Shown here: positions 1 through 64,000 of the stretch, in pieces
Layout: each line of letters starts with the position of its first letter
Position numbering within the stretch: the stretch's first letter is position 1
NCBI RefSeq assembly: GCF_024398035.1
Contig: NZ_CP073748.1
Coordinates: 3,711,001-3,775,000, forward strand
Origin: Kordiimonas sp. SCSIO 12603
GTDB lineage: Bacteria > Pseudomonadota > Alphaproteobacteria > Sphingomonadales > Kordiimonadaceae
Reading direction: 5' to 3'
Length of the DNA stretch: 64,000 nucleotides
The notes under the pieces: model-generated
Told to the model about the DNA's origin: nothing
Database searches by the model: none
Seen by the model: the letters and a program-made list of their open reading frames with translations, nothing else
Made by a program: the position numbers and the translations under genes

Positions 1-685
1 ATTCAGCAGAACCTTTACCTACATCACCATAACCACAGATAACCGCAACTTTACCAGCGATCATCACGTCAGTCGCACGCTTAACACCGTCTACAAGGCT
101 TTCACGGCAACCATAAAGGTTATCGAACTTAGATTTAGTAACACTGTCATTCACATTGATAGCCGGCACCATCAAACGGCCTTCTTTCGCCATTTCATAG
201 AGGCGAAGAACACCTGTTGTTGTTTCTTCAGAGATACCTTTGATATCTGCCATCAATTCCGGGTAATCATCGTGCATGATCTGTGTAAGATCACCGCCAT
301 CATCGAGAATGATATTTGGCACCCAGCCATCGGGACCTTTAATGGTTTGGTGGATACACCATACAGCTTCTTCTTCTGTTTCGCCTTTCCAAGCGAACAC
401 CGGAATACCTGAAGCAGCCATTGCAGCGGCCGCCTGATCCTGTGTTGAAAAGATGTTACAGCTAGACCAACGCACTTCAGCGCCAAGTGCTGTAAGCGTT
501 TCAATAAGAACAGCTGTTTGAATTGTCATGTGCAGACAACCAGCGATACGTGCGCCTTTAAGAGGCTGGCTTTCACCATATTCTTCACGCAGAGCCATCA
601 GGCCCGGCATTTCAGTTTCTGCAATATTGATTTCCTTGCGGCCCCATTCAGCCAGAGAAATATCCGCAATCTTATAATCAGTCAT
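1..685 (-). CDS. ahcY: Adenosylhomocysteinase, N-terminal part (cut by window edge)
   Basis: S-adenosylhomocysteine hydrolase converts SAH to adenosine and homocysteine, relieving product inhibition of methyltransferases in the cytoplasm. I translated it from the reverse strand: it begins [19 protein letters not shown], carries the substrate-domain stretches [12 protein letters not shown] and ILDDGGDLT, and reaches the NAD-binding loop GYGDVGKG just before the left edge, so about 228 codons are present and the C-terminal half is missing. ATG at 685 has AGGAG five bases upstream. It lies downstream of and co-oriented with the HPr/EIIA genes, the order seen in many Alphaproteobacteria. A 126-base gap in front of it may hold its own promoter. 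Confidence 0.97.
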
Positions 686-702
686 GATGGCTCCTGCATA
701 CA

Positions 703-716
703 GAATAACTTTATTC
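703..716. promoter_or_regulatory. Short inverted repeat upstream of ahcY
   Basis: A perfect 6-base inverted repeat with a 2-base centre (GAATAA-CT-TTATTC) lies 18 bases before the ahcY start. Its place between the HPr gene and the ahcY ribosome-binding site suits an operator or a small 5'-UTR hairpin. I see no match to a SAM or SAH riboswitch in the 686-811 gap. The function is a guess. Confidence 0.25.
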
Positions 717-811
717 AGCATGACTTATAACAGCAGAAGCTAAAAAGATAAAGATTTCTTTATATAATGGTTAATTGATACTTAACGGCAAATATTAAAG
801 CCTTGATTTTA

Positions 812-1093
812 CTATTCTTCTTCGCCAAACAAATCACTCACAAGAGCAATAAGTGTATCGAGAGCCTGTTGTGCCTGCAGGCCAGATGCCGCAATCGTAA
901 TACTATCGCCCTTGGCAGCACCCAGCATCATCAACCCCATAATAGATGTACCAACAACACTGTTCCCATCTTTGGAGACCTGGACTTTTGCATCAAAAAG
1001 CCCAGCTTCCTTAGCAAAGCGAGCAGAAGCACGTGCATGCAAACCACGACGATTCGCAATCTGCACTTCATTTGAAATTTCTGTATCGGTCAT
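812..1093 (-). CDS. ptsH: HPr phosphocarrier protein
   Basis: This 93-residue HPr relays phosphate from PEP via EI to EIIA proteins in a regulatory PTS. The catalytic motif RRGLHARASARF places the phosphorylated histidine near residue 19. The segment GTSIMGLMML carries the serine near residue 50 that HprK phosphorylates. A longer reading to 1111 is possible, but ATG at 1093 is preferred because GGAG lies upstream and the product then has normal HPr length; it begins 8 bases past the EIIA stop. The neighbours EIIA, RapZ and HprK, with no sugar permease, point to regulation rather than sugar uptake. Confidence 0.95.
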   Translation of the reverse strand: MTDTEISNEVQIANRRGLHARASARFAKEAGLFDAKVQVSKDGNSVVGTSIMGLMMLGAAKGDSITIAASGLQAQQALDTLIALVSDLFGEEE

Positions 1094-1100
1094 AAAAGAA

Positions 1101-1499
1101 TCAAGCTCCAAGAACTTGGCTAGCTACATTAATATATTTGATACCTGCTTCTTTCGCTGCTTCAACTGCTTCCTGCAGAGAAAGATCAGCCCGAACACTT
1201 GCAAGCTTGATAAGCATTGGTAGGTTGATGCCAGCTACGACCTCTACACGATCTTTTTCAAGAAGCGATATCGCAAGATTGGAAGGTGTCCCTCCAAACA
1301 TATCTGTAAGAAGTACAACACCATCACCTTTATCGGTGTCCTTGATAGCATCCATAATATCCTGGCGGCGCTTTTCCATATCATCATCAGGACCAATACA
1401 TATTGCTTTCATTTGATCCTGTGCGCCAACTACATGTTCTGTAGCAGCTACAAATTCATCGGCCAAACGTCCGTGGGTTACTAGCACCATGCCTATCAT
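1101..1499 (-). CDS. manX: PTS EIIA component, mannose/fructose (EIIA-Man) family
   Basis: A stand-alone EIIA-Man domain of 132 residues. The N-terminus MIGMVLVTHGRLADEF contains the phospho-accepting His9, and LLTDMFGGTPSNLA is the family's second signature. There are no linked EIIB, EIIC or EIID genes, so it probably serves as a phosphorylation-state signal, as in rhizobial hprK-manX-hpr clusters. It sits between rapZ (38-base gap) and the HPr gene on one transcript. GGAATCC just upstream of ATG at 1499 is a modest ribosome-binding site. Confidence 0.94.
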   Translation of the reverse strand: MIGMVLVTHGRLADEFVAATEHVVGAQDQMKAICIGPDDDMEKRRQDIMDAIKDTDKGDGVVLLTDMFGGTPSNLAISLLEKDRVEVVAGINLPMLIKLASVRADLSLQEAVEAAKEAGIKYINVASQVLGA

Positions 1500-1537
1500 A
1501 AGGATTCCTCTATATACTCTACTTACCCAAACACGGG

Positions 1538-2437
1538 TTACCTCTTTTCATCACCAATCAACTCACGGTGATAAAGATTAACAGCCATATTATCGCCTGT
1601 TGCGCGTGCGGCAAGTGCTTCTGCTGTTGCTACAGATCGGTGGCGACCACCAGTGCACCCAAATGCAATGGTCAAATATGATTTTCCTTCATCTTTATAG
1701 CGCGGCAATAGAAAATCAAACAAGTCCTCAACCTTATTTAAAAACGGTGCAAACCCTTCATCTGCCCTTACATAGTTGGAAACCTTTTTATCCCTACCCG
1801 TGAAGGGGCGTAGCTCTTCTACATAGTGAGGGTTACGGAGAAAGCGCACATCCAGAACCAAATCTGCATCACGTGGTACACCATTGGAAAAGCCAAACGA
1901 CATAAAGGTTACAATGAGTTTTGGTTCATTATCGCCAGCGAATCTTCGGCGAATAATACGTCTGGTTTCAGCGCCTGTTCGAGCACTTGTATCAAGAATA
2001 CCATCGATATAATCGCGCACAATAACCATCATTTCGCGCTCTTGCTTTATGGCTGCTCTCAGCAGCTGTCCTTCCCCGAGCGGATGTGGTCTTCGTGTTT
2101 CAGAAAATCGCTTCATCAACACTTCGTCTGAAGCATCCATAAACAATACATGCAGGTTTACATCATCGCATGTGCGTAGCTGCTTGATAGTTCCTACAAA
2201 GTCTTCAGGCGAGAAATGCAAAGTGCGCGAATCAACACCGATCGCCAGTGAGCTTTCTTCAGCGCCAGCGACTGCATCATTTACCAATCCCGCAACCATG
2301 GTAAGTGGCAAATTATCGATTGCCTGAAAACCTATATCCTCAAAAGCGTGTAAAGCTGCGGATTTTCCGGCGCCAGAAAGGCCCGTAACAATGACAAGTT
2401 GACGCTTACTGTTCTTCGCAGGTTTAGTATCAGTCAC
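1538..2437 (-). CDS. rapZ: RapZ, nucleotide-binding / RNase adaptor protein
   Basis: RapZ (YvcJ/YhbJ family) is a P-loop protein; in enterobacteria it delivers small RNAs to RNase E and senses amino-sugar levels. Visible motifs are the Walker A GLSGAGKSAA near residues 18-27, the DNLP motif, and the C-terminal hallmark AFGCTGGRHRSV. A TTG at 2455 would give 305 residues. I prefer GTG at 2437, preceded by GGGGGAGGG and overlapping the end of hprK by 8 bases, which gives 299 residues and suggests translational coupling. The role in this organism is inferred from context with the regulatory PTS. Confidence 0.93.
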   Translation of the reverse strand: MTDTKPAKNSKRQLVIVTGLSGAGKSAALHAFEDIGFQAIDNLPLTMVAGLVNDAVAGAEESSLAIGVDSRTLHFSPEDFVGTIKQLRTCDDVNLHVLFMDASDEVLMKRFSETRRPHPLGEGQLLRAAIKQEREMMVIVRDYIDGILDTSARTGAETRRIIRRRFAGDNEPKLIVTFMSFGFSNGVPRDADLVLDVRFLRNPHYVEELRPFTGRDKKVSNYVRADEGFAPFLNKVEDLFDFLLPRYKDEGKSYLTIAFGCTGGRHRSVATAEALAARATGDNMAVNLYHRELIGDEKR

Positions 2438-2870
2438 CAGGCCCTCCCCCACCAATACGAGATAAATCTCTGAGCGCTAATTCTATTTTAATAGGAGTGG
2501 AATGTTCAAATGCATTTAACTTTAAACAGTGAATTTCTGCTCCAAGGATGTGTTCAACCTCCCTATCTGGCAGACGCGGAACATTTAATGCTGAGGTTAA
2601 ATGCACAATAAGACGTATATAGGAGCCACCTGTAACTGGCATTGAAACAACACCCAGCCCTCTAATTTCCAGATACCCCCTTATTGCTTTTGGCGCTGTT
2701 GCATATACGCCCTTCTCACGAGACGTTAAGCATATTTGATCATCTGTCACCAGACAGGCACCTCGATCTATAAGCCGCAAAGCCAGATCGGATTTCCCAC
2801 TCCCGGATTCGCCACAAAGCATGACACCGCTTCCCGCGATATCAACCACTGTTCCGTGTACTCTCTGCAT
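2430..2870 (-). CDS. hprK: HPr kinase/phosphorylase, short alphaproteobacterial form
   Basis: HprK phosphorylates HPr on its regulatory serine. This 146-residue protein has only the catalytic domain: Walker A GESGSGKSD near residues 20-28, the LVTDDQ stretch and the signature EIRGLGVV. It lacks the N-terminal domain of the roughly 310-residue Firmicute enzymes, which is normal for Alphaproteobacteria. It lies between chvG and rapZ. The family links PTS phosphorylation to ChvG/ChvI signalling by gene order; any direct interaction is not visible here. Confidence 0.95.
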   Translation of the reverse strand: MQRVHGTVVDIAGSGVMLCGESGSGKSDLALRLIDRGACLVTDDQICLTSREKGVYATAPKAIRGYLEIRGLGVVSMPVTGGSYIRLIVHLTSALNVPRLPDREVEHILGAEIHCLKLNAFEHSTPIKIELALRDLSRIGGGGPGD

Positions 2871-2909
2871 ACCTAATTCCGTTATTCTCCGGAATTTAAT
2901 CCGGGGTGA

Positions 2910-4466
2910 CTATAGACCAACAGGCAATCGAACTCTAAAACAGGCCCCCATAACATTGCCTTCTTCATTCATTCGGTTTTCAGCAAATATTTGACCGCCG
3001 TGAGCCTCAATCACCTGCTTACAAATTGACAGCCCAAGTCCTGAATGGCTACCAAATTCTTCACTATTTGGTCGCTCGGAATAGAAACGCTTAAAGACTT
3101 TATTTTCAGCCCCATTAGGTAACCCCGGGCCTTCATCTTCTACGGTCAACGTAACAAAGCGATCCTTGGTGCTGAGGCTTATGAAAACAGTGCCACTTTC
3201 AGGGCTGAAACTAAGTGCATTATCGATAAGGTTCCGCCACACCTGTCCAAGGCGACTTTCAATGCCTTTCACAACAAACACATCGGCTTCTTGTTCAGAA
3301 TACTCAAGCTGGGTGCCATCCTTGCAAGCTGTTGTATGGTATGCGTCTGCAAGCATATTGAGCATAACACCCAAATCAATTCGAGCCATCTTACCTCGGG
3401 TGAGTTCCGCATCCACCCGAGACGCATCGGAAATATCAGTGATCAATCTGTCGATGCGCTTTACATCATCCTCAAGGATACCAAACAGTTTCTGCTGTAC
3501 CTCTGGCTTATCAGTCATCTGAATAGTCTCAAGGGCACTGCGCATACTGGAAAGCGGATTTTTGATTTCGTGAGCCACATCTGCAGCAAATCGCTCCACG
3601 CCATCAATTTGCCTGTATAAAGCACTGGTCATATCAGAGAGTGATCGGGAGAGGTCGCCAATTTCATCCATACGCTCAGCAAATTCAGGAATACGCTCTT
3701 CCTGACCAATGCCGCGCCTTACCCGTTCTGCAGCACGAGCGAGAACTCGAATTGGCCGCACCAATGTTCGGCCAAGGAAGAAGGATAGAAAAATTGTAAA
3801 GATTAATGTTCCGAGAAAAATCTTCACTGTCAGCATCTGTTCCGCACGAACAATTTTCTGAATATTCTCGGTTTGAGCCGTGAGAAGCATGACACCCAGT
3901 ACACGCCTGAAACGCTGAACAGGCACTGCAATGTTAATTACAAGGTTACCATCTTCACGTACCCTCAGCTGAGTTGTAAGTTCCCCTTCCAGCGCGGTCG
4001 ACACCTCAAGAAAATCACTGGCCCTTACCGAAGGACGATCAATAGAAGGCGGCACATCTGGTTGCCGTGTGAAGCTATCAAGAAATGCATGAAGGCTTTC
4101 GGTAATACGTTCCCGAAAACCAGCTCTATAACCAATATTTTCAAGTCGTTCTTCAACAAGCCGTTTATCGCCCGCAAGAAACTGGCTATCCGCAAGCAAA
4201 CCGCCATTGGGTGCAAAAAGGCGTGCACGATTTTCCGTGGGGCTTACAAGGCGTGTGATAATATCCCGTGCTGGCGCGATATCAATTTCTGTCGCCTCAG
4301 GCCCAACAGACGCGCTTTCTCCAAGTGCTCCCGCAATAATTTCCGCCTGAATGGTGAGGCTCTCCACTTCAGCTTCAATAAGATTACGCTGGAATTGGTT
4401 CAGGTAAAGAACGCTACCCACAAGAATAACAAGCGCCATCACATTCACCGCCATAATACGGGTCAT
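2910..4466 (-). CDS. chvG: ChvG-type sensor histidine kinase
   Basis: Membrane sensor kinase of the ChvG/ExoS/BvrS family, which responds to acid or envelope stress and phosphorylates ChvI. From the ATG at 4466, TM1 spans about residues 8-23, a periplasmic domain about 27-210, TM2 about 212-232, then HAMP, an H-box with His299 in DVAHEIKNPLSS, an N-box (LIDNALSF) and G-boxes (DEGPGLP, SGLGLSI). Homologues usually have 40-80 more residues before the conserved SPLMTRIMAVN stretch. The frame stays open upstream to about 4568 without ATG, GTG or TTG, so translation may begin at a rarer codon such as the ACG behind AAGGAGG near 4545. The true start is uncertain. Confidence 0.93.
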   Translation of the reverse strand: MTRIMAVNVMALVILVGSVLYLNQFQRNLIEAEVESLTIQAEIIAGALGESASVGPEATEIDIAPARDIITRLVSPTENRARLFAPNGGLLADSQFLAGDKRLVEERLENIGYRAGFRERITESLHAFLDSFTRQPDVPPSIDRPSVRASDFLEVSTALEGELTTQLRVREDGNLVINIAVPVQRFRRVLGVMLLTAQTENIQKIVRAEQMLTVKIFLGTLIFTIFLSFFLGRTLVRPIRVLARAAERVRRGIGQEERIPEFAERMDEIGDLSRSLSDMTSALYRQIDGVERFAADVAHEIKNPLSSMRSALETIQMTDKPEVQQKLFGILEDDVKRIDRLITDISDASRVDAELTRGKMARIDLGVMLNMLADAYHTTACKDGTQLEYSEQEADVFVVKGIESRLGQVWRNLIDNALSFSPESGTVFISLSTKDRFVTLTVEDEGPGLPNGAENKVFKRFYSERPNSEEFGSHSGLGLSICKQVIEAHGGQIFAENRMNEEGNVMGACFRVRLPVGL

Positions 4467-4478
4467 AAGGGGCGAAAG

Positions 4479-4500
4479 CCCTCGGGTATAGTGCCGAGGG
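4479..4500 (-). promoter_or_regulatory. Hairpin at the chvI-chvG junction sequestering a Shine-Dalgarno-like GAGGG
   Basis: CCCTCGG and CCGAGGG form a perfect 7-base-pair stem with an 8-base loop in the chvI-chvG mRNA. The downstream arm contains GAGGG, the only ribosome-binding-like element before the ATG at 4466. The hairpin could limit chvG translation, or it may simply lie inside an extended coding region if the start is further upstream. Confidence 0.4.
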
Positions 4501-4567
4501 CGTGTTGCTTGGCGATCAGTATTCGCTGTATTTTGTGGTGTCGGTTGCGTAACCGCCTCCTTCAGGC

Positions 4568-5278
4568 TTATTCTTTATAACGGTAACCAACACCATACAG
4601 TGTTTCAATAGCGGTAAAATCATCCGCCACCGCACGGAACTTACGGCGCAGGCGTTTGATGTGGCTATCAATTGTGCGGTCATCTACATATACATCATCA
4701 GAATAAGCGGCATCCATCAATTGGTCACGGCTTTTTACGTGCCCTGGATGCTGAGCCAGCGTTTGCAAAATGAGAAACTCTGTTACCGTAAGAGTCACAT
4801 CTTTACCGTCCCAAGTTACGCTGTGACGGAGCGAATCAAGCACAAGCTTGCCACGCACCATCTGGCTTTCTTCTTCCTCTTCAACAGGTATTTCCACTTT
4901 ATCCTGCTGACGCATTTCAGAACGACGTAACAAAGCCCGGATTCGCTCGATCAAAAGACGCTGAGAAAATGGCTTGCCAATATAATCATCCGCCCCCATC
5001 CGAAGCCCAAGAAGCTGATCAATCTCTTCATCCTTAGATGTAAGGAGAATGATAGGCATATCAGTTACTTCCCGAAGTTTCCGAAGAAGCTCCATACCAT
5101 CCATACGCGGCATTTTTACGTCAAGAACCGCTAGATCAGCTGGGTTTTTCGACAAGGCTTCCCAGCCTTTCTGCCCATCAGGGTACGTGCGAACACGGAA
5201 ACCTTCCGCTTCAAGCGCGATTGTAACAGATGTCAGAATATTGCGATCATCATCAACAAGTGCGATGGAATGCGTCAT
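4568..5278 (-). CDS. chvI: ChvI-type response regulator
   Basis: OmpR/PhoB-family response regulator of 236 residues, partner of ChvG. The receiver domain shows the acidic pair in VDDD, phospho-acceptor Asp53 in [13 protein letters not shown] and the conserved lysine in YIGKPFSQ. The C-terminal winged helix includes [19 protein letters not shown] at 5278 is preceded by AGAGGG. It is the first gene of the chvI-chvG-hprK-rapZ-manX-ptsH run and divergent from pckA. In rhizobia and Agrobacterium the same pair controls envelope, exopolysaccharide and metabolic genes. Confidence 0.96.
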
Positions 5279-5586
5279 AAAAACCCTCTTATTATTATGT
5301 GCCTATCCGTTTGGTACACACTACTCACTTTCAGTCTCTGAGTTAAGTACGATTTACGACAAAATAATGGCGCGGTTGCGCCTTGATTGTGACCTATGTG
5401 CAATCATCTGCAATGAAATTTAGAATCCGGTTGATTTTGAAGCTTTTATGAGCATCCTAAGCGGACTCATCCGTTCGTTAGAAACGGAGTATAAAATAAA
5501 GGAACCCACCCATAATAAAAACAGGGTTCCGTACGGTTTTATCGGTTGCGATAAAGCAGCCCCAAAAGTTACTGGAAGGAAAGACG
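5279..5586. promoter_or_regulatory. Divergent chvI / pckA regulatory region
   Basis: This 308-base gap must hold promoters for chvI (leftward) and pckA (rightward). Visible structure includes an inverted repeat GGAACCC/GGGTTCC (5501-5507 and 5524-5530, 16-base spacer), the palindrome CCGTACGG at 5529-5536, and a CCGTT/AACGG dyad near 5471-5487. These sit between any pckA promoter and its ribosome-binding site and may form leader hairpins or operators. No clear -35/-10 pair can be assigned by eye. Confidence 0.4.
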
Positions 5587-7191
5587 TTGCAAGTCTTTGG
5601 CGCCTGCTCGAACAGAGTGAGCCTTGATGCTATGGGTATCACAGGCACTGGGAATCAATTTTGGAATTTAGGTACAGAAGCGCTTTATGAAGAAGCTATC
5701 AGCCGCGGTGAAGGCAAGATGGCAAAAGGCGGTGCTCTTGTTGTTAAAACAGGGAAGCATACTGGCCGTTCCGCAAATGATAAATTTACTGTTCGTGACG
5801 AACATACGGAAAATACGGTTGATTGGGGCAAAGTAAACCGCCCAATGACATCCGAGCAGTTCGATACACTGCACGAAGCATTTCTTGAGCACATCAAAGG
5901 TAAAGATGTATTTGTTCAGGATCTATGGGGTGGTTCTGACCCTGAGAACCGCGTTGCGGTTCGCACGATCGGTGAATATGCATGGCACAGCCTTTTCTGC
6001 CGCACCATGCTTGTGCGCCCGGAAGCTGCTGAACAGCAGGAAATGAACCCGCAGTTCACAATCATCAATCTACCAAGTTTTCGCGCGAACCCAGAGACGA
6101 TGGGTTGCCGCAGCGAAACAGTGATTGCTGTGAACTTCGCCAAAGGCCTTGTGCTTATCGGCGGTACAGAATACGCAGGCGAGAATAAGAAATCTGTCTT
6201 CTCAATCCTTAATTACCTGCTGCCTGAAAAAGGCATTATGCCAATGCACTGTTCTGCCAACATTGGTCCTGACGGTGACGTAGCTATCTTCTTTGGTCTT
6301 TCTGGCACAGGTAAAACAACACTCTCAGCTGATAGCAGCCGTACCCTTATCGGTGATGATGAGCACGGCTGGTCAGACGATAGCGTGTTTAACTTCGAAG
6401 GTGGTTGTTACGCGAAAATGATCCGCCTGTCAGAAGAGGCAGAGCCAGAAATTTACGCAACAACAAAGCGTTACGGCACAGTACTAGAAAACGTTGTTAT
6501 GGATGAACACACACGTGTGCTTGATCTGGATGACAACACACTGGCTGAAAACACTCGCGGCGCATACCCGATTGATTTCATCCCGAACACATCTGAAAAG
6601 AACCGTGGTGGGAAGCCTAAGAATATCATCATGCTAACAGCTGATGCTTTTGGCGTTCTACCTCCTATTTCAAAGCTCACACCTGAGCAGGCGATGTATC
6701 ACTTCCTAAGCGGTTACACTGCAAAGGTTGCTGGCACAGAGATCGGTGTGAAAGAACCACAAGCTACTTTCTCAACCTGTTTCGGTGCACCGTTCATGCC
6801 GCGTCACCCAAGTGTATATGGTGATCTTCTCCGTAAGAAAATTGCGGAAACTGGTGTAAACTGCTGGCTTGTGAACACAGGCTGGACAGGCGGCGAATAC
6901 GGCACTGGTAACCGTATGCCAATTAAGGCAACACGTGCGCTTCTGCACGCTGCACTTGACGGTAGCCTTAACGATGCGCCAATGCGCAAAGATGAAAACT
7001 TTGGCTTTGATGTACCGACAGAAGTTCCTGGCGTTGATACTGCAATCCTTAACCCACGTGGTACATGGGCTGATAAAGATGCTTATGATGCAAAAGCTAA
7101 GTATCTGGTTGAACTGTTTGTTGAAAACTTCGAAACATTCTCGGATCACGTGGATGATGAAGTAAACGCAGCAGCACCTAAAGTTGCTTAG
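5587..7191 (+). CDS. pckA: Phosphoenolpyruvate carboxykinase (ATP)
   Basis: ATP-dependent PEPCK converts oxaloacetate to PEP, CO2 and ADP, the entry step of gluconeogenesis from organic acids. Length is 534 residues, normal for the family. The kinase-1a P-loop GLSGTGKT occupies residues 237-244, followed by the metal-binding kinase-2 segment [12 protein letters not shown]. The start is TTG at 5587, with GGAAGGA six bases upstream; the early residues already match the family, and an ATG at 5632 would remove them. The gene is monocistronic, with a strong terminator just downstream. Divergence from chvI is conserved in Alphaproteobacteria, and ChvI control of pckA is known in some of them. Confidence 0.97.
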
Positions 7192-7214
7192 TTAAAAGCA
7201 TATGAAATGATTTT

Positions 7215-7243
7215 AAGCAGAGGCAAATTGCCTCTGCTTTTTT
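7215..7243 (+). terminator. Intrinsic terminator of pckA
   Basis: A 12-base-pair perfect stem (AAGCAGAGGCAA / TTGCCTCTGCTT) is followed by a run of six T, 24 bases after the pckA stop. Confidence 0.9.
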
Positions 7244-7332
7244 ATATCCAGCTGATATCTCTCGCGAACGTGACTGGTGCATAACCAAGGCACACCATAA
7301 ATCCTCTAAATCCATTAATTAGAGGAGACTAT

Positions 7333-7866
7333 ATGTTAAAAAACATCGCCCTGATCATCATGGGCTTAACTTCACTAGAAGCAGTCGCAGATGATCAAAC
7401 CGTTAATCAACGTGACCCTGTCAAGCTTGCTCAATTTATGAACAACCTTTCCGGTCAGTGGAACTGCGAAGGCGGTACCGCAGGCGGCACAAAAACCGCT
7501 GCGACTATTGAGTTTAAAGGCAGGCACAACAACCAAGTTTACACTTTCACACAGGTGGGCACAAAAGGGCATACCAATACGCTTGAAAGTGTCTGGGCCT
7601 ACGATGCACCAAACCAAAACCTTATCGTGAGCCGCCGTTATATGAGCCCGACGGGCGTTTCTACCGATATGTTCGAAGCCGAAAGCTGGGATGCGACAAC
7701 TCTTCTACTGAATGCACGAGAGCTTTGGAGCCCTCTTTTTGCGGAACACCGTTTTCTTTTCCAGATTAATTCCTCTGAAAAGTTCGAAGTAACCTGGGAA
7801 GTAAAACGCGGCGAAGGCGGTTATAAAATGGGTGATTATCTTTCTTGTAAGAAGTCAGATACATAA
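7333..7866 (+). CDS. Secreted protein of unknown function
   Basis: A 177-residue protein with a short N-terminal signal peptide (LKNIALIIMGLTSLEAVAD, likely cleaved after VADD or nearby). The mature part is rich in aromatic and beta-prone segments (SGQWNCEGG, YTFTQVG, NLIVSRRYM, WEVKRGEGGYKMGDYLSCKK) with two cysteines, Cys46 or so and one near the C-terminus, which could form a disulfide. The pattern resembles small lipocalin-like or DUF1579-like beta-barrels, but I cannot assign a family. AGAGGAG lies seven bases before ATG at 7333. It stands alone between the pckA terminator and a decayed gene. Confidence 0.75.
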   Translation: MLKNIALIIMGLTSLEAVADDQTVNQRDPVKLAQFMNNLSGQWNCEGGTAGGTKTAATIEFKGRHNNQVYTFTQVGTKGHTNTLESVWAYDAPNQNLIVSRRYMSPTGVSTDMFEAESWDATTLLLNARELWSPLFAEHRFLFQINSSEKFEVTWEVKRGEGGYKMGDYLSCKKSDT

Positions 7867-7920
7867 CACATAAACTAACATGGGCTGTCGGCGCCCATAC
7901 CCATACACTATCTCAGCATC

Positions 7921-8094
7921 TTAATGCTGATAATATATTTCATTCCCGCTTCCTAAGTTAGCAACTATTATATTTGTCTTCCCGTCACCATTAATATCCC
8001 CTGCCGCGATACAGGCAGATAAATAGTTTTCAATGGAAAGATACATAACACTATCATTGCTATAAGAGGGACGAGCTTCTCTCGCCCCTATTGG
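7921..8094 (-). pseudogene. Remnant of an FG-GAP / VCBS repeat protein
   Basis: The reverse strand stays open for 58 codons after the stop of the PepSY gene and encodes a textbook repeat unit, AAGDINGDGKTNIIVANLGS, ending NEIYYQH-stop. The D-x-N-x-D-G-K calcium loop followed by IIVAN is typical of FG-GAP/VCBS propeller proteins, which are normally hundreds of residues long and extracellular. Here only one unit remains, with no good start codon or ribosome-binding site (an internal ATG lies at 8046). It looks like the 3' stump of a gene lost by deletion next to the TonB operon. Confidence 0.6.
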
Positions 8095-8098
8095 TTAG

Positions 8099-9337
8099 TT
8101 ATACACCCTTAAAACTCTTCAGTTTTTCAAACGCCGCAATTAATATCACGCTCGCCCCAAAAAGTGGAAACACAGCCGCTAGAATTACAAGCAGTGCGAC
8201 GATCCCATACCCTACACGCCAATGGTCAGGCACCTTGGGCAATCCCCATTCCCCGGCAGGCTTCCGTTTAATATATGAAATCAACCCCGCCAGGGTGCTG
8301 AGGGCAAAAACAAGGGCGGTCAGTAACACCGCATACCAGCTGATAAGGCCGTATTCCCCTTGGTGAAGACGCATAGCCACCTGCCGCATATCCATTAGGA
8401 TACCAACATCATCCCATGTATGGCGCTTGATAAGGTCACCGCTGTACTGGTCAAAATGCAGCACCTCCTGATGGCGCAAAAGCAATGACCGGTTAGAAAC
8501 AGATATAACTCCTTCTGTCCCCTTAGGGAATTTGATGGTTATTTGCCCTTTCAAGCCTAACCTTTTCGTAATCTCCACTGCCGCATCCAACGATATTGGT
8601 TGACCGTGAGCCACTGATTTCAAACCCGCCGGGCGCTGCCATGTTTTGGGATATCCAGTATCTGTTTGGGCTTGAACCCATTTAAGCTGAGATCCAAAAA
8701 TATCGGTCCAAGGCATCGCGCCGGAAAGCAAAACCAGCATGAAAACTGAAAGCCAAAAAGCCAGAACAGAATGAAGATCACGGTAAAAAATCCGTTTCCC
8801 TTTGCTGGTCCGAACCGTAAAGAACCCTGCCAGCGCAAAACCAGTTGATGGCCACCAAACATAAATGCCCGTTAGGATCAAAACGACGAACCAACTGGCT
8901 GCTAGCTCAACAGTATAAGTGCCGCCTTTCCCCAGCAGCAGTTCACCGTGAAGTTTACGCACAGTCATCATCAGGGTATCAGCAGCTTTCACTGCGCCCA
9001 GAGCTTCACCCGTATAAGGATTCACATAAATCGTACTTTTGCCTCTGCGCATACCAGAAACAAATTCTGTCGCCTGTGTTAGCTCAGTTGGTAAAACAAC
9101 ACCCGTGATCGGCTGCTTAGCCAAGGCTTGTGCCGCCTTCAATTGATCCGCATAGGGAAGGGTTTCTGTACCAATCTCAACCTGCTTAAGATGGCTGTAA
9201 ACACTATCCTCATAATCACCTTTAAACAGGTAAATTATCCCGGTTACCGCAAGCAGGATCATCAAAGGCAGGGTGATAAGCCCTGCAATAATGTGCCATT
9301 TCCATAGCCAGCGGTTCAGATGTTTATGCTTTTGCAT
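8099..9337 (-). CDS. PepSY-associated transmembrane protein
   Basis: A 412-residue inner-membrane protein of the PepSY_TM (PiuB-like, iron-regulated) family. It starts KHKHLNRWLWKWHIIAGLI, the typical first TM helix with conserved His, and has further helices near residues 140-165, 190-210 and 345-395, with PepSY regions in the periplasmic loops (for example EALGAVKAADTLMMTVRKLHGELLLG). Members are thought to assist reduction or release of iron or other metal chelates after TonB-dependent import. It starts 18 bases after the TonB receptor gene in the same operon. Confidence 0.9.
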   Translation of the reverse strand: MQKHKHLNRWLWKWHIIAGLITLPLMILLAVTGIIYLFKGDYEDSVYSHLKQVEIGTETLPYADQLKAAQALAKQPITGVVLPTELTQATEFVSGMRRGKSTIYVNPYTGEALGAVKAADTLMMTVRKLHGELLLGKGGTYTVELAASWFVVLILTGIYVWWPSTGFALAGFFTVRTSKGKRIFYRDLHSVLAFWLSVFMLVLLSGAMPWTDIFGSQLKWVQAQTDTGYPKTWQRPAGLKSVAHGQPISLDAAVEITKRLGLKGQITIKFPKGTEGVISVSNRSLLLRHQEVLHFDQYSGDLIKRHTWDDVGILMDMRQVAMRLHQGEYGLISWYAVLLTALVFALSTLAGLISYIKRKPAGEWGLPKVPDHWRVGYGIVALLVILAAVFPLFGASVILIAAFEKLKSFKGV

Positions 9338-9355
9338 AAGCCTGTTCCTTCCTGC

Positions 9356-11392
9356 TTAAAATCTGAATGCAATGCCGCCGTAGAAAGTACGGCCATCAAT
9401 AATGCGGAAATTCCTGCGCCCCGGGCGCCCACCACGCGGCGGGCTATAGCTTACTCGGTCAGCAAGCGTATCCGTCAGGTTCAAGGCATGGAACCAGATA
9501 TCCCACTGACCAAAACTGTAGGAAGCGCGGAAATTAAGCCGTTCCCCACGGGTAAACTTACCGTCCGGATCAATAGAGTTATCATCACGTGTATAATAAC
9601 CGGTATAGAAATCACCTTCGCCTTCAAGAACCAGATTTTCAATAGGCGACCAAGCGGCCCGTACGTTCAAATGGTGATCAGGCGAACGGCTGATGCGGTT
9701 ACCACTTAAATCATTGTCACCGTCGTCATCGGGACCAAAGAAAATATCATAAACGTTCTTTGCATATGTATGCGTAGCGCTGAAACGCCATTCATCACTA
9801 GGTGCATATTCAATAACTGATTCCACGCCCTGCACAGTTACCTGCCCCGCGTTAGTCACCGTTTCAACTTCGCCGTCATCTTCTGTTACAAGGAAATTAT
9901 CAATACGCGTGTGATAATAGGATGTGTTGATATTCACATCACCAACATTGCCGCGTACACCAACTTCAAAATGATCTGCTTTTTCAGCGTCCAGATTTGG
10001 ATTAGCTTCAGGACGATCAAGAAATAAATCCCCAATATCAGGCGGCAAGAAACCGCGAGAATAACCACCCCAAATCTGAATTTTATCCGTGATGTCGTAT
10101 GTCACGCCAAACTTGGGCGATGTGTTATTAAACTTCCGCTCGAAGATCTGACCATCATTAAGGTCATTAGTGGTATCAAAAAGAAATTCCGTTCTGAGCG
10201 TAATATCCTCATGGCGAACACCCACGGTGATGTTCAACCTGTCTGTCAGGTTGATACTGTACTGAGCAAACAAAGATTTAATCTGAAGATCGCTGTTAGA
10301 ACGGGTAAGAACATCACCTTCCATCGCAATATCATCACCAGCGTATTCGTCCGTCAGGATATCACCATCAAAGATTTCACCACCTATGATCAGGTTTGAC
10401 GTTTTAAAATCATATCGGTAACTCAGCCTTACATCAAAGCTTTTGTCGGCAGTATCACGCGGCGGAGAAAAGCGGCCATCACCTTGTTCATCTTCAATGC
10501 GTCTTACTGCACCAAAATCAAGAAAACCAAAGCCGAAATCGTGCTCTAGTTTGAAAGAGTATGCATTGGATTTTGTGCGTTCATTAGAACTCGCAGTACG
10601 ACCAACCACCGTTGGATCAGAGAAAAACTCATTGGCGCGCAAATCACCGGGGAATACTTCATCCCTGTTTAGATGTTCATAACGCACAAAAACACGAGTA
10701 GCATCGGATGGGCTGTAGATAAGTTTTCCGCTGAACTGATCACGATCATTTTTAAATGTATCTCTAAGGCCATCCAGATTTTGGGTGTTTGCATCAAGAA
10801 AGAATCCAAAATCACCAAATGTACCTGCGGCACTCACGCCTGCTCGGCGGCGGTCGAATGACCCTGCTTCCGCCCAAACACGGCCCTCAAACTCCTCAGG
10901 CGCATCACGCGTCACCACATTGATCACACCACCAAAAGCATTATTGGCAAACAGCGCTGAGGATGGGCCTTTGATCACTTCAACACGCTCAATATCAAAC
11001 GAATTCACAGTGGTGATATCTTGCGTTGCACCATTATAGGGGCTTGCGAGCGGCAAACCATCTACAAGCGGTACGGTATAGCTTTTACCACCAGCCGGAA
11101 TACGCAGGTTCCTCACCTGCGTTTCGCCAGGGATACGGTCCAGAAGTTCGTCTGGGTCCACGAACCGCAACCGATCAATTTCCGCCCGGTTCACAACATG
11201 AGACGCGAGCGGCAACTCAGAGAGGTTGGTACCGCCAAGTGTTGCGTTTTTAAAAGCGGCTTCACCAATCACTGTGATAGTTTCAATATCATCGGTATTC
11301 GCCTCAGATGGTTCAGTCTCAGTCCGTGCTAAAGCACTTGCTGCAGGCAGCACAGGCAAGGCCGCAAATGCAGCCAGATAAAGGTATTTCAT
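9356..11392 (-). CDS. TonB-dependent outer-membrane receptor
   Basis: A 678-residue TonB-dependent receptor for a metal chelate or similar nutrient. The start is ATG at 11392, giving the signal peptide MKYLYLAAFAALPVLPAASA; the open frame further upstream begins only with TTG. The plug domain follows (TITVIGEAAFKNATLGG, LLDRIPGETQVRNLR, ERVEVIKGPSSALFANNAFGGVINV), then a 22-strand-type barrel ending in the characteristic aromatic terminus GGIAFRF. It sits between a DUF2946 gene (45 bases upstream) and a PepSY gene, a grouping usual for iron or copper acquisition. The substrate cannot be read from the sequence. Confidence 0.95.
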   Translation of the reverse strand: MKYLYLAAFAALPVLPAASALARTETEPSEANTDDIETITVIGEAAFKNATLGGTNLSELPLASHVVNRAEIDRLRFVDPDELLDRIPGETQVRNLRIPAGGKSYTVPLVDGLPLASPYNGATQDITTVNSFDIERVEVIKGPSSALFANNAFGGVINVVTRDAPEEFEGRVWAEAGSFDRRRAGVSAAGTFGDFGFFLDANTQNLDGLRDTFKNDRDQFSGKLIYSPSDATRVFVRYEHLNRDEVFPGDLRANEFFSDPTVVGRTASSNERTKSNAYSFKLEHDFGFGFLDFGAVRRIEDEQGDGRFSPPRDTADKSFDVRLSYRYDFKTSNLIIGGEIFDGDILTDEYAGDDIAMEGDVLTRSNSDLQIKSLFAQYSINLTDRLNITVGVRHEDITLRTEFLFDTTNDLNDGQIFERKFNNTSPKFGVTYDITDKIQIWGGYSRGFLPPDIGDLFLDRPEANPNLDAEKADHFEVGVRGNVGDVNINTSYYHTRIDNFLVTEDDGEVETVTNAGQVTVQGVESVIEYAPSDEWRFSATHTYAKNVYDIFFGPDDDGDNDLSGNRISRSPDHHLNVRAAWSPIENLVLEGEGDFYTGYYTRDDNSIDPDGKFTRGERLNFRASYSFGQWDIWFHALNLTDTLADRVSYSPPRGGRPGRRNFRIIDGRTFYGGIAFRF

Positions 11393-11437
11393 TGTCTGAT
11401 ACTCTTTTAACTTTGATTCAAATTTCGAAAGCAAAAG

Positions 11438-11833
11438 TTAAAAGATTGGAGGTGCTCTAAGCCCAACAGGCACAAACACTGATGAACGGTAATCAGGGCC
11501 TGTCGCCTCTATAATCGCGCCGCTATCCGATACCGCAACAAAAATGGGTAGGTTCAGGTAGCTGGTATCATTTTCAGTGGCGGCAAAATTGAAGCAGAAT
11601 TCACAATCAGCTGCAGTACCATCTACCTCCTCCCCTTGAAGGGCCAGTAGGTATTTGATGTTAGCAACGGCAGCTGGTGGCAGGCGGCTTTCGCCACAAA
11701 GATAGCCAAGGCCACCACTGGCCGCGTGCTCTGTAGCTTTAACGGCGGCTTGTCCCTGCACGAAAACAACCAGCGCAATAAGCATATATTGCACTGTTTT
11801 CAGGAATATATTGTTGTTAAGCCGCTTCCTCAT
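11438..11833 (-). CDS. DUF2946-like small secreted/membrane protein
   Basis: A 131-residue protein with an N-terminal hydrophobic segment (VQYMLIALVVFVQGQAAV). A CEFCF motif lies near residues 77-81, and the protein ends PVGLRAPPIF. A cysteine pair followed by a C-terminal R-A-P-P is the pattern of DUF2946 proteins, which commonly precede TonB receptors and PepSY proteins and are suspected metal-related accessory factors. It is the first gene of the DUF2946-TonB-PepSY run here. The family call rests on the motif pattern and context. Confidence 0.65.
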   Translation of the reverse strand: MRKRLNNNIFLKTVQYMLIALVVFVQGQAAVKATEHAASGGLGYLCGESRLPPAAVANIKYLLALQGEEVDGTAADCEFCFNFAATENDTSYLNLPIFVAVSDSGAIIEATGPDYRSSVFVPVGLRAPPIF

Positions 11834-11880
11834 AACGCTCCGGTATCATAGAAACCAAAGCGCCACAACCGGATATATTG

Positions 11881-12558
11881 TTACATGTTGGGGCCAACAC
11901 TAAGCGCAAGTGCTCGAGAAATATGAGCAAACGGCCGACCGCTCTCTGCAGCACATTTACTGAATGCAGCCTGTACAGCGCGCAAGGCCGTTTTCGATGT
12001 CGGGTTTTTATCCACAACGCCGTCTCTTATCAGGGCCTGCACCACATCTCGTGAAAGCACCCAACCATCCCGGCCAATAGACCGCAAGAAATATGGGCCA
12101 CTATTACCGCCAAGACGGTTTCCACGTTTCTTGAGCATTTCTACGAGCCCTGCGAAATCATCCTGAGGCCATTCAGCAATACATTTTGCGGCAGAACCAT
12201 ATTCATATTCCAGATCACAAAGCAGGATTGCGTTGTCTCGTACAGAAAGGATTTTGGCGCCGTGCCGGACGATACGTGTATCTTTGAGCAAGCTATCCAG
12301 ATCATCGTCCGACATAAATTTCCAACGTACAGGTACAAAACCTTCAAACGCTTCCTCAAAGCCCGGCCACTTATTACGGATCACTTTCCAGCTAAAACCG
12401 GCCTGAAAAACGGCTTGGGCCATCGCCGCTAAAATACGGTCATCACCCATTTGCTTGATTTCTTCAGCTGAAAGGATATCTGGCATCAGGCTCAGTACTT
12501 CATCAGCACTTCCCCGATAAGCCACCGCCATTTCAACAAGTTCATCAAACGTACGCAC
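11881..12558 (-). CDS. DNA-3-methyladenine glycosylase I-like protein
   Basis: A 225-residue protein of the Tag (COG2818) superfamily branch common in Alphaproteobacteria. Visible features are MAQAVFQAGFSWKVIRNKWPGFEEAF near residues 46-71, DTRIVRHGAKILSVRDNA, and the C-terminal YFLRSIGRDGWVLSRDV and ALALSVG. Classical Tag excises 3-methyladenine from alkylated DNA and carries zinc-binding Cys and His residues at its ends; the N-terminal Cys-Trp motif is absent here, so activity is not certain. It ends 47 bases before the DUF2946 gene and diverges from the J-domain gene. Confidence 0.85.
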   Translation of the reverse strand: MRTFDELVEMAVAYRGSADEVLSLMPDILSAEEIKQMGDDRILAAMAQAVFQAGFSWKVIRNKWPGFEEAFEGFVPVRWKFMSDDDLDSLLKDTRIVRHGAKILSVRDNAILLCDLEYEYGSAAKCIAEWPQDDFAGLVEMLKKRGNRLGGNSGPYFLRSIGRDGWVLSRDVVQALIRDGVVDKNPTSKTALRAVQAAFSKCAAESGRPFAHISRALALSVGPNM

Positions 12559-12607
12559 AGTAATTTCCTTTTTTAGTTTATAATAACTTATGGATATGCA
12601 GCATTCT

Positions 12608-12629
12608 GGTCCAGCCTATTTACTGGACC
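12608..12629. promoter_or_regulatory. Inverted repeat in the divergent tag-like / J-domain gap
   Basis: GGTCCAG and CTGGACC form a perfect 7-base inverted repeat with an 8-base spacer, centred 60 bases upstream of the glycosylase gene and 125 bases before the J-domain gene. The spacing suits a dimeric operator. No regulator gene is adjacent. Confidence 0.3.
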
Positions 12630-12743
12630 CTCTCGAGGAATTCCTTTAAATATATAGGTTGATGCCTTCATAAAGATAAGGTGTTTAATATTACTGAGTA
12701 ATCACACGGGGCAAGGCCATAAACGGCTTTGTGTTAAAGAGTT

Positions 12744-13265
12744 ATGGCAAGCGACTATATTAAAAGTTTTGGTTTTCCTCGTTGGGGTGAATATGGCCTC
12801 AACAAAGAAACAGAAGCGCTCCAAATGTGTGATTATGTTGGCTGTAATGAGGTAGGACCTCATCCCGCGCCGAAATCCCCTGGTTCTAATGAACGCTGGT
12901 ATTTCTGCAAAAAACATGCGGCGGAATATAACCGTAACTGGGATTTCTTCCAAGGTATGAGCGACGAGGAAGCTCAGCGCCACATGCATGATTCAAGTGA
13001 AAGCTCAGACGCGTTCGCAAGCGCCAAAACCTTCGAATGGGGCGGTGCGATGGATGAAGACGGTTTCACATCCACAGAGCAATCTGCATTCGATACGCTT
13101 GAGGTCGACAGCACAGCAACTCAGGAAGAAATTAAACGCCAATACCGGAAGCTTGCAAAGCTTTACCATCCTGACACCAATCCGGGCGATAGCGTGGCAG
13201 CGGAAAAGTTCCATCAAGTTCAACAAGCTTATGACCTGCTCCGCGAGAAAAACTTCCCTGGTTAA
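12744..13265 (+). CDS. J-domain (DnaJ-like) protein
   Basis: A 173-residue protein with a cysteine-containing N-terminal region (CDYVGCNEVG, FCKKHAAEYNRNWDFF) and a C-terminal J domain. The J domain reads FDTLEVDSTATQEEIKRQYR, then KLYHPDTNPGD with the HPD tripeptide that stimulates Hsp70 ATPase, then FHQVQQAYDLL. A C-terminal rather than N-terminal J domain is typical of this alphaproteobacterial family. It is probably a DnaK co-chaperone for an unknown client. It starts an apparent two-gene run with the DMT transporter, 66 bases downstream. Confidence 0.92.
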   Translation: MASDYIKSFGFPRWGEYGLNKETEALQMCDYVGCNEVGPHPAPKSPGSNERWYFCKKHAAEYNRNWDFFQGMSDEEAQRHMHDSSESSDAFASAKTFEWGGAMDEDGFTSTEQSAFDTLEVDSTATQEEIKRQYRKLAKLYHPDTNPGDSVAAEKFHQVQQAYDLLREKNFPG

Positions 13266-13331
13266 AACTGGTTTTACATCCAGTTCACTCTACCTTCTTT
13301 CATCGTTCCCGTATGGCTTTGAAGGCTCAAG

Positions 13332-14240
13332 ATGACAACCGATCCACAGCAAATGCGCAAAGGCATGATAATGGGGGCTATTGCGACCCTCATTTGGGGT
13401 GGCTGGCCGGTTGTTACTGAACTTGCAATTGAAGACAATCTAAGCCCCTATCAAGTTGTTCTCCTCAGAACCTTAGTTGCTTTTCCTATTCTTCTACCTT
13501 TTCTGTTTCGCGGGAAAAATACGATCAGAGCATGGGGACAGGTGATTTTTCTCACCATCCTTGCCGGGGCGCCTTACAGCCTTCTGGTATCTACCAGCTT
13601 TCAATACACCAACGCTACTCATGGTGGGGTTATCATTCCTGGCACCGTTTTATTATTTGGGCTCCTCTCCAGCCATTTTATATTAAAAGACCGATTAACC
13701 AGAAATCGCCTTCTGGGTGGCGGCGCAATTATAACTGGATTAGGCCTTCTGGCTTTCGGGGGCAGTTCAGGCGGTGATCAAGCATCACTTCTCGGGGATA
13801 CACTGTTTTTCGTAGGCGGTTTAATGTGGGGCACTTACACCTTAATGCTCAGGATATGGCCGACAGATGCCATTCTGCTAACAGCGCGAATTGCTCTTGT
13901 TTCCACCTTTATTATGGGGATCTATTATCTCTTTACAAACCAGCCAGGGTTAGAGGCGCTCCCCACCAGCACAATTATCTTTCAGGGGCTTTGGCAAGGT
14001 GCCTTATCTGGCGCGCTTGCTGTGATTTTATTCTCCAAGGGTGTCGCTTTGATGGGTGCGGCCAAAGCGACAGTTATCAATTCCCTTATTCCCGTGATAT
14101 CGACGGTGCTGGCCTTTTTTATCCTGAATGAAATTCCCAACATGCTTGAAGCCATTGGGTTAATTTTCATTCTGGGAGGCATCACCATTGCGCTTTACCA
14201 AAAGCGACAAAGCCCTGCTTTCAACGCCGACAGAACTTAA
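13332..14240 (+). CDS. EamA/DMT-family transporter
   Basis: A 302-residue inner-membrane protein with ten predicted helices arranged as two EamA repeats (about residues 10-135 and 150-290). Markers are ATLIWGGWPVVTELA in the first helix and ALSGALAVILFSKGVALMGAAKAT with LIPVISTVLAFFILNE in the second repeat. DMT transporters usually export amino acids, metabolites or drugs by proton exchange; the substrate is not recognisable. Its stop codon shares four bases with the convergent GNAT gene. Confidence 0.92.
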   Translation: MTTDPQQMRKGMIMGAIATLIWGGWPVVTELAIEDNLSPYQVVLLRTLVAFPILLPFLFRGKNTIRAWGQVIFLTILAGAPYSLLVSTSFQYTNATHGGVIIPGTVLLFGLLSSHFILKDRLTRNRLLGGGAIITGLGLLAFGGSSGGDQASLLGDTLFFVGGLMWGTYTLMLRIWPTDAILLTARIALVSTFIMGIYYLFTNQPGLEALPTSTIIFQGLWQGALSGALAVILFSKGVALMGAAKATVINSLIPVISTVLAFFILNEIPNMLEAIGLIFILGGITIALYQKRQSPAFNADRT

Positions 14241-14908
14241 TGGAAGTTTTCCAGTTTTTCGATTTGTTGGCCTAGGGCATCAAAATTAATGGGTTCAAGC
14301 CACGCTTGATATCCAGCTTTTAACTCTGGCCAATCGCTATCAATCATAGCGTACCAAGCTGTATCTCTGTTAACGCCTTTTGAAACCATATCATTACGGA
14401 AAACACCTTCAAAACGAAAGCCGTAGCGTATCGCAGCACTCATAGACGCTTGATTGGCCGAATTGCATTTCCATTCAAAACGCCGGTACCCTAGATTATC
14501 AAACAAATGTGCCGCCAGCAGATAAAGGGCTTCTGTGGCAATTCTAGTGCGCTTTAGCTTAGCGCCATAAGCTACACACCCTACTTCCGCGCTGCCATGC
14601 TCTGCACGGATACGCATCAAGCTGAACATCCCCAGAATTTCACCTGATGCCCGCTCTTTGATAACAAGCGTTTCCCAATCACCCTCTTCATGCACTTTAC
14701 ATAGGAAGTTTGCGAAATCAGCCTCGCTAAGAAATGGCCCAACCGGCATATAGTGCCAGATTTCAGCATTTTCTTGACCACCCACCGCAGCAAACAATCC
14801 TGCTAAATGTTCTTGCCTTTGGTATGGTTCGATAATGGCATAGCTACCCACACATATTTCTTGGCCCGGATGCTTGCACCCTACCCAGTTTTTCAAATTA
14901 CGTGTCAT
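14237..14908 (-). CDS. GNAT acetyltransferase (RimJ/RimL-like)
   Basis: A 223-residue GNAT-fold N-acetyltransferase of the RimL type. The core stretches IKERASGEILGMFSLMRI, EVGCVAYGAKLKRTRIATEAL (acetyl-CoA loop variant) and FEWKCNSANQASMSAAIRYGFRFEGVFRN match the family, including the closing GFRFEG. Proteins of this group acetylate N-termini, small molecules or antibiotics. ATG at 14908 directly abuts the stop of the DUF1272 gene, so it is the last gene of a tightly coupled three-gene operon. Confidence 0.9.
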   Translation of the reverse strand: MTRNLKNWVGCKHPGQEICVGSYAIIEPYQRQEHLAGLFAAVGGQENAEIWHYMPVGPFLSEADFANFLCKVHEEGDWETLVIKERASGEILGMFSLMRIRAEHGSAEVGCVAYGAKLKRTRIATEALYLLAAHLFDNLGYRRFEWKCNSANQASMSAAIRYGFRFEGVFRNDMVSKGVNRDTAWYAMIDSDWPELKAGYQAWLEPINFDALGQQIEKLENFH

Positions 14909-15217
14909 TTACCTTTGCTCCGGCGGGATGTTTTTAATCTCTTGTGCAAAAACTGCATGTGATGTTTTGTCCACCGGCTTCAGAACGCGCTTTCTAGATA
15001 CGGGTTGATGCTGCAGCGATACACCTGAACAGTGTTCGGTTTGCACCCGTGAAGGCCGATGGAAAAAACCTCCTCCACAATTGGGGCAAACATTTTCCAA
15101 AACATCTTCCACACAATCCCTACAAAAAGTGCATTCATAGCTACAGATCATGGCCTCCCTACTATTCGAAGGTAGATCACAATCACAATTTTCACAGTTG
15201 GGGCGCATCTCAAGCAT
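14909..15217 (-). CDS. DUF1272 cysteine-rich protein
   Basis: A 102-residue protein whose first 60 residues are a DUF1272 domain: MLEMRPNCENCDCDLP, then MICSYECTFCRDCVE and NVCPNCGGGFFHRPSR. The paired CxxC motifs suggest two zinc sites, similar to a small treble-clef or rubredoxin-like fold. Start ATG at 15217 overlaps the upstream stop as TAATG, a strong sign of translational coupling. The basic C-terminal tail has no recognisable motif. Function unknown. Confidence 0.88.
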   Translation of the reverse strand: MLEMRPNCENCDCDLPSNSREAMICSYECTFCRDCVEDVLENVCPNCGGGFFHRPSRVQTEHCSGVSLQHQPVSRKRVLKPVDKTSHAVFAQEIKNIPPEQR

Positions 15218-15876
15218 TATCGGTTCCAATCATACTCGGGCATTAAGCCATGATTTAAAGGTGCTCTTTCGCCTTCCGGTGCAACTTGAGCCGATTGCTG
15301 ACTGGTACTAAAAGGCACGACACCAGCCCATACCGGATACTCTGCTTCTTCTGCGTCACCTGGCGGTGCTGACCGAACCTTTGCTGAAGCATCTTCAATT
15401 TCCATCACAAGAAGCCCGGTGGCTTTTCTTTCCTGATCTGTCATTGGTCTTAATTGAGGCCACCGCCCAGGGGCAAGCATTTCAAAAAACAGCTCCATCT
15501 GTCGGTCAAATTCTGCTTCATCTGTAACCAGTTCTGGCATGCCGTAACAAATTACAGACCTGTAATTAACACTGGTACTAAAAGCCGAACGTGCCAACAC
15601 TAAACCATCCAAATGCGTTACACTTACGGCTGCAGGCTTCCCTGCGGCCAAATGCCGGATCATCATGCTTTTGCTACTGCCATGCCAATAAAGCTTATTA
15701 CCCTCTCGCCAATGACACGTGGGAATAATGTGTGGTTGCCCTTCTATCTCAAAGCTCACATGGCACAGAAAATGACTATCCAAGATGCCGTATACTGTCG
15801 CTTCGTCATAAAGTGCTCTGTTATGTCCACGCTTTACGCGGTTGCGAGGATTAATTTCAAAACTACCGTCAGCCAT
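15217..15876 (-). CDS. Pyridoxamine 5'-phosphate oxidase-like flavin-binding protein
   Basis: A 219-residue FMN-binding split-barrel protein of the NimA/PNPOx-like class. Key stretches are AVYGILDSHFLCHVSFEIEG-type N-terminus (YGILDSHFLCHVSF), HIIPTCHWREGNKLYWHGSS and AVSVTHLDGLVLARSAF, with SVNYRSVICYG marking the flavin-facing barrel. Relatives reduce nitro compounds or bind flavin or haem. It heads the operon with DUF1272 and GNAT genes and is divergent from a MocR regulator, so control by that regulator is likely. MocR and PNPOx-like genes are often paired in B6-related loci. Confidence 0.88.
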   Translation of the reverse strand: MADGSFEINPRNRVKRGHNRALYDEATVYGILDSHFLCHVSFEIEGQPHIIPTCHWREGNKLYWHGSSKSMMIRHLAAGKPAAVSVTHLDGLVLARSAFSTSVNYRSVICYGMPELVTDEAEFDRQMELFFEMLAPGRWPQLRPMTDQERKATGLLVMEIEDASAKVRSAPPGDAEEAEYPVWAGVVPFSTSQQSAQVAPEGERAPLNHGLMPEYDWNR

Positions 15877-15936
15877 AATCTATCTACCTTGTGCCTTTAA
15901 CTATGGCAAAAGTGACGTTAAAGTAATCCTATTAGA

Positions 15937-15967
15937 AGAACCATTTTTTATAAAAATGATAGAACCA
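15937..15967. promoter_or_regulatory. Direct repeat AGAACCA, likely MocR operator
   Basis: AGAACCA occurs at 15937-15943 and again at 15961-15967, 24 bases apart (about two helical turns), in the 93-base gap between the divergent MocR and flavin-protein genes. MocR-type regulators such as GabR and PdxR bind direct repeats of this sort. An AT-rich TTTTTTATAAAAA element lies between the repeats. The second repeat overlaps the MocR translation-start region, which suits autorepression. Confidence 0.5.
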
Positions 15968-15969
15968 CT

Positions 15970-17388
15970 ATGAAAAACTCTATAGCTGATCTCTGGCACT
16001 TCTCCCTTTCTCCAGCAGGCCAACACACCTTGCAGGAACAACTGCATGACCAAATCAGAGATCAGATACTAAGCGGTACTATCAAGCCAGACATTAAAAT
16101 GCCGTCTTCCCGCATGCTGGCATCAAGACTTGGTATTGGCAGGAACACAGTGGTTTATGCCTATGAGCAACTCGTTGCGGAAGGATATTTGGAAACCCGG
16201 AAGGGCGCAGGCACCTTCAGTTGCCATAAAGTTCCAGATGAATTTTTAAACGCTGGGGAACCAGCTTATTCGTCACCTCTACCTTCTGGAAATACTGCAA
16301 GCTCAAACCTGCATTCAGGCATGGCAGCGCTTGATCAATTTCCCCATGAAATTTGGACTAAATACACTAACAAAGCATGGCGGAAAGTAACGAAGCAGCA
16401 GCTCCATCACGACGACCCAATGGGGTATTATCCTCTCAGACAGAATATCGCAGAATACCTACAAGCAAGCCGCAACATTAAGTGTAACCATGAACAAATA
16501 ATGATCGTTTCGGGTTTGCAACAAGGTTTATTCATCTTATCAAAATCACTTCTTCACAGTGACGATCAGATTATTCTGGAGGACCCAGGATACTACGGTC
16601 TTGTTGCTTCAGCACAAGCTAGTGGCTTCCCAATTCATAACCTACCCATTGATACATCTGGTGCTACGTTACCCAAACAAACAAAAGGCCTGCTGGTCAC
16701 CAGTCCATCCCGGCAGTACCCTCACGGCTATACCATGCCACATGGTAGGCGAGCGGAGCTGCTCAAATGGGCATATGAAACAGAAAGCCTCATCCTTGAG
16801 GATGATTATGATAGCGAGTTCCGGTATAGCGGGCGTCCACTTAACAGCATGCAAGGTCTTGATGGCGGTAAACGTGTTATCTATGGCGGAACATTTTCAA
16901 AAACCATATTCCCCGCCTTCAGGCTGGGGTATCTCGTAATCCCAAAACACCTGATCGAGCCGGTACTAACATTCAGGAAAGCAATCGATAGCTATCCTGG
17001 CCTTGTAAACCAGCTAAGCCTTCATGCCTTTATGGAAAGTGGTGAGTTTGCACGCCATATCCGTAAACTACGAAAGATACATGGCCGGCGACAAAAGACC
17101 TTCATTGAGCTTTTCACCAAACATCTTGGAGACTTGTTTGCTCTTTTGCCGAGCGATGGCGGCTTGCATCTGGTTGCCACCCCACACAGTACAGTGTTAG
17201 GCAAAGACACACGGTGGTGCGAACTAGCACATAATGCAGCTATTGGCGCTGCTCCCCTGAGTCAATGCTTCAGAGCTACAAGCAAAAAGCACGGTATGCT
17301 TCTCGGGTTTGCCGATATACCGGATATTGATTTAGAAGAGCGCCTGAAAAAATTCTCAAATACCATCCGTTCAGAAACAGACTATTAA
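15970..17388 (+). CDS. MocR-family transcriptional regulator (GntR-aminotransferase fusion)
   Basis: A 472-residue MocR/PdxR/GabR-type regulator. Residues about 15-80 form a GntR winged helix (QLHDQIRDQILSGTIKPDIKMPSSRMLA, then GRNTVVYAYEQLVAEGYLETRKGAGTF). The rest is an aminotransferase-like fold with the PLP region EDDYDSEFRYSGRPLNS and the PLP lysine in YGGTFSKTIFPAFRLGY. Such proteins use PLP as a sensor ligand. No clear Shine-Dalgarno precedes ATG at 15970. It is divergent from the flavin-protein operon, its most likely target. Confidence 0.94.
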   Translation: MKNSIADLWHFSLSPAGQHTLQEQLHDQIRDQILSGTIKPDIKMPSSRMLASRLGIGRNTVVYAYEQLVAEGYLETRKGAGTFSCHKVPDEFLNAGEPAYSSPLPSGNTASSNLHSGMAALDQFPHEIWTKYTNKAWRKVTKQQLHHDDPMGYYPLRQNIAEYLQASRNIKCNHEQIMIVSGLQQGLFILSKSLLHSDDQIILEDPGYYGLVASAQASGFPIHNLPIDTSGATLPKQTKGLLVTSPSRQYPHGYTMPHGRRAELLKWAYETESLILEDDYDSEFRYSGRPLNSMQGLDGGKRVIYGGTFSKTIFPAFRLGYLVIPKHLIEPVLTFRKAIDSYPGLVNQLSLHAFMESGEFARHIRKLRKIHGRRQKTFIELFTKHLGDLFALLPSDGGLHLVATPHSTVLGKDTRWCELAHNAAIGAAPLSQCFRATSKKHGMLLGFADIPDIDLEERLKKFSNTIRSETDY

Positions 17389-17460
17389 TCAATTCCTGTC
17401 CATAGTAACGTTACCGAAAGTAAGCGTATCTGGTGGGGACCTTAAGGTCAGGAGTGAAAT
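17389..17460 (+). promoter_or_regulatory. Palindromes upstream of the carbonic anhydrase-like gene
   Basis: The short gap carries two perfect palindromes, GTAACGTTAC (17405-17414) and GACCTTAAGGTC (17438-17449). The second directly precedes the AGGAGTG ribosome-binding site at 17449-17456 and could act as an operator or a hairpin that masks it. Confidence 0.35.
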
Positions 17461-18210
17461 ATGAAAAAGCATGTAACTGCCGCACTTTGTGCTGGGCTAT
17501 TAGCAAGCACAGCAATCGCGGCAGATGATGATTGGGGTTATGGCGCAAACGATGGCCCGGCAAAATGGGGAGACCTTAACCCAACATACGCAGCCTGTTC
17601 GCTTGGAACCTTACAATCACCTATTGATCTTGAAGGTACAGAACCTGTGGCTATGCACCGCCTGAGAACACATTATGACGTTTCAGGTGTGAATATGCGG
17701 AATGCTGAGCACACGATTACCGCAACATATGATATGGGCAATATGCTTCATGTTGGCCCAAAAAGCTTTATGTTGAAGAATTTCAAATTCCATACCCCTT
17801 CTGAACACACAGTATCCGGCGAACGCTTTCCCATGGAAATTCAGTTTATGCATGAAAGCGCAAACGGCACGCCTGCTATTGTTTCAGTTCTTGTAAAAGA
17901 AGGATCGGAAAACAAAGCCGCCAAAGAGTTATGGAACTATCTTCCGCTTGAACCGGGCCAATCATCCAAAAACGACAAAATTTATATAAATGCTCGCGAT
18001 TTTATGCCGCAGGATAAAAGCTACTACCGCTACATGGGTTCTTATACCACGCCGCCGTGCGCTGAAGGGGTTAATTGGTATGTGTTAAAAACACCAGTTG
18101 AAATGTCTTCCCAGCAAATCTCAATGGTACGCGGATTGATTGGCAGTGGTACCGCACGCCCTACACAGCCACGAAACAACAGGATTATCCTAGATGCAAA
18201 CCCAGAATAA
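17461..18210 (+). CDS. Alpha-carbonic anhydrase-like periplasmic protein, first zinc histidine replaced
   Basis: A 249-residue secreted protein with signal peptide (KKHVTAALCAGLLASTAIAAD) and a full alpha-CA fold: WGYGANDGPAKWGDL, QSPIDLEG, TPSEHTVSGE, IQFMHESANGTPA and SYTTPPCAEGVNW. Active members hydrate CO2 in the periplasm using three histidines. The usual FHFH pair reads FKFH here (codon 109 is AAA, Lys), so the first zinc ligand is missing while His111 and the MHES histidine remain. That resembles the acatalytic CA-related proteins; activity is doubtful. AGGAGTG lies upstream of ATG, and the 3' end overlaps the lipoprotein gene by 17 bases. Confidence 0.9.
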   Translation: MKKHVTAALCAGLLASTAIAADDDWGYGANDGPAKWGDLNPTYAACSLGTLQSPIDLEGTEPVAMHRLRTHYDVSGVNMRNAEHTITATYDMGNMLHVGPKSFMLKNFKFHTPSEHTVSGERFPMEIQFMHESANGTPAIVSVLVKEGSENKAAKELWNYLPLEPGQSSKNDKIYINARDFMPQDKSYYRYMGSYTTPPCAEGVNWYVLKTPVEMSSQQISMVRGLIGSGTARPTQPRNNRIILDANPE

Positions 18211-19012
18211 GACATTCGGCAAAGCAACTAAGACCAGCCTGTTCATTCTTGCTACAACGTTAGTTGCAGCCTGTTCAGGCGGAGGCAGTTCAAAACTACC
18301 GACAGCTCAAACAGGGCGCACTATCGAAATGCCTCGTGCAGCGCTTTCCGCTTTGTGTCAGAACGCCCCGGTGGAAGCACTAGACCTGCTTTCTGAAGAA
18401 CCTATGGCCTCACCGGCAGATCGTTTCTTTGTGGCCACAGCCCTTGAGCGTGGCGGCATGGTAACGCGAGCCAGACAAATTTATGCAGGCCTGATGCAAA
18501 CCAACACCCGCGAGAGTGTTTCTATTCTGTGTGGTGATGAAATTATCGCATACGGGCCTGTTCCCAATGAGGCAGGCAGGCGTTTAGCTGTAATTTCCCG
18601 GGATATGGCACTTTTAGACGCCAATCTCAGGCCTAATCGCCCTCTTCACAAAGGCCTACCTGCAAGCAGCAAACCACAACAAACTGTTTTGCCCGCGGCT
18701 GGCAAGCCAACACCAAGGCGCACTAAGGGCCCCGTAACCAGCCTACCCCGACCGACAACTAACAGCCCATTTGGCAACTGGTTTGTGCATTTATCTTCAT
18801 ACCGTTCAATGGATAATGCCATTAAAAACCGCCCTACTCTGGAAGCTAAGTACCCAGCATTAAAAGGGTTTATAGACCAGTGGGAAGTAGACAGCGGCGG
18901 CACAGCTATTCGCCTGGGTGTTCGCCTGCAAGATAAATCGGAAGCAGACCGCCTGTGTGCAGCCGTTAAAAACAGCGGCAATTACTGCGCGGTAATGGAT
19001 ACATCACGTTAA
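18194..19012 (+). CDS. SPOR-domain lipoprotein
   Basis: A 272-residue lipoprotein: the N-terminal hydrophobic stretch ends in the lipobox LVAAC (Cys near residue 27), followed by a Gly/Ser linker. Residues about 45-130 hold a helical, tetratricopeptide-like part (SAPVEALDLL-type, ATALERGGMVTRARQIYAGL). A Pro/Arg-rich linker leads to a C-terminal SPOR-like domain (NWFVHLSSYRSMDNAI, IRLGVRLQDKSEADRLCAAVK) that would bind denuded septal peptidoglycan. Its ATG lies inside the end of the carbonic anhydrase-like gene, so the two are co-expressed. Confidence 0.85.
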   Translation: MQTQNKTFGKATKTSLFILATTLVAACSGGGSSKLPTAQTGRTIEMPRAALSALCQNAPVEALDLLSEEPMASPADRFFVATALERGGMVTRARQIYAGLMQTNTRESVSILCGDEIIAYGPVPNEAGRRLAVISRDMALLDANLRPNRPLHKGLPASSKPQQTVLPAAGKPTPRRTKGPVTSLPRPTTNSPFGNWFVHLSSYRSMDNAIKNRPTLEAKYPALKGFIDQWEVDSGGTAIRLGVRLQDKSEADRLCAAVKNSGNYCAVMDTSR

Positions 19013-19020
19013 AATCTAAC

Positions 19021-19055
19021 CCAGCCTGATAATAAAAATTTCATATTCAGGCTGG
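19021..19055 (+). terminator. Hairpin after the SPOR lipoprotein gene
   Basis: CCAGCCTGA and TCAGGCTGG form a perfect 9-base-pair stem with a 17-base AT-rich loop, 8 bases after the stop. No T-run follows, so it may be a weak or Rho-assisted terminator or an mRNA-stabilising end. Confidence 0.45.
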
Positions 19056-19159
19056 CCTTAAACGTGCGCGATACCTATGATGGCGCAAATTTTACTGGTC
19101 AGGGTTGGGCCAGCATAACAATAATACACTCTGTAATGATTTAAGGGGAGAATGGGATT

Positions 19160-20503
19160 ATGGCTGGAGCTACTGGTCACCAGCAGTGGTCATCACGCTG
19201 GACTTTTATGCTCGCGGCAGTCGGTAGTGCTGTTGGGCTTGGTAATATCTGGAAATTTCCATATGAAGCAGGCGAAGGCGGCGGCGGCGCATTCGTACTT
19301 GTGTATCTTGCATTTGTATTCGCTATCGGCCTGCCGTGTCTGATTGCCGAGCTTTCGCTTGGGCGCCGTGGCCAACTTTCACCGATTGGCTCCATGAGCA
19401 AAATCGCCGAGGAAGAAGGCCGCAGTAAGCTTTGGTCTCTTATTGGTTGGTCTGGCGTTCTAGGCGGTTTTATCGTTCTTAGTTTTTATTCTGTAGTAGG
19501 CGGTTGGGTTCTTTACTATATCGTTGAAGCTTTCACTGGTTTCGAAGGATATGATGCCGCGAAATCTGGCGCTACATTCACTGCCTTTATCACTGATCCT
19601 ACAAAACCGATCATCGCTCACGCTGCATTCCTCTTTATTACACTAGGCATCGTGGCACGCGGCGTTCAGGGCGGCTTGGAGAAGGCTGTAACATTCCTAA
19701 TGCCAGCACTTTTTGTTCTATTGCTCGGCTTGATGATTTACTCCGGTATCACCGCAGATTTTGGTGCGGCTGTTAACTTCCTTTTCAGCCCTGATTTCAG
19801 CAAGCTGACAGGTGACAAAGTGTTACAAGCACTTGGCCTTTCATTCTTTTCGCTATCACTAGCGCTTGGTTCGATCATGACCTACGGTTCGTACCTGACA
19901 AAAGATATCAACATCACACGCTCAGCTTTCACAATCGCAACAGCGGATAGTGCCGTAGCTCTTATGGCTGGTCTTGCGATTTTCCCGATTGTATTCGCAT
20001 ATGATTTGAACCCAGGGCAGAGCGTTGGTCTTGTATTCACAACACTACCCATTGCCTTTGGCCAGATGCCTTCTATCGTGGCAATCCTGTTCTTCTTCCT
20101 ACTAACTGTAGCAGCGGTTACGAGTGCGATTTCGCTGCTTGAGCCTGCGGTTGCCTATGTGGAAGAACGCACAGGTATTGACCGTAAAAAAGTGGCTATC
20201 ATTATTGGTCTGGCAGCATTTGTACTTGGTACACTTTCCGCATGGGGTCAGAGCGGTAACTTGCTTGGCGATGTGAAGCTCTTTGGCCTCGATATCATGA
20301 GCATTAAAGATTATCTCACTAACAATATCATGATGCCGCTTGGCGGTATGTTTATCGCAATCTTCGTAGGCTGGTTTGCAAGCCGGAAGAACATGATGGA
20401 AGAACTAGCTATGGAAGATAGCACCTTTAAAATCTGGTACTTCCTTGTGCGCTTTGTGTGCCCGGTTGCGATTGGAGCTGTATTTGTTTCACTGATTATC
20501 TAA
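19160..20503 (+). CDS. Neurotransmitter:sodium symporter (SNF) family transporter
   Basis: A 447-residue Na+-coupled symporter of the NSS/LeuT family. TM1 shows the unwound sodium- and substrate-binding stretch AAVGSAVGLGNIWKFPY, and the segment GGGAFVLVYLAF with AELSLGRRG follows. About eleven to twelve helices are predicted, a usual number for bacterial members. Bacterial NSS proteins import amino acids or related amines; the substrate is not evident. GGGGAG precedes ATG at 19160. It is monocistronic, with a strong terminator 20 bases after the stop. Confidence 0.95.
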   Translation: MAGATGHQQWSSRWTFMLAAVGSAVGLGNIWKFPYEAGEGGGGAFVLVYLAFVFAIGLPCLIAELSLGRRGQLSPIGSMSKIAEEEGRSKLWSLIGWSGVLGGFIVLSFYSVVGGWVLYYIVEAFTGFEGYDAAKSGATFTAFITDPTKPIIAHAAFLFITLGIVARGVQGGLEKAVTFLMPALFVLLLGLMIYSGITADFGAAVNFLFSPDFSKLTGDKVLQALGLSFFSLSLALGSIMTYGSYLTKDINITRSAFTIATADSAVALMAGLAIFPIVFAYDLNPGQSVGLVFTTLPIAFGQMPSIVAILFFFLLTVAAVTSAISLLEPAVAYVEERTGIDRKKVAIIIGLAAFVLGTLSAWGQSGNLLGDVKLFGLDIMSIKDYLTNNIMMPLGGMFIAIFVGWFASRKNMMEELAMEDSTFKIWYFLVRFVCPVAIGAVFVSLII

Positions 20504-20523
20504 ATCAGCTTGCATAAAGATAA

Positions 20524-20553
20524 AAGAAAGGCCCTCGATTGAGGGCCTTTCTT
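20524..20553. terminator. Bidirectional terminator between the symporter and XRE genes
   Basis: A perfect 13-base-pair stem (AAGAAAGGCCCTC / GAGGGCCTTTCTT) with loop GATT. It serves the rightward symporter gene, and its right end overlaps the stop codon of the leftward XRE gene. Confidence 0.85.
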
Positions 20554-20983
20554 ATTGGTCGTCCGCTTCGCTTTTATTGATAAGCTTAAGCAGATGAAGC
20601 AAAAGCATATTCGCCCACACCAAGGCTGCCCACAGCACACCATCGCTTGACCAGTCCATCATATGTGAAAGAGCTGCGATCCACGAAATCACCGCCATGT
20701 ATACTGCCAAATGGATAAAGAAACCCTTCCAATGAAGGTTATTCACCTGTTCTTCCATTGTTTCCGCAGCATCCTGCTTTGCATAGGAAGACAGCTTTAA
20801 CTGCAAATCAGAAAGCGATAGCCCGAAAGCCGCTGCAAGGGCATTTTGAGAATCAAGCCCCGCATTCGCGCCATTTTCAATACGCTGAATAGTACGCCCG
20901 CTAACACCGCTAATATCTGCCAACTGTTGCTGTGACCATCCTCGCTCCAGTCGCAACTTTTTAATATTCATTAAATTGTCCAT
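20552..20983 (-). CDS. XRE-family regulator with 2TM domain
   Basis: A 143-residue protein. Residues about 5-60 are a Cro/C1 helix-turn-helix (LRLERGWSQQQLADISGVSGRTIQRIENG). Residues about 80-140 are a 2TM domain with two hydrophobic helices (GFFIHLAVYMAVISWIAAL and VLWAALVWANMLLLHLL). Membrane-tethered HTH proteins of this type are common but largely uncharacterised; the 2TM part may sense the membrane state. ATG at 20983 (MDNLMNIKK) could also be at Met5. Its only linked gene is the divergent symporter across a shared terminator. Confidence 0.9.
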   Translation of the reverse strand: MDNLMNIKKLRLERGWSQQQLADISGVSGRTIQRIENGANAGLDSQNALAAAFGLSLSDLQLKLSSYAKQDAAETMEEQVNNLHWKGFFIHLAVYMAVISWIAALSHMMDWSSDGVLWAALVWANMLLLHLLKLINKSEADDQ

Positions 20984-21080
20984 TACTGTTTCCAGATGAG
21001 TGAAGTATTAGACGAACAGCAGGTTATTTCACCACGTCTGCATAGGGACAGTGGGTCGACACCAGTATGACACATTCACG

Positions 21081-21103
21081 AAAAAGGGGCATAAAACCCC
21101 TTC
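21081..21103 (-). terminator. Terminator of the amidohydrolase gene
   Basis: On the minus strand GAAGGGG-TTTTATG-CCCCTTTTTC forms a 6-base-pair stem followed by a U-run, 7 bases after the amidohydrolase stop. Confidence 0.7.
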
Positions 21104-21109
21104 TTTCAG

Positions 21110-22828
21110 TTATTCCGATCGCAGATAAATAATATTGCCGTCCACCATAGTCATCATGGCTCTAGCTTTTGGAATATCACTCTCAACAGTTGTCATCAGA
21201 TCCGTATCAAAAGCTGTTAGATCGGCCTTTTTACCTACTACAATGCTGCCAAGGTCGTTTTCCTGAAAAGAAGCTATCGCTGGCCATAGCGTAAACATCT
21301 TTAACGCTTCTGCCCGTGTCAGGGCCTCTTCTTCATGCCAGTTTTCAGCCTGAAAACCATTCAGATCTTTCCGGGCAGTTGCCGCATAAAACTCAATAAG
21401 CGGATCACCCTTTTCGACAGGAGCATCCGAACCACCAGCGATAATAACACCGCTATCGATCAAGCTAGACCATGCATAAGCGCCATCAAGGCGTTCATCG
21501 CCCAAACGGGCTGGTGCGAAGTGCAAATCACCAATCGCGTGCGAGGGCTGCATACTTGGGATAACTCCAAGCTGCTGATACCTGAGAATATCCTCCTGAT
21601 TTACGATCTGGGTATGTTCATCGCGCCACCGCGGATTCTCAACAGGCCGCGCTATCGCAGGTACAGTGTTCATAGCTTCTTCAAACCAATCAAGAAGCAT
21701 ACGGTTTGCACGGTCACCAATGGCATGCATGTTCACCTGAATGCCTTCATTCAGTGCTTCAACCAGCATTGGCATGGTGTCTTCTTTGGTGATCAACACA
21801 AGACCTGAAGTATCTGCGTCTGAATAGGGCTCAATAAGAGCTGCACCACGAGAGCCTAGTGCACCATCCATATAAAGCTTGATCGCACGGGTAATAATTG
21901 TGCCGTCATCACTGGCACGAGCACCAGAAGCAAAAAGATCAGCAGCAGCTTCCGGCACTACACTATTATACACGCGTATTTTCACACCATCGCTATCAGA
22001 CAGTTCTTCCAGCTGGTCAACTTCACCCCAACTTACAGACATGTTATGCATGCCAGTCCAACCACGGGAGGCATAAACTTCACTCCCTTTAACCAAACGC
22101 TCTGCAATATCTTCGTCTGTTGTTTCAGGCACCAAATCATTCAGCAGAGATTGAGCGGCATCCACAAGCATACCTGTATTTTCACCAAGTTTGTTGCGAA
22201 CAATTTCACCTCCAAACGGGGCATCAGTTTCACTGGTGATACCAGCCAACTCAAAAGCTTTGGAATTAGCAACAAGCGCATGACCATCTGCCCGTCTAAG
22301 AATAACCGGCACATCTGATACAACATCATCAATATCCCAGCGCGATGGAAAACGTTTTTCCGGCCAGTGCGTTTCAATCCAGCCTCGACCGGTAACCACA
22401 ACATCATCGGGATGCGAAGCCCGCCACGCCAACACCGCACCTTTAAAAGCAGCAAGGGATTTTACGGTATCCAAATTCAGTGATAACTCTCGGTTTCCAA
22501 TACCTGAAAGATGAGCATGAGCATCGACGAAACCCGGGAATAACGTATTACCATCCAGATCGATAATTCGTGTTTCCACCCCTTGCAACAACTCTACTTC
22601 AGCTCTTGATCCAACAGCGATAAAACGTCCATTTTTAATAGCGACAGCCTCTACTTGCGGCTTTGCATCATCAGCGGTGTAGATCATTCCGCCCCATATG
22701 ATAGTATCTGCAACCTGCCGCTCTTCAGCAGCCGAAGGTGCCGCATCTTCCTGCAAGAAATCATCCTGTGCCCAAGCTGGGGCTACAAGTACCATAGCTA
22801 AAAACAGTGACTTGAGATATCGCATCAT
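21110..22828 (-). CDS. Secreted amidohydrolase (YtcJ-like)
   Basis: A 572-residue metal-dependent hydrolase of the amidohydrolase superfamily, YtcJ/DUF-amidohydro_3 subgroup. A signal peptide (MRYLKSLFLAMVLVAPAWAQD) exports it to the periplasm. Metal-site motifs are FVDAHAHLSGIGNREL (HxH), RADGHALVANSKA, NMHAIGDRANRM and the late Asp in AGGSDAPVE. Members hydrolyse amides, esters or cyclic imides; the substrate here is unknown. It is a single gene between the XRE gene and the divergent ligase, with a terminator 7 bases past its stop. Confidence 0.93.
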   Translation of the reverse strand: MMRYLKSLFLAMVLVAPAWAQDDFLQEDAAPSAAEERQVADTIIWGGMIYTADDAKPQVEAVAIKNGRFIAVGSRAEVELLQGVETRIIDLDGNTLFPGFVDAHAHLSGIGNRELSLNLDTVKSLAAFKGAVLAWRASHPDDVVVTGRGWIETHWPEKRFPSRWDIDDVVSDVPVILRRADGHALVANSKAFELAGITSETDAPFGGEIVRNKLGENTGMLVDAAQSLLNDLVPETTDEDIAERLVKGSEVYASRGWTGMHNMSVSWGEVDQLEELSDSDGVKIRVYNSVVPEAAADLFASGARASDDGTIITRAIKLYMDGALGSRGAALIEPYSDADTSGLVLITKEDTMPMLVEALNEGIQVNMHAIGDRANRMLLDWFEEAMNTVPAIARPVENPRWRDEHTQIVNQEDILRYQQLGVIPSMQPSHAIGDLHFAPARLGDERLDGAYAWSSLIDSGVIIAGGSDAPVEKGDPLIEFYAATARKDLNGFQAENWHEEEALTRAEALKMFTLWPAIASFQENDLGSIVVGKKADLTAFDTDLMTTVESDIPKARAMMTMVDGNIIYLRSE

Positions 22829-22997
22829 TAAAGGCCTCTCTTGAATGTTGCACCTATGCTAGTCTTGCATATAGACAAGTACAAGAATGAACAGAGGTTG
22901 GATCAATTTTATAGGCTAAATTTTCTTTTACTTGCGTGGATTTATGCTATTCGTCAGAATATAGGTCCTTGTCTTTGCCAGAGGGAACAAAGCACAT

Positions 22998-24374
22998 ATG
23001 CGCGGCTTACTAGTTGCATTGATGATATTCATCTGGATGCCATTGGCAGTCTTCAAACCACAAATAGGGGTTTTGGTTTGGAGCTGGGTGTCGCATATGG
23101 CTCCTCAAAGCTATACTTATAACTTTGCCAGAGGCTTCCCATTTCTTGTGACAGTGGCTGCCGTAACCATTATAGGCATGTTTCTTAGTCGAGATAAAAA
23201 CCGCCTCGTCGGACACCCCGCAATCGTAGCTATGCTCATTTACTGGGCTTGGGTGGTTACAACCACCTTTACCGCCATGGAACCAAGCGTTTCTCAAACA
23301 AAGCTTATCCACATGTCCAAGGTGATGCTCTTTGCTATTTTATCAACTGTTATCATGCAATCGGCCAATCGCCTGAAAGCTTTTGTATGGGTTATGTTTG
23401 CATCCCTCGCTTTCATTGGCATTAAAGGCGGTTTATTTACTGTTCTAACAGGCGGAAACTCTAGAGTACAAGGCGCAGGCGGCATGATGGGGGATAACAA
23501 TCAACTCGCCATGGCTATGTCCATGCTGCTACCTTTCGCCATCTATATGGCTATGCATCCACCCGCAAAAATACTGAAGTGGCCACTTCGTATTTCTGCT
23601 ATTTTAATTCCGATTTCTGTTGTCGGAACCCATTCACGTGGCGGCTTTGTTGCGCTGGCCGGAGTGATTGGTATGCTTGTTTTGAAAACTAAGCGTAAGT
23701 TTTTAACCCTACTTGTTATTGCTGTAGTAGGTGCTACAGCAATAACTTTTATGCCCCAAAGCTGGAAAAACCGCATTGAAAGTACTGAAGGTGCAACAGA
23801 AGATAGCAGTTTCATTGGTCGCGTATCCATGTGGAAGTTCTCAACAAATGTCGTAAAAGACGAGCCTGTTTTTGGTGGGGGGTTTGATATTTTCTATGTT
23901 CGGCATGCTGCTGAACTTTGGATGCCGCCGGGCTACAAAGCGCGTGCACCACACTCCATCTACTTTGAAGTACTAGCAGAACACGGTTACACGGGGCTTA
24001 TTTTATTCCTAACCATGCTTTTCACAGGTTGGTACGCCGGTGGCACACAGGCCAAACTCTATCAAAGGTATGAAGAAACAAAATGGATTGGTGATTTATG
24101 TTGGGCATGTCAGCTCAGTATGGTTGCTTATGCCATTGGTGGATTGACTGTAAACATCGCTACGTTTGATGTGTTTTATCATATCCTAGCAATATTGGTG
24201 ATGAGCTCTGTCGTAGGTGAACAATTACGCGCCGGGAAACTTACCCTTATATCAACAGGGGAAGTATATGGTGCAAAGCAAGAGAATACCAAATGGACAC
24301 CAGGAGGTGCCGCCGCTGCGCAAACATCTAGAGGCGATAAAGAAAAATCCACACAGGTACGACTAGACCGCTAG
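22998..24374 (+). CDS. O-glycosylation ligase, exosortase A system type (Wzy_C)
   Basis: A 458-residue multi-pass inner-membrane protein with an O-antigen ligase (Wzy_C) domain. It begins RGLLVALMIFIWMPLAVFKPQIG and carries MMGDNNQLAMAMSMLLPF, GTHSRGGFVAL and FIGRVSMWKFSTNV, the hallmark of the exosortase-A-associated putative O-glycosylation ligase family. Such enzymes are thought to transfer exopolysaccharide or glycan chains onto PEP-CTERM proteins. No exosortase or PEP-CTERM protein is in this window, so it is an orphan here. Its stop shares CTAG with the convergent gene. Confidence 0.9.
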   Translation: MRGLLVALMIFIWMPLAVFKPQIGVLVWSWVSHMAPQSYTYNFARGFPFLVTVAAVTIIGMFLSRDKNRLVGHPAIVAMLIYWAWVVTTTFTAMEPSVSQTKLIHMSKVMLFAILSTVIMQSANRLKAFVWVMFASLAFIGIKGGLFTVLTGGNSRVQGAGGMMGDNNQLAMAMSMLLPFAIYMAMHPPAKILKWPLRISAILIPISVVGTHSRGGFVALAGVIGMLVLKTKRKFLTLLVIAVVGATAITFMPQSWKNRIESTEGATEDSSFIGRVSMWKFSTNVVKDEPVFGGGFDIFYVRHAAELWMPPGYKARAPHSIYFEVLAEHGYTGLILFLTMLFTGWYAGGTQAKLYQRYEETKWIGDLCWACQLSMVAYAIGGLTVNIATFDVFYHILAILVMSSVVGEQLRAGKLTLISTGEVYGAKQENTKWTPGGAAAAQTSRGDKEKSTQVRLDR

Positions 24375-24700
24375 TCTTTGATATTTTCATCATTTTGCTG
24401 ATAAATAGAAACAGCATCCGTGCTTTTTCTGGCACCGAATTTTGCAACCAGCACTCCGACAATTGCTCCAGCACCGATAATGGCAGCAAACATCAAAAGA
24501 AATGCAAAGACAGACGTCCATAAGCTGTAAGTGCTTTCACATGCGCCGTCACAAGCTGCATCGTTAACGCCACCATATTCAGAATAAAAACCCAGATATA
24601 TAAAACCAGATAACCCTACCAGCATTAAGATAGCTTTTGTGGTGATAAACGGGCGGTCACGTAGCCGCTTACGTTTCTTGATATATTGGTTCTCAGACAT
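24371..24700 (-). CDS. Two-helix membrane protein downstream of pspF, unknown function
   Basis: A 109-residue protein, starting at ATG 24700 (MSENQYIKKRKRLRDR); the longer reading begins at TTG 24739. It has a very basic N-terminus, a first TM helix near residues 22-40 (AILMLVGLSGFIYLGFYS), a periplasmic loop with a CDGAC cysteine pair, and a second helix near residues 62-88 rich in Gly/Ala/Ile. It follows pspF by 39 bases on the same strand, so it probably shares that transcript. I do not recognise it; a membrane role in the phage-shock response is only suggested by position. Confidence 0.7.
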   Translation of the reverse strand: MSENQYIKKRKRLRDRPFITTKAILMLVGLSGFIYLGFYSEYGGVNDAACDGACESTYSLWTSVFAFLLMFAAIIGAGAIVGVLVAKFGARKSTDAVSIYQQNDENIKD

Positions 24701-24739
24701 AGCCGCAATATGGGCGCATGCTCCCCAACAATCAAGCAA

Positions 24740-25786
24740 TCAAATATCAATAGAATGTTTCTTTAAAGCATGCCTGAACTGATCATAACTTAGCCCGGTG
24801 AACTTTGCCGCTGCTCTTTGATTATACTTATTCTCTGTCAGAGCATGTTTCAGAAGCTCTGTTTCGTAGGCATTCACTTGCGTACGGAAACAAAACTCAT
24901 CAGTAGGCAAGGCAACACTTGGTTCTTTTGAGATCTCAGTTTCGGCCTTTGGCGTGTCTAACTCTTGTTGGCGGCGATTTGTTTTAGTTTTAGGTCTGTA
25001 AGGACTATCGAAAGGATCAAAGATAATATCACCCACCGGTGCTTCACCATCCCACGCACAGTAAATTGCCCGCTCAACCACATTCTTCAATTCACGAATA
25101 TTGCCCGGCCATGCATATTCAAGCATGGCATCCATGGCATCTTTTGTGAACCCTGGGAACTGGAGCCATTCCAGATCACTTGCCATTTGCATCCCGAAAT
25201 GCTCTGCAAGCACTGGAATATCTTCTGTACGTTCCCGAAGTGGCGGCACGGTAATCACGTCAAAAGCTAAACGGTCGAGAAGGTCATGGCGAAACTCGCC
25301 TGCCTCAGCCGCAGACGGCAGATCAATGTTCGTAGCTGCTATAATACGTACATTAACAGTAAGCGTTTCCGTACCGCCAACACGTTCAAATTCACCATAC
25401 TCGATAACCCTGAGCAGCTTTTCCTGAGCTGCGGCACTCATGGTACCAATCTCGTCAAGGAACAGGCTACCGTCATCAGCTACTTCAAAGCGCCCCTTAC
25501 GGCGTTTTTGCGCGCCCGTAAAAGCGCCAGCTTCATAACCAAACAACTCACTTTCAAGCAATGTTTCCGGAAGTGCCGCGCAATTCACCTTTTGGTATGT
25601 GTTGTTCCAACGGTTGGAAAGATAGTGCAAGCGGGCTGCAATCATTTCTTTACCCGTCCCGCGCTCACCGATGACCAACATGGGCTTATCAAGAGGAGCT
25701 GCCCGACTGATTTTATCCATCATATCAAGAAGCGCAGGAGATGATCCGATCATCTGATCCGAGTGATTTGCCATTTGCCAATCCAT
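24740..25786 (-). CDS. pspF: PspF, sigma-54 activator of the psp operon
   Basis: A bacterial enhancer-binding protein with no receiver domain, like E. coli PspF. The AAA+ domain has Walker A GERGTGKE, the sigma-54-contacting GAFTGA loop, Walker B (LFLDEIG) and LLDRLAFDVI. The C-terminus holds a Fis-type helix-turn-helix (NQRAAAKFTGLSYDQFRHALKK). Coordinates use ATG 25786; a GTG at 25798 and an ATG at 25774 are possible, the latter matching the E. coli N-terminus best. It is divergent from the psp operon, whose sigma-54 promoter it should activate, and would be inhibited by PspA. Confidence 0.96.
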   Translation of the reverse strand: MDWQMANHSDQMIGSSPALLDMMDKISRAAPLDKPMLVIGERGTGKEMIAARLHYLSNRWNNTYQKVNCAALPETLLESELFGYEAGAFTGAQKRRKGRFEVADDGSLFLDEIGTMSAAAQEKLLRVIEYGEFERVGGTETLTVNVRIIAATNIDLPSAAEAGEFRHDLLDRLAFDVITVPPLRERTEDIPVLAEHFGMQMASDLEWLQFPGFTKDAMDAMLEYAWPGNIRELKNVVERAIYCAWDGEAPVGDIIFDPFDSPYRPKTKTNRRQQELDTPKAETEISKEPSVALPTDEFCFRTQVNAYETELLKHALTENKYNQRAAAKFTGLSYDQFRHALKKHSIDI

Positions 25787-25825
25787 AGTAATTTTCACTA
25801 ACTATTAGTAATTATTTATTTCCTA

Positions 25826-25838
25826 AATAACAGTTATT
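25826..25838. promoter_or_regulatory. Candidate PspF upstream activating sequence
   Basis: A 13-base palindrome, AATAAC-A-GTTATT, lies 57 bases upstream of the -24 element of the psp promoter and about 40-50 bases from pspF. Its place suits an enhancer site for PspF that would also repress pspF itself, as in enterobacteria. Confidence 0.5.
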
Positions 25839-25894
25839 CAAGCACTCAAAAATAAAATCATTTAAAAACAATAACTTAATTTTTTTCTCAAAAC

Positions 25895-25910
25895 TGGCAC
25901 ACCCCCTGCA
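25895..25910 (+). promoter_or_regulatory. Sigma-54 (-24/-12) promoter of the psp operon
   Basis: TGGCACACCCCCTGCA matches the RpoN consensus TGGCAC-N5-TTGC, with the essential GG and GC separated by exactly ten bases. It lies 86 bases before the first cistron and is divergent from pspF. The expected transcription start is near 25922. Confidence 0.9.
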
Positions 25911-25995
25911 AAGTATAGGACGTCAGCAAACAAAACGACTGACAAACATAAAAAAGAATACAGACAGCGAAATTAAAATTAGAGGAAACAGAACG

Positions 25996-26109
25996 ATGCA
26001 AACACAATCAGCAAATACAAAAAGAGGCCTCGAAGCCCAACTTGCTGAGGCTCGAATCCCTGCGGGCACAAGTCGTTCACGTCGCCTAGCGCGCCGTCGT
26101 CGCCGATAA
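25996..26109 (+). CDS. 37-residue arginine-rich peptide, first cistron of the psp operon
   Basis: An open frame beginning at ATG 25996 with GAGGAAA upstream and ending TAA at 26107-26109. It is the first possible gene after the sigma-54 promoter and encodes 37 residues. A Gln/Ala-rich, potentially helical segment near residues 11-20 is followed by an arginine-dense tail ending RSRRLARRRRR. There is no signal peptide or TM helix. The good ribosome-binding site, clean spacing and placement between promoter and pspA support a real gene or leader peptide. No E. coli psp counterpart is known to me. Confidence 0.6.
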   Translation: MQTQSANTKRGLEAQLAEARIPAGTSRSRRLARRRRR

Positions 26110-26120
26110 TTTTAATACTT

Positions 26121-26150
26121 CAGCCCGGCGATTGCGAGGACGCCGGGCTG
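26121..26150 (+). promoter_or_regulatory. Strong hairpin between the small psp peptide and pspA
   Basis: CAGCCCGGCG and CGCCGGGCTG form a perfect 10-base-pair GC-rich stem with a 10-base loop, 12 bases after the peptide stop. No T-run follows, so it is not a standard terminator. It could be a processing or stability element, or an attenuator linked to peptide translation. A GC-rich stretch and a 110-base untranslated region separate it from pspA. Confidence 0.6.
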
Positions 26151-26260
26151 AGCGGCCCCGATAAGAAGCATAAGCTCAAAGAGGTCGTTCACGGAGGCGC
26201 CCAAAAAAGTGGTCAACACCCCGGGCACATAGCGAGGAATAATAAGAAAGGAACTTAGTT

Positions 26261-26968
26261 ATGGGTATTTTTTCCCGCCTGACAGACATTGTTAATTCAA
26301 ACATTAATTCGATTCTTGATCGGGCTGAAGATCCGGAGAAAATCATCCGTATGGTTATCCAGGAAATGGAAGATACACTTGTTGAAGTACGTTCCAGTGC
26401 TGCCAAGTCTATCGCCGACCAGAAAGATGTAGAACGCCGACTTAAGAAGCTTGATAAAGCACAAGCTGATTGGGAAAAGAAAGCCGAACTAGCAATTTCC
26501 AAAGGTCGCGATGATCTAGCGAAGGGTGCTCTTATTGAGAAGGCCAAAGTAGCTGATATGGCTGCTCACCTTCAGGAAGAGTTGAGCCAGCTTGCAGAAG
26601 CGCTTACACGTAATGAGGAAGACGTTGTTAAGCTTGAAGCAAAGCTTCGCGAAGCACGCGCCAAGAAAGCAACCATTCAGGCACGCCATAAAACAGCCTC
26701 TGCTCAGGTTCGCGTGAAAAAGAACCTTTATGATGGTCGCATTCAGGACGCATTTGATCGCTTTGACAAAGTAGATGCTCGTCTTGACCGTATCGAAGCG
26801 GAAGCAGAAGCGATGGATCTCGGCAAAACACAGACGCTTGCTGAAGAAATCGCTGGCCTAGAAGCTGACGACGACATCGAAAAAGAGCTTGAAGCACTGA
26901 AAGCAAAAGCATCATCGGGGGCAAACGATAATAAGGCAGCTCCAAAGAAAAAAGCGGCGTCGAAATAA
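26261..26968 (+). CDS. pspA: PspA / IM30-family phage shock protein
   Basis: A 235-residue, highly helical coiled-coil protein (GIFSRLTDIVNSNINSILDRAEDPEK at the N-terminus, then IRMVIQEMEDTLVEVRSSAAK). The amphipathic first helix binds stressed inner membrane, and the protein both stabilises the membrane and holds PspF inactive. The C-terminal tail is longer than in E. coli (222 residues), lysine/alanine-rich and ends AAPKKKAASK. AAAGGAA precedes ATG at 26261. It follows the 37-residue peptide on the sigma-54 transcript and precedes pspB. Confidence 0.96.
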   Translation: MGIFSRLTDIVNSNINSILDRAEDPEKIIRMVIQEMEDTLVEVRSSAAKSIADQKDVERRLKKLDKAQADWEKKAELAISKGRDDLAKGALIEKAKVADMAAHLQEELSQLAEALTRNEEDVVKLEAKLREARAKKATIQARHKTASAQVRVKKNLYDGRIQDAFDRFDKVDARLDRIEAEAEAMDLGKTQTLAEEIAGLEADDDIEKELEALKAKASSGANDNKAAPKKKAASK

Positions 26969-27015
26969 TCGGCGCCCCTCCGGGTCAAAAAAATAAAACA
27001 TAGGGAACCCTGACA

Positions 27016-27246
27016 ATGGATGAAGCCATTCCAATAATGATAATTCTGTTTGTGATTTTACCGTGGATTATCTTCCACTACATCACAAAATGGAAAGCAA
27101 TGAAGGGCATTTCGCCAGAAGATGAAGCTTCTTTCTCAGACTTGAGAACTTCAGCAGACCGCCTTGAGGAACGCTTGCGCACAATGGAGCGCATTATGGA
27201 TGATGAAATACCGGACTGGAGGAGCCGTCATCATGAGAAGTTTTGA
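27016..27246 (+). CDS. pspB: PspB, phage shock membrane protein
   Basis: A 76-residue inner-membrane protein. It has a single N-terminal TM helix (PIMIILFVILPWIIFHYITKW) and a cytoplasmic coiled coil (ADRLEERLRTMERIMDDEIPDWR), the usual PspB pattern. With PspC it senses membrane disturbance and titrates PspA away from PspF. AGGGAACCC is seen before ATG at 27016. Its 3' end overlaps pspC by 14 bases, indicating translational coupling. Confidence 0.93.
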   Translation: MDEAIPIMIILFVILPWIIFHYITKWKAMKGISPEDEASFSDLRTSADRLEERLRTMERIMDDEIPDWRSRHHEKF

Positions 27247-27625
27247 TCACAGACCAACCAAACTTTATAAAATCCCGCAGCGCGGACGTGTTGCAGGTGT
27301 ATGTGCCGGAGTTGCTGATTACCTAGATATCAGCACAGGTGCCGTAAGGTTTATGACAGTTGTTCTGGCGCTTTTCACTTCCATAATTCCAGCTTTGATC
27401 ATCTACGCAATACTTGCGATGGTCTTGGACGCAAAACCATATGACCTTTACGAGGATGAGCAAGAAGAAGAATTCTGGAAACAAACACGTAAAGCACCGG
27501 ATTATACAGCAGCAGAACTACGTCGCCGTTTCCGGGATATAGAGCGCCGCACCAGCGATATGGAAGCATACATGACCAGTAAACGCTTCCGCCTGGAACG
27601 CGAACTACAGCGATTAGAAGACTAA
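27233..27625 (+). CDS. pspC: PspC, phage shock membrane sensor
   Basis: A 130-residue protein with a PspC domain (KLYKIPQRGRVAGVCAGVADYLDI) followed by a TM region (VRFMTVVLALFTSIIPALIIYAILAMVL) and a cytoplasmic tail with coiled-coil propensity (TAAELRRRFRDIERRTSDMEAYM). The start is ATG 27233, preceded by GGAGGAG; a longer reading from 27164 overlaps pspB throughout and lacks support. It is the last psp gene before a strong terminator. Confidence 0.95.
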   Translation: MRSFDHRPTKLYKIPQRGRVAGVCAGVADYLDISTGAVRFMTVVLALFTSIIPALIIYAILAMVLDAKPYDLYEDEQEEEFWKQTRKAPDYTAAELRRRFRDIERRTSDMEAYMTSKRFRLERELQRLED

Positions 27626-27643
27626 AAATCTTCATACACAAAG

Positions 27644-27678
27644 AAAAAGGGCAGTGAAATCACTGCCCTTTTTCTTTT
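27644..27678. terminator. Terminator of the psp operon (bidirectional)
   Basis: A perfect 13-base-pair stem (AAAAAGGGCAGTG / CACTGCCCTTTTT) with loop AAAT, followed by CTTTTTA. The matching A-run makes it usable by the convergent MFS gene as well. Confidence 0.9.
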
Positions 27679-27683
27679 TACCC

Positions 27684-29018
27684 TTATGAAGCCGCTGCGA
27701 TCCGGCTTTCTTCCTCTTCCAGGGCTTTTGCATAAGCCTTCCGCCCCCAAAGATAGAAACCAATACTAAGCGGTGTTGCCGTTGCAGCCAGCAATGCCAT
27801 CGAATAGTTCAGCATCATTTCATCGCCGAACAAGCTATCTGTAAAGAAGCCCAAGAGGAACGGGCCTGCACCATATCCGATAATACTGGTACACAAAACA
27901 TACATGGCAATAATCTGACCACGCATTTGGTTTGGCGTAATAAGCTGAAGGCTTGCGTAAGCTACCCCCGACGGCAAATTAATGAAGAAATTCGCAAACC
28001 CAAGAAGCACCCAAACCATTGTAGTATTTTCCATAAAAGGAAGCACTAATGATGGAATACCATATCCAAGCGGTGCAACCAGAAGCGCAATAACGTGTGC
28101 ATCCTTACGACCCATTTTATATAGTTTGTCAGCTATAAAACCGCCAAGCAGCAAGCCGCCGGTTCCTGTAAATATTGAGATGGTACCAAACGTCGTACCA
28201 ACCTCTGCAGGGCCAACACCGTGGAATCGGTCAAAGAAAAGCGCAAGAAAAGTAACGCTACCAAAGCCAAGGGCCGCATTAAAAGAAACACCCAAACATA
28301 TGCTGGAGTATGCTCTGAAACGCTGCTTTACGTGCCCCCAAACCTCTTTTACTGGAATGGCCTTCGCATCACCTGACAAACCTTTACGCTCAGGTTCCTT
28401 GATTGTGAACACCAGAAGTGTAAGCAATATGCCCGGCAGACCAACCATAAGGAACACCTTCTGCCAGCCAGTAAGCAGGCCAAACCCTGGTACCGAGATA
28501 TCAGGCACAGAACCAGCGAGCGCAATCACCTGCCCGCCCACAATAAAGGCGAGTGCGGAGCCAACAGGAATACCCATCGAGTAAACAGAAAGCGCCGTTG
28601 CCAACCGCTCCTTTGGGAAACTATCTGCAAGCAGTGAATTAGCAGCAGGTGCAAGCGTTGCTTCACCAACACCAACACCGATACGAAGGAGGAACAGCTG
28701 GCCAAAGCTTCGCGCAAGCGATGAAGCTGCTGTCATCAAGCTCCATACAAACAGCCCTACCGCAATTAAACCCCGACGGGACCGAGTATCCGCGATTCTC
28801 GCGCAAAACAGGCCAAAAACAGTGTAAAACACCGCAAATGCAAAACCTGTAAGCAAACCAAATTCCGTATCAGAAATCTGAAAATCTGCCTTAATTGATG
28901 AACCAAGCAAGCCAAGAATTTGGCGATCAATAAAAGAAAAAGTATAGATAAGTAGCAGAAGGGCCACCATATACCAGGCATAAGCCGGGCGTGGGTAACC
29001 GTTAGATTGGTCTGACAT
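27684..29018 (-). CDS. MFS transporter (spinster-like)
   Basis: A 444-residue major-facilitator permease with about twelve TM helices. It starts at ATG 29018 (MSDQSNGYPRPAYAWYM), behind AGGGGAGCG; a longer open frame upstream to 29168 is probably noncoding. Visible motifs are the first-helix FSFIDRQILGLL, motif A-like DTRSRRGLI and the glycine-rich MGIPVGSALAFIVGG. The family, named after fly Spinster, handles lipids, sugars or organic acids in different members. It is a single gene, divergent from sufE. Confidence 0.9.
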   Translation of the reverse strand: MSDQSNGYPRPAYAWYMVALLLLIYTFSFIDRQILGLLGSSIKADFQISDTEFGLLTGFAFAVFYTVFGLFCARIADTRSRRGLIAVGLFVWSLMTAASSLARSFGQLFLLRIGVGVGEATLAPAANSLLADSFPKERLATALSVYSMGIPVGSALAFIVGGQVIALAGSVPDISVPGFGLLTGWQKVFLMVGLPGILLTLLVFTIKEPERKGLSGDAKAIPVKEVWGHVKQRFRAYSSICLGVSFNAALGFGSVTFLALFFDRFHGVGPAEVGTTFGTISIFTGTGGLLLGGFIADKLYKMGRKDAHVIALLVAPLGYGIPSLVLPFMENTTMVWVLLGFANFFINLPSGVAYASLQLITPNQMRGQIIAMYVLCTSIIGYGAGPFLLGFFTDSLFGDEMMLNYSMALLAATATPLSIGFYLWGRKAYAKALEEEESRIAAAS

Positions 29019-29166
29019 AAGCGCTCCCCTCGCTATCAAATCGAGACTATACAGAGAATTAGCTCTTTTCTTATTGTAGCCAATTCTATAGAGGTCGTGA
29101 GCATTAGGTTGGATGAATGACCAAACTGTCAAGGCCTCTTGTTGCGTAACTATATTGGAATAAACC

Positions 29167-29577
29167 ATGTCGCTTGAAAATACAACGATCGTTGAAATTT
29201 TGGATACTTTTGAATTCCTCGATGATTGGGAAGAGCGCTATAAATATATTATCGATCTTGGGAAAAAGCTTACACCGCTAGCCCCAGAAGAAATGGTTGA
29301 TGAAAATAAGGTTCGTGGTTGCCAGAGCCAAGTGTGGCTTGTTGCAGAAACAGATGTTGACGGCAAAATTCACCTACGCGGCGATAGCGATGCCTTCATT
29401 GTAAAAGGCTTGGTTGCGGTAGTTCTTCTAATTTTCTCTGGCAAGACTGCCGCTGAAATTCAAGCAACAAATGCTAAAGAAATTCTGGATCAAATGGGCC
29501 TTTCCGCCCACCTGTCCCCTCTTCGCGCCAATGGCCTTTTCTCCATGGTGGAGCGCATCGAACGCATGGCTGCATAA
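29167..29577 (+). CDS. sufE: SufE sulfur acceptor protein
   Basis: SufE accepts persulfide sulfur from the SufS cysteine desulfurase during Fe-S cluster assembly. The 136-residue length is normal. The catalytic cysteine is Cys52 in KVRGCQSQVWL; the family stretches WEERYKYIIDLGKKL and GLVAVVLLIFSGKTA are clear. It is an isolated gene, with no suf operon in the window. ATG at 29167 has only weak upstream SD similarity. Confidence 0.96.
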   Translation: MSLENTTIVEILDTFEFLDDWEERYKYIIDLGKKLTPLAPEEMVDENKVRGCQSQVWLVAETDVDGKIHLRGDSDAFIVKGLVAVVLLIFSGKTAAEIQATNAKEILDQMGLSAHLSPLRANGLFSMVERIERMAA

Positions 29578-29586
29578 TCCAGACAC

Positions 29587-29612
29587 AAAAAAAAGGGGCC
29601 AATCGGCCCCTT
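29587..29612 (-). terminator. Terminator of the S9 peptidase gene
   Basis: An 8-base-pair GC-rich stem (AAGGGGCC / GGCCCCTT, loop AATC) followed on the minus strand by eight U. It lies 22 bases past the S9 peptidase stop and may also slow rightward sufE transcripts. Confidence 0.85.
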
Positions 29613-29634
29613 CTGTTCTTCAAGCGCATCCGCT

Positions 29635-31662
29635 CTAATCTTTATATTTCTCAAACCAGGCCAGAATATTACCAACCTTCTGCGCCAGATTACTTGGCTT
29701 GGCAGCAATTCCGTGGCCAACGCCTGGTACACGCACCATAACCGTATCCACGCCCTGAAGTTTAAGCGCCTGATAATATTGTTCAGTTTCAGACATAGGC
29801 GTGCGGTAGTCATTCTCACCTGTCAGCAGCATTGTTGGTGTTGTCACGTTACCAACAAGCGATAGCGGCGAACGTTCCCAATAATGAGTAGGGATGTTCC
29901 ACGGCATATCAGGGAACCAGTACTGCGTGAAAAACGGGCTGAAATCAGCGGTAAGAACAAAGCTAGCCCAGTTAATCACAGGCTTTGCAACAACAGCAGC
30001 CTTGAACCGTTTGGTTTTACCGACAATCCATGATGTAAGCACACCACCGCCAGAACCACCAGTTACATACAGCTTATCTTCATCAACCATGCCGCTTGCG
30101 ATTAAACCATCTACTGAATCCATCAGATCGTTATAGTCAGATGCTGGATATTTATGGTGGATTTCATTGGCGAATTCCTCACCGTATGATGTACTGCCCC
30201 GTGGGTTTGTCCAAAGCACAACATACCCAGCGGCTGCATAAAGCTGAACCTCCGCACTGAACTGCGGACCATAAGCTGCATGTGGGCCACCATGAATTTC
30301 GAGGATAAGCGGATATTTTTTGTTCGGATCAAAGTTCGCAGGCTTTGCAATCCACCCCTGTACTGTCAGGCCATCAAGGCTCGACTGAACGGTGAACTCC
30401 TCAACAGTTGCCATACCTTTGCCCGAGAGAATATCACCATTGAGGTTGGTCAGTGATGTAACGCGGCCAATACGGTCTACAACTGCAAGGTCAGCGGGGC
30501 GGTCAGTCTCGCTACGCGTAAACACCACGCGGCCATCACCCACCGCGCGGAAATCACCGCTTGTATAGGGGCGACCAAGTGTAGTACCGCCAACAGCATT
30601 TGTCAGAATACGGCTACCACCAGCAAGTGTGGCGTACCCAACAAGCCGTTTGCCTTCATTATCATAAGAATAATAGATACCCTGACTATCTGGCGCCCAC
30701 TGAACCCCTTGAATATTCCGGTCCAGCAGTGTTGTAATTTCCTGCACGCCACTGCCGTCCACATTCATAATATGCAGCGCTGCATTTTGGTGTGAAAGCT
30801 TTTTATCTTCAAAGCTTGTGAAAGCGATCTTGGAACCGTCTGGGGAAATGACAGGGTTACCGTCTGGTCCTGAACGCGTTGTTAGCTGCGCTAGATCACC
30901 ACTATTTATGTCCACACGGTAAAGATCAGCTTCCCGTGGGTTCAGTTCCCAGTTTTCAGTGCGGTTCGCGGAAAAAATAATACTGCCACTATCAGGCATC
31001 CACGCAAGGCTACCGCCATTATTAAATTCGCCTTTGGTAATTTGGCGAGGTGTGCCACCATCCGCCGGCACCACAAAAACCTGGGTATAACCACTTGGCA
31101 GGAAGCCTTGCCCATCTGCTCGGTACGTTACTTTATCAATAACCTTTGCATTTCCTGCCCACTTAGCACCCTTAGGTTTTGCTGGCAGCGTGAACAGCGG
31201 TTTGTTTTTCTTTGGCACGAACATGGTGAAGGCAATTGACTTGCCATCAGGTGACCAGCTTAAATTACCTGGACCATATTGAAGATCAGTAACACGTGCG
31301 GTCTCACCACTATCGAGCCAGCGCACATAAATCTGGTTTTTACCTTCAACACTTGAAACATATGCCATACGGGTACCATCAGGCGAAAAGCGAGGCATCC
31401 GGTACTGCGCTTTACCTGACAATAAAGGGCGATGCTCTGTACCGTCTAAATTCACCATCCAGATATTAGACCGCATGCCATCTGTCATAATATCCATAGA
31501 GCGTCGTTCATAAACCACCGCCTCACCATTCGGTGTGATGCGCGGCCCTGTTGCATATTCCAGATTAAAAATATCTTCGTATGAGAATTTTTCTTCCTGC
31601 GCATGAACATTCATCGACGCAGCCGCCAATACTGTCCCAAGCAGTAATTTAAACCGTTTCAT
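29635..31662 (-). CDS. S9-family prolyl oligopeptidase-like peptidase
   Basis: A 675-residue secreted serine peptidase of the DPP4/acylaminoacyl peptidase type. A signal peptide (FKLLLGTVLAAASMNVHAQ) is followed by a WD40-like beta-propeller (residues about 40-390; repeats such as ISPDGSKIAFTSFE and WAPDSQGIYYS). The alpha/beta hydrolase domain has the triad Ser537 in GGSGGG, Asp618 in ENDYRTP and His650 in VGHGI. It is likely periplasmic or outer-membrane linked and acts on short peptides. Single gene with its own terminator. Confidence 0.96.
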   Translation of the reverse strand: MKRFKLLLGTVLAAASMNVHAQEEKFSYEDIFNLEYATGPRITPNGEAVVYERRSMDIMTDGMRSNIWMVNLDGTEHRPLLSGKAQYRMPRFSPDGTRMAYVSSVEGKNQIYVRWLDSGETARVTDLQYGPGNLSWSPDGKSIAFTMFVPKKNKPLFTLPAKPKGAKWAGNAKVIDKVTYRADGQGFLPSGYTQVFVVPADGGTPRQITKGEFNNGGSLAWMPDSGSIIFSANRTENWELNPREADLYRVDINSGDLAQLTTRSGPDGNPVISPDGSKIAFTSFEDKKLSHQNAALHIMNVDGSGVQEITTLLDRNIQGVQWAPDSQGIYYSYDNEGKRLVGYATLAGGSRILTNAVGGTTLGRPYTSGDFRAVGDGRVVFTRSETDRPADLAVVDRIGRVTSLTNLNGDILSGKGMATVEEFTVQSSLDGLTVQGWIAKPANFDPNKKYPLILEIHGGPHAAYGPQFSAEVQLYAAAGYVVLWTNPRGSTSYGEEFANEIHHKYPASDYNDLMDSVDGLIASGMVDEDKLYVTGGSGGGVLTSWIVGKTKRFKAAVVAKPVINWASFVLTADFSPFFTQYWFPDMPWNIPTHYWERSPLSLVGNVTTPTMLLTGENDYRTPMSETEQYYQALKLQGVDTVMVRVPGVGHGIAAKPSNLAQKVGNILAWFEKYKD

Positions 31663-31828
31663 GAGTATCTCCCCGTGTGTTTAAAGCACCCTAACAAAGA
31701 GAACAGCGGATGCAAGCCAACAAAACCTATGGTTTGTGCACAATTTATTCATACTTACCCATTTAAAGTGACTAAGGTGGTGATATTCAGTATATTTCTA
31801 TAATCAATTCCATGCTCTTGGGGGGGCT

Positions 31829-33442
31829 ATGTCCGGGTTACTTGAAGAAACCAGAAAAGAACGTGAACGGTTTGTGGCCTTTGCTTTTGCCGCTGCTGAA
31901 ATCTTTCTGGAACTGGATAATTCAGGAAAGATTCTATTTGCTGGCGGCGCATCTGATCGCATCACACCACAAGGTAAAAGCCTTATTGGGGAAAGCATCG
32001 ACAGCATCGTGGATAAAGATGATATCGATATCTATCATGCCCTTGTCACCCATCTGAGCCACAAAGGCCGTATCGGACCTTTACCACTTCGTTTCAATAC
32101 AAACGACGGTAGATCAATTGCGCTGCGCGCATTTGCACTGAACATGCCACAGCAAGAAGGTACTCATACCTTTCTTGCTTTGCGCTCAGCGCCGCTTGGC
32201 ACGAGTGTAAGCGATAGCGCTGTAGATGAGGAAACTGGTCTTCTCACACAAGATGCCTTTATGGAAATGGCATCCAGCACCATGGCAAACACACCAAGCT
32301 CCAGCAATCTCTATATGACCACCGTGGCTGTTGATGGCTTTGAAGAGGCAAAAGAGAAATTTGGTCCACGGTATATGCGGCAACTTCTGAAGCGTGTTGC
32401 CGCCCATATGAAAACCCTGTCTGTTGACGGACAGTCCGCAAGCCAGATTGGGGAAAAAGAATTTGCCTTCCTGCATAAGAACAAAGCAGATGGTGAACAC
32501 CTAACCAATAGCCTTAAATCCGTCGACGAAAACGTAACCCTGACAGCCAGCAGTGCAACGATTTCCGCTGAGGGGGGCGATGTTTCTGAAGATCAGATTT
32601 TGAGAACACTTTCCTATATTCTCAATCAATTCTGTAAAGACCCAAAGAATGTTACCTTCGAATCTCTAACTAACGCCTATGAGGACATGGCGGGTGCTGC
32701 ACAAAAGCGTGTCACCAACATGCGCAGCATGATAGAAAGCGGTAACTTCAACATCGCTTTCCAGCCAGTGCTTGATCTGAAAACCGGTGATATTCATCAT
32801 AACGAAGTACTCTCCCGCTTTAACAACAATATGGGTGATAGCACACCTCTTGAGGTAATCCGCTTCGCTGAAGATGTTGGCATTATTGAAGAATTCGACA
32901 TTGCTCTATGCCATAAAGCCATTGATTATATCCGTAAAATGAAAAAGCTGGGAACCCCAGTTACGCTTGCTGTGAACCTGTCCGGGCGTACGCTCGATAG
33001 CGGCAGGTTTGTAGACCCTTTGATGAAAACACTTCTGAGTGCAAAAGACATTGCCCATTCACTATTGCTTGAGCTTACCGAAACCACGGGTGTAGAGAAC
33101 TTTGAAAAGGTCGAAGCAATCCTGAATGACCTGAAAGCTGCCAATTACCGTGTTTGTCTTGATGATTTTGGTGCGGGTGCTGCCGGATACCAGTATCTCA
33201 GGGCTTTCAATGTTGATTTCGTAAAAATTGACGGCGCTTACGTCCAAGATATGAATGCGCCAGGTTACCGCCCCACATTCCTGCTTTCTATCGTGAAACT
33301 CTGTAACGATCTGGGCGTAAAAACTATTGGCGAGCATGTTGAGAATAAATTCCAGGCTGAATTCTTGAAAACACTTGGTGTTGACTTCGGCCAAGGCTAT
33401 CATTTCGGAAAGCCGGATTTCACACCAAGAACAAACCTCTAA
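31829..33442 (+). CDS. EAL-domain protein with PAS-like and degenerate GGDEF regions
   Basis: A 537-residue cytoplasmic protein. Residues about 10-110 resemble a PAS sensor (IFLELDNSGKILFAGG). Residues about 130-250 look like a GGDEF fold without the GGDEF motif (TTVAVDGFEEAKEKFGPRYM, then IGEKEFAFLH). The EAL domain from about 290 has EVL in place of EAL, NLSG, LELTE, the metal pair in LDDFGAG, VKIDG and GEHVE, so cyclic-di-GMP phosphodiesterase activity is plausible. The start follows a run of G at 31819-31825. A two-base gap to the small membrane gene suggests coupling. Confidence 0.9.
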   Translation: MSGLLEETRKERERFVAFAFAAAEIFLELDNSGKILFAGGASDRITPQGKSLIGESIDSIVDKDDIDIYHALVTHLSHKGRIGPLPLRFNTNDGRSIALRAFALNMPQQEGTHTFLALRSAPLGTSVSDSAVDEETGLLTQDAFMEMASSTMANTPSSSNLYMTTVAVDGFEEAKEKFGPRYMRQLLKRVAAHMKTLSVDGQSASQIGEKEFAFLHKNKADGEHLTNSLKSVDENVTLTASSATISAEGGDVSEDQILRTLSYILNQFCKDPKNVTFESLTNAYEDMAGAAQKRVTNMRSMIESGNFNIAFQPVLDLKTGDIHHNEVLSRFNNNMGDSTPLEVIRFAEDVGIIEEFDIALCHKAIDYIRKMKKLGTPVTLAVNLSGRTLDSGRFVDPLMKTLLSAKDIAHSLLLELTETTGVENFEKVEAILNDLKAANYRVCLDDFGAGAAGYQYLRAFNVDFVKIDGAYVQDMNAPGYRPTFLLSIVKLCNDLGVKTIGEHVENKFQAEFLKTLGVDFGQGYHFGKPDFTPRTNL

Positions 33443-33444
33443 TT

Positions 33445-33663
33445 ATGACAACATATTATCTTATCGGTGGCATGTTAGCCTGTTGCTTCGTGTACGCCAT
33501 TGCTGCCTGGAAGCAAAAGCATAAGCAAATTGGCCAAGTACCTATCGTTCCTTATTATTATTGGCAGTTTTTTGCGATGATGGGTTTTCTAATTCTGGCC
33601 GCTAATTTAGTAGCCCATGTAACAGGCATTACATGGGAGTCCCCTTTCGGCGGAAGGCGTTAA
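33445..33663 (+). CDS. Small two-helix membrane protein after the EAL gene
   Basis: A 72-residue protein with two hydrophobic helices (YYLIGGMLACCFVYAIAAW and FFAMMGFLILAANLVAHVTG) separated by a basic stretch KQKHKQ. The ATG is two bases after the EAL stop, so it is almost certainly co-translated. Small membrane partners can anchor or tune c-di-GMP proteins, but no family is recognised and the function is unknown. Confidence 0.75.
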   Translation: MTTYYLIGGMLACCFVYAIAAWKQKHKQIGQVPIVPYYYWQFFAMMGFLILAANLVAHVTGITWESPFGGRR

Positions 33664-33667
33664 TATA

Positions 33668-34501
33668 TTAGCTTGCAGGCTCTTCTTCAGCGGCAGCTTC
33701 TTCAATTGAAGTTTCAAACAGTTTCATACCCAGGCGGGCATATAGTACCGCCCACAATCTAGACTGAAACAATCTACGCTTCCCTGTTTTACCAACAGCA
33801 AGATAAACACCTGAAGGGTGGCGATGCACGTATTTGGCAACTTCAGTAGACTCTTCAATCAGCTGATCTTTCACTTTACTAGATAAACGTACCCTATGTT
33901 TCTGCATCGGCTTATGGCGTTGGCGAGGTTTCCTGCCTTGCTTAAATCTGTACATCTTCAGCCAAACAACAACCACGATAATCCCAAAAGCTACAATCAT
34001 CATAAAAGTGCTTAACAGATAGATGTAATCAAACTCATCTCCCATTTCGATCCGGTTCACAGTTTCATCAAACGCTTGATCCACAGTTAAACTAGAATCC
34101 GTTGTCTCTCCCTCCACTCGGAAGCTGAGAATAAGACCATCACGCCGATCAAAACCTGATAATATACCGTTACCGCCGAAAACACTAACAAACCCATTAG
34201 AGGCCACAGTCACGCCATACAACGGGTCTCCGGAGCATTTTACTTTTAAGTCAATCAGATTGGGACGCTGCTGAAATACCTGATAATCAGTTACACGGGT
34301 GCAACGGTAACGAAACAATTGAATAATATCACGTAGCTGTAGAGCAAGGCTTTCCGGCAACACCTCGCGGTTAATACCAGCATAAAGGTCAAGCGACATT
34401 TGCCTTGGATCGGTCTCGTTCAAGCCGCTCTGTGCTTGAGCAGATGAAAAACCAACTGATAGAAAACCTGTAAGTATAAATATTCGCAGCAGATTTCGCA
34501 T
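33668..34501 (-). CDS. Single-pass membrane protein of unknown function
   Basis: A 277-residue protein with signal peptide (RNLLRIFILTGFLSVGFSSAQA). A periplasmic domain follows, residues about 25-155, with two cysteines (RYRCTRV and KVKCSGD) that could bridge. One TM helix spans about 160-182 (LLSTFMMIVAFGIIVVVVWL). A very basic cytoplasmic part follows (RFKQGRKPRQRHKPMQKHRVR) and ends in an acidic tail. It converges with the EAL/small-protein pair. I do not recognise it; the basic tail might contact nucleic acid or acidic lipid. Confidence 0.8.
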   Translation of the reverse strand: MRNLLRIFILTGFLSVGFSSAQAQSGLNETDPRQMSLDLYAGINREVLPESLALQLRDIIQLFRYRCTRVTDYQVFQQRPNLIDLKVKCSGDPLYGVTVASNGFVSVFGGNGILSGFDRRDGLILSFRVEGETTDSSLTVDQAFDETVNRIEMGDEFDYIYLLSTFMMIVAFGIIVVVVWLKMYRFKQGRKPRQRHKPMQKHRVRLSSKVKDQLIEESTEVAKYVHRHPSGVYLAVGKTGKRRLFQSRLWAVLYARLGMKLFETSIEEAAAEEEPAS

Positions 34502-34583
34502 AATATTACCCGCTTGTTACCTATGCCTATTGAAAAACATACCGGTCAACAATGCAATCATTATTCGAGTTTGGAAGAAGCAT

Positions 34584-34624
34584 AAAAAAACGGAACCGCA
34601 TTCGGGGGAGGACATGCGGTTCCG
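34584..34624 (-). terminator. Intrinsic terminator of the putative sRNA
   Basis: A perfect 11-base-pair stem, CGGAACCGCAT / ATGCGGTTCCG, with a 12-base loop and a following U7 on the minus strand. It is 130 bases beyond the lepA terminator, so it must end another transcript. Confidence 0.85.
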
Positions 34625-34663
34625 CGCGACACAGTCAGATCAAGGGAGCTATTAGGCTGTATC
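34584..34663 (-). ncRNA. Putative small RNA with two C-rich anti-Shine-Dalgarno hairpin loops
   Basis: Reading leftward, a candidate RNA of about 80 bases starts near 34663. Hairpin 1 pairs GATACAG (34657-34663) with CTGTGTC (34628-34634), a 7-base-pair stem with one G-U pair, whose 22-base loop carries GCUCCCUU. Hairpin 2 is an 11-base-pair stem (34591-34601 with 34614-34624) whose loop carries CCUCCCCC, followed by seven U as an intrinsic terminator. A promoter-like TTGTTA-17-TAATAC lies just upstream. Loops rich in CCUCC are known from alphaproteobacterial 'cuckoo'/alpha-r14-type sRNAs, which target ribosome-binding sites. It lies downstream of the separate lepA terminator. Confidence 0.65.
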
Positions 34664-34667
34664 AGCA

Positions 34668-34696
34668 GTATTAGGTTCTCAAACTTATGTTAACAA
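34668..34696 (-). promoter_or_regulatory. Candidate promoter of the putative sRNA
   Basis: On the minus strand TTGTTA (34691-34696) and TAATAC (34668-34673) are separated by 17 bases. The predicted start falls at about 34661-34663, at the base of the first hairpin. Each hexamer has only a moderate match to the sigma-70 consensus. Confidence 0.45.
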
Positions 34697-34752
34697 CACG
34701 TTAAAAAAATATATTCTATGCCTTGTTTTTAGAAAATCTCTCCAAAAAGCAT

Positions 34753-34782
34753 AAAAAAATCCCGCCTATTTGAAATAGGCGG
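34753..34782 (-). terminator. Intrinsic terminator of lepA
   Basis: CCGCCTATTT and AAATAGGCGG pair perfectly (10 base pairs, tiny loop), followed by U7 on the minus strand, 37 bases after the lepA stop. Confidence 0.9.
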
Positions 34783-34818
34783 AATGTTTAACTTGAGAAA
34801 ATTGATCCGATTCAATCT

Positions 34819-36621
34819 TTAATTTTCTCTCATCTTCAAGGCAGCAATAAATGCACTGTGCGGTATTTCCACCTTACCATACATACGCATCTTGGCTTTA
34901 CCCTTCTTCTGTTTCTCAAGAAGCTTTTTCTTACGGGTAATATCACCGCCATAACATTTCGCTGTTACATCTTTACGCATAGCGGAAATGGTTTCACGGG
35001 CAATAACCTTACCGCCAATCGCTGCCTGAATAGGAATTTTAAACAGCTGGCGCGGGATCAAATCCTTTAGGCGTTCACAAAGCGCACGGCCACGGCTATC
35101 TGCCTGCGTGCGGTGCACAAGCATGGAAAGCGCGTCCACTGGCTCAGCGTTCACAAGGATAGACATTTTCACAAGATCTGATTCTTCATAACCGCGAAGC
35201 TCATAATCGAAACTTGCGTAACCACGGCTTACAGATTTAAGGCGGTCATAGAAGTCATAAACCACTTCGTTGAGCGGCAGCTTATACTTAAGCATTGCAC
35301 GAGCACCAACGTAAGTAAGGTCTTCCTGAATACCGCGCTTGTCTTCACAAAGCTTCAGAACTGTGCCCAGATGCTCATCCGGCACAAGGATTGTTGCGTC
35401 AATCCACGGTTCTTCAATACGGTCAATCTTGGTCACATCAGGCATATCAGCCGGGTTATGCAGCTCTACCCGTTCACCGTTCTTCATATAGATATGATAG
35501 ATCACGCTTGGGCTTGTGGTGATAAGCTCAATATCAAACTCACGGTTGATACGTTCCTGAATAATCTCAAGGTGCAGCATTCCAAGGAAACCACAGCGGA
35601 AACCAAAACCAAGCGCTGTAGAGCTTTCGGTTTCAAATTCAAAGCTGGCATCATTCAAGCGCAATTTCGCCAGCGCTTCCTTAAGCGCTTCATATTCAGA
35701 CGTATCGGCAGGGAACAGGCCACAGAATACTACAGAACGGCTTGGCTGGAAGCCTGGCAATGCTTCCTCACACGGCACTTTAATATCAGTGATCGTGTCA
35801 CCTACGTGAGTGTCAGCCACTTCTTTGATAGACGCTGTAATAAAGCCAACTTCACCCGGCCCCAGTTCCGGCACCATCACACCCTTTGGTGTGAACACGC
35901 CAACGCGGTCAATTTTATGCTCACTATCAGCTGCGAGCATTTTAATGGTCTGGCCTTTTTTGATGGTGCCGTCGATCACACGCACAAGAACCATCACGCC
36001 CAGATAACTATCGTACCAGCTATCCACCAGCATGGCTTTAAGCGGTGCATCCGGGTCACCTTCTGGCGCTGGCAAGCGCTCAACGATACCGTCCAGAACT
36101 TCTTCAATACCAATGCCCGATTTCGCAGAACATTCGATAGCTTCAGAGGCATCAATACCAATCACATCTTCAATCTGAGTACGCACCCGCTCAGGCTCAG
36201 CCGCTGGCAGGTCGATTTTATTGAGAACTGGAACGATATCATGATCATTTTCAATCGCCTGATATACGTTCGCCAACGTTTGCGCTTCCACGCCCTGGCT
36301 GGCATCCACTACAAGAAGCGAGCCTTCACAGGCAGAAAGGCATCGGCTTACCTCATAGGCAAAATCCACGTGGCCCGGCGTGTCCATCAGGTTCAGAACA
36401 TATATCTCACCATCTTTCGCACGGTATTCAAGGCGCACTGTTTGCGCCTTAATCGTAATACCCCGCTCGCGCTCAATATCCATGGAATCAAGCACCTGCT
36501 GCTTCATTTCGCGATCTTCAAGAGCACCTGTGTGCTGGATCAAGCGGTCAGCAAGTGTGGATTTTCCGTGGTCAATGTGCGCAACAATTGAGAAGTTGCG
36601 AATGTTCTTTAATTCGGTCAT
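34819..36621 (-). CDS. lepA: Elongation factor 4 (LepA)
   Basis: LepA/EF4, a ribosome-bound GTPase that helps with translation initiation or back-translocation under stress. The 600-residue length is standard. The G domain has [15 protein letters not shown] (G1), ERGITI (G2), DTPGHVDF (G3) and NKIDLPAA (G4). The C-terminus carries the LepA-specific [25 protein letters not shown] at 36621 follows AACGGCC. It is monocistronic with a terminator 37 bases downstream. A long open frame on the opposite strand over this gene is a codon-bias shadow. Confidence 0.98.
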
Positions 36622-36690
36622 GGCCGTTACTTATTACTTTTCTTGTTTTTAACTGCGGCAAATACCGCGCTGTATTATTCAGGCTAACGC

Positions 36691-37683
36691 TTAATCTGGG
36701 ATAACCCGGTCCGGCAAACGGTGCTTATCGGCAAATGCCCGGATGTTAATAAGCACTTTTTCACCCATTGCAACCCGTGCCTCTATTGTAGCAGAACCCA
36801 TATGCGGCAGCAGCACTACATTTTCAAGCTCTAGTAGCTTTGGATTAATGGTTGGTTCTTCCTCAAACACATCAAGGCCAGCACCAGCAATTCGGCCCAC
36901 TTCAATAAGATCAGCGAGCGCTTCCTCATCCACCACTTCACCACGAGCAGTATTAATCACAATCGCATGTGGCTGCAGCTTCTTAAGGCGTGCGCGATTA
37001 AGAAGACGGAACGTTTCATCTGTAAGCGGGCAGTTGATGGAGATGAAATCCATACGGCTCAGCATCTCATCTAAGTCTTCCCAGTATGTCGCTTCAAGCT
37101 CACCTTCGATCTGTTCAGGCAAGCGTGAACGCTTATGATAATGAACAGCCATATTAAAGGCTTTAGCGCGCCTTGCCACCGCCTGACCAATACGGCCCAT
37201 ACCAATAATACCAAGGCGTTTACCTTGAATACGGTGGCCCATAAGGAATGTTGGTGTCCAGCCACTCCACTCGCCAGCACGAAGAATTTTTTCACCTTCA
37301 AAAATGCGGCGCGGTACTGACAAGAGAAGCGCCATAGTAAGATCAGCCGTATCTTCGGTGAGTACGCCCGGTGTGTTTGTAACCGCGATCCCTTTTTCTT
37401 TGGCAGCCGCCATATCAATATGGTCCACGCCAGCGCCAAAGTTAGCTATCAGTTTCAATTGGTCACCAGCCGCGGCCAAAACCTCTGCACTGATAGAATC
37501 AGTTACGGTTGGCACAAGCACATCCGCTTCAGCAACAGCGGCTTTAAGCTGCTCTTCCGCTAAGGGCTTATCTGCCAAATTCAGCGTTACATCAAATAGT
37601 TCAGCCATCCGCGTTTCAATGCTGTCTGGCAGCTTGCGCGTTACAATTACCTTAGGCCGAATACGGTTTCCTGTTTGACTCAT
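36691..37683 (-). CDS. D-2-hydroxyacid dehydrogenase (glyoxylate/hydroxypyruvate reductase-like)
   Basis: A 330-residue NAD(P)-dependent 2-hydroxyacid dehydrogenase, close to GyaR. The nucleotide-binding site is GIIGMGRIGQAVARRA. Catalytic elements are INTARGEVVDEEAL (Arg), the EEP stretch and His in LLPHMGSAT. Start ATG 37683 (MSQTGNRIRPKVIVTRKLP); a longer frame to 37770 reads through an unconserved leader. It reduces glyoxylate or hydroxypyruvate using NAD(P)H. It is divergent from the SH3-domain gene, a pairing common in Alphaproteobacteria. Confidence 0.94.
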   Translation of the reverse strand: MSQTGNRIRPKVIVTRKLPDSIETRMAELFDVTLNLADKPLAEEQLKAAVAEADVLVPTVTDSISAEVLAAAGDQLKLIANFGAGVDHIDMAAAKEKGIAVTNTPGVLTEDTADLTMALLLSVPRRIFEGEKILRAGEWSGWTPTFLMGHRIQGKRLGIIGMGRIGQAVARRAKAFNMAVHYHKRSRLPEQIEGELEATYWEDLDEMLSRMDFISINCPLTDETFRLLNRARLKKLQPHAIVINTARGEVVDEEALADLIEVGRIAGAGLDVFEEEPTINPKLLELENVVLLPHMGSATIEARVAMGEKVLINIRAFADKHRLPDRVIPD

Positions 37684-37796
37684 GATGCAAAATAACCTTT
37701 TCTGTCGAGCGAGAAAAGCGCTCGAGCACAGACTTAAGGCTTCTGTACCAGAAGGGAGCGCTTGTTTCAAACGCCAAGCGAGGGGGAATCGCGGTT

Positions 37797-38291
37797 ATGA
37801 GGCATTTTGTTATACTTGTGGTGTGTTTATGCGCCTTTTCAATAACAGGAACCAGTCTTGCCCAGAATGTGGGCGCAAGCGGAAATCCATTGCCGCGGTT
37901 TGTTTCCATGAATGCAACAGAAGCTAACATGCGCACTGGTCCGGGCCGCCAGTATCCCATCATGTGGGTATACAAACGCAAATACCTACCGCTTGAAGTT
38001 ATAGACGAGAAAGGCCCATGGCGGAAGGTCAGAGACCATGAAGGCTCCACAGGATGGATACATCTTGCACTTTTAGTAGGGCGTCGTACCGCAATGATGA
38101 TGGGGGGCACCAAATCACTATTTCGCAGCAAAGACACGAATTCCCAACTCGCTATTACAGCTGAGGAGGGTGTAATCGGTCACATCATTGAATGTGCGGA
38201 TGATTGGTGCCAACTGGAAATCGAAGGTACGAAAGGCTGGATTGAACGTCATCACCTGTGGGGCGTATATAGCCGCGAAGTGATTAATTAA
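37797..38291 (+). CDS. Secreted SH3-domain protein
   Basis: A 164-residue exported protein with signal peptide (RHFVILVVCLCAFSITGTSLAQ). Bacterial SH3-like repeats follow: ATEANMRTGPGRQYPIMWVYKRKYLPLEVIDE with GPWRKVRDHEGSTGWIHLALL, then a second, more divergent one (CADDWCQLEIEGTKGWIERHHLW). Such SH3b proteins bind peptidoglycan or act as periplasmic adaptors. No hydrolase domain is present. It is divergent from the hydroxyacid dehydrogenase. Confidence 0.9.
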   Translation: MRHFVILVVCLCAFSITGTSLAQNVGASGNPLPRFVSMNATEANMRTGPGRQYPIMWVYKRKYLPLEVIDEKGPWRKVRDHEGSTGWIHLALLVGRRTAMMMGGTKSLFRSKDTNSQLAITAEEGVIGHIIECADDWCQLEIEGTKGWIERHHLWGVYSREVIN

Positions 38292-38320
38292 GCCTTCCCC
38301 CCCTATTAGGTTCACAAGAT

Positions 38321-38374
38321 TTATTCAAATAATGGCCTGCAATTTCTTTCTTGAATAATTTATGTAAGTACTTA
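38321..38374. promoter_or_regulatory. Inverted repeats upstream of the MarR-GNAT gene
   Basis: TTATTCAA (38321-38328) and TTGAATAA (38351-38358) form an 8-base inverted repeat with centres 30 bases apart (three helical turns). The palindrome TAAGTACTTA follows at 38365-38374. Both suit autoregulation by the MarR domain encoded just downstream. The start has TGAGGAG upstream. Confidence 0.4.
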
Positions 38375-38415
38375 TATAATTTCTTATCCTACCTGACAGT
38401 GAGGAGTTTGCGTAT

Positions 38416-39369
38416 ATGTCACAGGAAGAAATTTATCTGGAGCTTGGGATTGGCACCCGTATCAGGCGGCTTTATGAGGCTATGTCGGCAGACGCTGATA
38501 AGCTTTATGAAGAAGCCGGGCTTAATTTCCGTGTGAGTTACTTCTATGTGATATATGCGCTTGCACTGCGCGGTGCGATGCCTATCGCAGATATCGCGAA
38601 GCTTGCAGGCTTTAGCCATTCTGCTGTTAGCCAAACAGTGAAGAAACTGATTGCTGAAGATTTAGTAGAAACTGATGCCACCTCAGACGGGCGTCAAAAG
38701 CTCGTAGCACTTTCCGCAAGAGGCAAACAACTTGCTGATGATTTGCGCCCTTATTGGCAAGCTTTAGAGGCCAGTATGAAAGATGTAATGGAGGAAGCAA
38801 ACATCAGTCTCCTTGACGCCATCTGCCGTACTGAAGAAGTTTATAACCAGAAAAGCCTTTATGATCGGGCCAAAGAAAAACTCGCCGCAGATACCAATGA
38901 TGTAAGCTTTTCCATTGAACCCTACAGCGCCAACTACAAACAAGCTTTCTATGATTTCAATGTTGCATGGTTGAAGAAATATTTCGTGGTGGAACCAATA
39001 GACGAAAAGGTGCTCTCGCAGCCTGAAGAATATATTCTCAGTAAAGGCGGGGAGATATTTTTCGCTGTTGATAAAGGCAAGGCTATCGGCTGCGTGGCGA
39101 TGAAACCAACGGGCGACGGTGTTTTTGAACTTACCAAACTGGCGGTTGACCCAACCCTTCATAAAGGCGGTGTTGGTACAGCCTTATGTAACAAAGTAAT
39201 TGAGCGTTTTCAGGCACGTGCTGGTAGCAAACTATTCCTTGAAACCAACACGCTTCTTGAACCTGCAATCCGTATCTATAAACGTATCGGATTTGTCGAG
39301 CTGCCGAGCCCTTTTGAAAGCCCTTATGAACGGGCAAACTATTATATGGAATGGCGAGAGGATGCATAG
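38416..39369 (+). CDS. MarR-type regulator fused to a GNAT acetyltransferase
   Basis: A 317-residue two-domain protein. Residues about 1-150 are a MarR winged helix (ALRGAMPIADIAKLAGFSHSAVSQTVKKLIAEDLVE, DGRQKLVALSARGKQLADD). Residues about 165-317 are a GNAT domain with acetyl-CoA loop (LHKGGVGTALCNKVIERF) and the NTLLEPAIRIYKRIGFVE end. Such fusions probably read a small-molecule substrate through the acetylase half. GAGGAG precedes ATG. It heads four abutting GNAT genes; the next gene is a clear paralogue of its GNAT half. Confidence 0.92.
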   Translation: MSQEEIYLELGIGTRIRRLYEAMSADADKLYEEAGLNFRVSYFYVIYALALRGAMPIADIAKLAGFSHSAVSQTVKKLIAEDLVETDATSDGRQKLVALSARGKQLADDLRPYWQALEASMKDVMEEANISLLDAICRTEEVYNQKSLYDRAKEKLAADTNDVSFSIEPYSANYKQAFYDFNVAWLKKYFVVEPIDEKVLSQPEEYILSKGGEIFFAVDKGKAIGCVAMKPTGDGVFELTKLAVDPTLHKGGVGTALCNKVIERFQARAGSKLFLETNTLLEPAIRIYKRIGFVELPSPFESPYERANYYMEWREDA

Positions 39370-39843
39370 ATGACTGGCCGTATTATTTCCTATGACCCGA
39401 AATACAAAAAAGCTTTCTATGACATCACCATGGCGTGGCTATCTAAGGACTTTACCGTTGAACCTCAGCATACAGAGATGCTGACCAAGCCTGAGGAAGT
39501 ATTGCTGAAAAATGGCGGTGAAGTTTTCTTTGTGCTGGAAGGCGATGAAGTTATTGGCACCGTTGGCATGAAAAATCATGGTGATGGTGTTTACGAACTG
39601 ACAAAGATGGGCGTAACGGACCAAGGCAAAGGGAAAGGTTACGGCCGCTTACTTGGTGAAGCTGTGATTGAACGTTTCAAAACAGTAGGTGGCAAAACCT
39701 TATTCCTTGAAAGCAACACCATACTAACTGCGGCCGTCGCACTCTATAAAAAACTGGGCTTTGAAATGGGTGAACACCCAAACGGCGGTGAATATCTTTG
39801 CACCAACTGTTATATGGAATGGCGTGGCGATCATGAAAAATAA
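39370..39843 (+). CDS. GNAT acetyltransferase, paralogue of the MarR-GNAT C-terminal half
   Basis: A 157-residue stand-alone GNAT protein. It begins at the base after the previous stop, and aligns almost end to end with residues about 165-317 of the upstream fusion: KAFYDITMAWLSKDFTVEP, GGEVFFVLEGDEVIGTVGMK, YELTKMGVTDQGKGKGYGRLLGEAVIERF and NTILTAAVALYKKLGFE. The two evidently arose by tandem duplication with loss of the MarR part. Substrate unknown. Confidence 0.9.
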   Translation: MTGRIISYDPKYKKAFYDITMAWLSKDFTVEPQHTEMLTKPEEVLLKNGGEVFFVLEGDEVIGTVGMKNHGDGVYELTKMGVTDQGKGKGYGRLLGEAVIERFKTVGGKTLFLESNTILTAAVALYKKLGFEMGEHPNGGEYLCTNCYMEWRGDHEK

Positions 39844-40294
39844 AGTAACTATCGCACGGGCTGAAACCGCCGAAGATACCGCTGCTGTTAAACGGATATT
39901 CGAAGCGTTTGTTGCTTTCCTGCCTATCGATCTTGGATTTCAGGGGATTGATAGCGAGATGGCAGAGTTCCCAAAGATTTATGAATTTCTTCTTCTGGCA
40001 AAGATGGATGATAAACCGCTAGGCGCGGTAGCGCTCAAGAGACACAGCGATGATGTGTGCGAGATGAAGCGCCTTTATGTTTTACCTGAGGCGCAAGGAA
40101 CAGGCGCAGGACGTGCACTTTGCGACGTGCTGCTTACAGAAGCTAAAAATGAGGGCTACAGTACCATGCTGCTTGATAGCCTGAGGCGTCTGGAAGCAGC
40201 TGTTAATCTCTATAAAAAGCTCGGCTTTGAAGAAACAGCCCCTTATAACTTCAACCCAGAAGATGACGTTGTTTATATGAAACGGGCCTTATGA
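39833..40294 (+). CDS. GNAT acetyltransferase
   Basis: A 153-residue GNAT protein. The start at ATG 39833 overlaps the previous gene by 11 bases; a longer frame from 39761 lies wholly within that gene. Motifs are MKRLYVLPEAQGTGAGRALCDVLL and LEAAVNLYKKLGFEETAPYN, ending VVYMKRAL. The GFEETAPYN and YMKRAL endings resemble acetyltransferases of small metabolites. It shares ATGA with the next gene, so all are coupled. Confidence 0.9.
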   Translation: MKNKVTIARAETAEDTAAVKRIFEAFVAFLPIDLGFQGIDSEMAEFPKIYEFLLLAKMDDKPLGAVALKRHSDDVCEMKRLYVLPEAQGTGAGRALCDVLLTEAKNEGYSTMLLDSLRRLEAAVNLYKKLGFEETAPYNFNPEDDVVYMKRAL

Positions 40295-40812
40295 CCACCA
40301 AGCCTTATACTTTGTTCCAAGCTACAGATAACGATACACAAGCTATTGTTACGCTTCTGAAAGAAAGCTTCAGAGCGGCCTACCCCGACCGGTACCAACC
40401 CGCAGATATCGAAGAATATTTTGATCTCAATTATACGGAAGCAAAAGTGGACAGTTGGCTTTCTACTCCGATTACATCTGTGTGGTTAGCTAAACGGGAA
40501 CATGATCTGGAAGGTGTTTTTGTGTTTCATGATAAGCCGAGCTTACTAGAGCCGGATACTCCTGCCTTTGAAATTGATAAGCTTTATCTGATGCCCTCAG
40601 CCCACGGTACAGGGTTGGCAGCAACATTCTTGAAAAAACTGGAAGAAACAAACAGAGATATGAAACTACATTGGCTGCTCGTGGCACAAAAAAATATTCG
40701 TGCACAACGCTTTTACGCCAAACATAATTTCAAGATTATGGCTGATGGTCCAAGCCTCATTGTCGGGCAAGAGCATGCTGCTTCATTCGTGATGCACAGA
40801 GAGCTTGGCTAG
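40291..40812 (+). CDS. GNAT acetyltransferase
   Basis: A 173-residue GNAT protein, fourth in the run, starting within the ATGA overlap. Its core includes EIDKLYLMPSAHGTGLAATFLKKLE (acetyl-CoA loop) and LLVAQKNIRAQRFYAKHNFKIMADGP. The N-terminal region (TLLKESFRAAYPDRYQPADIEEYF) is typical of family members that act on amino groups of small molecules or peptides. Its stop shares CTAG with the convergent pseudo-receiver gene. Confidence 0.88.
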   Translation: MTTKPYTLFQATDNDTQAIVTLLKESFRAAYPDRYQPADIEEYFDLNYTEAKVDSWLSTPITSVWLAKREHDLEGVFVFHDKPSLLEPDTPAFEIDKLYLMPSAHGTGLAATFLKKLEETNRDMKLHWLLVAQKNIRAQRFYAKHNFKIMADGPSLIVGQEHAASFVMHRELG

Positions 40813-41378
40813 CCAAAGCTCAGTTCATCACTGTCATCATCGTTAGCAGGCCCAGGATTGTTTTTGCCGCTTCTACGTTCCACCGAAACAGGTACATCAA
40901 CAATGCGCCTGCTAGGACCTGTATAATCTGCAGATCGGACGAAAGGCTGCGGGTGCAGTATGAACGGCTCTGCGATAGTTTCAAATCGTTCAGCATTAAA
41001 GGGCTGTGGCAGGATACAAGTTACACCGGCCTGCCGGGCTTCCATTATTTCATTATTCGCTTCAATCAAGTCCATCTCATCAGTGCTGGACCGGAAAAAG
41101 ATCACATGAGCCTCAGCCATTGGCCCTTCACACATACGTATGAAACGAGCGAAGTCTACACCAACTATCAACTTACGAAGATCTTCATGTGTCGCTAGTA
41201 GCTGACCATCTATGACAAAGAGGGAAATCTCTGTCTTCAACATATAATCAATCGCTTCATGCATACAGTCAGCTGTACGCACACGCTTGATACCTTTAGA
41301 AATTAAGAATTCACAAACACCTGCTGATAGTTCTGGGGAAGAAACTGCAACAAGCGCATTCAACTCTTCATACGACAT
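40809..41378 (-). CDS. Receiver-like protein lacking phosphorylation residues (pseudo-receiver)
   Basis: A 189-residue protein. Residues about 5-145 follow the CheY-like pattern (LNALVAVSSPELSAGVCEFLISKGI, SLFVIDGQLL, VTCILPQPFNAERF). The acidic pair usually before helix 1 is SS, and the conserved lysine of the KPF motif is Gln in LPQPF, while the central Asp in VIDGQ remains. The C-terminal 45 residues are polar and probably disordered (SGKNNPGPANDDDSDELSFG). It is likely a protein-protein interaction module not controlled by normal phosphorylation. It is divergent from the DUF4440-like gene. Confidence 0.65.
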   Translation of the reverse strand: MSYEELNALVAVSSPELSAGVCEFLISKGIKRVRTADCMHEAIDYMLKTEISLFVIDGQLLATHEDLRKLIVGVDFARFIRMCEGPMAEAHVIFFRSSTDEMDLIEANNEIMEARQAGVTCILPQPFNAERFETIAEPFILHPQPFVRSADYTGPSRRIVDVPVSVERRSGKNNPGPANDDDSDELSFG

Positions 41379-41453
41379 TTAAACCACTTTCCAATCACGC
41401 AGATTAAGTGTAGCGGCATAATCTTTAGAAACTTTCTCCAATTCCTTAGAATT

Positions 41454-41489
41454 TTAACTAGTTGAAGAGTGATTATTAAGGTTAACTAG
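41454..41489. promoter_or_regulatory. Direct repeat TTAACTAG in divergent promoter region
   Basis: TTAACTAG occurs at 41454-41461 and 41482-41489, 28 bases apart, in the gap between the pseudo-receiver and DUF4440-like genes. It could be a regulator site; there is no direct evidence. Confidence 0.2.
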
Positions 41490-41562
41490 GAAATAAGAAA
41501 GTGATTCAAGCCACTTACATGCAAGCGTGAGACCTAAGAACATAATAACATCAGTTAGTTAC

Positions 41563-41937
41563 ATGATCAATGAATCCGAGAAAAAAGCTCTTTATACGCT
41601 AGAGAAAAAACTAGCAAAATCCACCTGCCGGACAGATAAAAATTTTCTGCAAAATATTTTGTCAGATAACTTCAAAGAGTTCGGTTCTTCTGGTCGCATT
41701 TTCAGTAAAGCTGAGATCATGGACCTACTGGCTACTGAAACCAGCTTTACAGACTATGAGTTAGAAGATTTTCAGGCGGTATCTATTGATGAAAAAACCG
41801 TGCATGTCACTTATTTGATTCCGCCGCGCACACTAACAGATGATACCGCGAGAAAAGGGTCTCTTAGAAGCTCCATATGGTCACGGATAAACGGCGATTG
41901 GCAGATCCTTTTTCATCAGGGAACCTTGCGCCCATAA
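41563..41937 (+). CDS. SnoaL/DUF4440-like small protein
   Basis: A 124-residue protein of the NTF2-like superfamily. KKALYTLEKKLAKS begins the first helix, NFLQNILSDNFKEFGSSGRIFSKAEIMDLL is the typical DUF4440 core, and SSIWSRINGDWQILFHQGTLRP is the closing strand set. Relatives act as small enzymes or binding domains; the role here is unknown. ATG 41563 is preferred over the GTG at 41527 by homology position, though neither has a strong ribosome-binding site. Confidence 0.8.
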   Translation: MINESEKKALYTLEKKLAKSTCRTDKNFLQNILSDNFKEFGSSGRIFSKAEIMDLLATETSFTDYELEDFQAVSIDEKTVHVTYLIPPRTLTDDTARKGSLRSSIWSRINGDWQILFHQGTLRP

Positions 41938-41966
41938 AAAAAGCCCGGTTATCCAACCGGGCTTCT
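41936..41966. terminator. Terminator between the DUF4440-like and nitronate monooxygenase-like genes
   Basis: A perfect 10-base-pair stem (AAGCCCGGTT / AACCGGGCTT, loop ATCC) with A7 on the left side. It ends the leftward monooxygenase transcript with U7, and possibly the rightward one. Confidence 0.85.
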
Positions 41967-41986
41967 CTAAAACATGTTCTGAAGGC

Positions 41987-43381
41987 TTAATCGCCTGTCA
42001 TGATACGGTCAACCAACTGCTTCACTGACGGCACAAACCCGTTCGAGTAGAATGGATCAGAACCAAAACGGAAAGCATTATGACCTGCGAAAAGAAGGTT
42101 CTTTTCGATGTTACCATCATGAGCCACGTCTTCGAGTGTTTTCTGAATACAGAAGCTACGCGGGTCAGCAAGTCGGCCTGTTGAATTCTTCTCATTATCC
42201 GCCCAGCTAGAAAAACGGCACTGGCTCAAACAACCAACACAGTCTTTTTGGTCCTTACGGATTTCAGTTGCCTTATCAGCATCCACAAACAAGAGCGTAT
42301 CATCAGGTGTTTTCATCGCCTGGTCGTAACCAGCCGCTACCCAGTTTTCAATTTTCGCTGCATCTTCACCGCGTACGATATATTTCTTACGAGCAACCAT
42401 TACTTCGGTGTTGAACTCTTCATCTTGCTCGGTGCGGAAGTCTACCTGACGGTCACTACGGCCAACAAGCTCACCAAGGAAGCTGTTCTTAATTGCGCTT
42501 GAGAAAAAGCCTGTCGGGCTAAAATTCTGCAAAAGAACATCGCCTGATTTCAGTTCAAGAAGCTTCTTCTTCCAGCGCTCAGAAATCGGGCTTTCTTTTG
42601 TAAGAAGTGGGCGCGTACCAAATTGGAAAACAATCGGACCAAGCTCTTTGTTATCGATCCAGTCTTTCCATTCTTTCAGGTTCCAAACACCACCCGCCAT
42701 AATGATCGGCACATGGTCCAGGCCAAGCTTGCGCATGATTTTACGTAACTCTAATACCCGTGGGTACGGATCGCCCGGCTTTGTTGGGTCTTCTGCGTTT
42801 GAAAGGCCATTATGGCCACCTGCACGCCAAGGGTCTTCGTAAACAACACCGCCCAGAAGGTCAGCCGCGTTTTTATACGCACGGCGCCACAACAGGTTAA
42901 AAGCACGGCCTGAAGATACGATTGGATAATAATGCACACCGTATTTTGAAGCCAGTTCCGCCAGCTTAAACGGCATACCCGCACCACAGGTAACCCCGTG
43001 GATCATGCCTTTGGTTTTTTCCAGAACGCCATGCAGAATTTTCTGCGCGCCGCCTAGTTCCCAAAGCATATTAATATTGATATGGCCTTCGCCTTTTGAA
43101 ATTTCCCAAGCTTTACGCACCTGATCAATGGTGCCCTTAATAGAAAAATCAATCATCTCATTATGGCGATCACGGCGGCTTTTACCCATGTAATCATGCG
43201 GGATGATATTACCGTGTTCATCATAGCTATCTGCGATAACAGCAGAAATAGTACCAATTCCACCAGCTGCAGCCCAAGGACCACTGCTTGCCCCAGTTGA
43301 AATGGCAACGCCTTTACCACCTTCGATAAGTGGCAACACCTCTTTACCACCCATACGGATCGAATTAAGGCTAAAACTCAT
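41987..43381 (-). CDS. Nitronate monooxygenase-like flavoprotein with a cysteine cluster
   Basis: A 464-residue FMN-dependent TIM-barrel protein of the NMO/2-nitropropane dioxygenase class. Flavin- and phosphate-binding stretches are GVTCGAGMPFKLAELASKYG, DHVPIIMAGGVWNLKEW and VFQFGTRPLLTKESP. After about residue 370 it adds a module with DCVGCLSQCRFSSW and a later Cys in RSFCIQK that is absent from the classic short enzymes (about 320-350 residues). It probably oxidises nitronates or works as an NAD(P)H:flavin or enoyl-type reductase. Single gene with a terminator 21 bases past the stop. Confidence 0.85.
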   Translation of the reverse strand: MSFSLNSIRMGGKEVLPLIEGGKGVAISTGASSGPWAAAGGIGTISAVIADSYDEHGNIIPHDYMGKSRRDRHNEMIDFSIKGTIDQVRKAWEISKGEGHININMLWELGGAQKILHGVLEKTKGMIHGVTCGAGMPFKLAELASKYGVHYYPIVSSGRAFNLLWRRAYKNAADLLGGVVYEDPWRAGGHNGLSNAEDPTKPGDPYPRVLELRKIMRKLGLDHVPIIMAGGVWNLKEWKDWIDNKELGPIVFQFGTRPLLTKESPISERWKKKLLELKSGDVLLQNFSPTGFFSSAIKNSFLGELVGRSDRQVDFRTEQDEEFNTEVMVARKKYIVRGEDAAKIENWVAAGYDQAMKTPDDTLLFVDADKATEIRKDQKDCVGCLSQCRFSSWADNEKNSTGRLADPRSFCIQKTLEDVAHDGNIEKNLLFAGHNAFRFGSDPFYSNGFVPSVKQLVDRIMTGD

Positions 43382-43464
43382 TAAACTCTCCCAAGTTCCC
43401 CTGCCCCTCGCAGGAGTAGCTGGCGCAGGAAATTCTGCACCAGTATAACATTTTTTATCGGAAA

Positions 43465-45639
43465 TTAATCGCGGTCTTTACGTTGGCCACGCTTTTTCTG
43501 CGGAGCAGCTTTAGCAGGGCGTGCATCAGGATCTTCTTCACCAGTTTCCTGATCAACAACACGCATAGACAGACGAACCTTACCGCGGCCATCAATCTCA
43601 AGACACTTCACGTAAACTTCGTCGCCTTCTTTCACAACGTCAGTCACATTTTCAACGCGCTCTTCAACAAGCTCTGAAATGTGAACCAGACCATCACGGC
43701 TACCCATGAAGTTAACAAACGCACCGAAGTCCATAATACGAACAACTTTACCTTTGTAGATTGTGCCAACTTCTGGCTCAGCAACGATACCGATGATCCA
43801 GTCTTTCGCTGCTTCAATCTGTGAAGCAACAGAAGATGCGATCTTGATTGTACCGTCGTCTTCGATGTTAACCTTCGCACCAGTAGTTTCCACGATCTCA
43901 CGGATCACTTTACCACCTGTACCGATCACTTCGCGGATTTTGTCCACAGGGATCTTCATTGTTTCAATGCGAGGAGCATGCTCAGAAAGCTCTGTACGAG
44001 CGTCAGCAAGACCTTTGTTCATCTCATCAAGGATATAGGCACGACCACGACCAGCCTGCTCAAGCGCAACTTCCATGATCTCTTTTGTGATACCAGTAAT
44101 CTTGATATCCATCTGCAGTGCAGTGATACCTTCAGATGTACCAGCTACTTTAAAGTCCATGTCACCAAGGTGATCTTCATCGCCAAGAATATCAGAAAGA
44201 ACAGCGAAATCATCGCCTTCTTTAATCAAGCCCATAGCAATACCAGAAACTGGACGTGTGATTGGAACACCAGCATCCATCATGGATAGAGATGCACCAC
44301 ATACAGACGCCATAGAAGACGAACCGTTTGATTCAGTAATCTCTGAAACAATGCGGATTGTGTATGGGAATTCTTCAGCTGTTGGCAGAACTGCGTTCAC
44401 AGCGCGCCATGCAAGCTTACCATGACCAACCTCGCGGCGACCTGTGAAACCAACACGGCCACATTCACCAACAGAGAATGGAGGGAAGTTATAGTGCAGC
44501 ATGAAGTTTGAACGGTATGAACCTTCAAGACCATCAATGATCTGCTCATCTTCGCCTGTACCAAGTGTCGCTACAACAAGACCCTGAGTTTCACCGCGTG
44601 TAAACAGTGCAGAACCGTGTGTACGTGGCAGAATACCTGCTTCAGCGCGGATATCACGCACATCATCAAGACCACGACCATCGATACGTTTCTTAGTTTC
44701 AAGGATGTTGCCGCGAACGATAGCGCTTTCAAGCTTCTTAGTGAGATCACCCACCATCTGCTCTGTAAGCTCTTCGTTTTCTTCAAGTACCGGAGCTACA
44801 GCTTCAGCAATTGCAGCTTTCACTTCGTTGATTTTCGCGACGCGGTCCTGCTTAGAAATAATTTCATAAGCAGCACGTAGATCAGCTTCAGCAACTTCAG
44901 CAATTTTCGCTTTAAGAGCTGATGTATCTGGACCTTCTGCAAGTTCCCATGGGTCTTTCGCAGCTTGCTCAGCAAGATCAATGATAGCATCAATCACTGG
45001 CTTACATGCGTTATGACCGAACTCAACAGCACCAAGCATTACATCTTCAGAAAGTTCTTTTGCTTCTGATTCCACCATAAGAACAGCATCTGATGTACCC
45101 GCAACAACAAGTTCAAGATCGCTTTCCTTAACACCTTCAAGTGATGGGTTCAGGATGTACTCGCCATCTTTATAGCCAACTTTCGCACCAGCGATTGGCC
45201 CCATGAACGGCAGACCTGATAGGCAAAGAGCAGCAGAGGCACCAATCATTGCAACGATATCGCTATCGTTTTCAAGATCGTGGCTTACAACTGTACAGAT
45301 AACCTGCACTTCGTTTTTAAATCCGCCTGGAAATAGTGGACGGATTGGGCGGTCGATCAGACGGCTAACAAGAGTTTCTTTCTCTGTTGGACGACCTTCA
45401 CGCTTAAAGAAACCACCAGGAATTTTACCCGCAGAATAGTATTTTTCTGTGTAGTTAACAGTAAGCGGGAAAAAGTCCTGACCCGGCTTTACTGATTTGG
45501 CACCAACAACAGTACACATCACTGTTGTATCACCATATGTTGCCATTACAGCACCGCTTGCTTGTCTCGCAATGTGGCCAGTTTCGAGAACCAGAGTACG
45601 ACCACCCCACTCAATTTCTTTACGATAAATATCGAACAT
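43465..45639 (-). CDS. pnp: Polyribonucleotide nucleotidyltransferase (PNPase)
   Basis: PNPase, a phosphorolytic 3'-to-5' exoribonuclease and degradosome component. The 724 residues contain two RNase PH domains ([20 protein letters not shown]; later [18 protein letters not shown]), a KH domain ([20 protein letters not shown]) and an S1 domain ([20 protein letters not shown]), ending in a basic tail [22 protein letters not shown] precedes ATG at 45639. It follows rpsO with a structured leader of about 190 bases, as in many bacteria where RNase III controls the pnp leader. Confidence 0.99.
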
Positions 45640-45693
45640 TTTTTTCCTTTCGCGGAACCACCGGAAAAATACTTACCCAACCGTATGGTTCCC

Positions 45694-45763
45694 GGCATAC
45701 CCCCTTGGGCATACCCCGCTAAAAATATAACCTCACACGGCCCCATTGCCGGGCAAGGTATGC
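45694..45763 (-). promoter_or_regulatory. Structured pnp leader with two alternative pairing partners
   Basis: The plus strand has GGCATACCCC twice (45694-45703 and 45708-45717) and one inverted copy GGTATGC at 45757-45763. In the leftward mRNA one GCATACC can pair with either of two GGTATGC copies, giving two mutually exclusive hairpins upstream of pnp. Closer to the start GGAACCA (45654-45660) pairs with TGGTTCC (45686-45692). This resembles a processed, autoregulated pnp leader. Confidence 0.45.
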
Positions 45764-45796
45764 GTTTTACTTTCAGGCAACCCACCTGAAAAAGAA

Positions 45797-45822
45797 AAGG
45801 CCGGTCCAAATGAACCGGCCTT
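45797..45822 (-). terminator. Terminator or attenuator between rpsO and pnp
   Basis: AAGGCCGGT and ACCGGCCTT form a 9-base-pair stem with an 8-base loop, followed by UUCUUUUUC on the minus strand. It lies 10 bases after the rpsO stop and probably partially terminates before pnp. Confidence 0.75.
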
Positions 45823-45832
45823 CGCTAAATTC

Positions 45833-46102
45833 TTACTTACGGAGACCTAGACGAGAAATAAGCGACTTGTAGCGCTCCTGGTCTTTGCCCTTCAAGTAAT
45901 CAAGAAGCTTACGACGCTGGTTAACCATCTTGATCAGACCACGACGAGAGTGGTTATCTTTCTTGTGATCTTTGAAGTGCTCTGTCAGCGTAGTGATACG
46001 TGAAGTTAGAATAGCAACCTGAACCTCTGGGGAACCTGTATCGCCTTCTTTCACTGCATATTCTTTAATAAGCTGTTCTTTAACATCAGCTGCAATCGAC
46101 AT
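45833..46102 (-). CDS. rpsO: Ribosomal protein S15
   Basis: Ribosomal protein S15 (89 residues), a 30S primary-binding protein at 16S helix 22. It starts at ATG 46102 ([15 protein letters not shown]) behind TAGGAGA; the longer frame to 46195 overlaps truB and is not real. Family stretches are [36 protein letters not shown] and [10 protein letters not shown]-like [15 protein letters not shown]. It sits between truB and pnp in the standard order. Confidence 0.98.
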
Positions 46103-46124
46103 CGATCTTCTCCTAAAAATAAAG

Positions 46125-47027
46125 TTACATATTGAAGACCCGCAGGGGACGAACAAGTTCGTCACTGGCTTCAGCAATCGCCAAAGGCGTATCACCGACC
46201 ATCAGCACATAAGTGCCATCCCGCTTAGCTTTGGAAGTTTGGAAACTCCGACCAAATCTGATCTCTTGAGCCTCCGTTTCCGTAACGGCTAGCACCGGGA
46301 TGTCGTCTAGTGCAGTCGTTACAGGAAGAAGTGCTTCCACAGCGCGCGCACTATGGCCCAACTCCTCAAGCTTTTCCAGCGAAATCGCTTTGTTGAGAGT
46401 AAAGGGGCCAACACGCAGCCTGCGGAGAACGGTGATATGGGCACATGTACCAAGTGCTTTGGCGATATCGCGTCCAAGCGAACGCACATATGTACCCTTA
46501 CCGCATGTTACGTGAAAACTGGCTTCATTAGCCTTTTCATCAAAATCAGTTAACTTAAGTGATTGAATTTCAACGGTTCTGGCTTTGAGCTCCACCTTTT
46601 CACCATCACGTGCAAGTTTATAAGCTCGCTGACCGTCTACCTTGATGGCACTGTATGCGGGCGGAACCTGCTCAATAGAACCAGTAAACTGAGGCAGAAG
46701 ATTTTCTACTTCTTCTTTTGAAGGCGTTCGACCGCCAGTTTCTATCACTTCGCCTTCTTTGTCATCCGAATCGGTGGCAGTTCCCCACTGAACCGTAAAG
46801 GCATATTCTTTTGAAGCGTCCACAATATAAGGCATGGTCTTGGTTGCCTCACCAAGACCAATTGGCAAAATACCTGAGGCTAGCGGATCTAGCGTACCGC
46901 CGTGGCCTACCTTTTGTGCTTTTGTATGGAACTTAACAGCGCCAACCACCTTTGCACTTGAGATACCAAGCGGTTTATCAATGATCAGCCAGCCATCAAT
47001 CTTGTTGCCTTTGCGTTTTCTCGCCAA
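46125..47027 (-). CDS. truB: tRNA pseudouridine(55) synthase
   Basis: TruB isomerises U55 in the T-loop of tRNA. Length 300 residues. The catalytic Asp lies in [22 protein letters not shown], and the [12 protein letters not shown] and [13 protein letters not shown] stretches match the family. The start codon is TTG at 47027, giving [20 protein letters not shown], which fits the family N-terminus; no ATG fits better. It follows the rbfA stop by 9 bases, with AGGG seven bases upstream of the start. Confidence 0.96.
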
Positions 47028-47036
47028 GGAAGTGCC

Positions 47037-47459
47037 CTATTCTTCGTCGTCCGATACGTCAGCCAGAGTTTTGATATCCTGCTGAACACGAGGGTCGCGG
47101 AGGATCGCATCAATATGGCTTGCTTCATCGAAGCTTTCATCAAGCTTGAACTTAAGGCGCGGCATATATTTCATATGCACAACCTTGCTCATCTGGCCTC
47201 GGATGAACGCACTATTTTTGTTCAGTGCTTTGGTTACCTTGCCATCTTCATCGCCGCCTAACGGCATAACAAAAACCGTAGCATTCCGAAGATCAGGGCT
47301 AATCCGAACTTCAGAAACAGTTACAGAGGCAGTCTCTAGATCAGGGTCCTGCACATCACCGCGTGCAAGAATGCTTGAGATCGCATGGCGTACATTTTCG
47401 CCCACGCGCAATAGCCGCAGGCTTGGGGAACCATCCCCATCAAACCGTGACTTGGACAT
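47037..47459 (-). CDS. rbfA: Ribosome-binding factor A
   Basis: RbfA helps mature the 16S rRNA 5' end and supports growth in the cold. The 140 residues start with SKSRFDGDGSPSLRLLRVGENVRHAI, followed by the KH-like fold with VTVSEVRISPDLRNATVFVMPLGG and the exposed MPRLKFKLDESFDEASHIDAIL. The long acidic C-terminus ends DVSDDEE. It is between infB (40-base gap) and truB in the nusA operon. Confidence 0.97.
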   Translation of the reverse strand: MSKSRFDGDGSPSLRLLRVGENVRHAISSILARGDVQDPDLETASVTVSEVRISPDLRNATVFVMPLGGDEDGKVTKALNKNSAFIRGQMSKVVHMKYMPRLKFKLDESFDEASHIDAILRDPRVQQDIKTLADVSDDEE

Positions 47460-47499
47460 AACTTTTACCTAAGTAAGCAGCCAGAAGGCCGCACGCCCC

Positions 47500-50181
47500 T
47501 TAAAGGATACGTGCGATTTCCTCTAGCTCGTAAACTTCAAGAACATCACCAGCTTTGAAGTCATGATAGTTTTCAAATGTCAGACCACATTCCTGACCAG
47601 ATTCAACCTTCTTCACGTCATCCTTGAAGCGGCGTAGGTTTTCAATCTGACCTTCGTAAATGATCACATCATCACGGAGGATACGGGCCTTAAGATCGTT
47701 GCGAATGTTACCTTCAGTAACCATACAACCAGCTGCCTTACCGGCTTTACCAGCCTGGAAGGCTTCCTGAATGTTCGCACGACCAACAACGTTCTCTTTA
47801 TACTCTGGACCAAGCTGGCCAGCCATCGCTGCTTTCACATCATCAATGAGATCATAGATAATGTTGTAGTATTTGATGGTAATGCCGTCTTCTTCAGCCT
47901 GCTTACGAGCCTGAGTACTTGGACGAACATTAAAGCCAATTACAAGTGCGTTCGACGCCTGAGCAAGACCGATATCTGTCTCAGTAATACCACCTACAGC
48001 ACCGTGGATAACACGACATTCGATTTCATCGTTACCAGCTTTCACAAGAGATTGCTGAATAGCTTCAACAGAACCCTGTACGTCACCTTTCACAACAACA
48101 TCAAACACCTGCTTACCATCGCTCTCTTTAAGCTGAGTAAAGATGCTTTCAAGCGTCTTCGGAGCAGCAAGAGCAGCTTGGCGCTTCTTACGTTGTTGAT
48201 CTTGGCGATATTCAGTAATTTCACGAGCACGCGCTTCACTATCAACAACCGCAAAGTCATCACCAGCACCTGGTGTTGCATTTGAACCAAGAACCTCAAC
48301 CGGCTGTGAAGGACCTGCTTCTTTAACCTGCTGGCCTTTATCATTGATAAGGGCACGAACTTTACCCCACTCAGCGCCAGCAACAAAGATATCACCAACC
48401 TTCAGAGTACCACGCTGAACAAGAACCGTTGCAACAGGGCCGCGGCCTTTATCAAGCTTCGCTTCCACAACCACACCTTCAGCAGCACGGTTCGGGTTGG
48501 CTTTCAGTTCAAGGATTTCAGCTTGAAGCGCGATCGCTTCTTTAAGCTTATCAAGGCCAGTGCCTTTAAGCGCAGAAACTTCCACTTCCTGTGTATCACC
48601 AGAGAAGCTTTCAGTTACTACTTCATACTGAAGCAGTTCCTGACGAACTTTATCTGGGTTAGCACCTTCGCGGTCCATTTTGTTGATCGCTACAATCATC
48701 GGGACGCCAGCGGCTTTGGAGTGGTTAATCGCCTCAATAGTCTGCGGCATAACGCTATCGTCAGCAGCCACAACCAGAATTACGATATCTGTTACAGAGG
48801 CACCACGTGCACGCATTTCAGTGAAGGCTGCGTGACCTGGTGTATCAAGGAATGTCAGAAGGTCACCACCATCTGTTTTCACCTGATAAGCACCAATGTG
48901 CTGTGTGATACCACCTGCTTCACCCGAAACCACATTCGCTTTGCGAAGAGCATCGAGAAGTGATGTTTTACCGTGGTCAACGTGACCCATTACTGTCACG
49001 ATCGGCGCACGAGAGATCAAGTCCTCGTCTTTATCTTCTTCACCAAAGAGGCCGATTTCAACATCTGCTTCGCTTACACGTTTTGCAGTATGACCAAACT
49101 CTTCCACAACAAGCTGTGCTGTATCCTGATCAAGAACCTCATTGATCGTTGCCATGATACCAAGGCCCATAAGAACCTTGATTACTGCAACGCCTTTTTC
49201 AGCCATACGCTGAGCAAGTTCCTGTACAGTAATACCTTCAGGAATTGTAATTTCGCGGCTCTGGCGTTCTTGCTGTTGCTGACGTCCACCCATTTCAGCA
49301 GCACGTTTCTTAGCCTGCGCACGCTTGTATGACGCTAGTGAACGTTGACGCTCACTATCACCTGTAGCACTTGAAATTGTCAGACGGCCTTTGCGGCGAT
49401 CATCACCGCCACGACCGCGAGCACCACGTTGGTTACGATCGTTTTGGTTGTTACCTTTTTTAACGTCCTTACGCTTAGGCTTAGCTGCCCGGCGTGTATC
49501 TTCTTTATTGGCATCGGTTGCACCGCCAGCAGCAGGTGTTTGACGCGCTTCATTTGCTTTCTTCAGCTGTACAGCACGCGCTGCAAGAGACGCTTTTTTC
49601 TTCGCGTCTACAGCGGCTTTTTCTTTTGCTGCAGCATTATCAGCTTTTTTCTTCTCTGCTTCTGCAGCAGCTTTTTCGGCAGCAGCAGCTTCTGCTTTCT
49701 TCTTCGCGTCAGCAGCAGCCTTTTCTGCAGCAGCAGTTTCAGCATCACGTGTAGCTTTCTCAGCCGCTTCGCGCTTCTTGCGTTCAGCTTCTTCCACAGC
49801 ACGCCGTGCTTCAATTGCAGCTTTTTCTTTAGCCTGCTCCTCAGCGCGTTTCTTCGCCATCTCTAGCGCACGAACACGAGCTTCCTGCTCAGTGCTTGAT
49901 AGAACACGGCCATCATTTTGCGGTTTCTTTGGGGAATAACCACGAGGCTTTCTTGGCTTATTGCCACCCGGCTTCTGACCACCACCCGCTGGCTTTTGGC
50001 CTGCTGGTTTTGCTGGTTGTTCTGGCGCGCCGCCTTTTGTTAGTACACGCTTTTTCTTGCGCTCAACAACTACCGCCTTGCCGCGTCCCTGACTGAAGTT
50101 TTGACGAACCTGGCCCGTTTCAACCCCTTTGCTTACACCAAGGGTTTTGCCGGACAGGGTTAATTTCTTATCGTCGCTCAT
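47500..50181 (-). CDS. infB: Translation initiation factor IF-2
   Basis: IF-2 places fMet-tRNA on the 30S subunit. The 893-residue protein has a long Lys/Ala-rich helical N-terminal region (residues about 85-230, many AEKAAAEA-type repeats), the GTPase domain ([43 protein letters not shown]) and C-terminal beta-barrels with [17 protein letters not shown]. The start is ATG 50181 ([16 protein letters not shown]); the frame extends nine codons upstream without need. It lies directly after the YlxR-like gene (1-base gap). Confidence 0.99.
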
Positions 50182-50182
50182 A

Positions 50183-50866
50183 CTATTCTTCGTTCCCTTG
50201 CGCTTCACAAGTCAGCGGGGCGAGGCCTCGCATACTTAACAAACGGCTGACATCAGCCATAAACTTCTCGGCACCGCCACTTTCAAACAAAAGTCCGTGC
50301 ACTACATTATCACGACCCAGCGCATCAGATAGCGCATCCCGGTCAAACACTGCAACTTCAGGCACATCGCCTACAGCTGCTTTTATCTTTTTTCGCCCAT
50401 CATCGCCGCTGTCAGAGGCAGTTACCAGAACCGCAGGCTTTATGCCAGCTTTTCCTTTACCCGCTTTGGTCATAGCTGCCTTGATTTTATCAAAGCCTGT
50501 AACCAAATTGCCTGCCCGGCGTTCAAGGTTTAATCGGTCAAGTACTCGTCGAACCAGTAAACGATCAATCAAATCAGCAAGATCACCCTGAACCGCATTC
50601 TTCAAAAGTTTGGCTTTCAAAGATCTGCATGCAGCTTTATGGAGCTGACCGTTTTCAACCGCTTCACGCAGCTTGGGCCCATCTGCTGAAACCCAGATAC
50701 CACGTCCTGGCAAGCGCTCTGCCAGATCAGGTACCAAAGTTCCATCTGGTCCCTCGACCAACCGAACCAAATTTTCCGTTGGTTCGGTTTCGTTTGTTAA
50801 AATGCACCGACGCCCATTTTTCCTGCGCGACTTTGCGCTTGTGTCAGGCTTTTCATTTTCTGGCAT
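50183..50866 (-). CDS. YlxR-family RNA-binding protein with an L7Ae-like C-terminal region
   Basis: A 227-residue protein. Residues about 12-95 are a YlxR/DUF448 domain: [22 protein letters not shown], then [20 protein letters not shown]. The remainder ([36 protein letters not shown]) resembles an L7Ae/ribosomal L30e-like fold used by similar alphaproteobacterial proteins. YlxR binds RNase P or nucleic acid in some bacteria. Placement between nusA and infB is the standard order. ATG at 50866 is 39 bases after the nusA stop. Confidence 0.93.
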
Positions 50867-50905
50867 TATACGCCTTCCAACAAATTCAGTGCACCTATTC
50901 TGTGA

Positions 50906-52534
50906 TTAAGCTTCTGCTTCTTCAGCTACAGCTTCAACCTCAGTAGTTTCTTCACCTTCCGCTTCCTCAGCCTCTTCAGCAGTGTCTTCTTCTACACCAC
51001 CAAAAGCTTCTTCAGCTGTAATCCAGCCAAGAGCAACACGTGTAGCCATGATCATATCACTAGCTTCGTCCTGCGTCAGAGAGAAGGCTTTCAGAATACC
51101 ATCTTCCTTGCTTGTTAGCTCATCCGCGGCACAGCCAGCGAAATCTTCAAGCGTTTTCACTTCATCTTCGCCAAGAGCTACAAGCATCTGAGGTGTCAAG
51201 CCTTCAACATCCGCTAGCTCATCAGCTACACCAAGCTCGACACGCTTAGCTTCAGCTTCACGAGCGGCCGCTTCAAGATGATCATTTGCACGGCGCTGAA
51301 GCTCAACAACGAGTTCCTCTTCCAGACCTTCAACAGAAAGAAGCTCTTCAGGCTCAACATAAGCAATTTCTTCAAGCTCAGTGAAACCTTCAGCAACGAG
51401 AAGATGCGCAAGTGTTTCATCAACATCAAGAGCAGCAACAAATGCTTTACTCTGAGACATGAATTCTTCCTGACGGCGTTCGCTTTCTTCAGCTTCCGTC
51501 ATGATATCAATCGTCCAGCCTGTAAGCTGTGATGCAAGACGAACGTTCTGACCACGACGACCGATTGCCAGAGACAGCTGATCATCAGGAACCACAACTT
51601 CAACACGGTTGCTTTCTTCGTCCATCACTACCTTTGCAACTTCAGCGGGCTGAAGCGCATTCACGATGAAAGAAGCCACATCAGGTGACCAAGGAATAAT
51701 ATCGATCTTCTCGCCCTGCAGTTCATTTACAACAGCCTGCACACGGCTACCGCGCATACCAACACATGCACCAACAGGATCAATTGAATTATCATTTGAT
51801 AGAACTGCGATTTTCGCACGGCTACCAGGATCACGCGCTACAGAACGGATCTCGATAATATTATCATAAATCTCTGGCACTTCCTGAGCGAAAAGAGCGC
51901 CCATATATTCAGGCTTCGTACGAGACATGAAGATTTGCGGACCACGGTTTTCACGGCGTACTTCATAAATGAAACCACGGATACGTTCATTCTGGCGAAT
52001 ATGCTCACGCGGGATCACTTGATCACGGCGCATAATTGCTTCCGCACGACCCAGATCGACAATCACGTTGCCATATTCAACACGTTTTACAAGACCCGTG
52101 ATCACTTCACCAACGCGGTCTTTGTATTCGTTATACTGACGCTCACGCTCAGCATCACGTACTTTCTGAACAATAACCTGCTTTGCAGTTTGCGCTGCGA
52201 TACGGCCAAAATCCATTGGAGGAAGGCTTGATGCAAGGAAGTCACCCACGACAGCGTCTGGCTTATCTTCGCGCGCATCTTCAACGCTGATTTGAACCGC
52301 TGGCTCTTCAACTTCTTCAACAACTTCAAGCACACGGAACAAACGGATATCACCGTTATTCTTATCAATCTGTGCTCTGATTTCGTTTTCCGCGCCATAT
52401 TTGGAACGGGCAGCTTTCTGGATAGCTTCTTCCATAGCTTCGAGAACGATATCTTTATCGATAGATTTCTCGCGCGCTACCAGATCTGCGATTTGCAGTA
52501 GCTCAAGACGGTTTGCACTGACAGCAGATGCCAT
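50906..52534 (-). CDS. nusA: Transcription termination/antitermination factor NusA
   Basis: NusA binds RNA polymerase and modulates pausing and termination. The 542-residue protein has the N-terminal RNAP-binding domain, an S1 domain (VGEVITGLVKRVEYGNVIVDL), KH1 (PVGACVGMRGSRVQAVVNEL) and KH2 (LSLAIGRRGQNVRLASQLTG). Two C-terminal acidic repeats and a Glu-rich tail (AEEAEEAEGEETTEVEAVAE) are seen, typical of Proteobacteria. The start is ATG 52534 (MASAVSANRLELLQIADLV) behind GGAGTGAAG; a TTG-initiated extension to 52561 is unlikely. Confidence 0.98.
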   Translation of the reverse strand: MASAVSANRLELLQIADLVAREKSIDKDIVLEAMEEAIQKAARSKYGAENEIRAQIDKNNGDIRLFRVLEVVEEVEEPAVQISVEDAREDKPDAVVGDFLASSLPPMDFGRIAAQTAKQVIVQKVRDAERERQYNEYKDRVGEVITGLVKRVEYGNVIVDLGRAEAIMRRDQVIPREHIRQNERIRGFIYEVRRENRGPQIFMSRTKPEYMGALFAQEVPEIYDNIIEIRSVARDPGSRAKIAVLSNDNSIDPVGACVGMRGSRVQAVVNELQGEKIDIIPWSPDVASFIVNALQPAEVAKVVMDEESNRVEVVVPDDQLSLAIGRRGQNVRLASQLTGWTIDIMTEAEESERRQEEFMSQSKAFVAALDVDETLAHLLVAEGFTELEEIAYVEPEELLSVEGLEEELVVELQRRANDHLEAAAREAEAKRVELGVADELADVEGLTPQMLVALGEDEVKTLEDFAGCAADELTSKEDGILKAFSLTQDEASDMIMATRVALGWITAEEAFGGVEEDTAEEAEEAEGEETTEVEAVAEEAEA

Positions 52535-52591
52535 CGACTTCACTCCATTGCTAGGGGACAAGCCCCTGAAAGTTAACCAATCGGCGTAACT

Positions 52592-53098
52592 TTACTCATT
52601 GGCAGCTTGATCCGGCGCATTCTTTTGCACCGCTTCAAGCAGTTCATCAGTTAATAACAGCTTGGCTTTTGAAACATCTGCATAAGCCAGATCAAAATCA
52701 CCCTCATCTGTAGAGATGGAGATGGTTTCACCATCAAACTTCAACATCTTTCCTCTGAAACGACGGCGTCCATCAAGCTGTTCATTAAGCTCAATCTTGG
52801 CATCAAATCCGATCCAACGCTCAAAATCTTTCACGCGTGTGAGCGGACGATCAATTCCAGGAGAAGATACTTCAAGCAGATACTCTTCAGGCAGCGGGTC
52901 TTCCACATCCAACAGGAGGGAGATTTCCCGCGATAGCGTCGCACAGTCATCAACATTCATTGTGCCGTCAGGCCGTTCCGCCATAATCTGCAGGGTCGGC
53001 TTACGACCACCGCCATATGTTACGCGAATCAACTCAAAGCCAAGCGACTCTACAGTCGCCTCAATGATATCAGAAATTTTATCTGCGGCTTCGCTCAC
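52592..53098 (-). CDS. rimP: Ribosome maturation factor RimP
   Basis: RimP is needed for assembly of the 30S subunit. The 168 residues carry IIEATVESLGFELIRVTY, DDCATLSREISLLLDVEDPLPEEYLLEVSSPGIDRPL and FDLAYADVSKAKLLL, all family marks. The coordinates use GTG at 53098 with AAGGA upstream; the TTG at 53101 or at 53131 is also possible. It heads the rimP-nusA-ylxR-infB-rbfA-truB run. Confidence 0.94.
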   Translation of the reverse strand: MSEAADKISDIIEATVESLGFELIRVTYGGGRKPTLQIMAERPDGTMNVDDCATLSREISLLLDVEDPLPEEYLLEVSSPGIDRPLTRVKDFERWIGFDAKIELNEQLDGRRRFRGKMLKFDGETISISTDEGDFDLAYADVSKAKLLLTDELLEAVQKNAPDQAANE

Positions 53099-53189
53099 CA
53101 AGCTTGTCCTTTCCTTCTTCTCCAAACTCAACTCATCTACGGCGCCAAAACTGCTACAAACTGCGCCTTAGATATAGGTTATCGTGGCT

Positions 53190-53205
53190 GTGAGCCTAGG
53201 CTCAC
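53190..53205. promoter_or_regulatory. 16-base perfect palindrome upstream of rimP
   Basis: GTGAGCCTAGGCTCAC reads identically on both strands, 92 bases upstream of the rimP start within the trmB-rimP gap. It may be an operator or a leader hairpin of the nusA operon. Confidence 0.4.
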
Positions 53206-53288
53206 CCCTTGAATAATTAACCAATACTCTAGGAGAAGTGGCCCCTATATACCCCCAAGACACCCCGGGGGCAAGGGCAAAAAGCACG

Positions 53289-53322
53289 CAATCCTGCGCT
53301 TTTTAGCTAAAGCACAGGATTC
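53289..53322 (-). terminator. Probable terminator of trmB
   Basis: A 13-base-pair stem with one mismatch (AATCCTGCGCTTT with AAAGCACAGGATT, loop TTAGCT) lies 51 bases after the trmB stop. On the minus strand it is followed after a few bases by UUUUU. It is a moderate-strength candidate. Confidence 0.5.
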
Positions 53323-53372
53323 AACATAGATTCTTTATTTTTCGAATCGGTATAGAGAAAAGAGAGGAACTT

Positions 53373-54095
53373 CTATTTACGGGGCAAACGCGTGAAACGG
53401 AAGTATGTTGCATGCCCTTCAAGGGCCTTTACTTCATACCGAGTCTCAGGCCAGTCATCAGGACGAATAAGCCAATCCGATGGTTCTTTGGCTTGCCACT
53501 CGAAATCTTCGCGGGCAGACATCTGTAGTGCTGTCCATTCACGGTAGATAGGATGATCTGTCCCCACCCGGAACTCACCACCATCCTTAAGTACACGAGC
53601 AATTTCATTGAGATTATCTGGGTTCATAAAACGGCGGCGTGCGTGACGCTTCTTCGGCCACGGATCTGGGTGAATCAGGAAAACTCGATCAACACTCGCA
53701 TCTGGCAATTTCCAAAGCACATGACGCGCATCATCACCATAAACACGGATATTATCGATTCCCTGCTCTTCAATCTGCGTAAGCAGGCCTGCAACACCAT
53801 TTAAATAAGGTTCGCAACCGATCATACCTTTGTCAGGGTTATGTTGACCCTGCCAGGCCATATGCTCACCTTTACCGAAACCGATTTCCAACCAAACCTC
53901 TGCCTTCTTTGCGCCAAACAAAGCTTCCAGATCAATCTGCTCATCATCCCCTTCAGGGATTTGCACACTGATACGCGGCAGAAGGCCATCCATCAGGCCT
54001 TGCTTACGGTCAGACAGAGAAGGCCCTTTACGGCGCCCAAAAAAGCGCTGTGTTGGCGGGAGGAATTCTTTTTTTGTATCGGCTGTATCGTTCAT
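53373..54095 (-). CDS. trmB: tRNA (guanine-N7-)-methyltransferase
   Basis: TrmB makes m7G46 in tRNA using SAM. The 240 residues include the SAM-binding WLEIGFGKGEHMAWQGQHNP, the RVYGDDARHVLWKLP segment and the signature FLIHPDPWPKKRHARRRFMNPDNLNEIARVLKDGGEFRVGTDH (in parts). The start is ATG 54095 (MNDTADTKKEFLPPTQRFFG). It is placed between rimP and lnt, a usual alphaproteobacterial position. Confidence 0.97.
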   Translation of the reverse strand: MNDTADTKKEFLPPTQRFFGRRKGPSLSDRKQGLMDGLLPRISVQIPEGDDEQIDLEALFGAKKAEVWLEIGFGKGEHMAWQGQHNPDKGMIGCEPYLNGVAGLLTQIEEQGIDNIRVYGDDARHVLWKLPDASVDRVFLIHPDPWPKKRHARRRFMNPDNLNEIARVLKDGGEFRVGTDHPIYREWTALQMSAREDFEWQAKEPSDWLIRPDDWPETRYEVKALEGHATYFRFTRLPRK

Positions 54096-54135
54096 GAGCG
54101 CCCCTATAACCGAAGTTAGCCGCCGGAGCCAAGCT

Positions 54136-55746
54136 TTATTTGCGCCTTGAGCCTACGTAAGAAACAACCGCAAACCCGATAACAAGCCCAAGACACAGCG
54201 TAAGAACTGCATATACACGCACAATAGTTTCAACAGCTGGTGCTTCCAGTGCAACAGGAAGCGGGAGATCAAGCACTCCCCGCTTGTTTAAACCCATAGC
54301 ACCCACGGTACGGCCAAAGCTATCGAGAACGGCAGAGATACCTGTGCTGGTTGACCGTACGATTGGCATACCTTCTTCAATTGCACGAAGACGTGCCAGC
54401 GCCAGATGTTGGTAGGGACCACTTGTTAGGCCAAACCAGGCATCATTACTGATATTCAGCATCCATTCAGGACGTTCATCATTTCTCACGACCCGCCCAG
54501 GGAAAATAGCTTCATAACAAATAAGAGGAGAGAAAGATGGCACTCCTGGCAAATTAATTGTCTGTAATTCAGCACCTGAGGAAAATGGCACACCACCTGT
54601 TAGTTGACCAAGCCCCACCGCTTCAAAGAGAGACGCAAACGGTACATATTCACCAAAAGGGACTAGGTGATTTTTATCGTAGCGCGCGTAAATGTCGCCT
54701 TCAGAATTCACTGCCACCAAACTGTTAAAATAGTGAATACGGTTATCACGGCGTTCAAAACGCGGCACACCAGTAACAGCAAAATTACCGTACTCCAAAA
54801 GACGTGACATACGCCAGCGTTGCAGAGATCCTTCTCGATCAAAAGTTTCGCGCTGCACAGCTGTTTCTGGCCAGATAAGCAGCTTTACATCACGCGCCTT
54901 ACCGTCAGCATCATTGCCGCGAGAAAGCTGCATATGATTATCGAAATGGTCATTGATCAGATAGGAACGCCATTTGTCACGCTGAGATACATTCGCCTGT
55001 ACAAGTCGAAGCGTTACACCAAGATGATACCGTGTTTCATTGGCATCTAAACGACTTTTCCCTGTAAAAGACATAACTGGCAAAACAAGCAAAAGCGGCA
55101 ATACAACAAAGGCATTTTTCTTAAGCGAACCGCCTGTTACCAACAGTGCCAAACTACCAGCCGCCAGTACTGTTATAAAAGAAAGCCCATAAACGCCTGT
55201 ATAGTGAACAGCCTGCGCAACTGAAAGCCATTCAGACCAAGCGGACCCCACCAAATGCCACGGAAAGCCCGTAAACAACATCCCGCGTGCGCCCTCAAAA
55301 AGGGTCCAACTGGCAGCAAACAAAACCACACGGCCAATTCCGCGGGTATTAATGCGCCAGGACAACCAGAACGTCAGGCCAATATAAATCGCCATCAACG
55401 CAGAAAGGCCAAACACAGCAAAAGGCCCTAATATGGCAGGAACATTATCCTGCTGGGTAAAGGAATGGCTTATCCAGTTCAGGCCGATAGATAGAAACCC
55501 AAAGCCAGCCCACCAGCCACGGCCAAAAGCCTCACCACCTGTACGTGCCCGATCAACAAGCAAAACAAAAAGCGGGAACACGATAAAAAGGGCAGGAAAA
55601 AAATTACGCGGCGCGAAAGCCTGCGCAAGCAGTGCTCCACCCAGAAAGGCAATCAGCGCAATTCGAAATCGCCCTTGCCCATCTAGAAAATTGAGAAGCC
55701 GCGCAGCATAGCCTTGCGGTTGGCTCTGTTGAGATTTAGTCGCCAT
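54136..55746 (-). CDS. lnt: Apolipoprotein N-acyltransferase
   Basis: Lnt adds the third acyl chain to lipoproteins in the inner membrane. The 536-residue protein has about seven N-terminal TM helices followed by a nitrilase-like domain. The catalytic triad is Glu in LLIWPETAVQ, Lys in RYDKNHLVPFGEYVP and Cys in PLICYEAIFP. Its ATG at 55746 lies in the end of the corC-like gene (11-base overlap). Confidence 0.97.
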   Translation of the reverse strand: MATKSQQSQPQGYAARLLNFLDGQGRFRIALIAFLGGALLAQAFAPRNFFPALFIVFPLFVLLVDRARTGGEAFGRGWWAGFGFLSIGLNWISHSFTQQDNVPAILGPFAVFGLSALMAIYIGLTFWLSWRINTRGIGRVVLFAASWTLFEGARGMLFTGFPWHLVGSAWSEWLSVAQAVHYTGVYGLSFITVLAAGSLALLVTGGSLKKNAFVVLPLLLVLPVMSFTGKSRLDANETRYHLGVTLRLVQANVSQRDKWRSYLINDHFDNHMQLSRGNDADGKARDVKLLIWPETAVQRETFDREGSLQRWRMSRLLEYGNFAVTGVPRFERRDNRIHYFNSLVAVNSEGDIYARYDKNHLVPFGEYVPFASLFEAVGLGQLTGGVPFSSGAELQTINLPGVPSFSPLICYEAIFPGRVVRNDERPEWMLNISNDAWFGLTSGPYQHLALARLRAIEEGMPIVRSTSTGISAVLDSFGRTVGAMGLNKRGVLDLPLPVALEAPAVETIVRVYAVLTLCLGLVIGFAVVSYVGSRRK

Positions 55747-56647
55747 TTTTGGCTATGTATTCCCTCGCTGGTGGGTGAATACGCAATTTTTGTATTCTGC
55801 GCGGATCAGCGTCCACCACTTCAAATTTATATCCGCTTTCATGTAGGATTACTTCACCAATCTCTGGCACGCAACCCGCAAGCGCAAAAACAAGCCCACC
55901 CAGGGTATCTACATCTTCATCTTGATCTTCTGGCAAGAAGTTAATCGCTAGCAATTCCTCTAGCTCGTCAATTTCCACACGAGCATCAGCATCATAGCCG
56001 CCACCATCAAGAGCTACCAGATCAGCTTCTTCGATTTCATCGTGCTCATCTTCAATTTCGCCAACAATTTCCTCAACAATATCTTCCACGGTCACAAGGC
56101 CGTCAGTACCGCCATATTCATCAACTACGATGGCCATATGGGTACGCCCTTGACGCATTTTAGAGAGCAGATCGATTGCTTTCATAGAAGGTGGCACAAA
56201 AAGAACCGGTCTCTGAATACTCTCGATACTGAAAGCTTCAGGGTCCTTACCGTCCGCTACTTCCTTGAGCGCGTCTTTCACATGCACCATACCAAGCACA
56301 TCATCCAACGTTTCCCGAAACACGGGGATACGAGAGTGGAAAGCATCCGCAAACACCTTCACTAATTCACTGTATGAAATATCCTGCGGAACAGAGACAA
56401 TATCAGCACGCGGCACCATCACGTCAGTCACCCGGAGCGTACCATATTCAAGCACATTGAAGAGCATCTCCCGCTCTTCATCCCCCAGTGCTTTTATTCG
56501 GTTTTCCTCTTCATGCTCCTCAAGCGCTTCTTCAAGGCTTTCCCGGAGAGAGGTCTCACCGTTTTTAAATCCAAACTTTTCTTTTAGTCCCTTCCAAAAG
56601 CCGCCGTTAGGCCTACTACTGGATGGTTCGCTCTGTTCGTCAGGCAT
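55736..56647 (-). CDS. corC: Hemolysin/CorC-type protein with CBS domains
   Basis: A 303-residue soluble CorC family protein. The N-terminal region ([29 protein letters not shown]) is the CBS-linked segment, with two CBS domains at residues about 70-190 ([47 protein letters not shown]). A C-terminal CorC_HlyC domain follows ([21 protein letters not shown]). CorC is linked to Mg2+/Co2+ efflux in enterobacteria. The start overlaps ybeY stop as TAATG. Confidence 0.95.
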
Positions 56648-57195
56648 TAGTCTTCCGTCTCGTAAGGGTCTGAGATACCGAGGCCTGCCAGAATTTCACG
56701 TTCCAGCGCTTCCATTTCCTCTGCTTCCTCATCCTCTATATGGTCATAGCCCAGCAAATGTAAAACCCCATGCACCACAAGATGGCTCAAATGATTTTCA
56801 ATGGTCTTTTGTTGCTCGGCTGCTTCGCGGATAACAACATTATCCGCAATCATTAAATCTCCCAGCAAGACCGGCGGGCCGCCCTTTAGGGCCTCAAGAA
56901 ATGCTGCGGGGAGATCATCTGGCTCAATACCAGGGAAAGACAAAACATTTGTTGGTTTATCTTTTCCGCGATAATCACAATTAAGCTGCTGGCTTTGCTC
57001 GTCATCCACCAGTTCAATATAAAGCTCCATCGGAGCATTTTTCGTAGATAACCCACCCGAAAGTGCTGCTTTTGTGGCCCGAACAATCAGGCTTTCCCAA
57101 TCCACATCGGCATCAAGAATACTATCGCTCAATTCCACATCAAGCTGCAGCCTTGCAAATTCATCCGGCACTGTATGGTTACCGTCCATCATCAT
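56647..57195 (-). CDS. ybeY: Endoribonuclease YbeY
   Basis: YbeY is a metal-dependent endoribonuclease for 16S rRNA 3' maturation and quality control. The signature [13 protein letters not shown] gives the HxxxHxxxxxH zinc triad, and the preceding [16 protein letters not shown] and [11 protein letters not shown] are present. Start is uncertain: ATG codons lie at 57207, 57195, 57192 and 57189, all inside the phoH 3' end (182 residues from 57195). It is coupled to phoH and corC as usual. Confidence 0.96.
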
Positions 57196-58234
57196 CGCCG
57201 TATGCATCGACAATACGAGCCACAAGCGGATGGCGTACTACGTCTTTCTGGTTAAAGCGCGTTACCGCAATACCATCAACACCGCGAAGAATATCTAGAG
57301 CGTGCCGAAGGCCAGAACGTGTCCCACGAGGCAAATCAACCTGGCTTGGATCACCACATACCACCATGCGGCTATTCTCGCCAAAACGGGTGAGGAACAT
57401 TTTCATCTGCATTGGTGTGGTATTTTGTGCTTCATCAAGAATAACAAAAGCGTTTGAAAGCGTTCGCCCCCGCATGTAGGCAAGTGGCGCAATTTCAATA
57501 TGCCCACTGGCAATACGTTTTTCCACCTGCTCTGCTGGCATCATATCATAAAGCGCATCATAAAGTGGGCGAAGGTATGGATCGACTTTATCCTTCAAGT
57601 CACCAGGCAAAAATCCAAGGTTTTCACCCGCTTCCACTGCTGGGCGAGACAGCACGATACGGTCAATTTCTCCAGCCAACATCCGCGAAACAGCCATCGC
57701 AACAGCCAAGTATGTTTTACCGGTACCTGCAGGGCCTACACCGAACACCATTTCGTTCTTTTGGAGCTTAGCCATATAATCAGCCTGCCCAGGGGAACGC
57801 GGCATAATCACCTTGTTTCGAGTGGTGATTTTGAGATGGCTATTGTGCGCCCTACTTTCAGCAGCAGGTTTAGGGGTTTTCTTCTTAACTGGTTCGTCAA
57901 CACCGGCAATCATACGAAGTGCACCGTCTACATCTCCCATTTCCACATCATGGCCAGCCTTGGCATGCTCATACAGTTCTTCCAGAACTTTCTTGGCGAG
58001 ATCCATAGCTTCAGGGCTGCCCTCAATAGCAACTCTATTTCCACGATTTATAAGAAGGACACCAAGCCGCTGTTCTATGCGAGCGAGGTTATGGTCGTGT
58101 TGGCCGAAAATAATTGCGGCTAAACGATTATCTTCAAACTCTATAACCGTACGGTTCTGGTTCGAATTGTTGCCGTTTTCCGAGGTTTGCACCCCTGCAG
58201 AGTGATCGCTCTCCGAGCTTGCCTTGGCGTACAT
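57179..58234 (-). CDS. phoH: PhoH-family ATPase
   Basis: A 351-residue PhoH-like P-loop protein, sometimes called YbeZ. An N-terminal KH-like or nucleic-acid-binding region (residues about 20-95) precedes the PhoH ATPase with Walker [16 protein letters not shown], Walker [16 protein letters not shown] and [12 protein letters not shown]. It acts with YbeY in rRNA processing. The start at 58234 is [14 protein letters not shown]; the leader before about residue 18 is not conserved. Confidence 0.96.
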
Positions 58235-58279
58235 ATTAAAAGGTTTCAGGCTCCTTAGCTGCCGCCTTTTGAACCACCA

Positions 58280-59686
58280 TTAATTCAAAAGACTGACAAA
58301 TTCCCCTTTAAGGCTGTTTGGTCCCGCATCAACAATTTTCACGCGTACCAATTTACCCATATATGCATTGTAAGTGTTATCTGGGCCAGCGTCCAGTTTG
58401 TTCTCGCCACCTTTTGTTAAATCTACGTGAACAGATTGCAGATATGGGCTACGGCCAATCAACTGACCTTCAAGCTTACCCGGACGCTCCAGAAGCACAT
58501 CCATCTCTGTACCGAGCTTACTTTCATTGAATTCAAGTTGATGTTCGTTCAAAAGCGCCTGCAAACGCTGAAGACGTTGGGACTTCACATATTCAGGCAC
58601 TTGATCTTCTGTTGCAGAAGCAGGCGTGCCTGGGCGCGGACTATATTTAAAGCTATATGCTTGCGCATATTTAACGCGGCGTACAAGATCAAGCGTTTGC
58701 TCAAAGTCTTCATCAGTTTCACCCGGGAAACCAACGATAAAATCACCAGAAAGCGCAATATCCGGGCGTGATGCACGAAGACGTTCAATAATCGCGAAAT
58801 ATTCTTCCCGCGTATGCTTGCGGTTCATAGCTTTAAGCGTGTTATCAGAACCACTTTGAACAGGCAGGTGCAAGTAAGGCATACAAGCCGCTACTTCGCC
58901 GTGCACATCAAAGAGATCATCTTCCATATCGTTGGGGTGCGATGTGGTATAACGAATGCGCTCAATACCGTCGATTTTATCCAACTCACGGATCAGTTCC
59001 GCAAGAGATGCTGTACCACCACCAGGTTTATCACCGTGGTAAGCATTCACATTCTGGCCCAAAAGCGTGATTTCTACGACACCTGCATCAGCCATACGCT
59101 GGGCTTCTTCCAGAATGGCCTTTAGCGGACGACTATATTCAGCACCGCGCGTGTAAGGCACTACGCAGAAAGCACAGAATTTATCACAGCCTTCCTGCAC
59201 AGTCAGAAACTGAGCGGCATTATCAAATGTTTTTTCTTCCGGCAGATAGTCAAACTTGGTTTCAGCCGGGAAATCAGTATCAAGCACACGAGCGTGGTTT
59301 TTACCGCCACCGCGCTGTTCTTCAGCTTCTTTGAGAAGCTCAGGTAAACGGTGATAAGTTTGCGGACCAAGTACCATATCAATGGCAGGCGCACGCTTCA
59401 TCATCTCGCCGCCTTCAGCCTGTGCAACACAACCAGCAACAGCGATGTAAGTATCCTTACCTTCCGCCGCCTTTTCCTGCTTATTCAGCTTTAGGCGGCC
59501 AATTTCAGAATATACCTTCTCAGCGGCTTTTTCACGGATATGGCAGGTATTGAGAATCACCAGATCAGCATCATCAGCAGACTCAGACACTTCGTATCCA
59601 TGAGGTTTCAGTACGTCCGTCATACGGTCACTGTCATAGACATTCATCTGACAACCATATGTTTTTACGAATACTTTTTTACTCAT
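58280..59686 (-). CDS. miaB: tRNA-2-methylthio-N6-dimethylallyladenosine synthase
   Basis: MiaB is a radical-SAM enzyme that methylthiolates i6A37 in tRNA. The 468 residues hold the UPF0004 cluster ([36 protein letters not shown]), the radical-SAM CxxxCxxC in [15 protein letters not shown], and a C-terminal TRAM domain ([20 protein letters not shown]). It follows plsC and is 45 bases from phoH. Confidence 0.98.
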
Positions 59687-59818
59687 GAGGATCTCTCCTG
59701 CAAATACTGGAACTTTCGCGACCTGACCGCAAAACTCCGTGCCGTTAACTGTGTGTTTTCAAAAGGTGCCGGAGACTAGCACCAAAGCGGTGAGAGTCAA
59801 GATTTCCGGATGGAAAGG

Positions 59819-60718
59819 TTATACGCCTTCTTCTACAGGAGCTTCCTGAGGGGCTGCCAGCAAAACCTTTTCCCTCGGTCCCAACTTCATTTCATGACGA
59901 AGAGCACGCTCTAATCCGCCCCGCACCTCTGCTTCACAGTATTTCGCGAGCGCTTTTCTAGACCCCATTGCCTCGAAACTCGTTGGTTCATGAAATTCTA
60001 CTGTGACCACTGTACGAGCCATGCCCAAAAACTCGCGCAAATGCTCAAATAACTCCACATCGCCAAGCCATGCCACACGAGGCTTTTGACTGCGCGTAAT
60101 CGGCATACCGTTCATCTCAGTATAAGCAATGGTTAGCGGCTGGATAAGGAGATTATGATCTGTTGCTGCATCAGCCCGTTCAGCCACAGAGAAAAGGGCA
60201 GATTTAAACGGCGCCATTTTCACACCATCGGTGGAAGTACCCTCAGGGAATAGGATCAAACTATCACCGTCCTGCACTCGAGAACTAAGGGCATCACGCT
60301 GACGCGCACTATCGGTACGGCGCTCTCTGTTTACAAATACAGTTTTCTGTAATTTACAAAGTGAGGCAATTGTACCCCAACCTTCAATATCTGATTTCGC
60401 GACAAAGCTGCTGTTCTTAAGAGAGCCACCAAGAATAATAATATCCAGCCAGGAAATGTGGTTAGCAGCATAAAGAACAGGCCCTTTATGCTTCTTCAGT
60501 CCTTTGAACTGAACCTTAACCCCCATAATCCGGCACACAGTACGGTGCCAGAAACCTGCAATAGGCCACCAAATCCGGAGGCCACTTTTAATCATTAGAT
60601 ATTGGAAAGGAAGAACCAAAACAGAAAAGGCAATAACACTGGAAACACGAACCAGACCAAGCTTGGACCAACCATCAGACTTCAAGTTGGATTTTAAGCC
60701 GCCGTATTCTTCTGCCAT
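59819..60718 (-). CDS. plsC: Lysophospholipid acyltransferase (PlsC-like)
   Basis: A 299-residue 1-acyl-glycerol-3-phosphate acyltransferase-like membrane enzyme. An N-terminal TM region (SSVIAFSVLVLPFQYLMIK) precedes AANHISWLDIIILGG (the HX4D catalytic motif) and LFPEGTSTDGVKMAPFKSALF. It makes phosphatidate for membrane lipids. It starts 20 bases after the fur stop (position 60738) and precedes miaB. Confidence 0.93.
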   Translation of the reverse strand: MAEEYGGLKSNLKSDGWSKLGLVRVSSVIAFSVLVLPFQYLMIKSGLRIWWPIAGFWHRTVCRIMGVKVQFKGLKKHKGPVLYAANHISWLDIIILGGSLKNSSFVAKSDIEGWGTIASLCKLQKTVFVNRERRTDSARQRDALSSRVQDGDSLILFPEGTSTDGVKMAPFKSALFSVAERADAATDHNLLIQPLTIAYTEMNGMPITRSQKPRVAWLGDVELFEHLREFLGMARTVVTVEFHEPTSFEAMGSRKALAKYCEAEVRGGLERALRHEMKLGPREKVLLAAPQEAPVEEGV

Positions 60719-60737
60719 TTTCGATCCACCAGAACGC

Positions 60738-61160
60738 TTATTCTTCCTTAAGGGGCACCCCGTAGAGTTCCATGCGGTGGTCTACTAATTTATAACCTAG
60801 TTTGCGAGCGATTTCTTCCTGTAGCTTCTCAATTTCTTCACTGTGAAATTCTACCACTTCACCTGATTCAACATTAATAAGGTGATCGTGGTGATCATCA
60901 GATGCAGGCTCATAACGCGAACGGCCATCACGAAAATCATGACGCTCAAGAATACCGGCCTCTTCAAACAAGCGGACCGTACGGTACACAGTAGCGATAC
61001 TGATACCATCATCCACTTCTTTTGATCGGCTATAAACTTCATCTACATCCGGGTGATCTTCAGCTTCCGTCAGAACCCTCGCGATTACACGGCGCTGGTC
61101 TGTCATACGCATGCCTTTTTGCAGGCATAATTCTTCAATAGACGGTGTGTTTGAAGGCAT
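60738..61160 (-). CDS. fur: Fur-family metal-responsive regulator
   Basis: A 140-residue Fur/Mur-type repressor. The winged helix contains QKGMRMTDQRRVIARVLTEAEDHPDVDEVY and ISIATVYRTVRLFEEAGILERHDF; metal-site residues lie in DDHHDHLINVESGEVVEFHSEEIE. The CxxC pair of classic E. coli Fur is replaced (VESGE), as in alphaproteobacterial Fur/Mur. It probably controls iron or manganese uptake genes, perhaps including the TonB operon at 8-12 kb, though no Fur box is assigned. Confidence 0.94.
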   Translation of the reverse strand: MPSNTPSIEELCLQKGMRMTDQRRVIARVLTEAEDHPDVDEVYSRSKEVDDGISIATVYRTVRLFEEAGILERHDFRDGRSRYEPASDDHHDHLINVESGEVVEFHSEEIEKLQEEIARKLGYKLVDHRMELYGVPLKEE

Positions 61161-61295
61161 GAGCTAATGCACTCCCCTAAATGAGATAGTTTTAGTGGTA
61201 TTTCAATGGAAAGATGGCATAACTCAATAAGAAGAGCAAGTCGAGCGTCAATTTAAAACGTTCGATTCACTAAGCTTTTATCAAATTTGACTATC

Positions 61296-61715
61296 TTATT
61301 TGCGCTTATCTCTGCCCAAGCCGATTTTCTTCGCCAGAACCCTACGTTGATCCGCATAATTTGGCGCAACCATTGGATAATCTACAGGTAGCCCCCACCG
61401 GTCACGATATTCTTCTGGAGATAAACCATACTGCGTTTTCAGATGCCGTTTTAGCATTTTCAACTGCTTACCATCCTCAAGGCATACAATATAATCCGGC
61501 GTGATTGACTTTTTAATAGGCACAGCAGGACGCGGACGGTCCTGTCCAGAAACCTGTGAGGCACCCAACCCCGACAAAGTATTAAATACACTACTAATTA
61601 ATGACGGAAGCTCCGCCACATCCACTTTATTATTCGCCACATGTGAAGAAACTATATCTGTTGTCAGCGCCAACAGTTCATGTTTTAAAACCTGTGTATC
61701 TTCCATTTTACTCAT
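61296..61715 (-). CDS. mucR: MucR/Ros-family transcriptional regulator
   Basis: A 139-residue Ros/MucR-type regulator, a family limited to Alphaproteobacteria. The DNA-binding domain is VCLEDGKQLKMLKRHLKTQYGLSPEEYRDRW in parts. The first Cys and one His remain, while the second Cys is Asp and the distal His is Gln, as in other zinc-poor relatives. It ends MVAPNYADQRRVLAKKIGLG. MucR proteins act as global, H-NS-like regulators. It is divergent from the TusA-like gene; the alternative start is Met4. Confidence 0.95.
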   Translation of the reverse strand: MSKMEDTQVLKHELLALTTDIVSSHVANNKVDVAELPSLISSVFNTLSGLGASQVSGQDRPRPAVPIKKSITPDYIVCLEDGKQLKMLKRHLKTQYGLSPEEYRDRWGLPVDYPMVAPNYADQRRVLAKKIGLGRDKRK

Positions 61716-61739
61716 TCTATTTTATATCGTGGCATAACA

Positions 61740-62129
61740 ATGGATAACTCTATTTTCACTGCATTGCGCAGTTTAGTTCCTCAGAGCCACGTGCTATACA
61801 AAGCCTTTGTTTCAACCTCAGTCATTGGTTCTTTTATGCCTTCAGCCACCCAACAGAACGCATTAAATCTAATTGGCACAAGTTGCCCTATGGCTTTTGT
61901 CAAAGCACGGATGCACATAGACCAATTACCCAACTCAGCGGTTACCGTTATTGTCTTCGAGGATACCGCCGCCAACGAACCTCTAATTAGATCCATTGAG
62001 GCGCTAGGACATACCGTACTTTCAAAAACCCAATTTGAAAGTACTGATGATACTGTACCCAACTCCGACGCTTCCTCCCGAAGTGGTACGCTACATGTAA
62101 TTAGAGTTGAAATTCAAGTAAAGATATAA
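61740..62129 (+). CDS. TusA-like sulfurtransferase-fold protein
   Basis: A 129-residue protein whose middle (residues about 40-95) reads like a TusA/SirA domain: LNLIGTSCPMAFVKARMHIDQLPNSAVTVIVFEDTAA, then the SIEALGHTVLSKTQ end. The conserved Cys-Pro of the CPxP motif is present as CPMA. TusA members relay persulfide sulfur in tRNA thiolation or sulfur metabolism. The N-terminal 40 residues and a polar C-terminal tail are extra. It is divergent from mucR with a 24-base gap. Confidence 0.75.
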   Translation: MDNSIFTALRSLVPQSHVLYKAFVSTSVIGSFMPSATQQNALNLIGTSCPMAFVKARMHIDQLPNSAVTVIVFEDTAANEPLIRSIEALGHTVLSKTQFESTDDTVPNSDASSRSGTLHVIRVEIQVKI

Positions 62130-62131
62130 AG

Positions 62132-62165
62132 AAAAATAATAGTTAAAATTTTAACTATTATTTTT
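62132..62165. terminator. Bidirectional terminator between the TusA-like gene and rimI
   Basis: A perfect 34-base palindrome (17-base-pair AT-rich stem) overlaps the rimI stop codon and lies 2 bases after the TusA-like stop. T-runs on both sides suit terminators in both directions. Confidence 0.8.
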
Positions 62166-62658
62166 TATTTAATAAATCGAAAGAGTACAACAAGGCGTCC
62201 GTTCTTTTACCTTCTCGATTTTGATAATAACCTCTACGAAACCCCACCTGTACAAATCCTATTTTTGAATAGAGGCTAACTGCCTTTAAGTTGTCTTGTC
62301 TCACCTCTAGGAAACAGGTAGCTACATTCTGCCCCTTCAGATAGTCTACCATGAAGGAAAGAATCCACTTCCCTACACCTTTTAATTGCCATTCAGGATG
62401 TACCGCTACCGTAATGAGCTCAGATTCATCACATACTGTACGAACCATTAACGCACCAACCGTCTGCTCTCCATCCTTGAAAACAAACCCGGCTGTACCA
62501 GAAATTTCCAAGGATGATTTAATCGATTTTTCAGCCCACCCGTTCTCATTCTGAGCCTCAAATGCAGCTCTATGCACCTCAGAAAATGCCGCAATAGTAT
62601 CTTCGTCAGAAACATTAACTGCCGTTACAGAATATTTTCCACTGACCGATTCAGCCAT
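62158..62658 (-). CDS. rimI: Ribosomal-protein-alanine N-acetyltransferase
   Basis: RimI acetylates the N-terminal Ala of S18 and other proteins. The GNAT core includes ELITVAVHPEWQLKGVGKWILSFMV (acetyl-CoA loop) and FLEVRQDNLKAVSLYSKIGFVQVG followed by RRGYYQNREGKRTDAL. The 166-residue length is normal. Its ATG at 62658 shares a base with the tsaB stop, so the two genes are coupled, as in many Proteobacteria. Confidence 0.93.
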   Translation of the reverse strand: MAESVSGKYSVTAVNVSDEDTIAAFSEVHRAAFEAQNENGWAEKSIKSSLEISGTAGFVFKDGEQTVGALMVRTVCDESELITVAVHPEWQLKGVGKWILSFMVDYLKGQNVATCFLEVRQDNLKAVSLYSKIGFVQVGFRRGYYQNREGKRTDALLYSFDLLNKK

Positions 62659-63317
62659 TAACTATCACCGATGGGGATAAGCCGTTTTGCTTTCGCAGCA
62701 TCAGCTTGGCGGTAATATGTGGGTTCCGGAGGATAAATCTTGGGATTAACATTTTGTGCGATTCTGGCCAAAATGGCAGGATCGACATGATCATGCTCTG
62801 TACTCAGCTCTAAAAGAGCGGCGCCACTTCCTACTACTCGGCCAGGATTATCTTCTATCATTTGCAGCGCATCAGGCTCATCAATATTCATAGGTTCACC
62901 AAGCATTTTGGGAAGCCCATCAGCCTCAAGGTCAACAAAAGCTTGCAGGAACACCTGTCCGCCTCGCCCCTTCATAACACTGTAAACACGCCCCGGCTTT
63001 TCTTGCTGTGCCTGCGCCGCCAAAACGGATAATGCTGTTAAACCAACACAAGGAATATTCTGTGCAAGCGCAATACCGCGCGCAACAGACAGACCAATGC
63101 GGAGCCCGGTAAAAGTGCCAGGCCCTGTTGTAACGGCAACGCGCGTGATATCTGCGTAACTGATGCCTGCCTGCTCCATCAAACCCTCTAATTGAGGAAT
63201 TAAATGTTCTGCATGCCCCCGGCCAATAGCATCCGCAGACGAAAACATCTCACCGGAAGCAAGTAGCACAGCGGAAGAGCAATAGCTTTCACATGTATCA
63301 ATCGCGAGTATTGCCAC
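62658..63317 (-). CDS. tsaB: tRNA t6A biosynthesis protein TsaB
   Basis: TsaB (YeaZ) is the partner and regulator of TsaD in making t6A37 of tRNA. The 219-residue ASKHA-fold protein has ILAIDTCESYCSSAVLLASG, IGRGHAEHLIPQLEGLM and the signature GPGTFTGLRIGLSVARGIALA. It is between the RutE-like gene (10-base gap) and rimI. Confidence 0.96.
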   Translation of the reverse strand: MAILAIDTCESYCSSAVLLASGEMFSSADAIGRGHAEHLIPQLEGLMEQAGISYADITRVAVTTGPGTFTGLRIGLSVARGIALAQNIPCVGLTALSVLAAQAQQEKPGRVYSVMKGRGGQVFLQAFVDLEADGLPKMLGEPMNIDEPDALQMIEDNPGRVVGSGAALLELSTEHDHVDPAILARIAQNVNPKIYPPEPTYYRQADAAKAKRLIPIGDS

Positions 63318-63327
63318 GTTTTATACC

Positions 63328-63918
63328 CTAAAGAATTTTCGCTGCGTCATCGAAGGCAAGACGAGGGCTGCGGTCAAAGATACCTTCAGAAGAACCATAC
63401 CCAATAGAACAGATAAAGTTTGATTTAAGGTTAGTGCCCGCAAAAAACTCAGCATCCACCGCAGCTTTATCAAAACCTGACATTGGACCACAATCAAGCC
63501 CAAGGCTGCGCGCTGCCATAATCAGATACCCACCCTGAAGCGTCGCATTTCGCATCGCAGTTTCCTCTGCAACAGCCGGATCAGCAAACCAGTTTTTCGC
63601 ATCCAGATTATGCGGGAACAGCTGAGGCAGTTTTTCAGCAAAATCCATGTCATTTGCAATAATTACCGTAACAGGCGCCTGCATTACCTTCGTATCGTTA
63701 CCTTCCATCACAAGCGGCTTCAAGCGTGCTTTCGCGGCATCAGATTTCACAAAATGAAAACGTGCAGGGCAGCAATTTGCGCTTGTAGGGCCCATTTTCA
63801 CCAAATCATAAAGCGCTTGAATTTGCTCATCACTTACGGGTTTATCTTCCCAAACATTGATGCTGCGTGCTTCACGAAACAATTGGTCAAGCGCTTGATC
63901 GTTTAAACTGATGGACAT
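63328..63918 (-). CDS. RutE-like nitroreductase family protein
   Basis: A 196-residue FMN-binding nitroreductase of the malonic semialdehyde reductase/RutE group. The start is ATG 63918 ([27 protein letters not shown]) with GGAGAG upstream; an extension to 63981 is not supported. The motifs [39 protein letters not shown] and [21 protein letters not shown] are family marks. It reduces aldehydes, quinones or nitroaromatics with NAD(P)H. It leads the tsaB-rimI run. Confidence 0.92.
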
Positions 63919-63965
63919 GGTTTTACTCTCCGAAAGTTGGGGGATTTTCGTATATTTTTTTCTTC

Positions 63966-63997
63966 GTCTTGCCAGTTTCACGCAAACAAGGCAAGAC
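63966..63997. repeat. Inverted repeat at right edge of window
   Basis: GTCTTGCC (63966-63973) and GGCAAGAC (63990-63997) form a perfect 8-base inverted repeat with a 16-base spacer, 48 bases upstream of the RutE-like gene. It may be an operator or a leader hairpin; the window ends 3 bases later, so context is missing. Confidence 0.35.
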
Positions 63998-64000
63998 TAG

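Follow-up and report, generated by a model that had tools for sequence, protein, structure and literature searches.

A predicted small RNA gene with a conserved CtrA-type promoter box in Kordiimonas and its relatives

CtrA-linked and C-rich-loop RNAs compared with the Kordiimonas locus

Several small RNAs described from Alphaproteobacteria offer points of comparison for the locus reported here. CcnA (CCNA_R0094) of Caulobacter crescentus, a 182-nt RNA transcribed from within the replication origin (PMC4287350), is reported to pair through a CCCC loop with GGGG of the ctrA and gcrA leaders, and its promoter is described as having a CtrA box (PMC8959179). GspR of Sinorhizobium, which is reported to act on ctrA mRNA (PMC5928217), and EcpR1 (PMC4414408) are trans-acting small RNAs tied to cell-cycle regulation. 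The alpha-r14 or cuckoo RNAs (NfeR1, SmelA075/SmelA099, and CcsR) carry anti-Shine-Dalgarno-like loops on variable stems (PMC3927594, PMC10746234, PMC10253847); as defined in papers that cite the family paper, they are built of three or four hairpins, and CCUCCUCCC recurs as the loop motif in each (PMC3927594, PMC10746234). Among these, CcsR is described together with a DUF1127 gene and behind an RpoH-type promoter.

The locus lies in a stretch of 64,000 nucleotides from Kordiimonas sp. SCSIO 12603 (hereafter the window), where the minus strand from 34666 to 34583, near lepA, is a predicted gene for an RNA of about 84 nt with two hairpins. Like CcnA (PMC8959179), it has a CtrA-type box in its promoter (30 of 30 aligned loci) and a C-run in a loop, here loop 2 (CCUCCCCCG), which is also present in relatives; it is shorter than the 182 nt of CcnA, and it is found beside lepA or other genes, where CcnA is described from the replication origin (PMC4287350). 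As a putative trans-acting RNA with a link to cell-cycle regulation it would resemble GspR and EcpR1; the portions of the gspR report consulted give no known promoter signature for gspR (PMC5928217). A sequence-only reading of this DNA had likened the RNA to the cuckoo or alpha-r14 types, as a new member or family. It is indeed alphaproteobacterial with anti-Shine-Dalgarno-like loops, but the kinship is not supported, as there are two hairpins with two different loops, neither of which contains CCUCCUCCC, and the promoter carries a CtrA-type box, where an RpoH-type promoter is described for CcsR; no DUF1127 gene was found among the six neighbouring window proteins scanned. The Rfam search proposed with that reading matched no family, with nothing above the gathering threshold of Rfam 15 in the window and, at E up to 10, 12 weak matches in 34480-34830, none of which covers the RNA.

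The best reading, by likeness of anatomy and with no claim of homology, is that the RNA would work like a CtrA-controlled C-loop small RNA of the CcnA kind. It looks like a new RNA family of a known type, and no paper on this RNA or on small RNAs of Kordiimonas was among the literature matches listed. The main point, which the sequence-only reading overlooked, is the CtrA-type promoter. Overall, we consider it probable that the locus is a CtrA-activated gene for a trans-acting small RNA of about 84 nt, with its own promoter and intrinsic terminator, that pairs through C-rich loops.

Architecture, occurrence, and autonomy of the RNA gene

The lepA gene ends in a terminator of its own (34759..34785, minus strand; consensus scan and fold), which separates it from the RNA and for which the fold of 34790-34756 gives a z of -5.5, with none of 200 shuffles as good. 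A second terminator past this one had been claimed and is present: hairpin 2 (34590..34625, minus strand) folds from 34625 to 34590 into 12 predicted pairs at -20.4 kcal/mol (z -6.0, matched by none of 200 shuffles) and leads into a T7 tract (34584..34590, minus strand) that is T-rich in relatives, except for one locus (L025) with a C-run instead. The 7-bp hairpin proposed upstream of it is likewise there. In this hairpin 1 (34628..34663, minus strand), GAUACAG at 34663-34657 pairs with CUGUGUC at 34634-34628, one U-G pair included, around the loop sequence CCUAAUAGCUCCCUUGAUCUGA. Folded alone, hairpin 1 does not stand out (z -1.67, matched by 14 of 200 shuffles); the fold of an 80-nt RNA has a z of -4.7. 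Both loops are C-rich, as had been noted from the sequence, and are conserved in relatives. The loop 1 motif AGCUCCCUU (34642..34650, minus strand) is near-identical across the Kordiimonadaceae and is kept also in the loci of family f2 and in one locus of family f7, with variants in L012, L026, and L051. The loop 2 motif (34603..34611, minus strand), recognised from sequence and alignment, lies in a loop that contains CUCCCCC. The RNA (34583..34666, minus strand) would begin with GCUGAUACAG at about 34666, a 5' end placed from conservation and from the spacing to the box, and 84 nt is the distance from this start to the end of the T-tract; the separate small RNA gene of the sequence-only reading is supported, with its probable start corrected to near 34666. 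A consensus scan for promoters and terminators reported neither the RNA promoter (TTGTTA-17-TAATAC) nor the RNA terminator, and it reported one terminator where 1.9 would be expected from shuffles, so that the scan lends the gene no support.

A blastn search with a 161-base query found matches in 27 of 98 genomes, counting the genome of origin, and the closest relative was Kordiimonas laminariae (G016; 99% over 161 bases). One match (G055) was confined to query bases 5-33 and was left out of the alignment, which holds the other 26. Two covariance models were then available, R1 for the RNA alone and R2 with the promoter included. Searched against 396 genomes of the order, R1 matched 37 and found the RNA in 26 of the 29 Kordiimonadaceae genomes; among the three misses, one is an assembly gap in which lepA is missing too (G010), and in two (G025 and G026) lepA is directly followed by another gene. 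R1 also matched two genomes of family f7 (G034 and G040, the G040 copy, L026, having been part of the model) and two of family f2 (G042 and G056). With R2, diverged copies were found in both f7 genomes, and three of eight f2 genomes matched, two of them strongly; the third (G052) is doubtful, being weak and diverged with half-sites 8 apart and not 7. A pattern scan of named genomes returned 21 records, comprising 17 family genomes already searched, one further Kordiimonadaceae metagenome-assembled genome (MAG), two f2 MAGs, and one record (L068, Desulfotomaculaceae) taken as chance as it has no box and no matching terminator. Named carriers include Kordiimonas laminariae, K. marina, K. sediminis, K. 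gwangyangensis, Eilatimonas milleporae, and Pseudokordiimonas caeni.

Other matches were set aside. Seven matches in family f5 and second matches in G002 and G024 from the order search have at most a G+C-rich terminator-like hairpin in common with the RNA. R1, run against 385 genomes of the class, gave nine with E<=0.01 including the genome of origin, and the other eight (L058-L065) all lack the GATACAG hairpin; R2 over the same genomes matched only the genome of origin and G738. A second R2 match in G042 (L269, 1501-1618, E 0.004) has the box TTAACCATTTATTAAC (TTAA-N7-TTAAC) and no recognisable RNA or RNA hairpins, and may possibly be another CtrA-type promoter. As a separate observation, look-alikes in unrelated families (L058, 1501-1580, in G738; L242, 1501-1585, in G139) show a C-rich loop on a first hairpin and a C-run in the loop of the terminator that comes next, and neither has a GATACAG hairpin or a CtrA-type box; this could perhaps be a recurrent architecture.

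Covariation was counted over 20 of 30 sequences, ten near-duplicates being left out. In these, 97.6% of 339 cells pair, 10 cells are changed on both sides against a shuffled mean of 2.0, and the covariation score is 0.208 versus 0.159, with none of 500 shuffles as high for any of the three. Two measures were weaker: four pairs have double changes, a count reached by 11 of 500 shuffles, and there are 14 further pair types, reached by 97 of 500. When the partners were shifted out of register, the paired cells fell to 32-47%. The 26 family-level sequences gave a single pair with a double change, a count reached by 171 of 500 shuffles; most of them are close relatives with too little variation, so pairing is hardly testable there. 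All four pairs with double changes sit in the terminator stem. In hairpin 1 the compatible changes are all one-sided, none being a double compensatory change, and one locus (L057) has lost part of the hairpin. The terminator is therefore backed by covariation and hairpin 1 by conservation only. The expectation that stems and loops would be conserved in relatives is borne out to that extent, as is the claim of a separate small RNA gene, the element being conserved through the family and the DNA just upstream of it not.

The genes on either side vary. Upstream, 21 of 30 loci have lepA at a distance of up to about 1.5 kb, which is what would be seen if the RNA were processed from the 3' end of the lepA transcript or were an extra lepA terminator. 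Against such an origin, lepA is closed by a terminator of its own, the conserved box separates lepA from the RNA, no lepA occurs in the 2.7-4.5 kb upstream of L072, L074, L078, and L081, and a lepA was likewise not found next to the f2 and f7 loci; we regard such an origin as extremely improbable. Downstream, 25 of 30 loci have a gene for a membrane-type protein (33668-34501, minus strand; 277 aa, no Pfam or NCBIfam match) in the same orientation, and the one in the window starts 82 bases past the T-run. Such an arrangement would suit an attenuator in a 5' leader, acting in cis on the membrane gene. However, Pseudokordiimonas, K. sediminis, and the two strong f2 loci lack the membrane gene behind the RNA and still keep box, RNA, and terminator, and the most conserved stretch is a loop and not an alternative stem, so that a leader is highly unlikely. 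In two loci where the membrane gene is missing (L076 and L082), a relative of a 72-aa window protein (33445-33663) is convergent, about 100-280 nt past the first stem of the RNA. Since the flanking genes change and the RNA stays, the predicted gene is autonomous, and the cohesion of box, RNA, and terminator as one unit argues against both the lepA product and the membrane-gene leader. The predicted gene has the features of an intrinsically terminated small RNA gene, namely a conserved terminator hairpin with a T-tract (the C-run of L025 excepted) that is independent of its flanks.

A CtrA-type box at a fixed place in the promoter

The promoter TTGTTA-17-TAATAC named by the sequence-only reading is present (34696-34691 and 34673-34668), with the qualification that TTGTTA falls inside a longer conserved box, TTAACGTGTTGTTAAC (TTAA-N7-TTAAC; 34689..34704, minus strand), which was also listed by a pattern search of the genome. 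The -10-like TAATAC (34668..34673, minus strand) is seen in the window; relatives have a TATAA-like element a few bases further upstream, and alignment columns 28-31 are 60-87% identical. All 30 aligned loci have TTWA-N7-TTAA. The first half-site is TTTA in 24 and TTAA in 6, and no other letter occurs in the columns TT[T/A]A and TTAA. The columns between the box and the -10 region are only 27-53% identical. The 5' base of the box lies 38-40 nt before the aligned 5' end of the RNA in the 30 loci, and in 20 named records (chance record excluded) the box is 41-43 nt before GATACAG. Four loci (L051, L055, L056, and L057) were found by the promoter-free R1 and had been absent from its model, and the box is in register in all four. 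As background, the motif has 32 matches on both strands of 26 loci (156,308 positions), at least 26 of which are the box itself.

TTAA-N7-TTAA is reported as the full CtrA motif of Caulobacter, where it activates with its 5' base near -35 (-39 at ctrA P2), where repressing CtrA half-sites lie over the -10, and where sciP and flagellar genes are CtrA targets (PMC4287350). By sequence and position, the box corresponds to such a full site. CtrA is encoded in 29 of 29 Kordiimonadaceae genomes, and that of the genome of origin passes the NCBIfam cut-off. The related pattern TTWAC-N6-TTAAC has 20 matches in the genome of origin versus 26 for a reversed control, and it is not commoner than the control in four of six genomes, that one included; the motif by itself therefore proves nothing. 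All 19 sites other than that of the RNA were examined. Only two were recognised as lying before CtrA-type targets, and the remaining 17 stand before various genes or before none that was recognised. The first of the two is ahead of sciP (NCBIfam 'CtrA inhibitor SciP') within a flagellar cluster with flgD and fliF. The other lies in the che-ctrA region, with cheA on one side and, on the other, a gene that has the type of histidine phosphotransferase domain that ChpT would have; six of six genomes have a matching site ahead of the same cheA-type start. The CheA of L350 (4136-7234, minus strand; 1032 aa) has about 245 residues between its Hpt and dimerisation domains that match no Pfam family.

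It is rather unlikely that the box is read by another factor, or that CtrA represses from it. The shortness of the motif, its lack of over-representation in four of six genomes, and the scarcity of the N7 motif in ctrA upstream regions (1 of 28) would fit such readings. However, a place near -35 is where CtrA activates in Caulobacter, with repressing half-sites lying over the -10 (PMC4287350), and the motif is common to the upstream regions of sciP and cheA. Under the preferred reading of a CtrA-activated small RNA gene, CtrA would bind TTWA-N7-TTAA at the -35 region of the RNA promoter and would turn the RNA on along with chemotaxis and flagellar genes. Comparison gives a conserved RNA that is independent of its neighbours, with a terminator stem and a CtrA-type box at a fixed place; from these we infer transcription, CtrA as binder and activator, and a base-pairing mode of action.

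Possible targets and meaning for the CtrA pathway

The exposed loops AGCUCCCUU and CUCCCCC may pair with G-rich start regions of several mRNAs, and this pairing would alter the translation of those mRNAs. The word complementary to loop 1, searched as AAGGGAGC-N1-16-ATG in six genomes, had 133 matches against 41 for the reversed pattern, an excess that any Shine-Dalgarno-like word would give. Frames of at least 40 codons accounted for 75 rows (one site twice), and the cross-species groups were atpF in three genomes and three other genes in two each. As a target, atpF was rejected because AAGGGAGC is kept in only 7 of 26 matched genomes (29 searched) and because G025 and G026, which lack the RNA, have similar atpF start regions. 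For ctrA in 28 genomes, duplex energies calculated with the loops of the genome of origin for all species were average for loop 1, and with loop 2 were slightly above average without standing out, in the better 36% in 23 genomes and in the best 5% in one. GGGG is found near the ctrA start in 15 of 28 genomes; the background is 19 of 139 genes, with six EAL-gene starts counted in the 139, and since the ctrA orthologues are not independent, this excess is a hint. Nothing outstanding was found among the chemotaxis and flagellar genes of L350 and L351, the best being cheA with loop 2 (rank 0.08 versus 64 window genes). No convincing conserved mRNA target thus emerged from the pattern search in six genomes or from the atpF (26 genomes) and ctrA (28 genomes) comparisons.

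Two genes of the window pair best with the loops. Among 64 window genes, the best loop pairing is that of a GGDEF/EAL gene (31829-33442, plus strand) with GGGGGGG before its start; in 13 relatives, GGGG just before the start is present in seven and absent in six, which is suggestive only. The second-best is that of a gene at 60738-61160 (minus strand) with TTTAGGGGAGTGCATTAGCTC before its start, which we take to encode a Fur-type regulator.

A near-identical loop 1 throughout the family, with no conserved mRNA partner found, would also be expected of a real CtrA-controlled small RNA that binds a protein or titrates another RNA, with no pairing to start regions. We know of no protein partner of this RNA, which counts against protein binding. 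Exposed C-rich loops, moreover, suit G-rich start regions, as in CcnA (PMC8959179), and this alternative is unlikely beside a CtrA-activated RNA that pairs with start regions through its loops.

A bolder proposal, which we hold to be doubtful, is that Kordiimonadaceae and two neighbouring families have a CtrA-small RNA circuit that is CcnA-like but independent, in which CtrA turns on the RNA and the C5 loop pairs with G4 at the ctrA start and, in several species, with G4-G7 where the nearby EAL (c-di-GMP) gene begins. A regulator of motility and cell cycle would in this way be coupled back to itself via RNA. If true, CtrA-driven C-loop RNAs would be a recurrent wiring rule in Alphaproteobacteria. 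A fixed CtrA-type box in the Kordiimonas lineage is worthwhile to the specialist without being astonishing: the box has kept its place through the divergence of three families, while the surrounding promoter changed. It would link a small RNA with the CtrA pathway in bacteria other than Caulobacter and the rhizobia, in which the published CtrA-linked RNAs that were found have been studied, and the gene, being small and open to test, offers a way to ask if feedback by RNA on CtrA output is a general feature.
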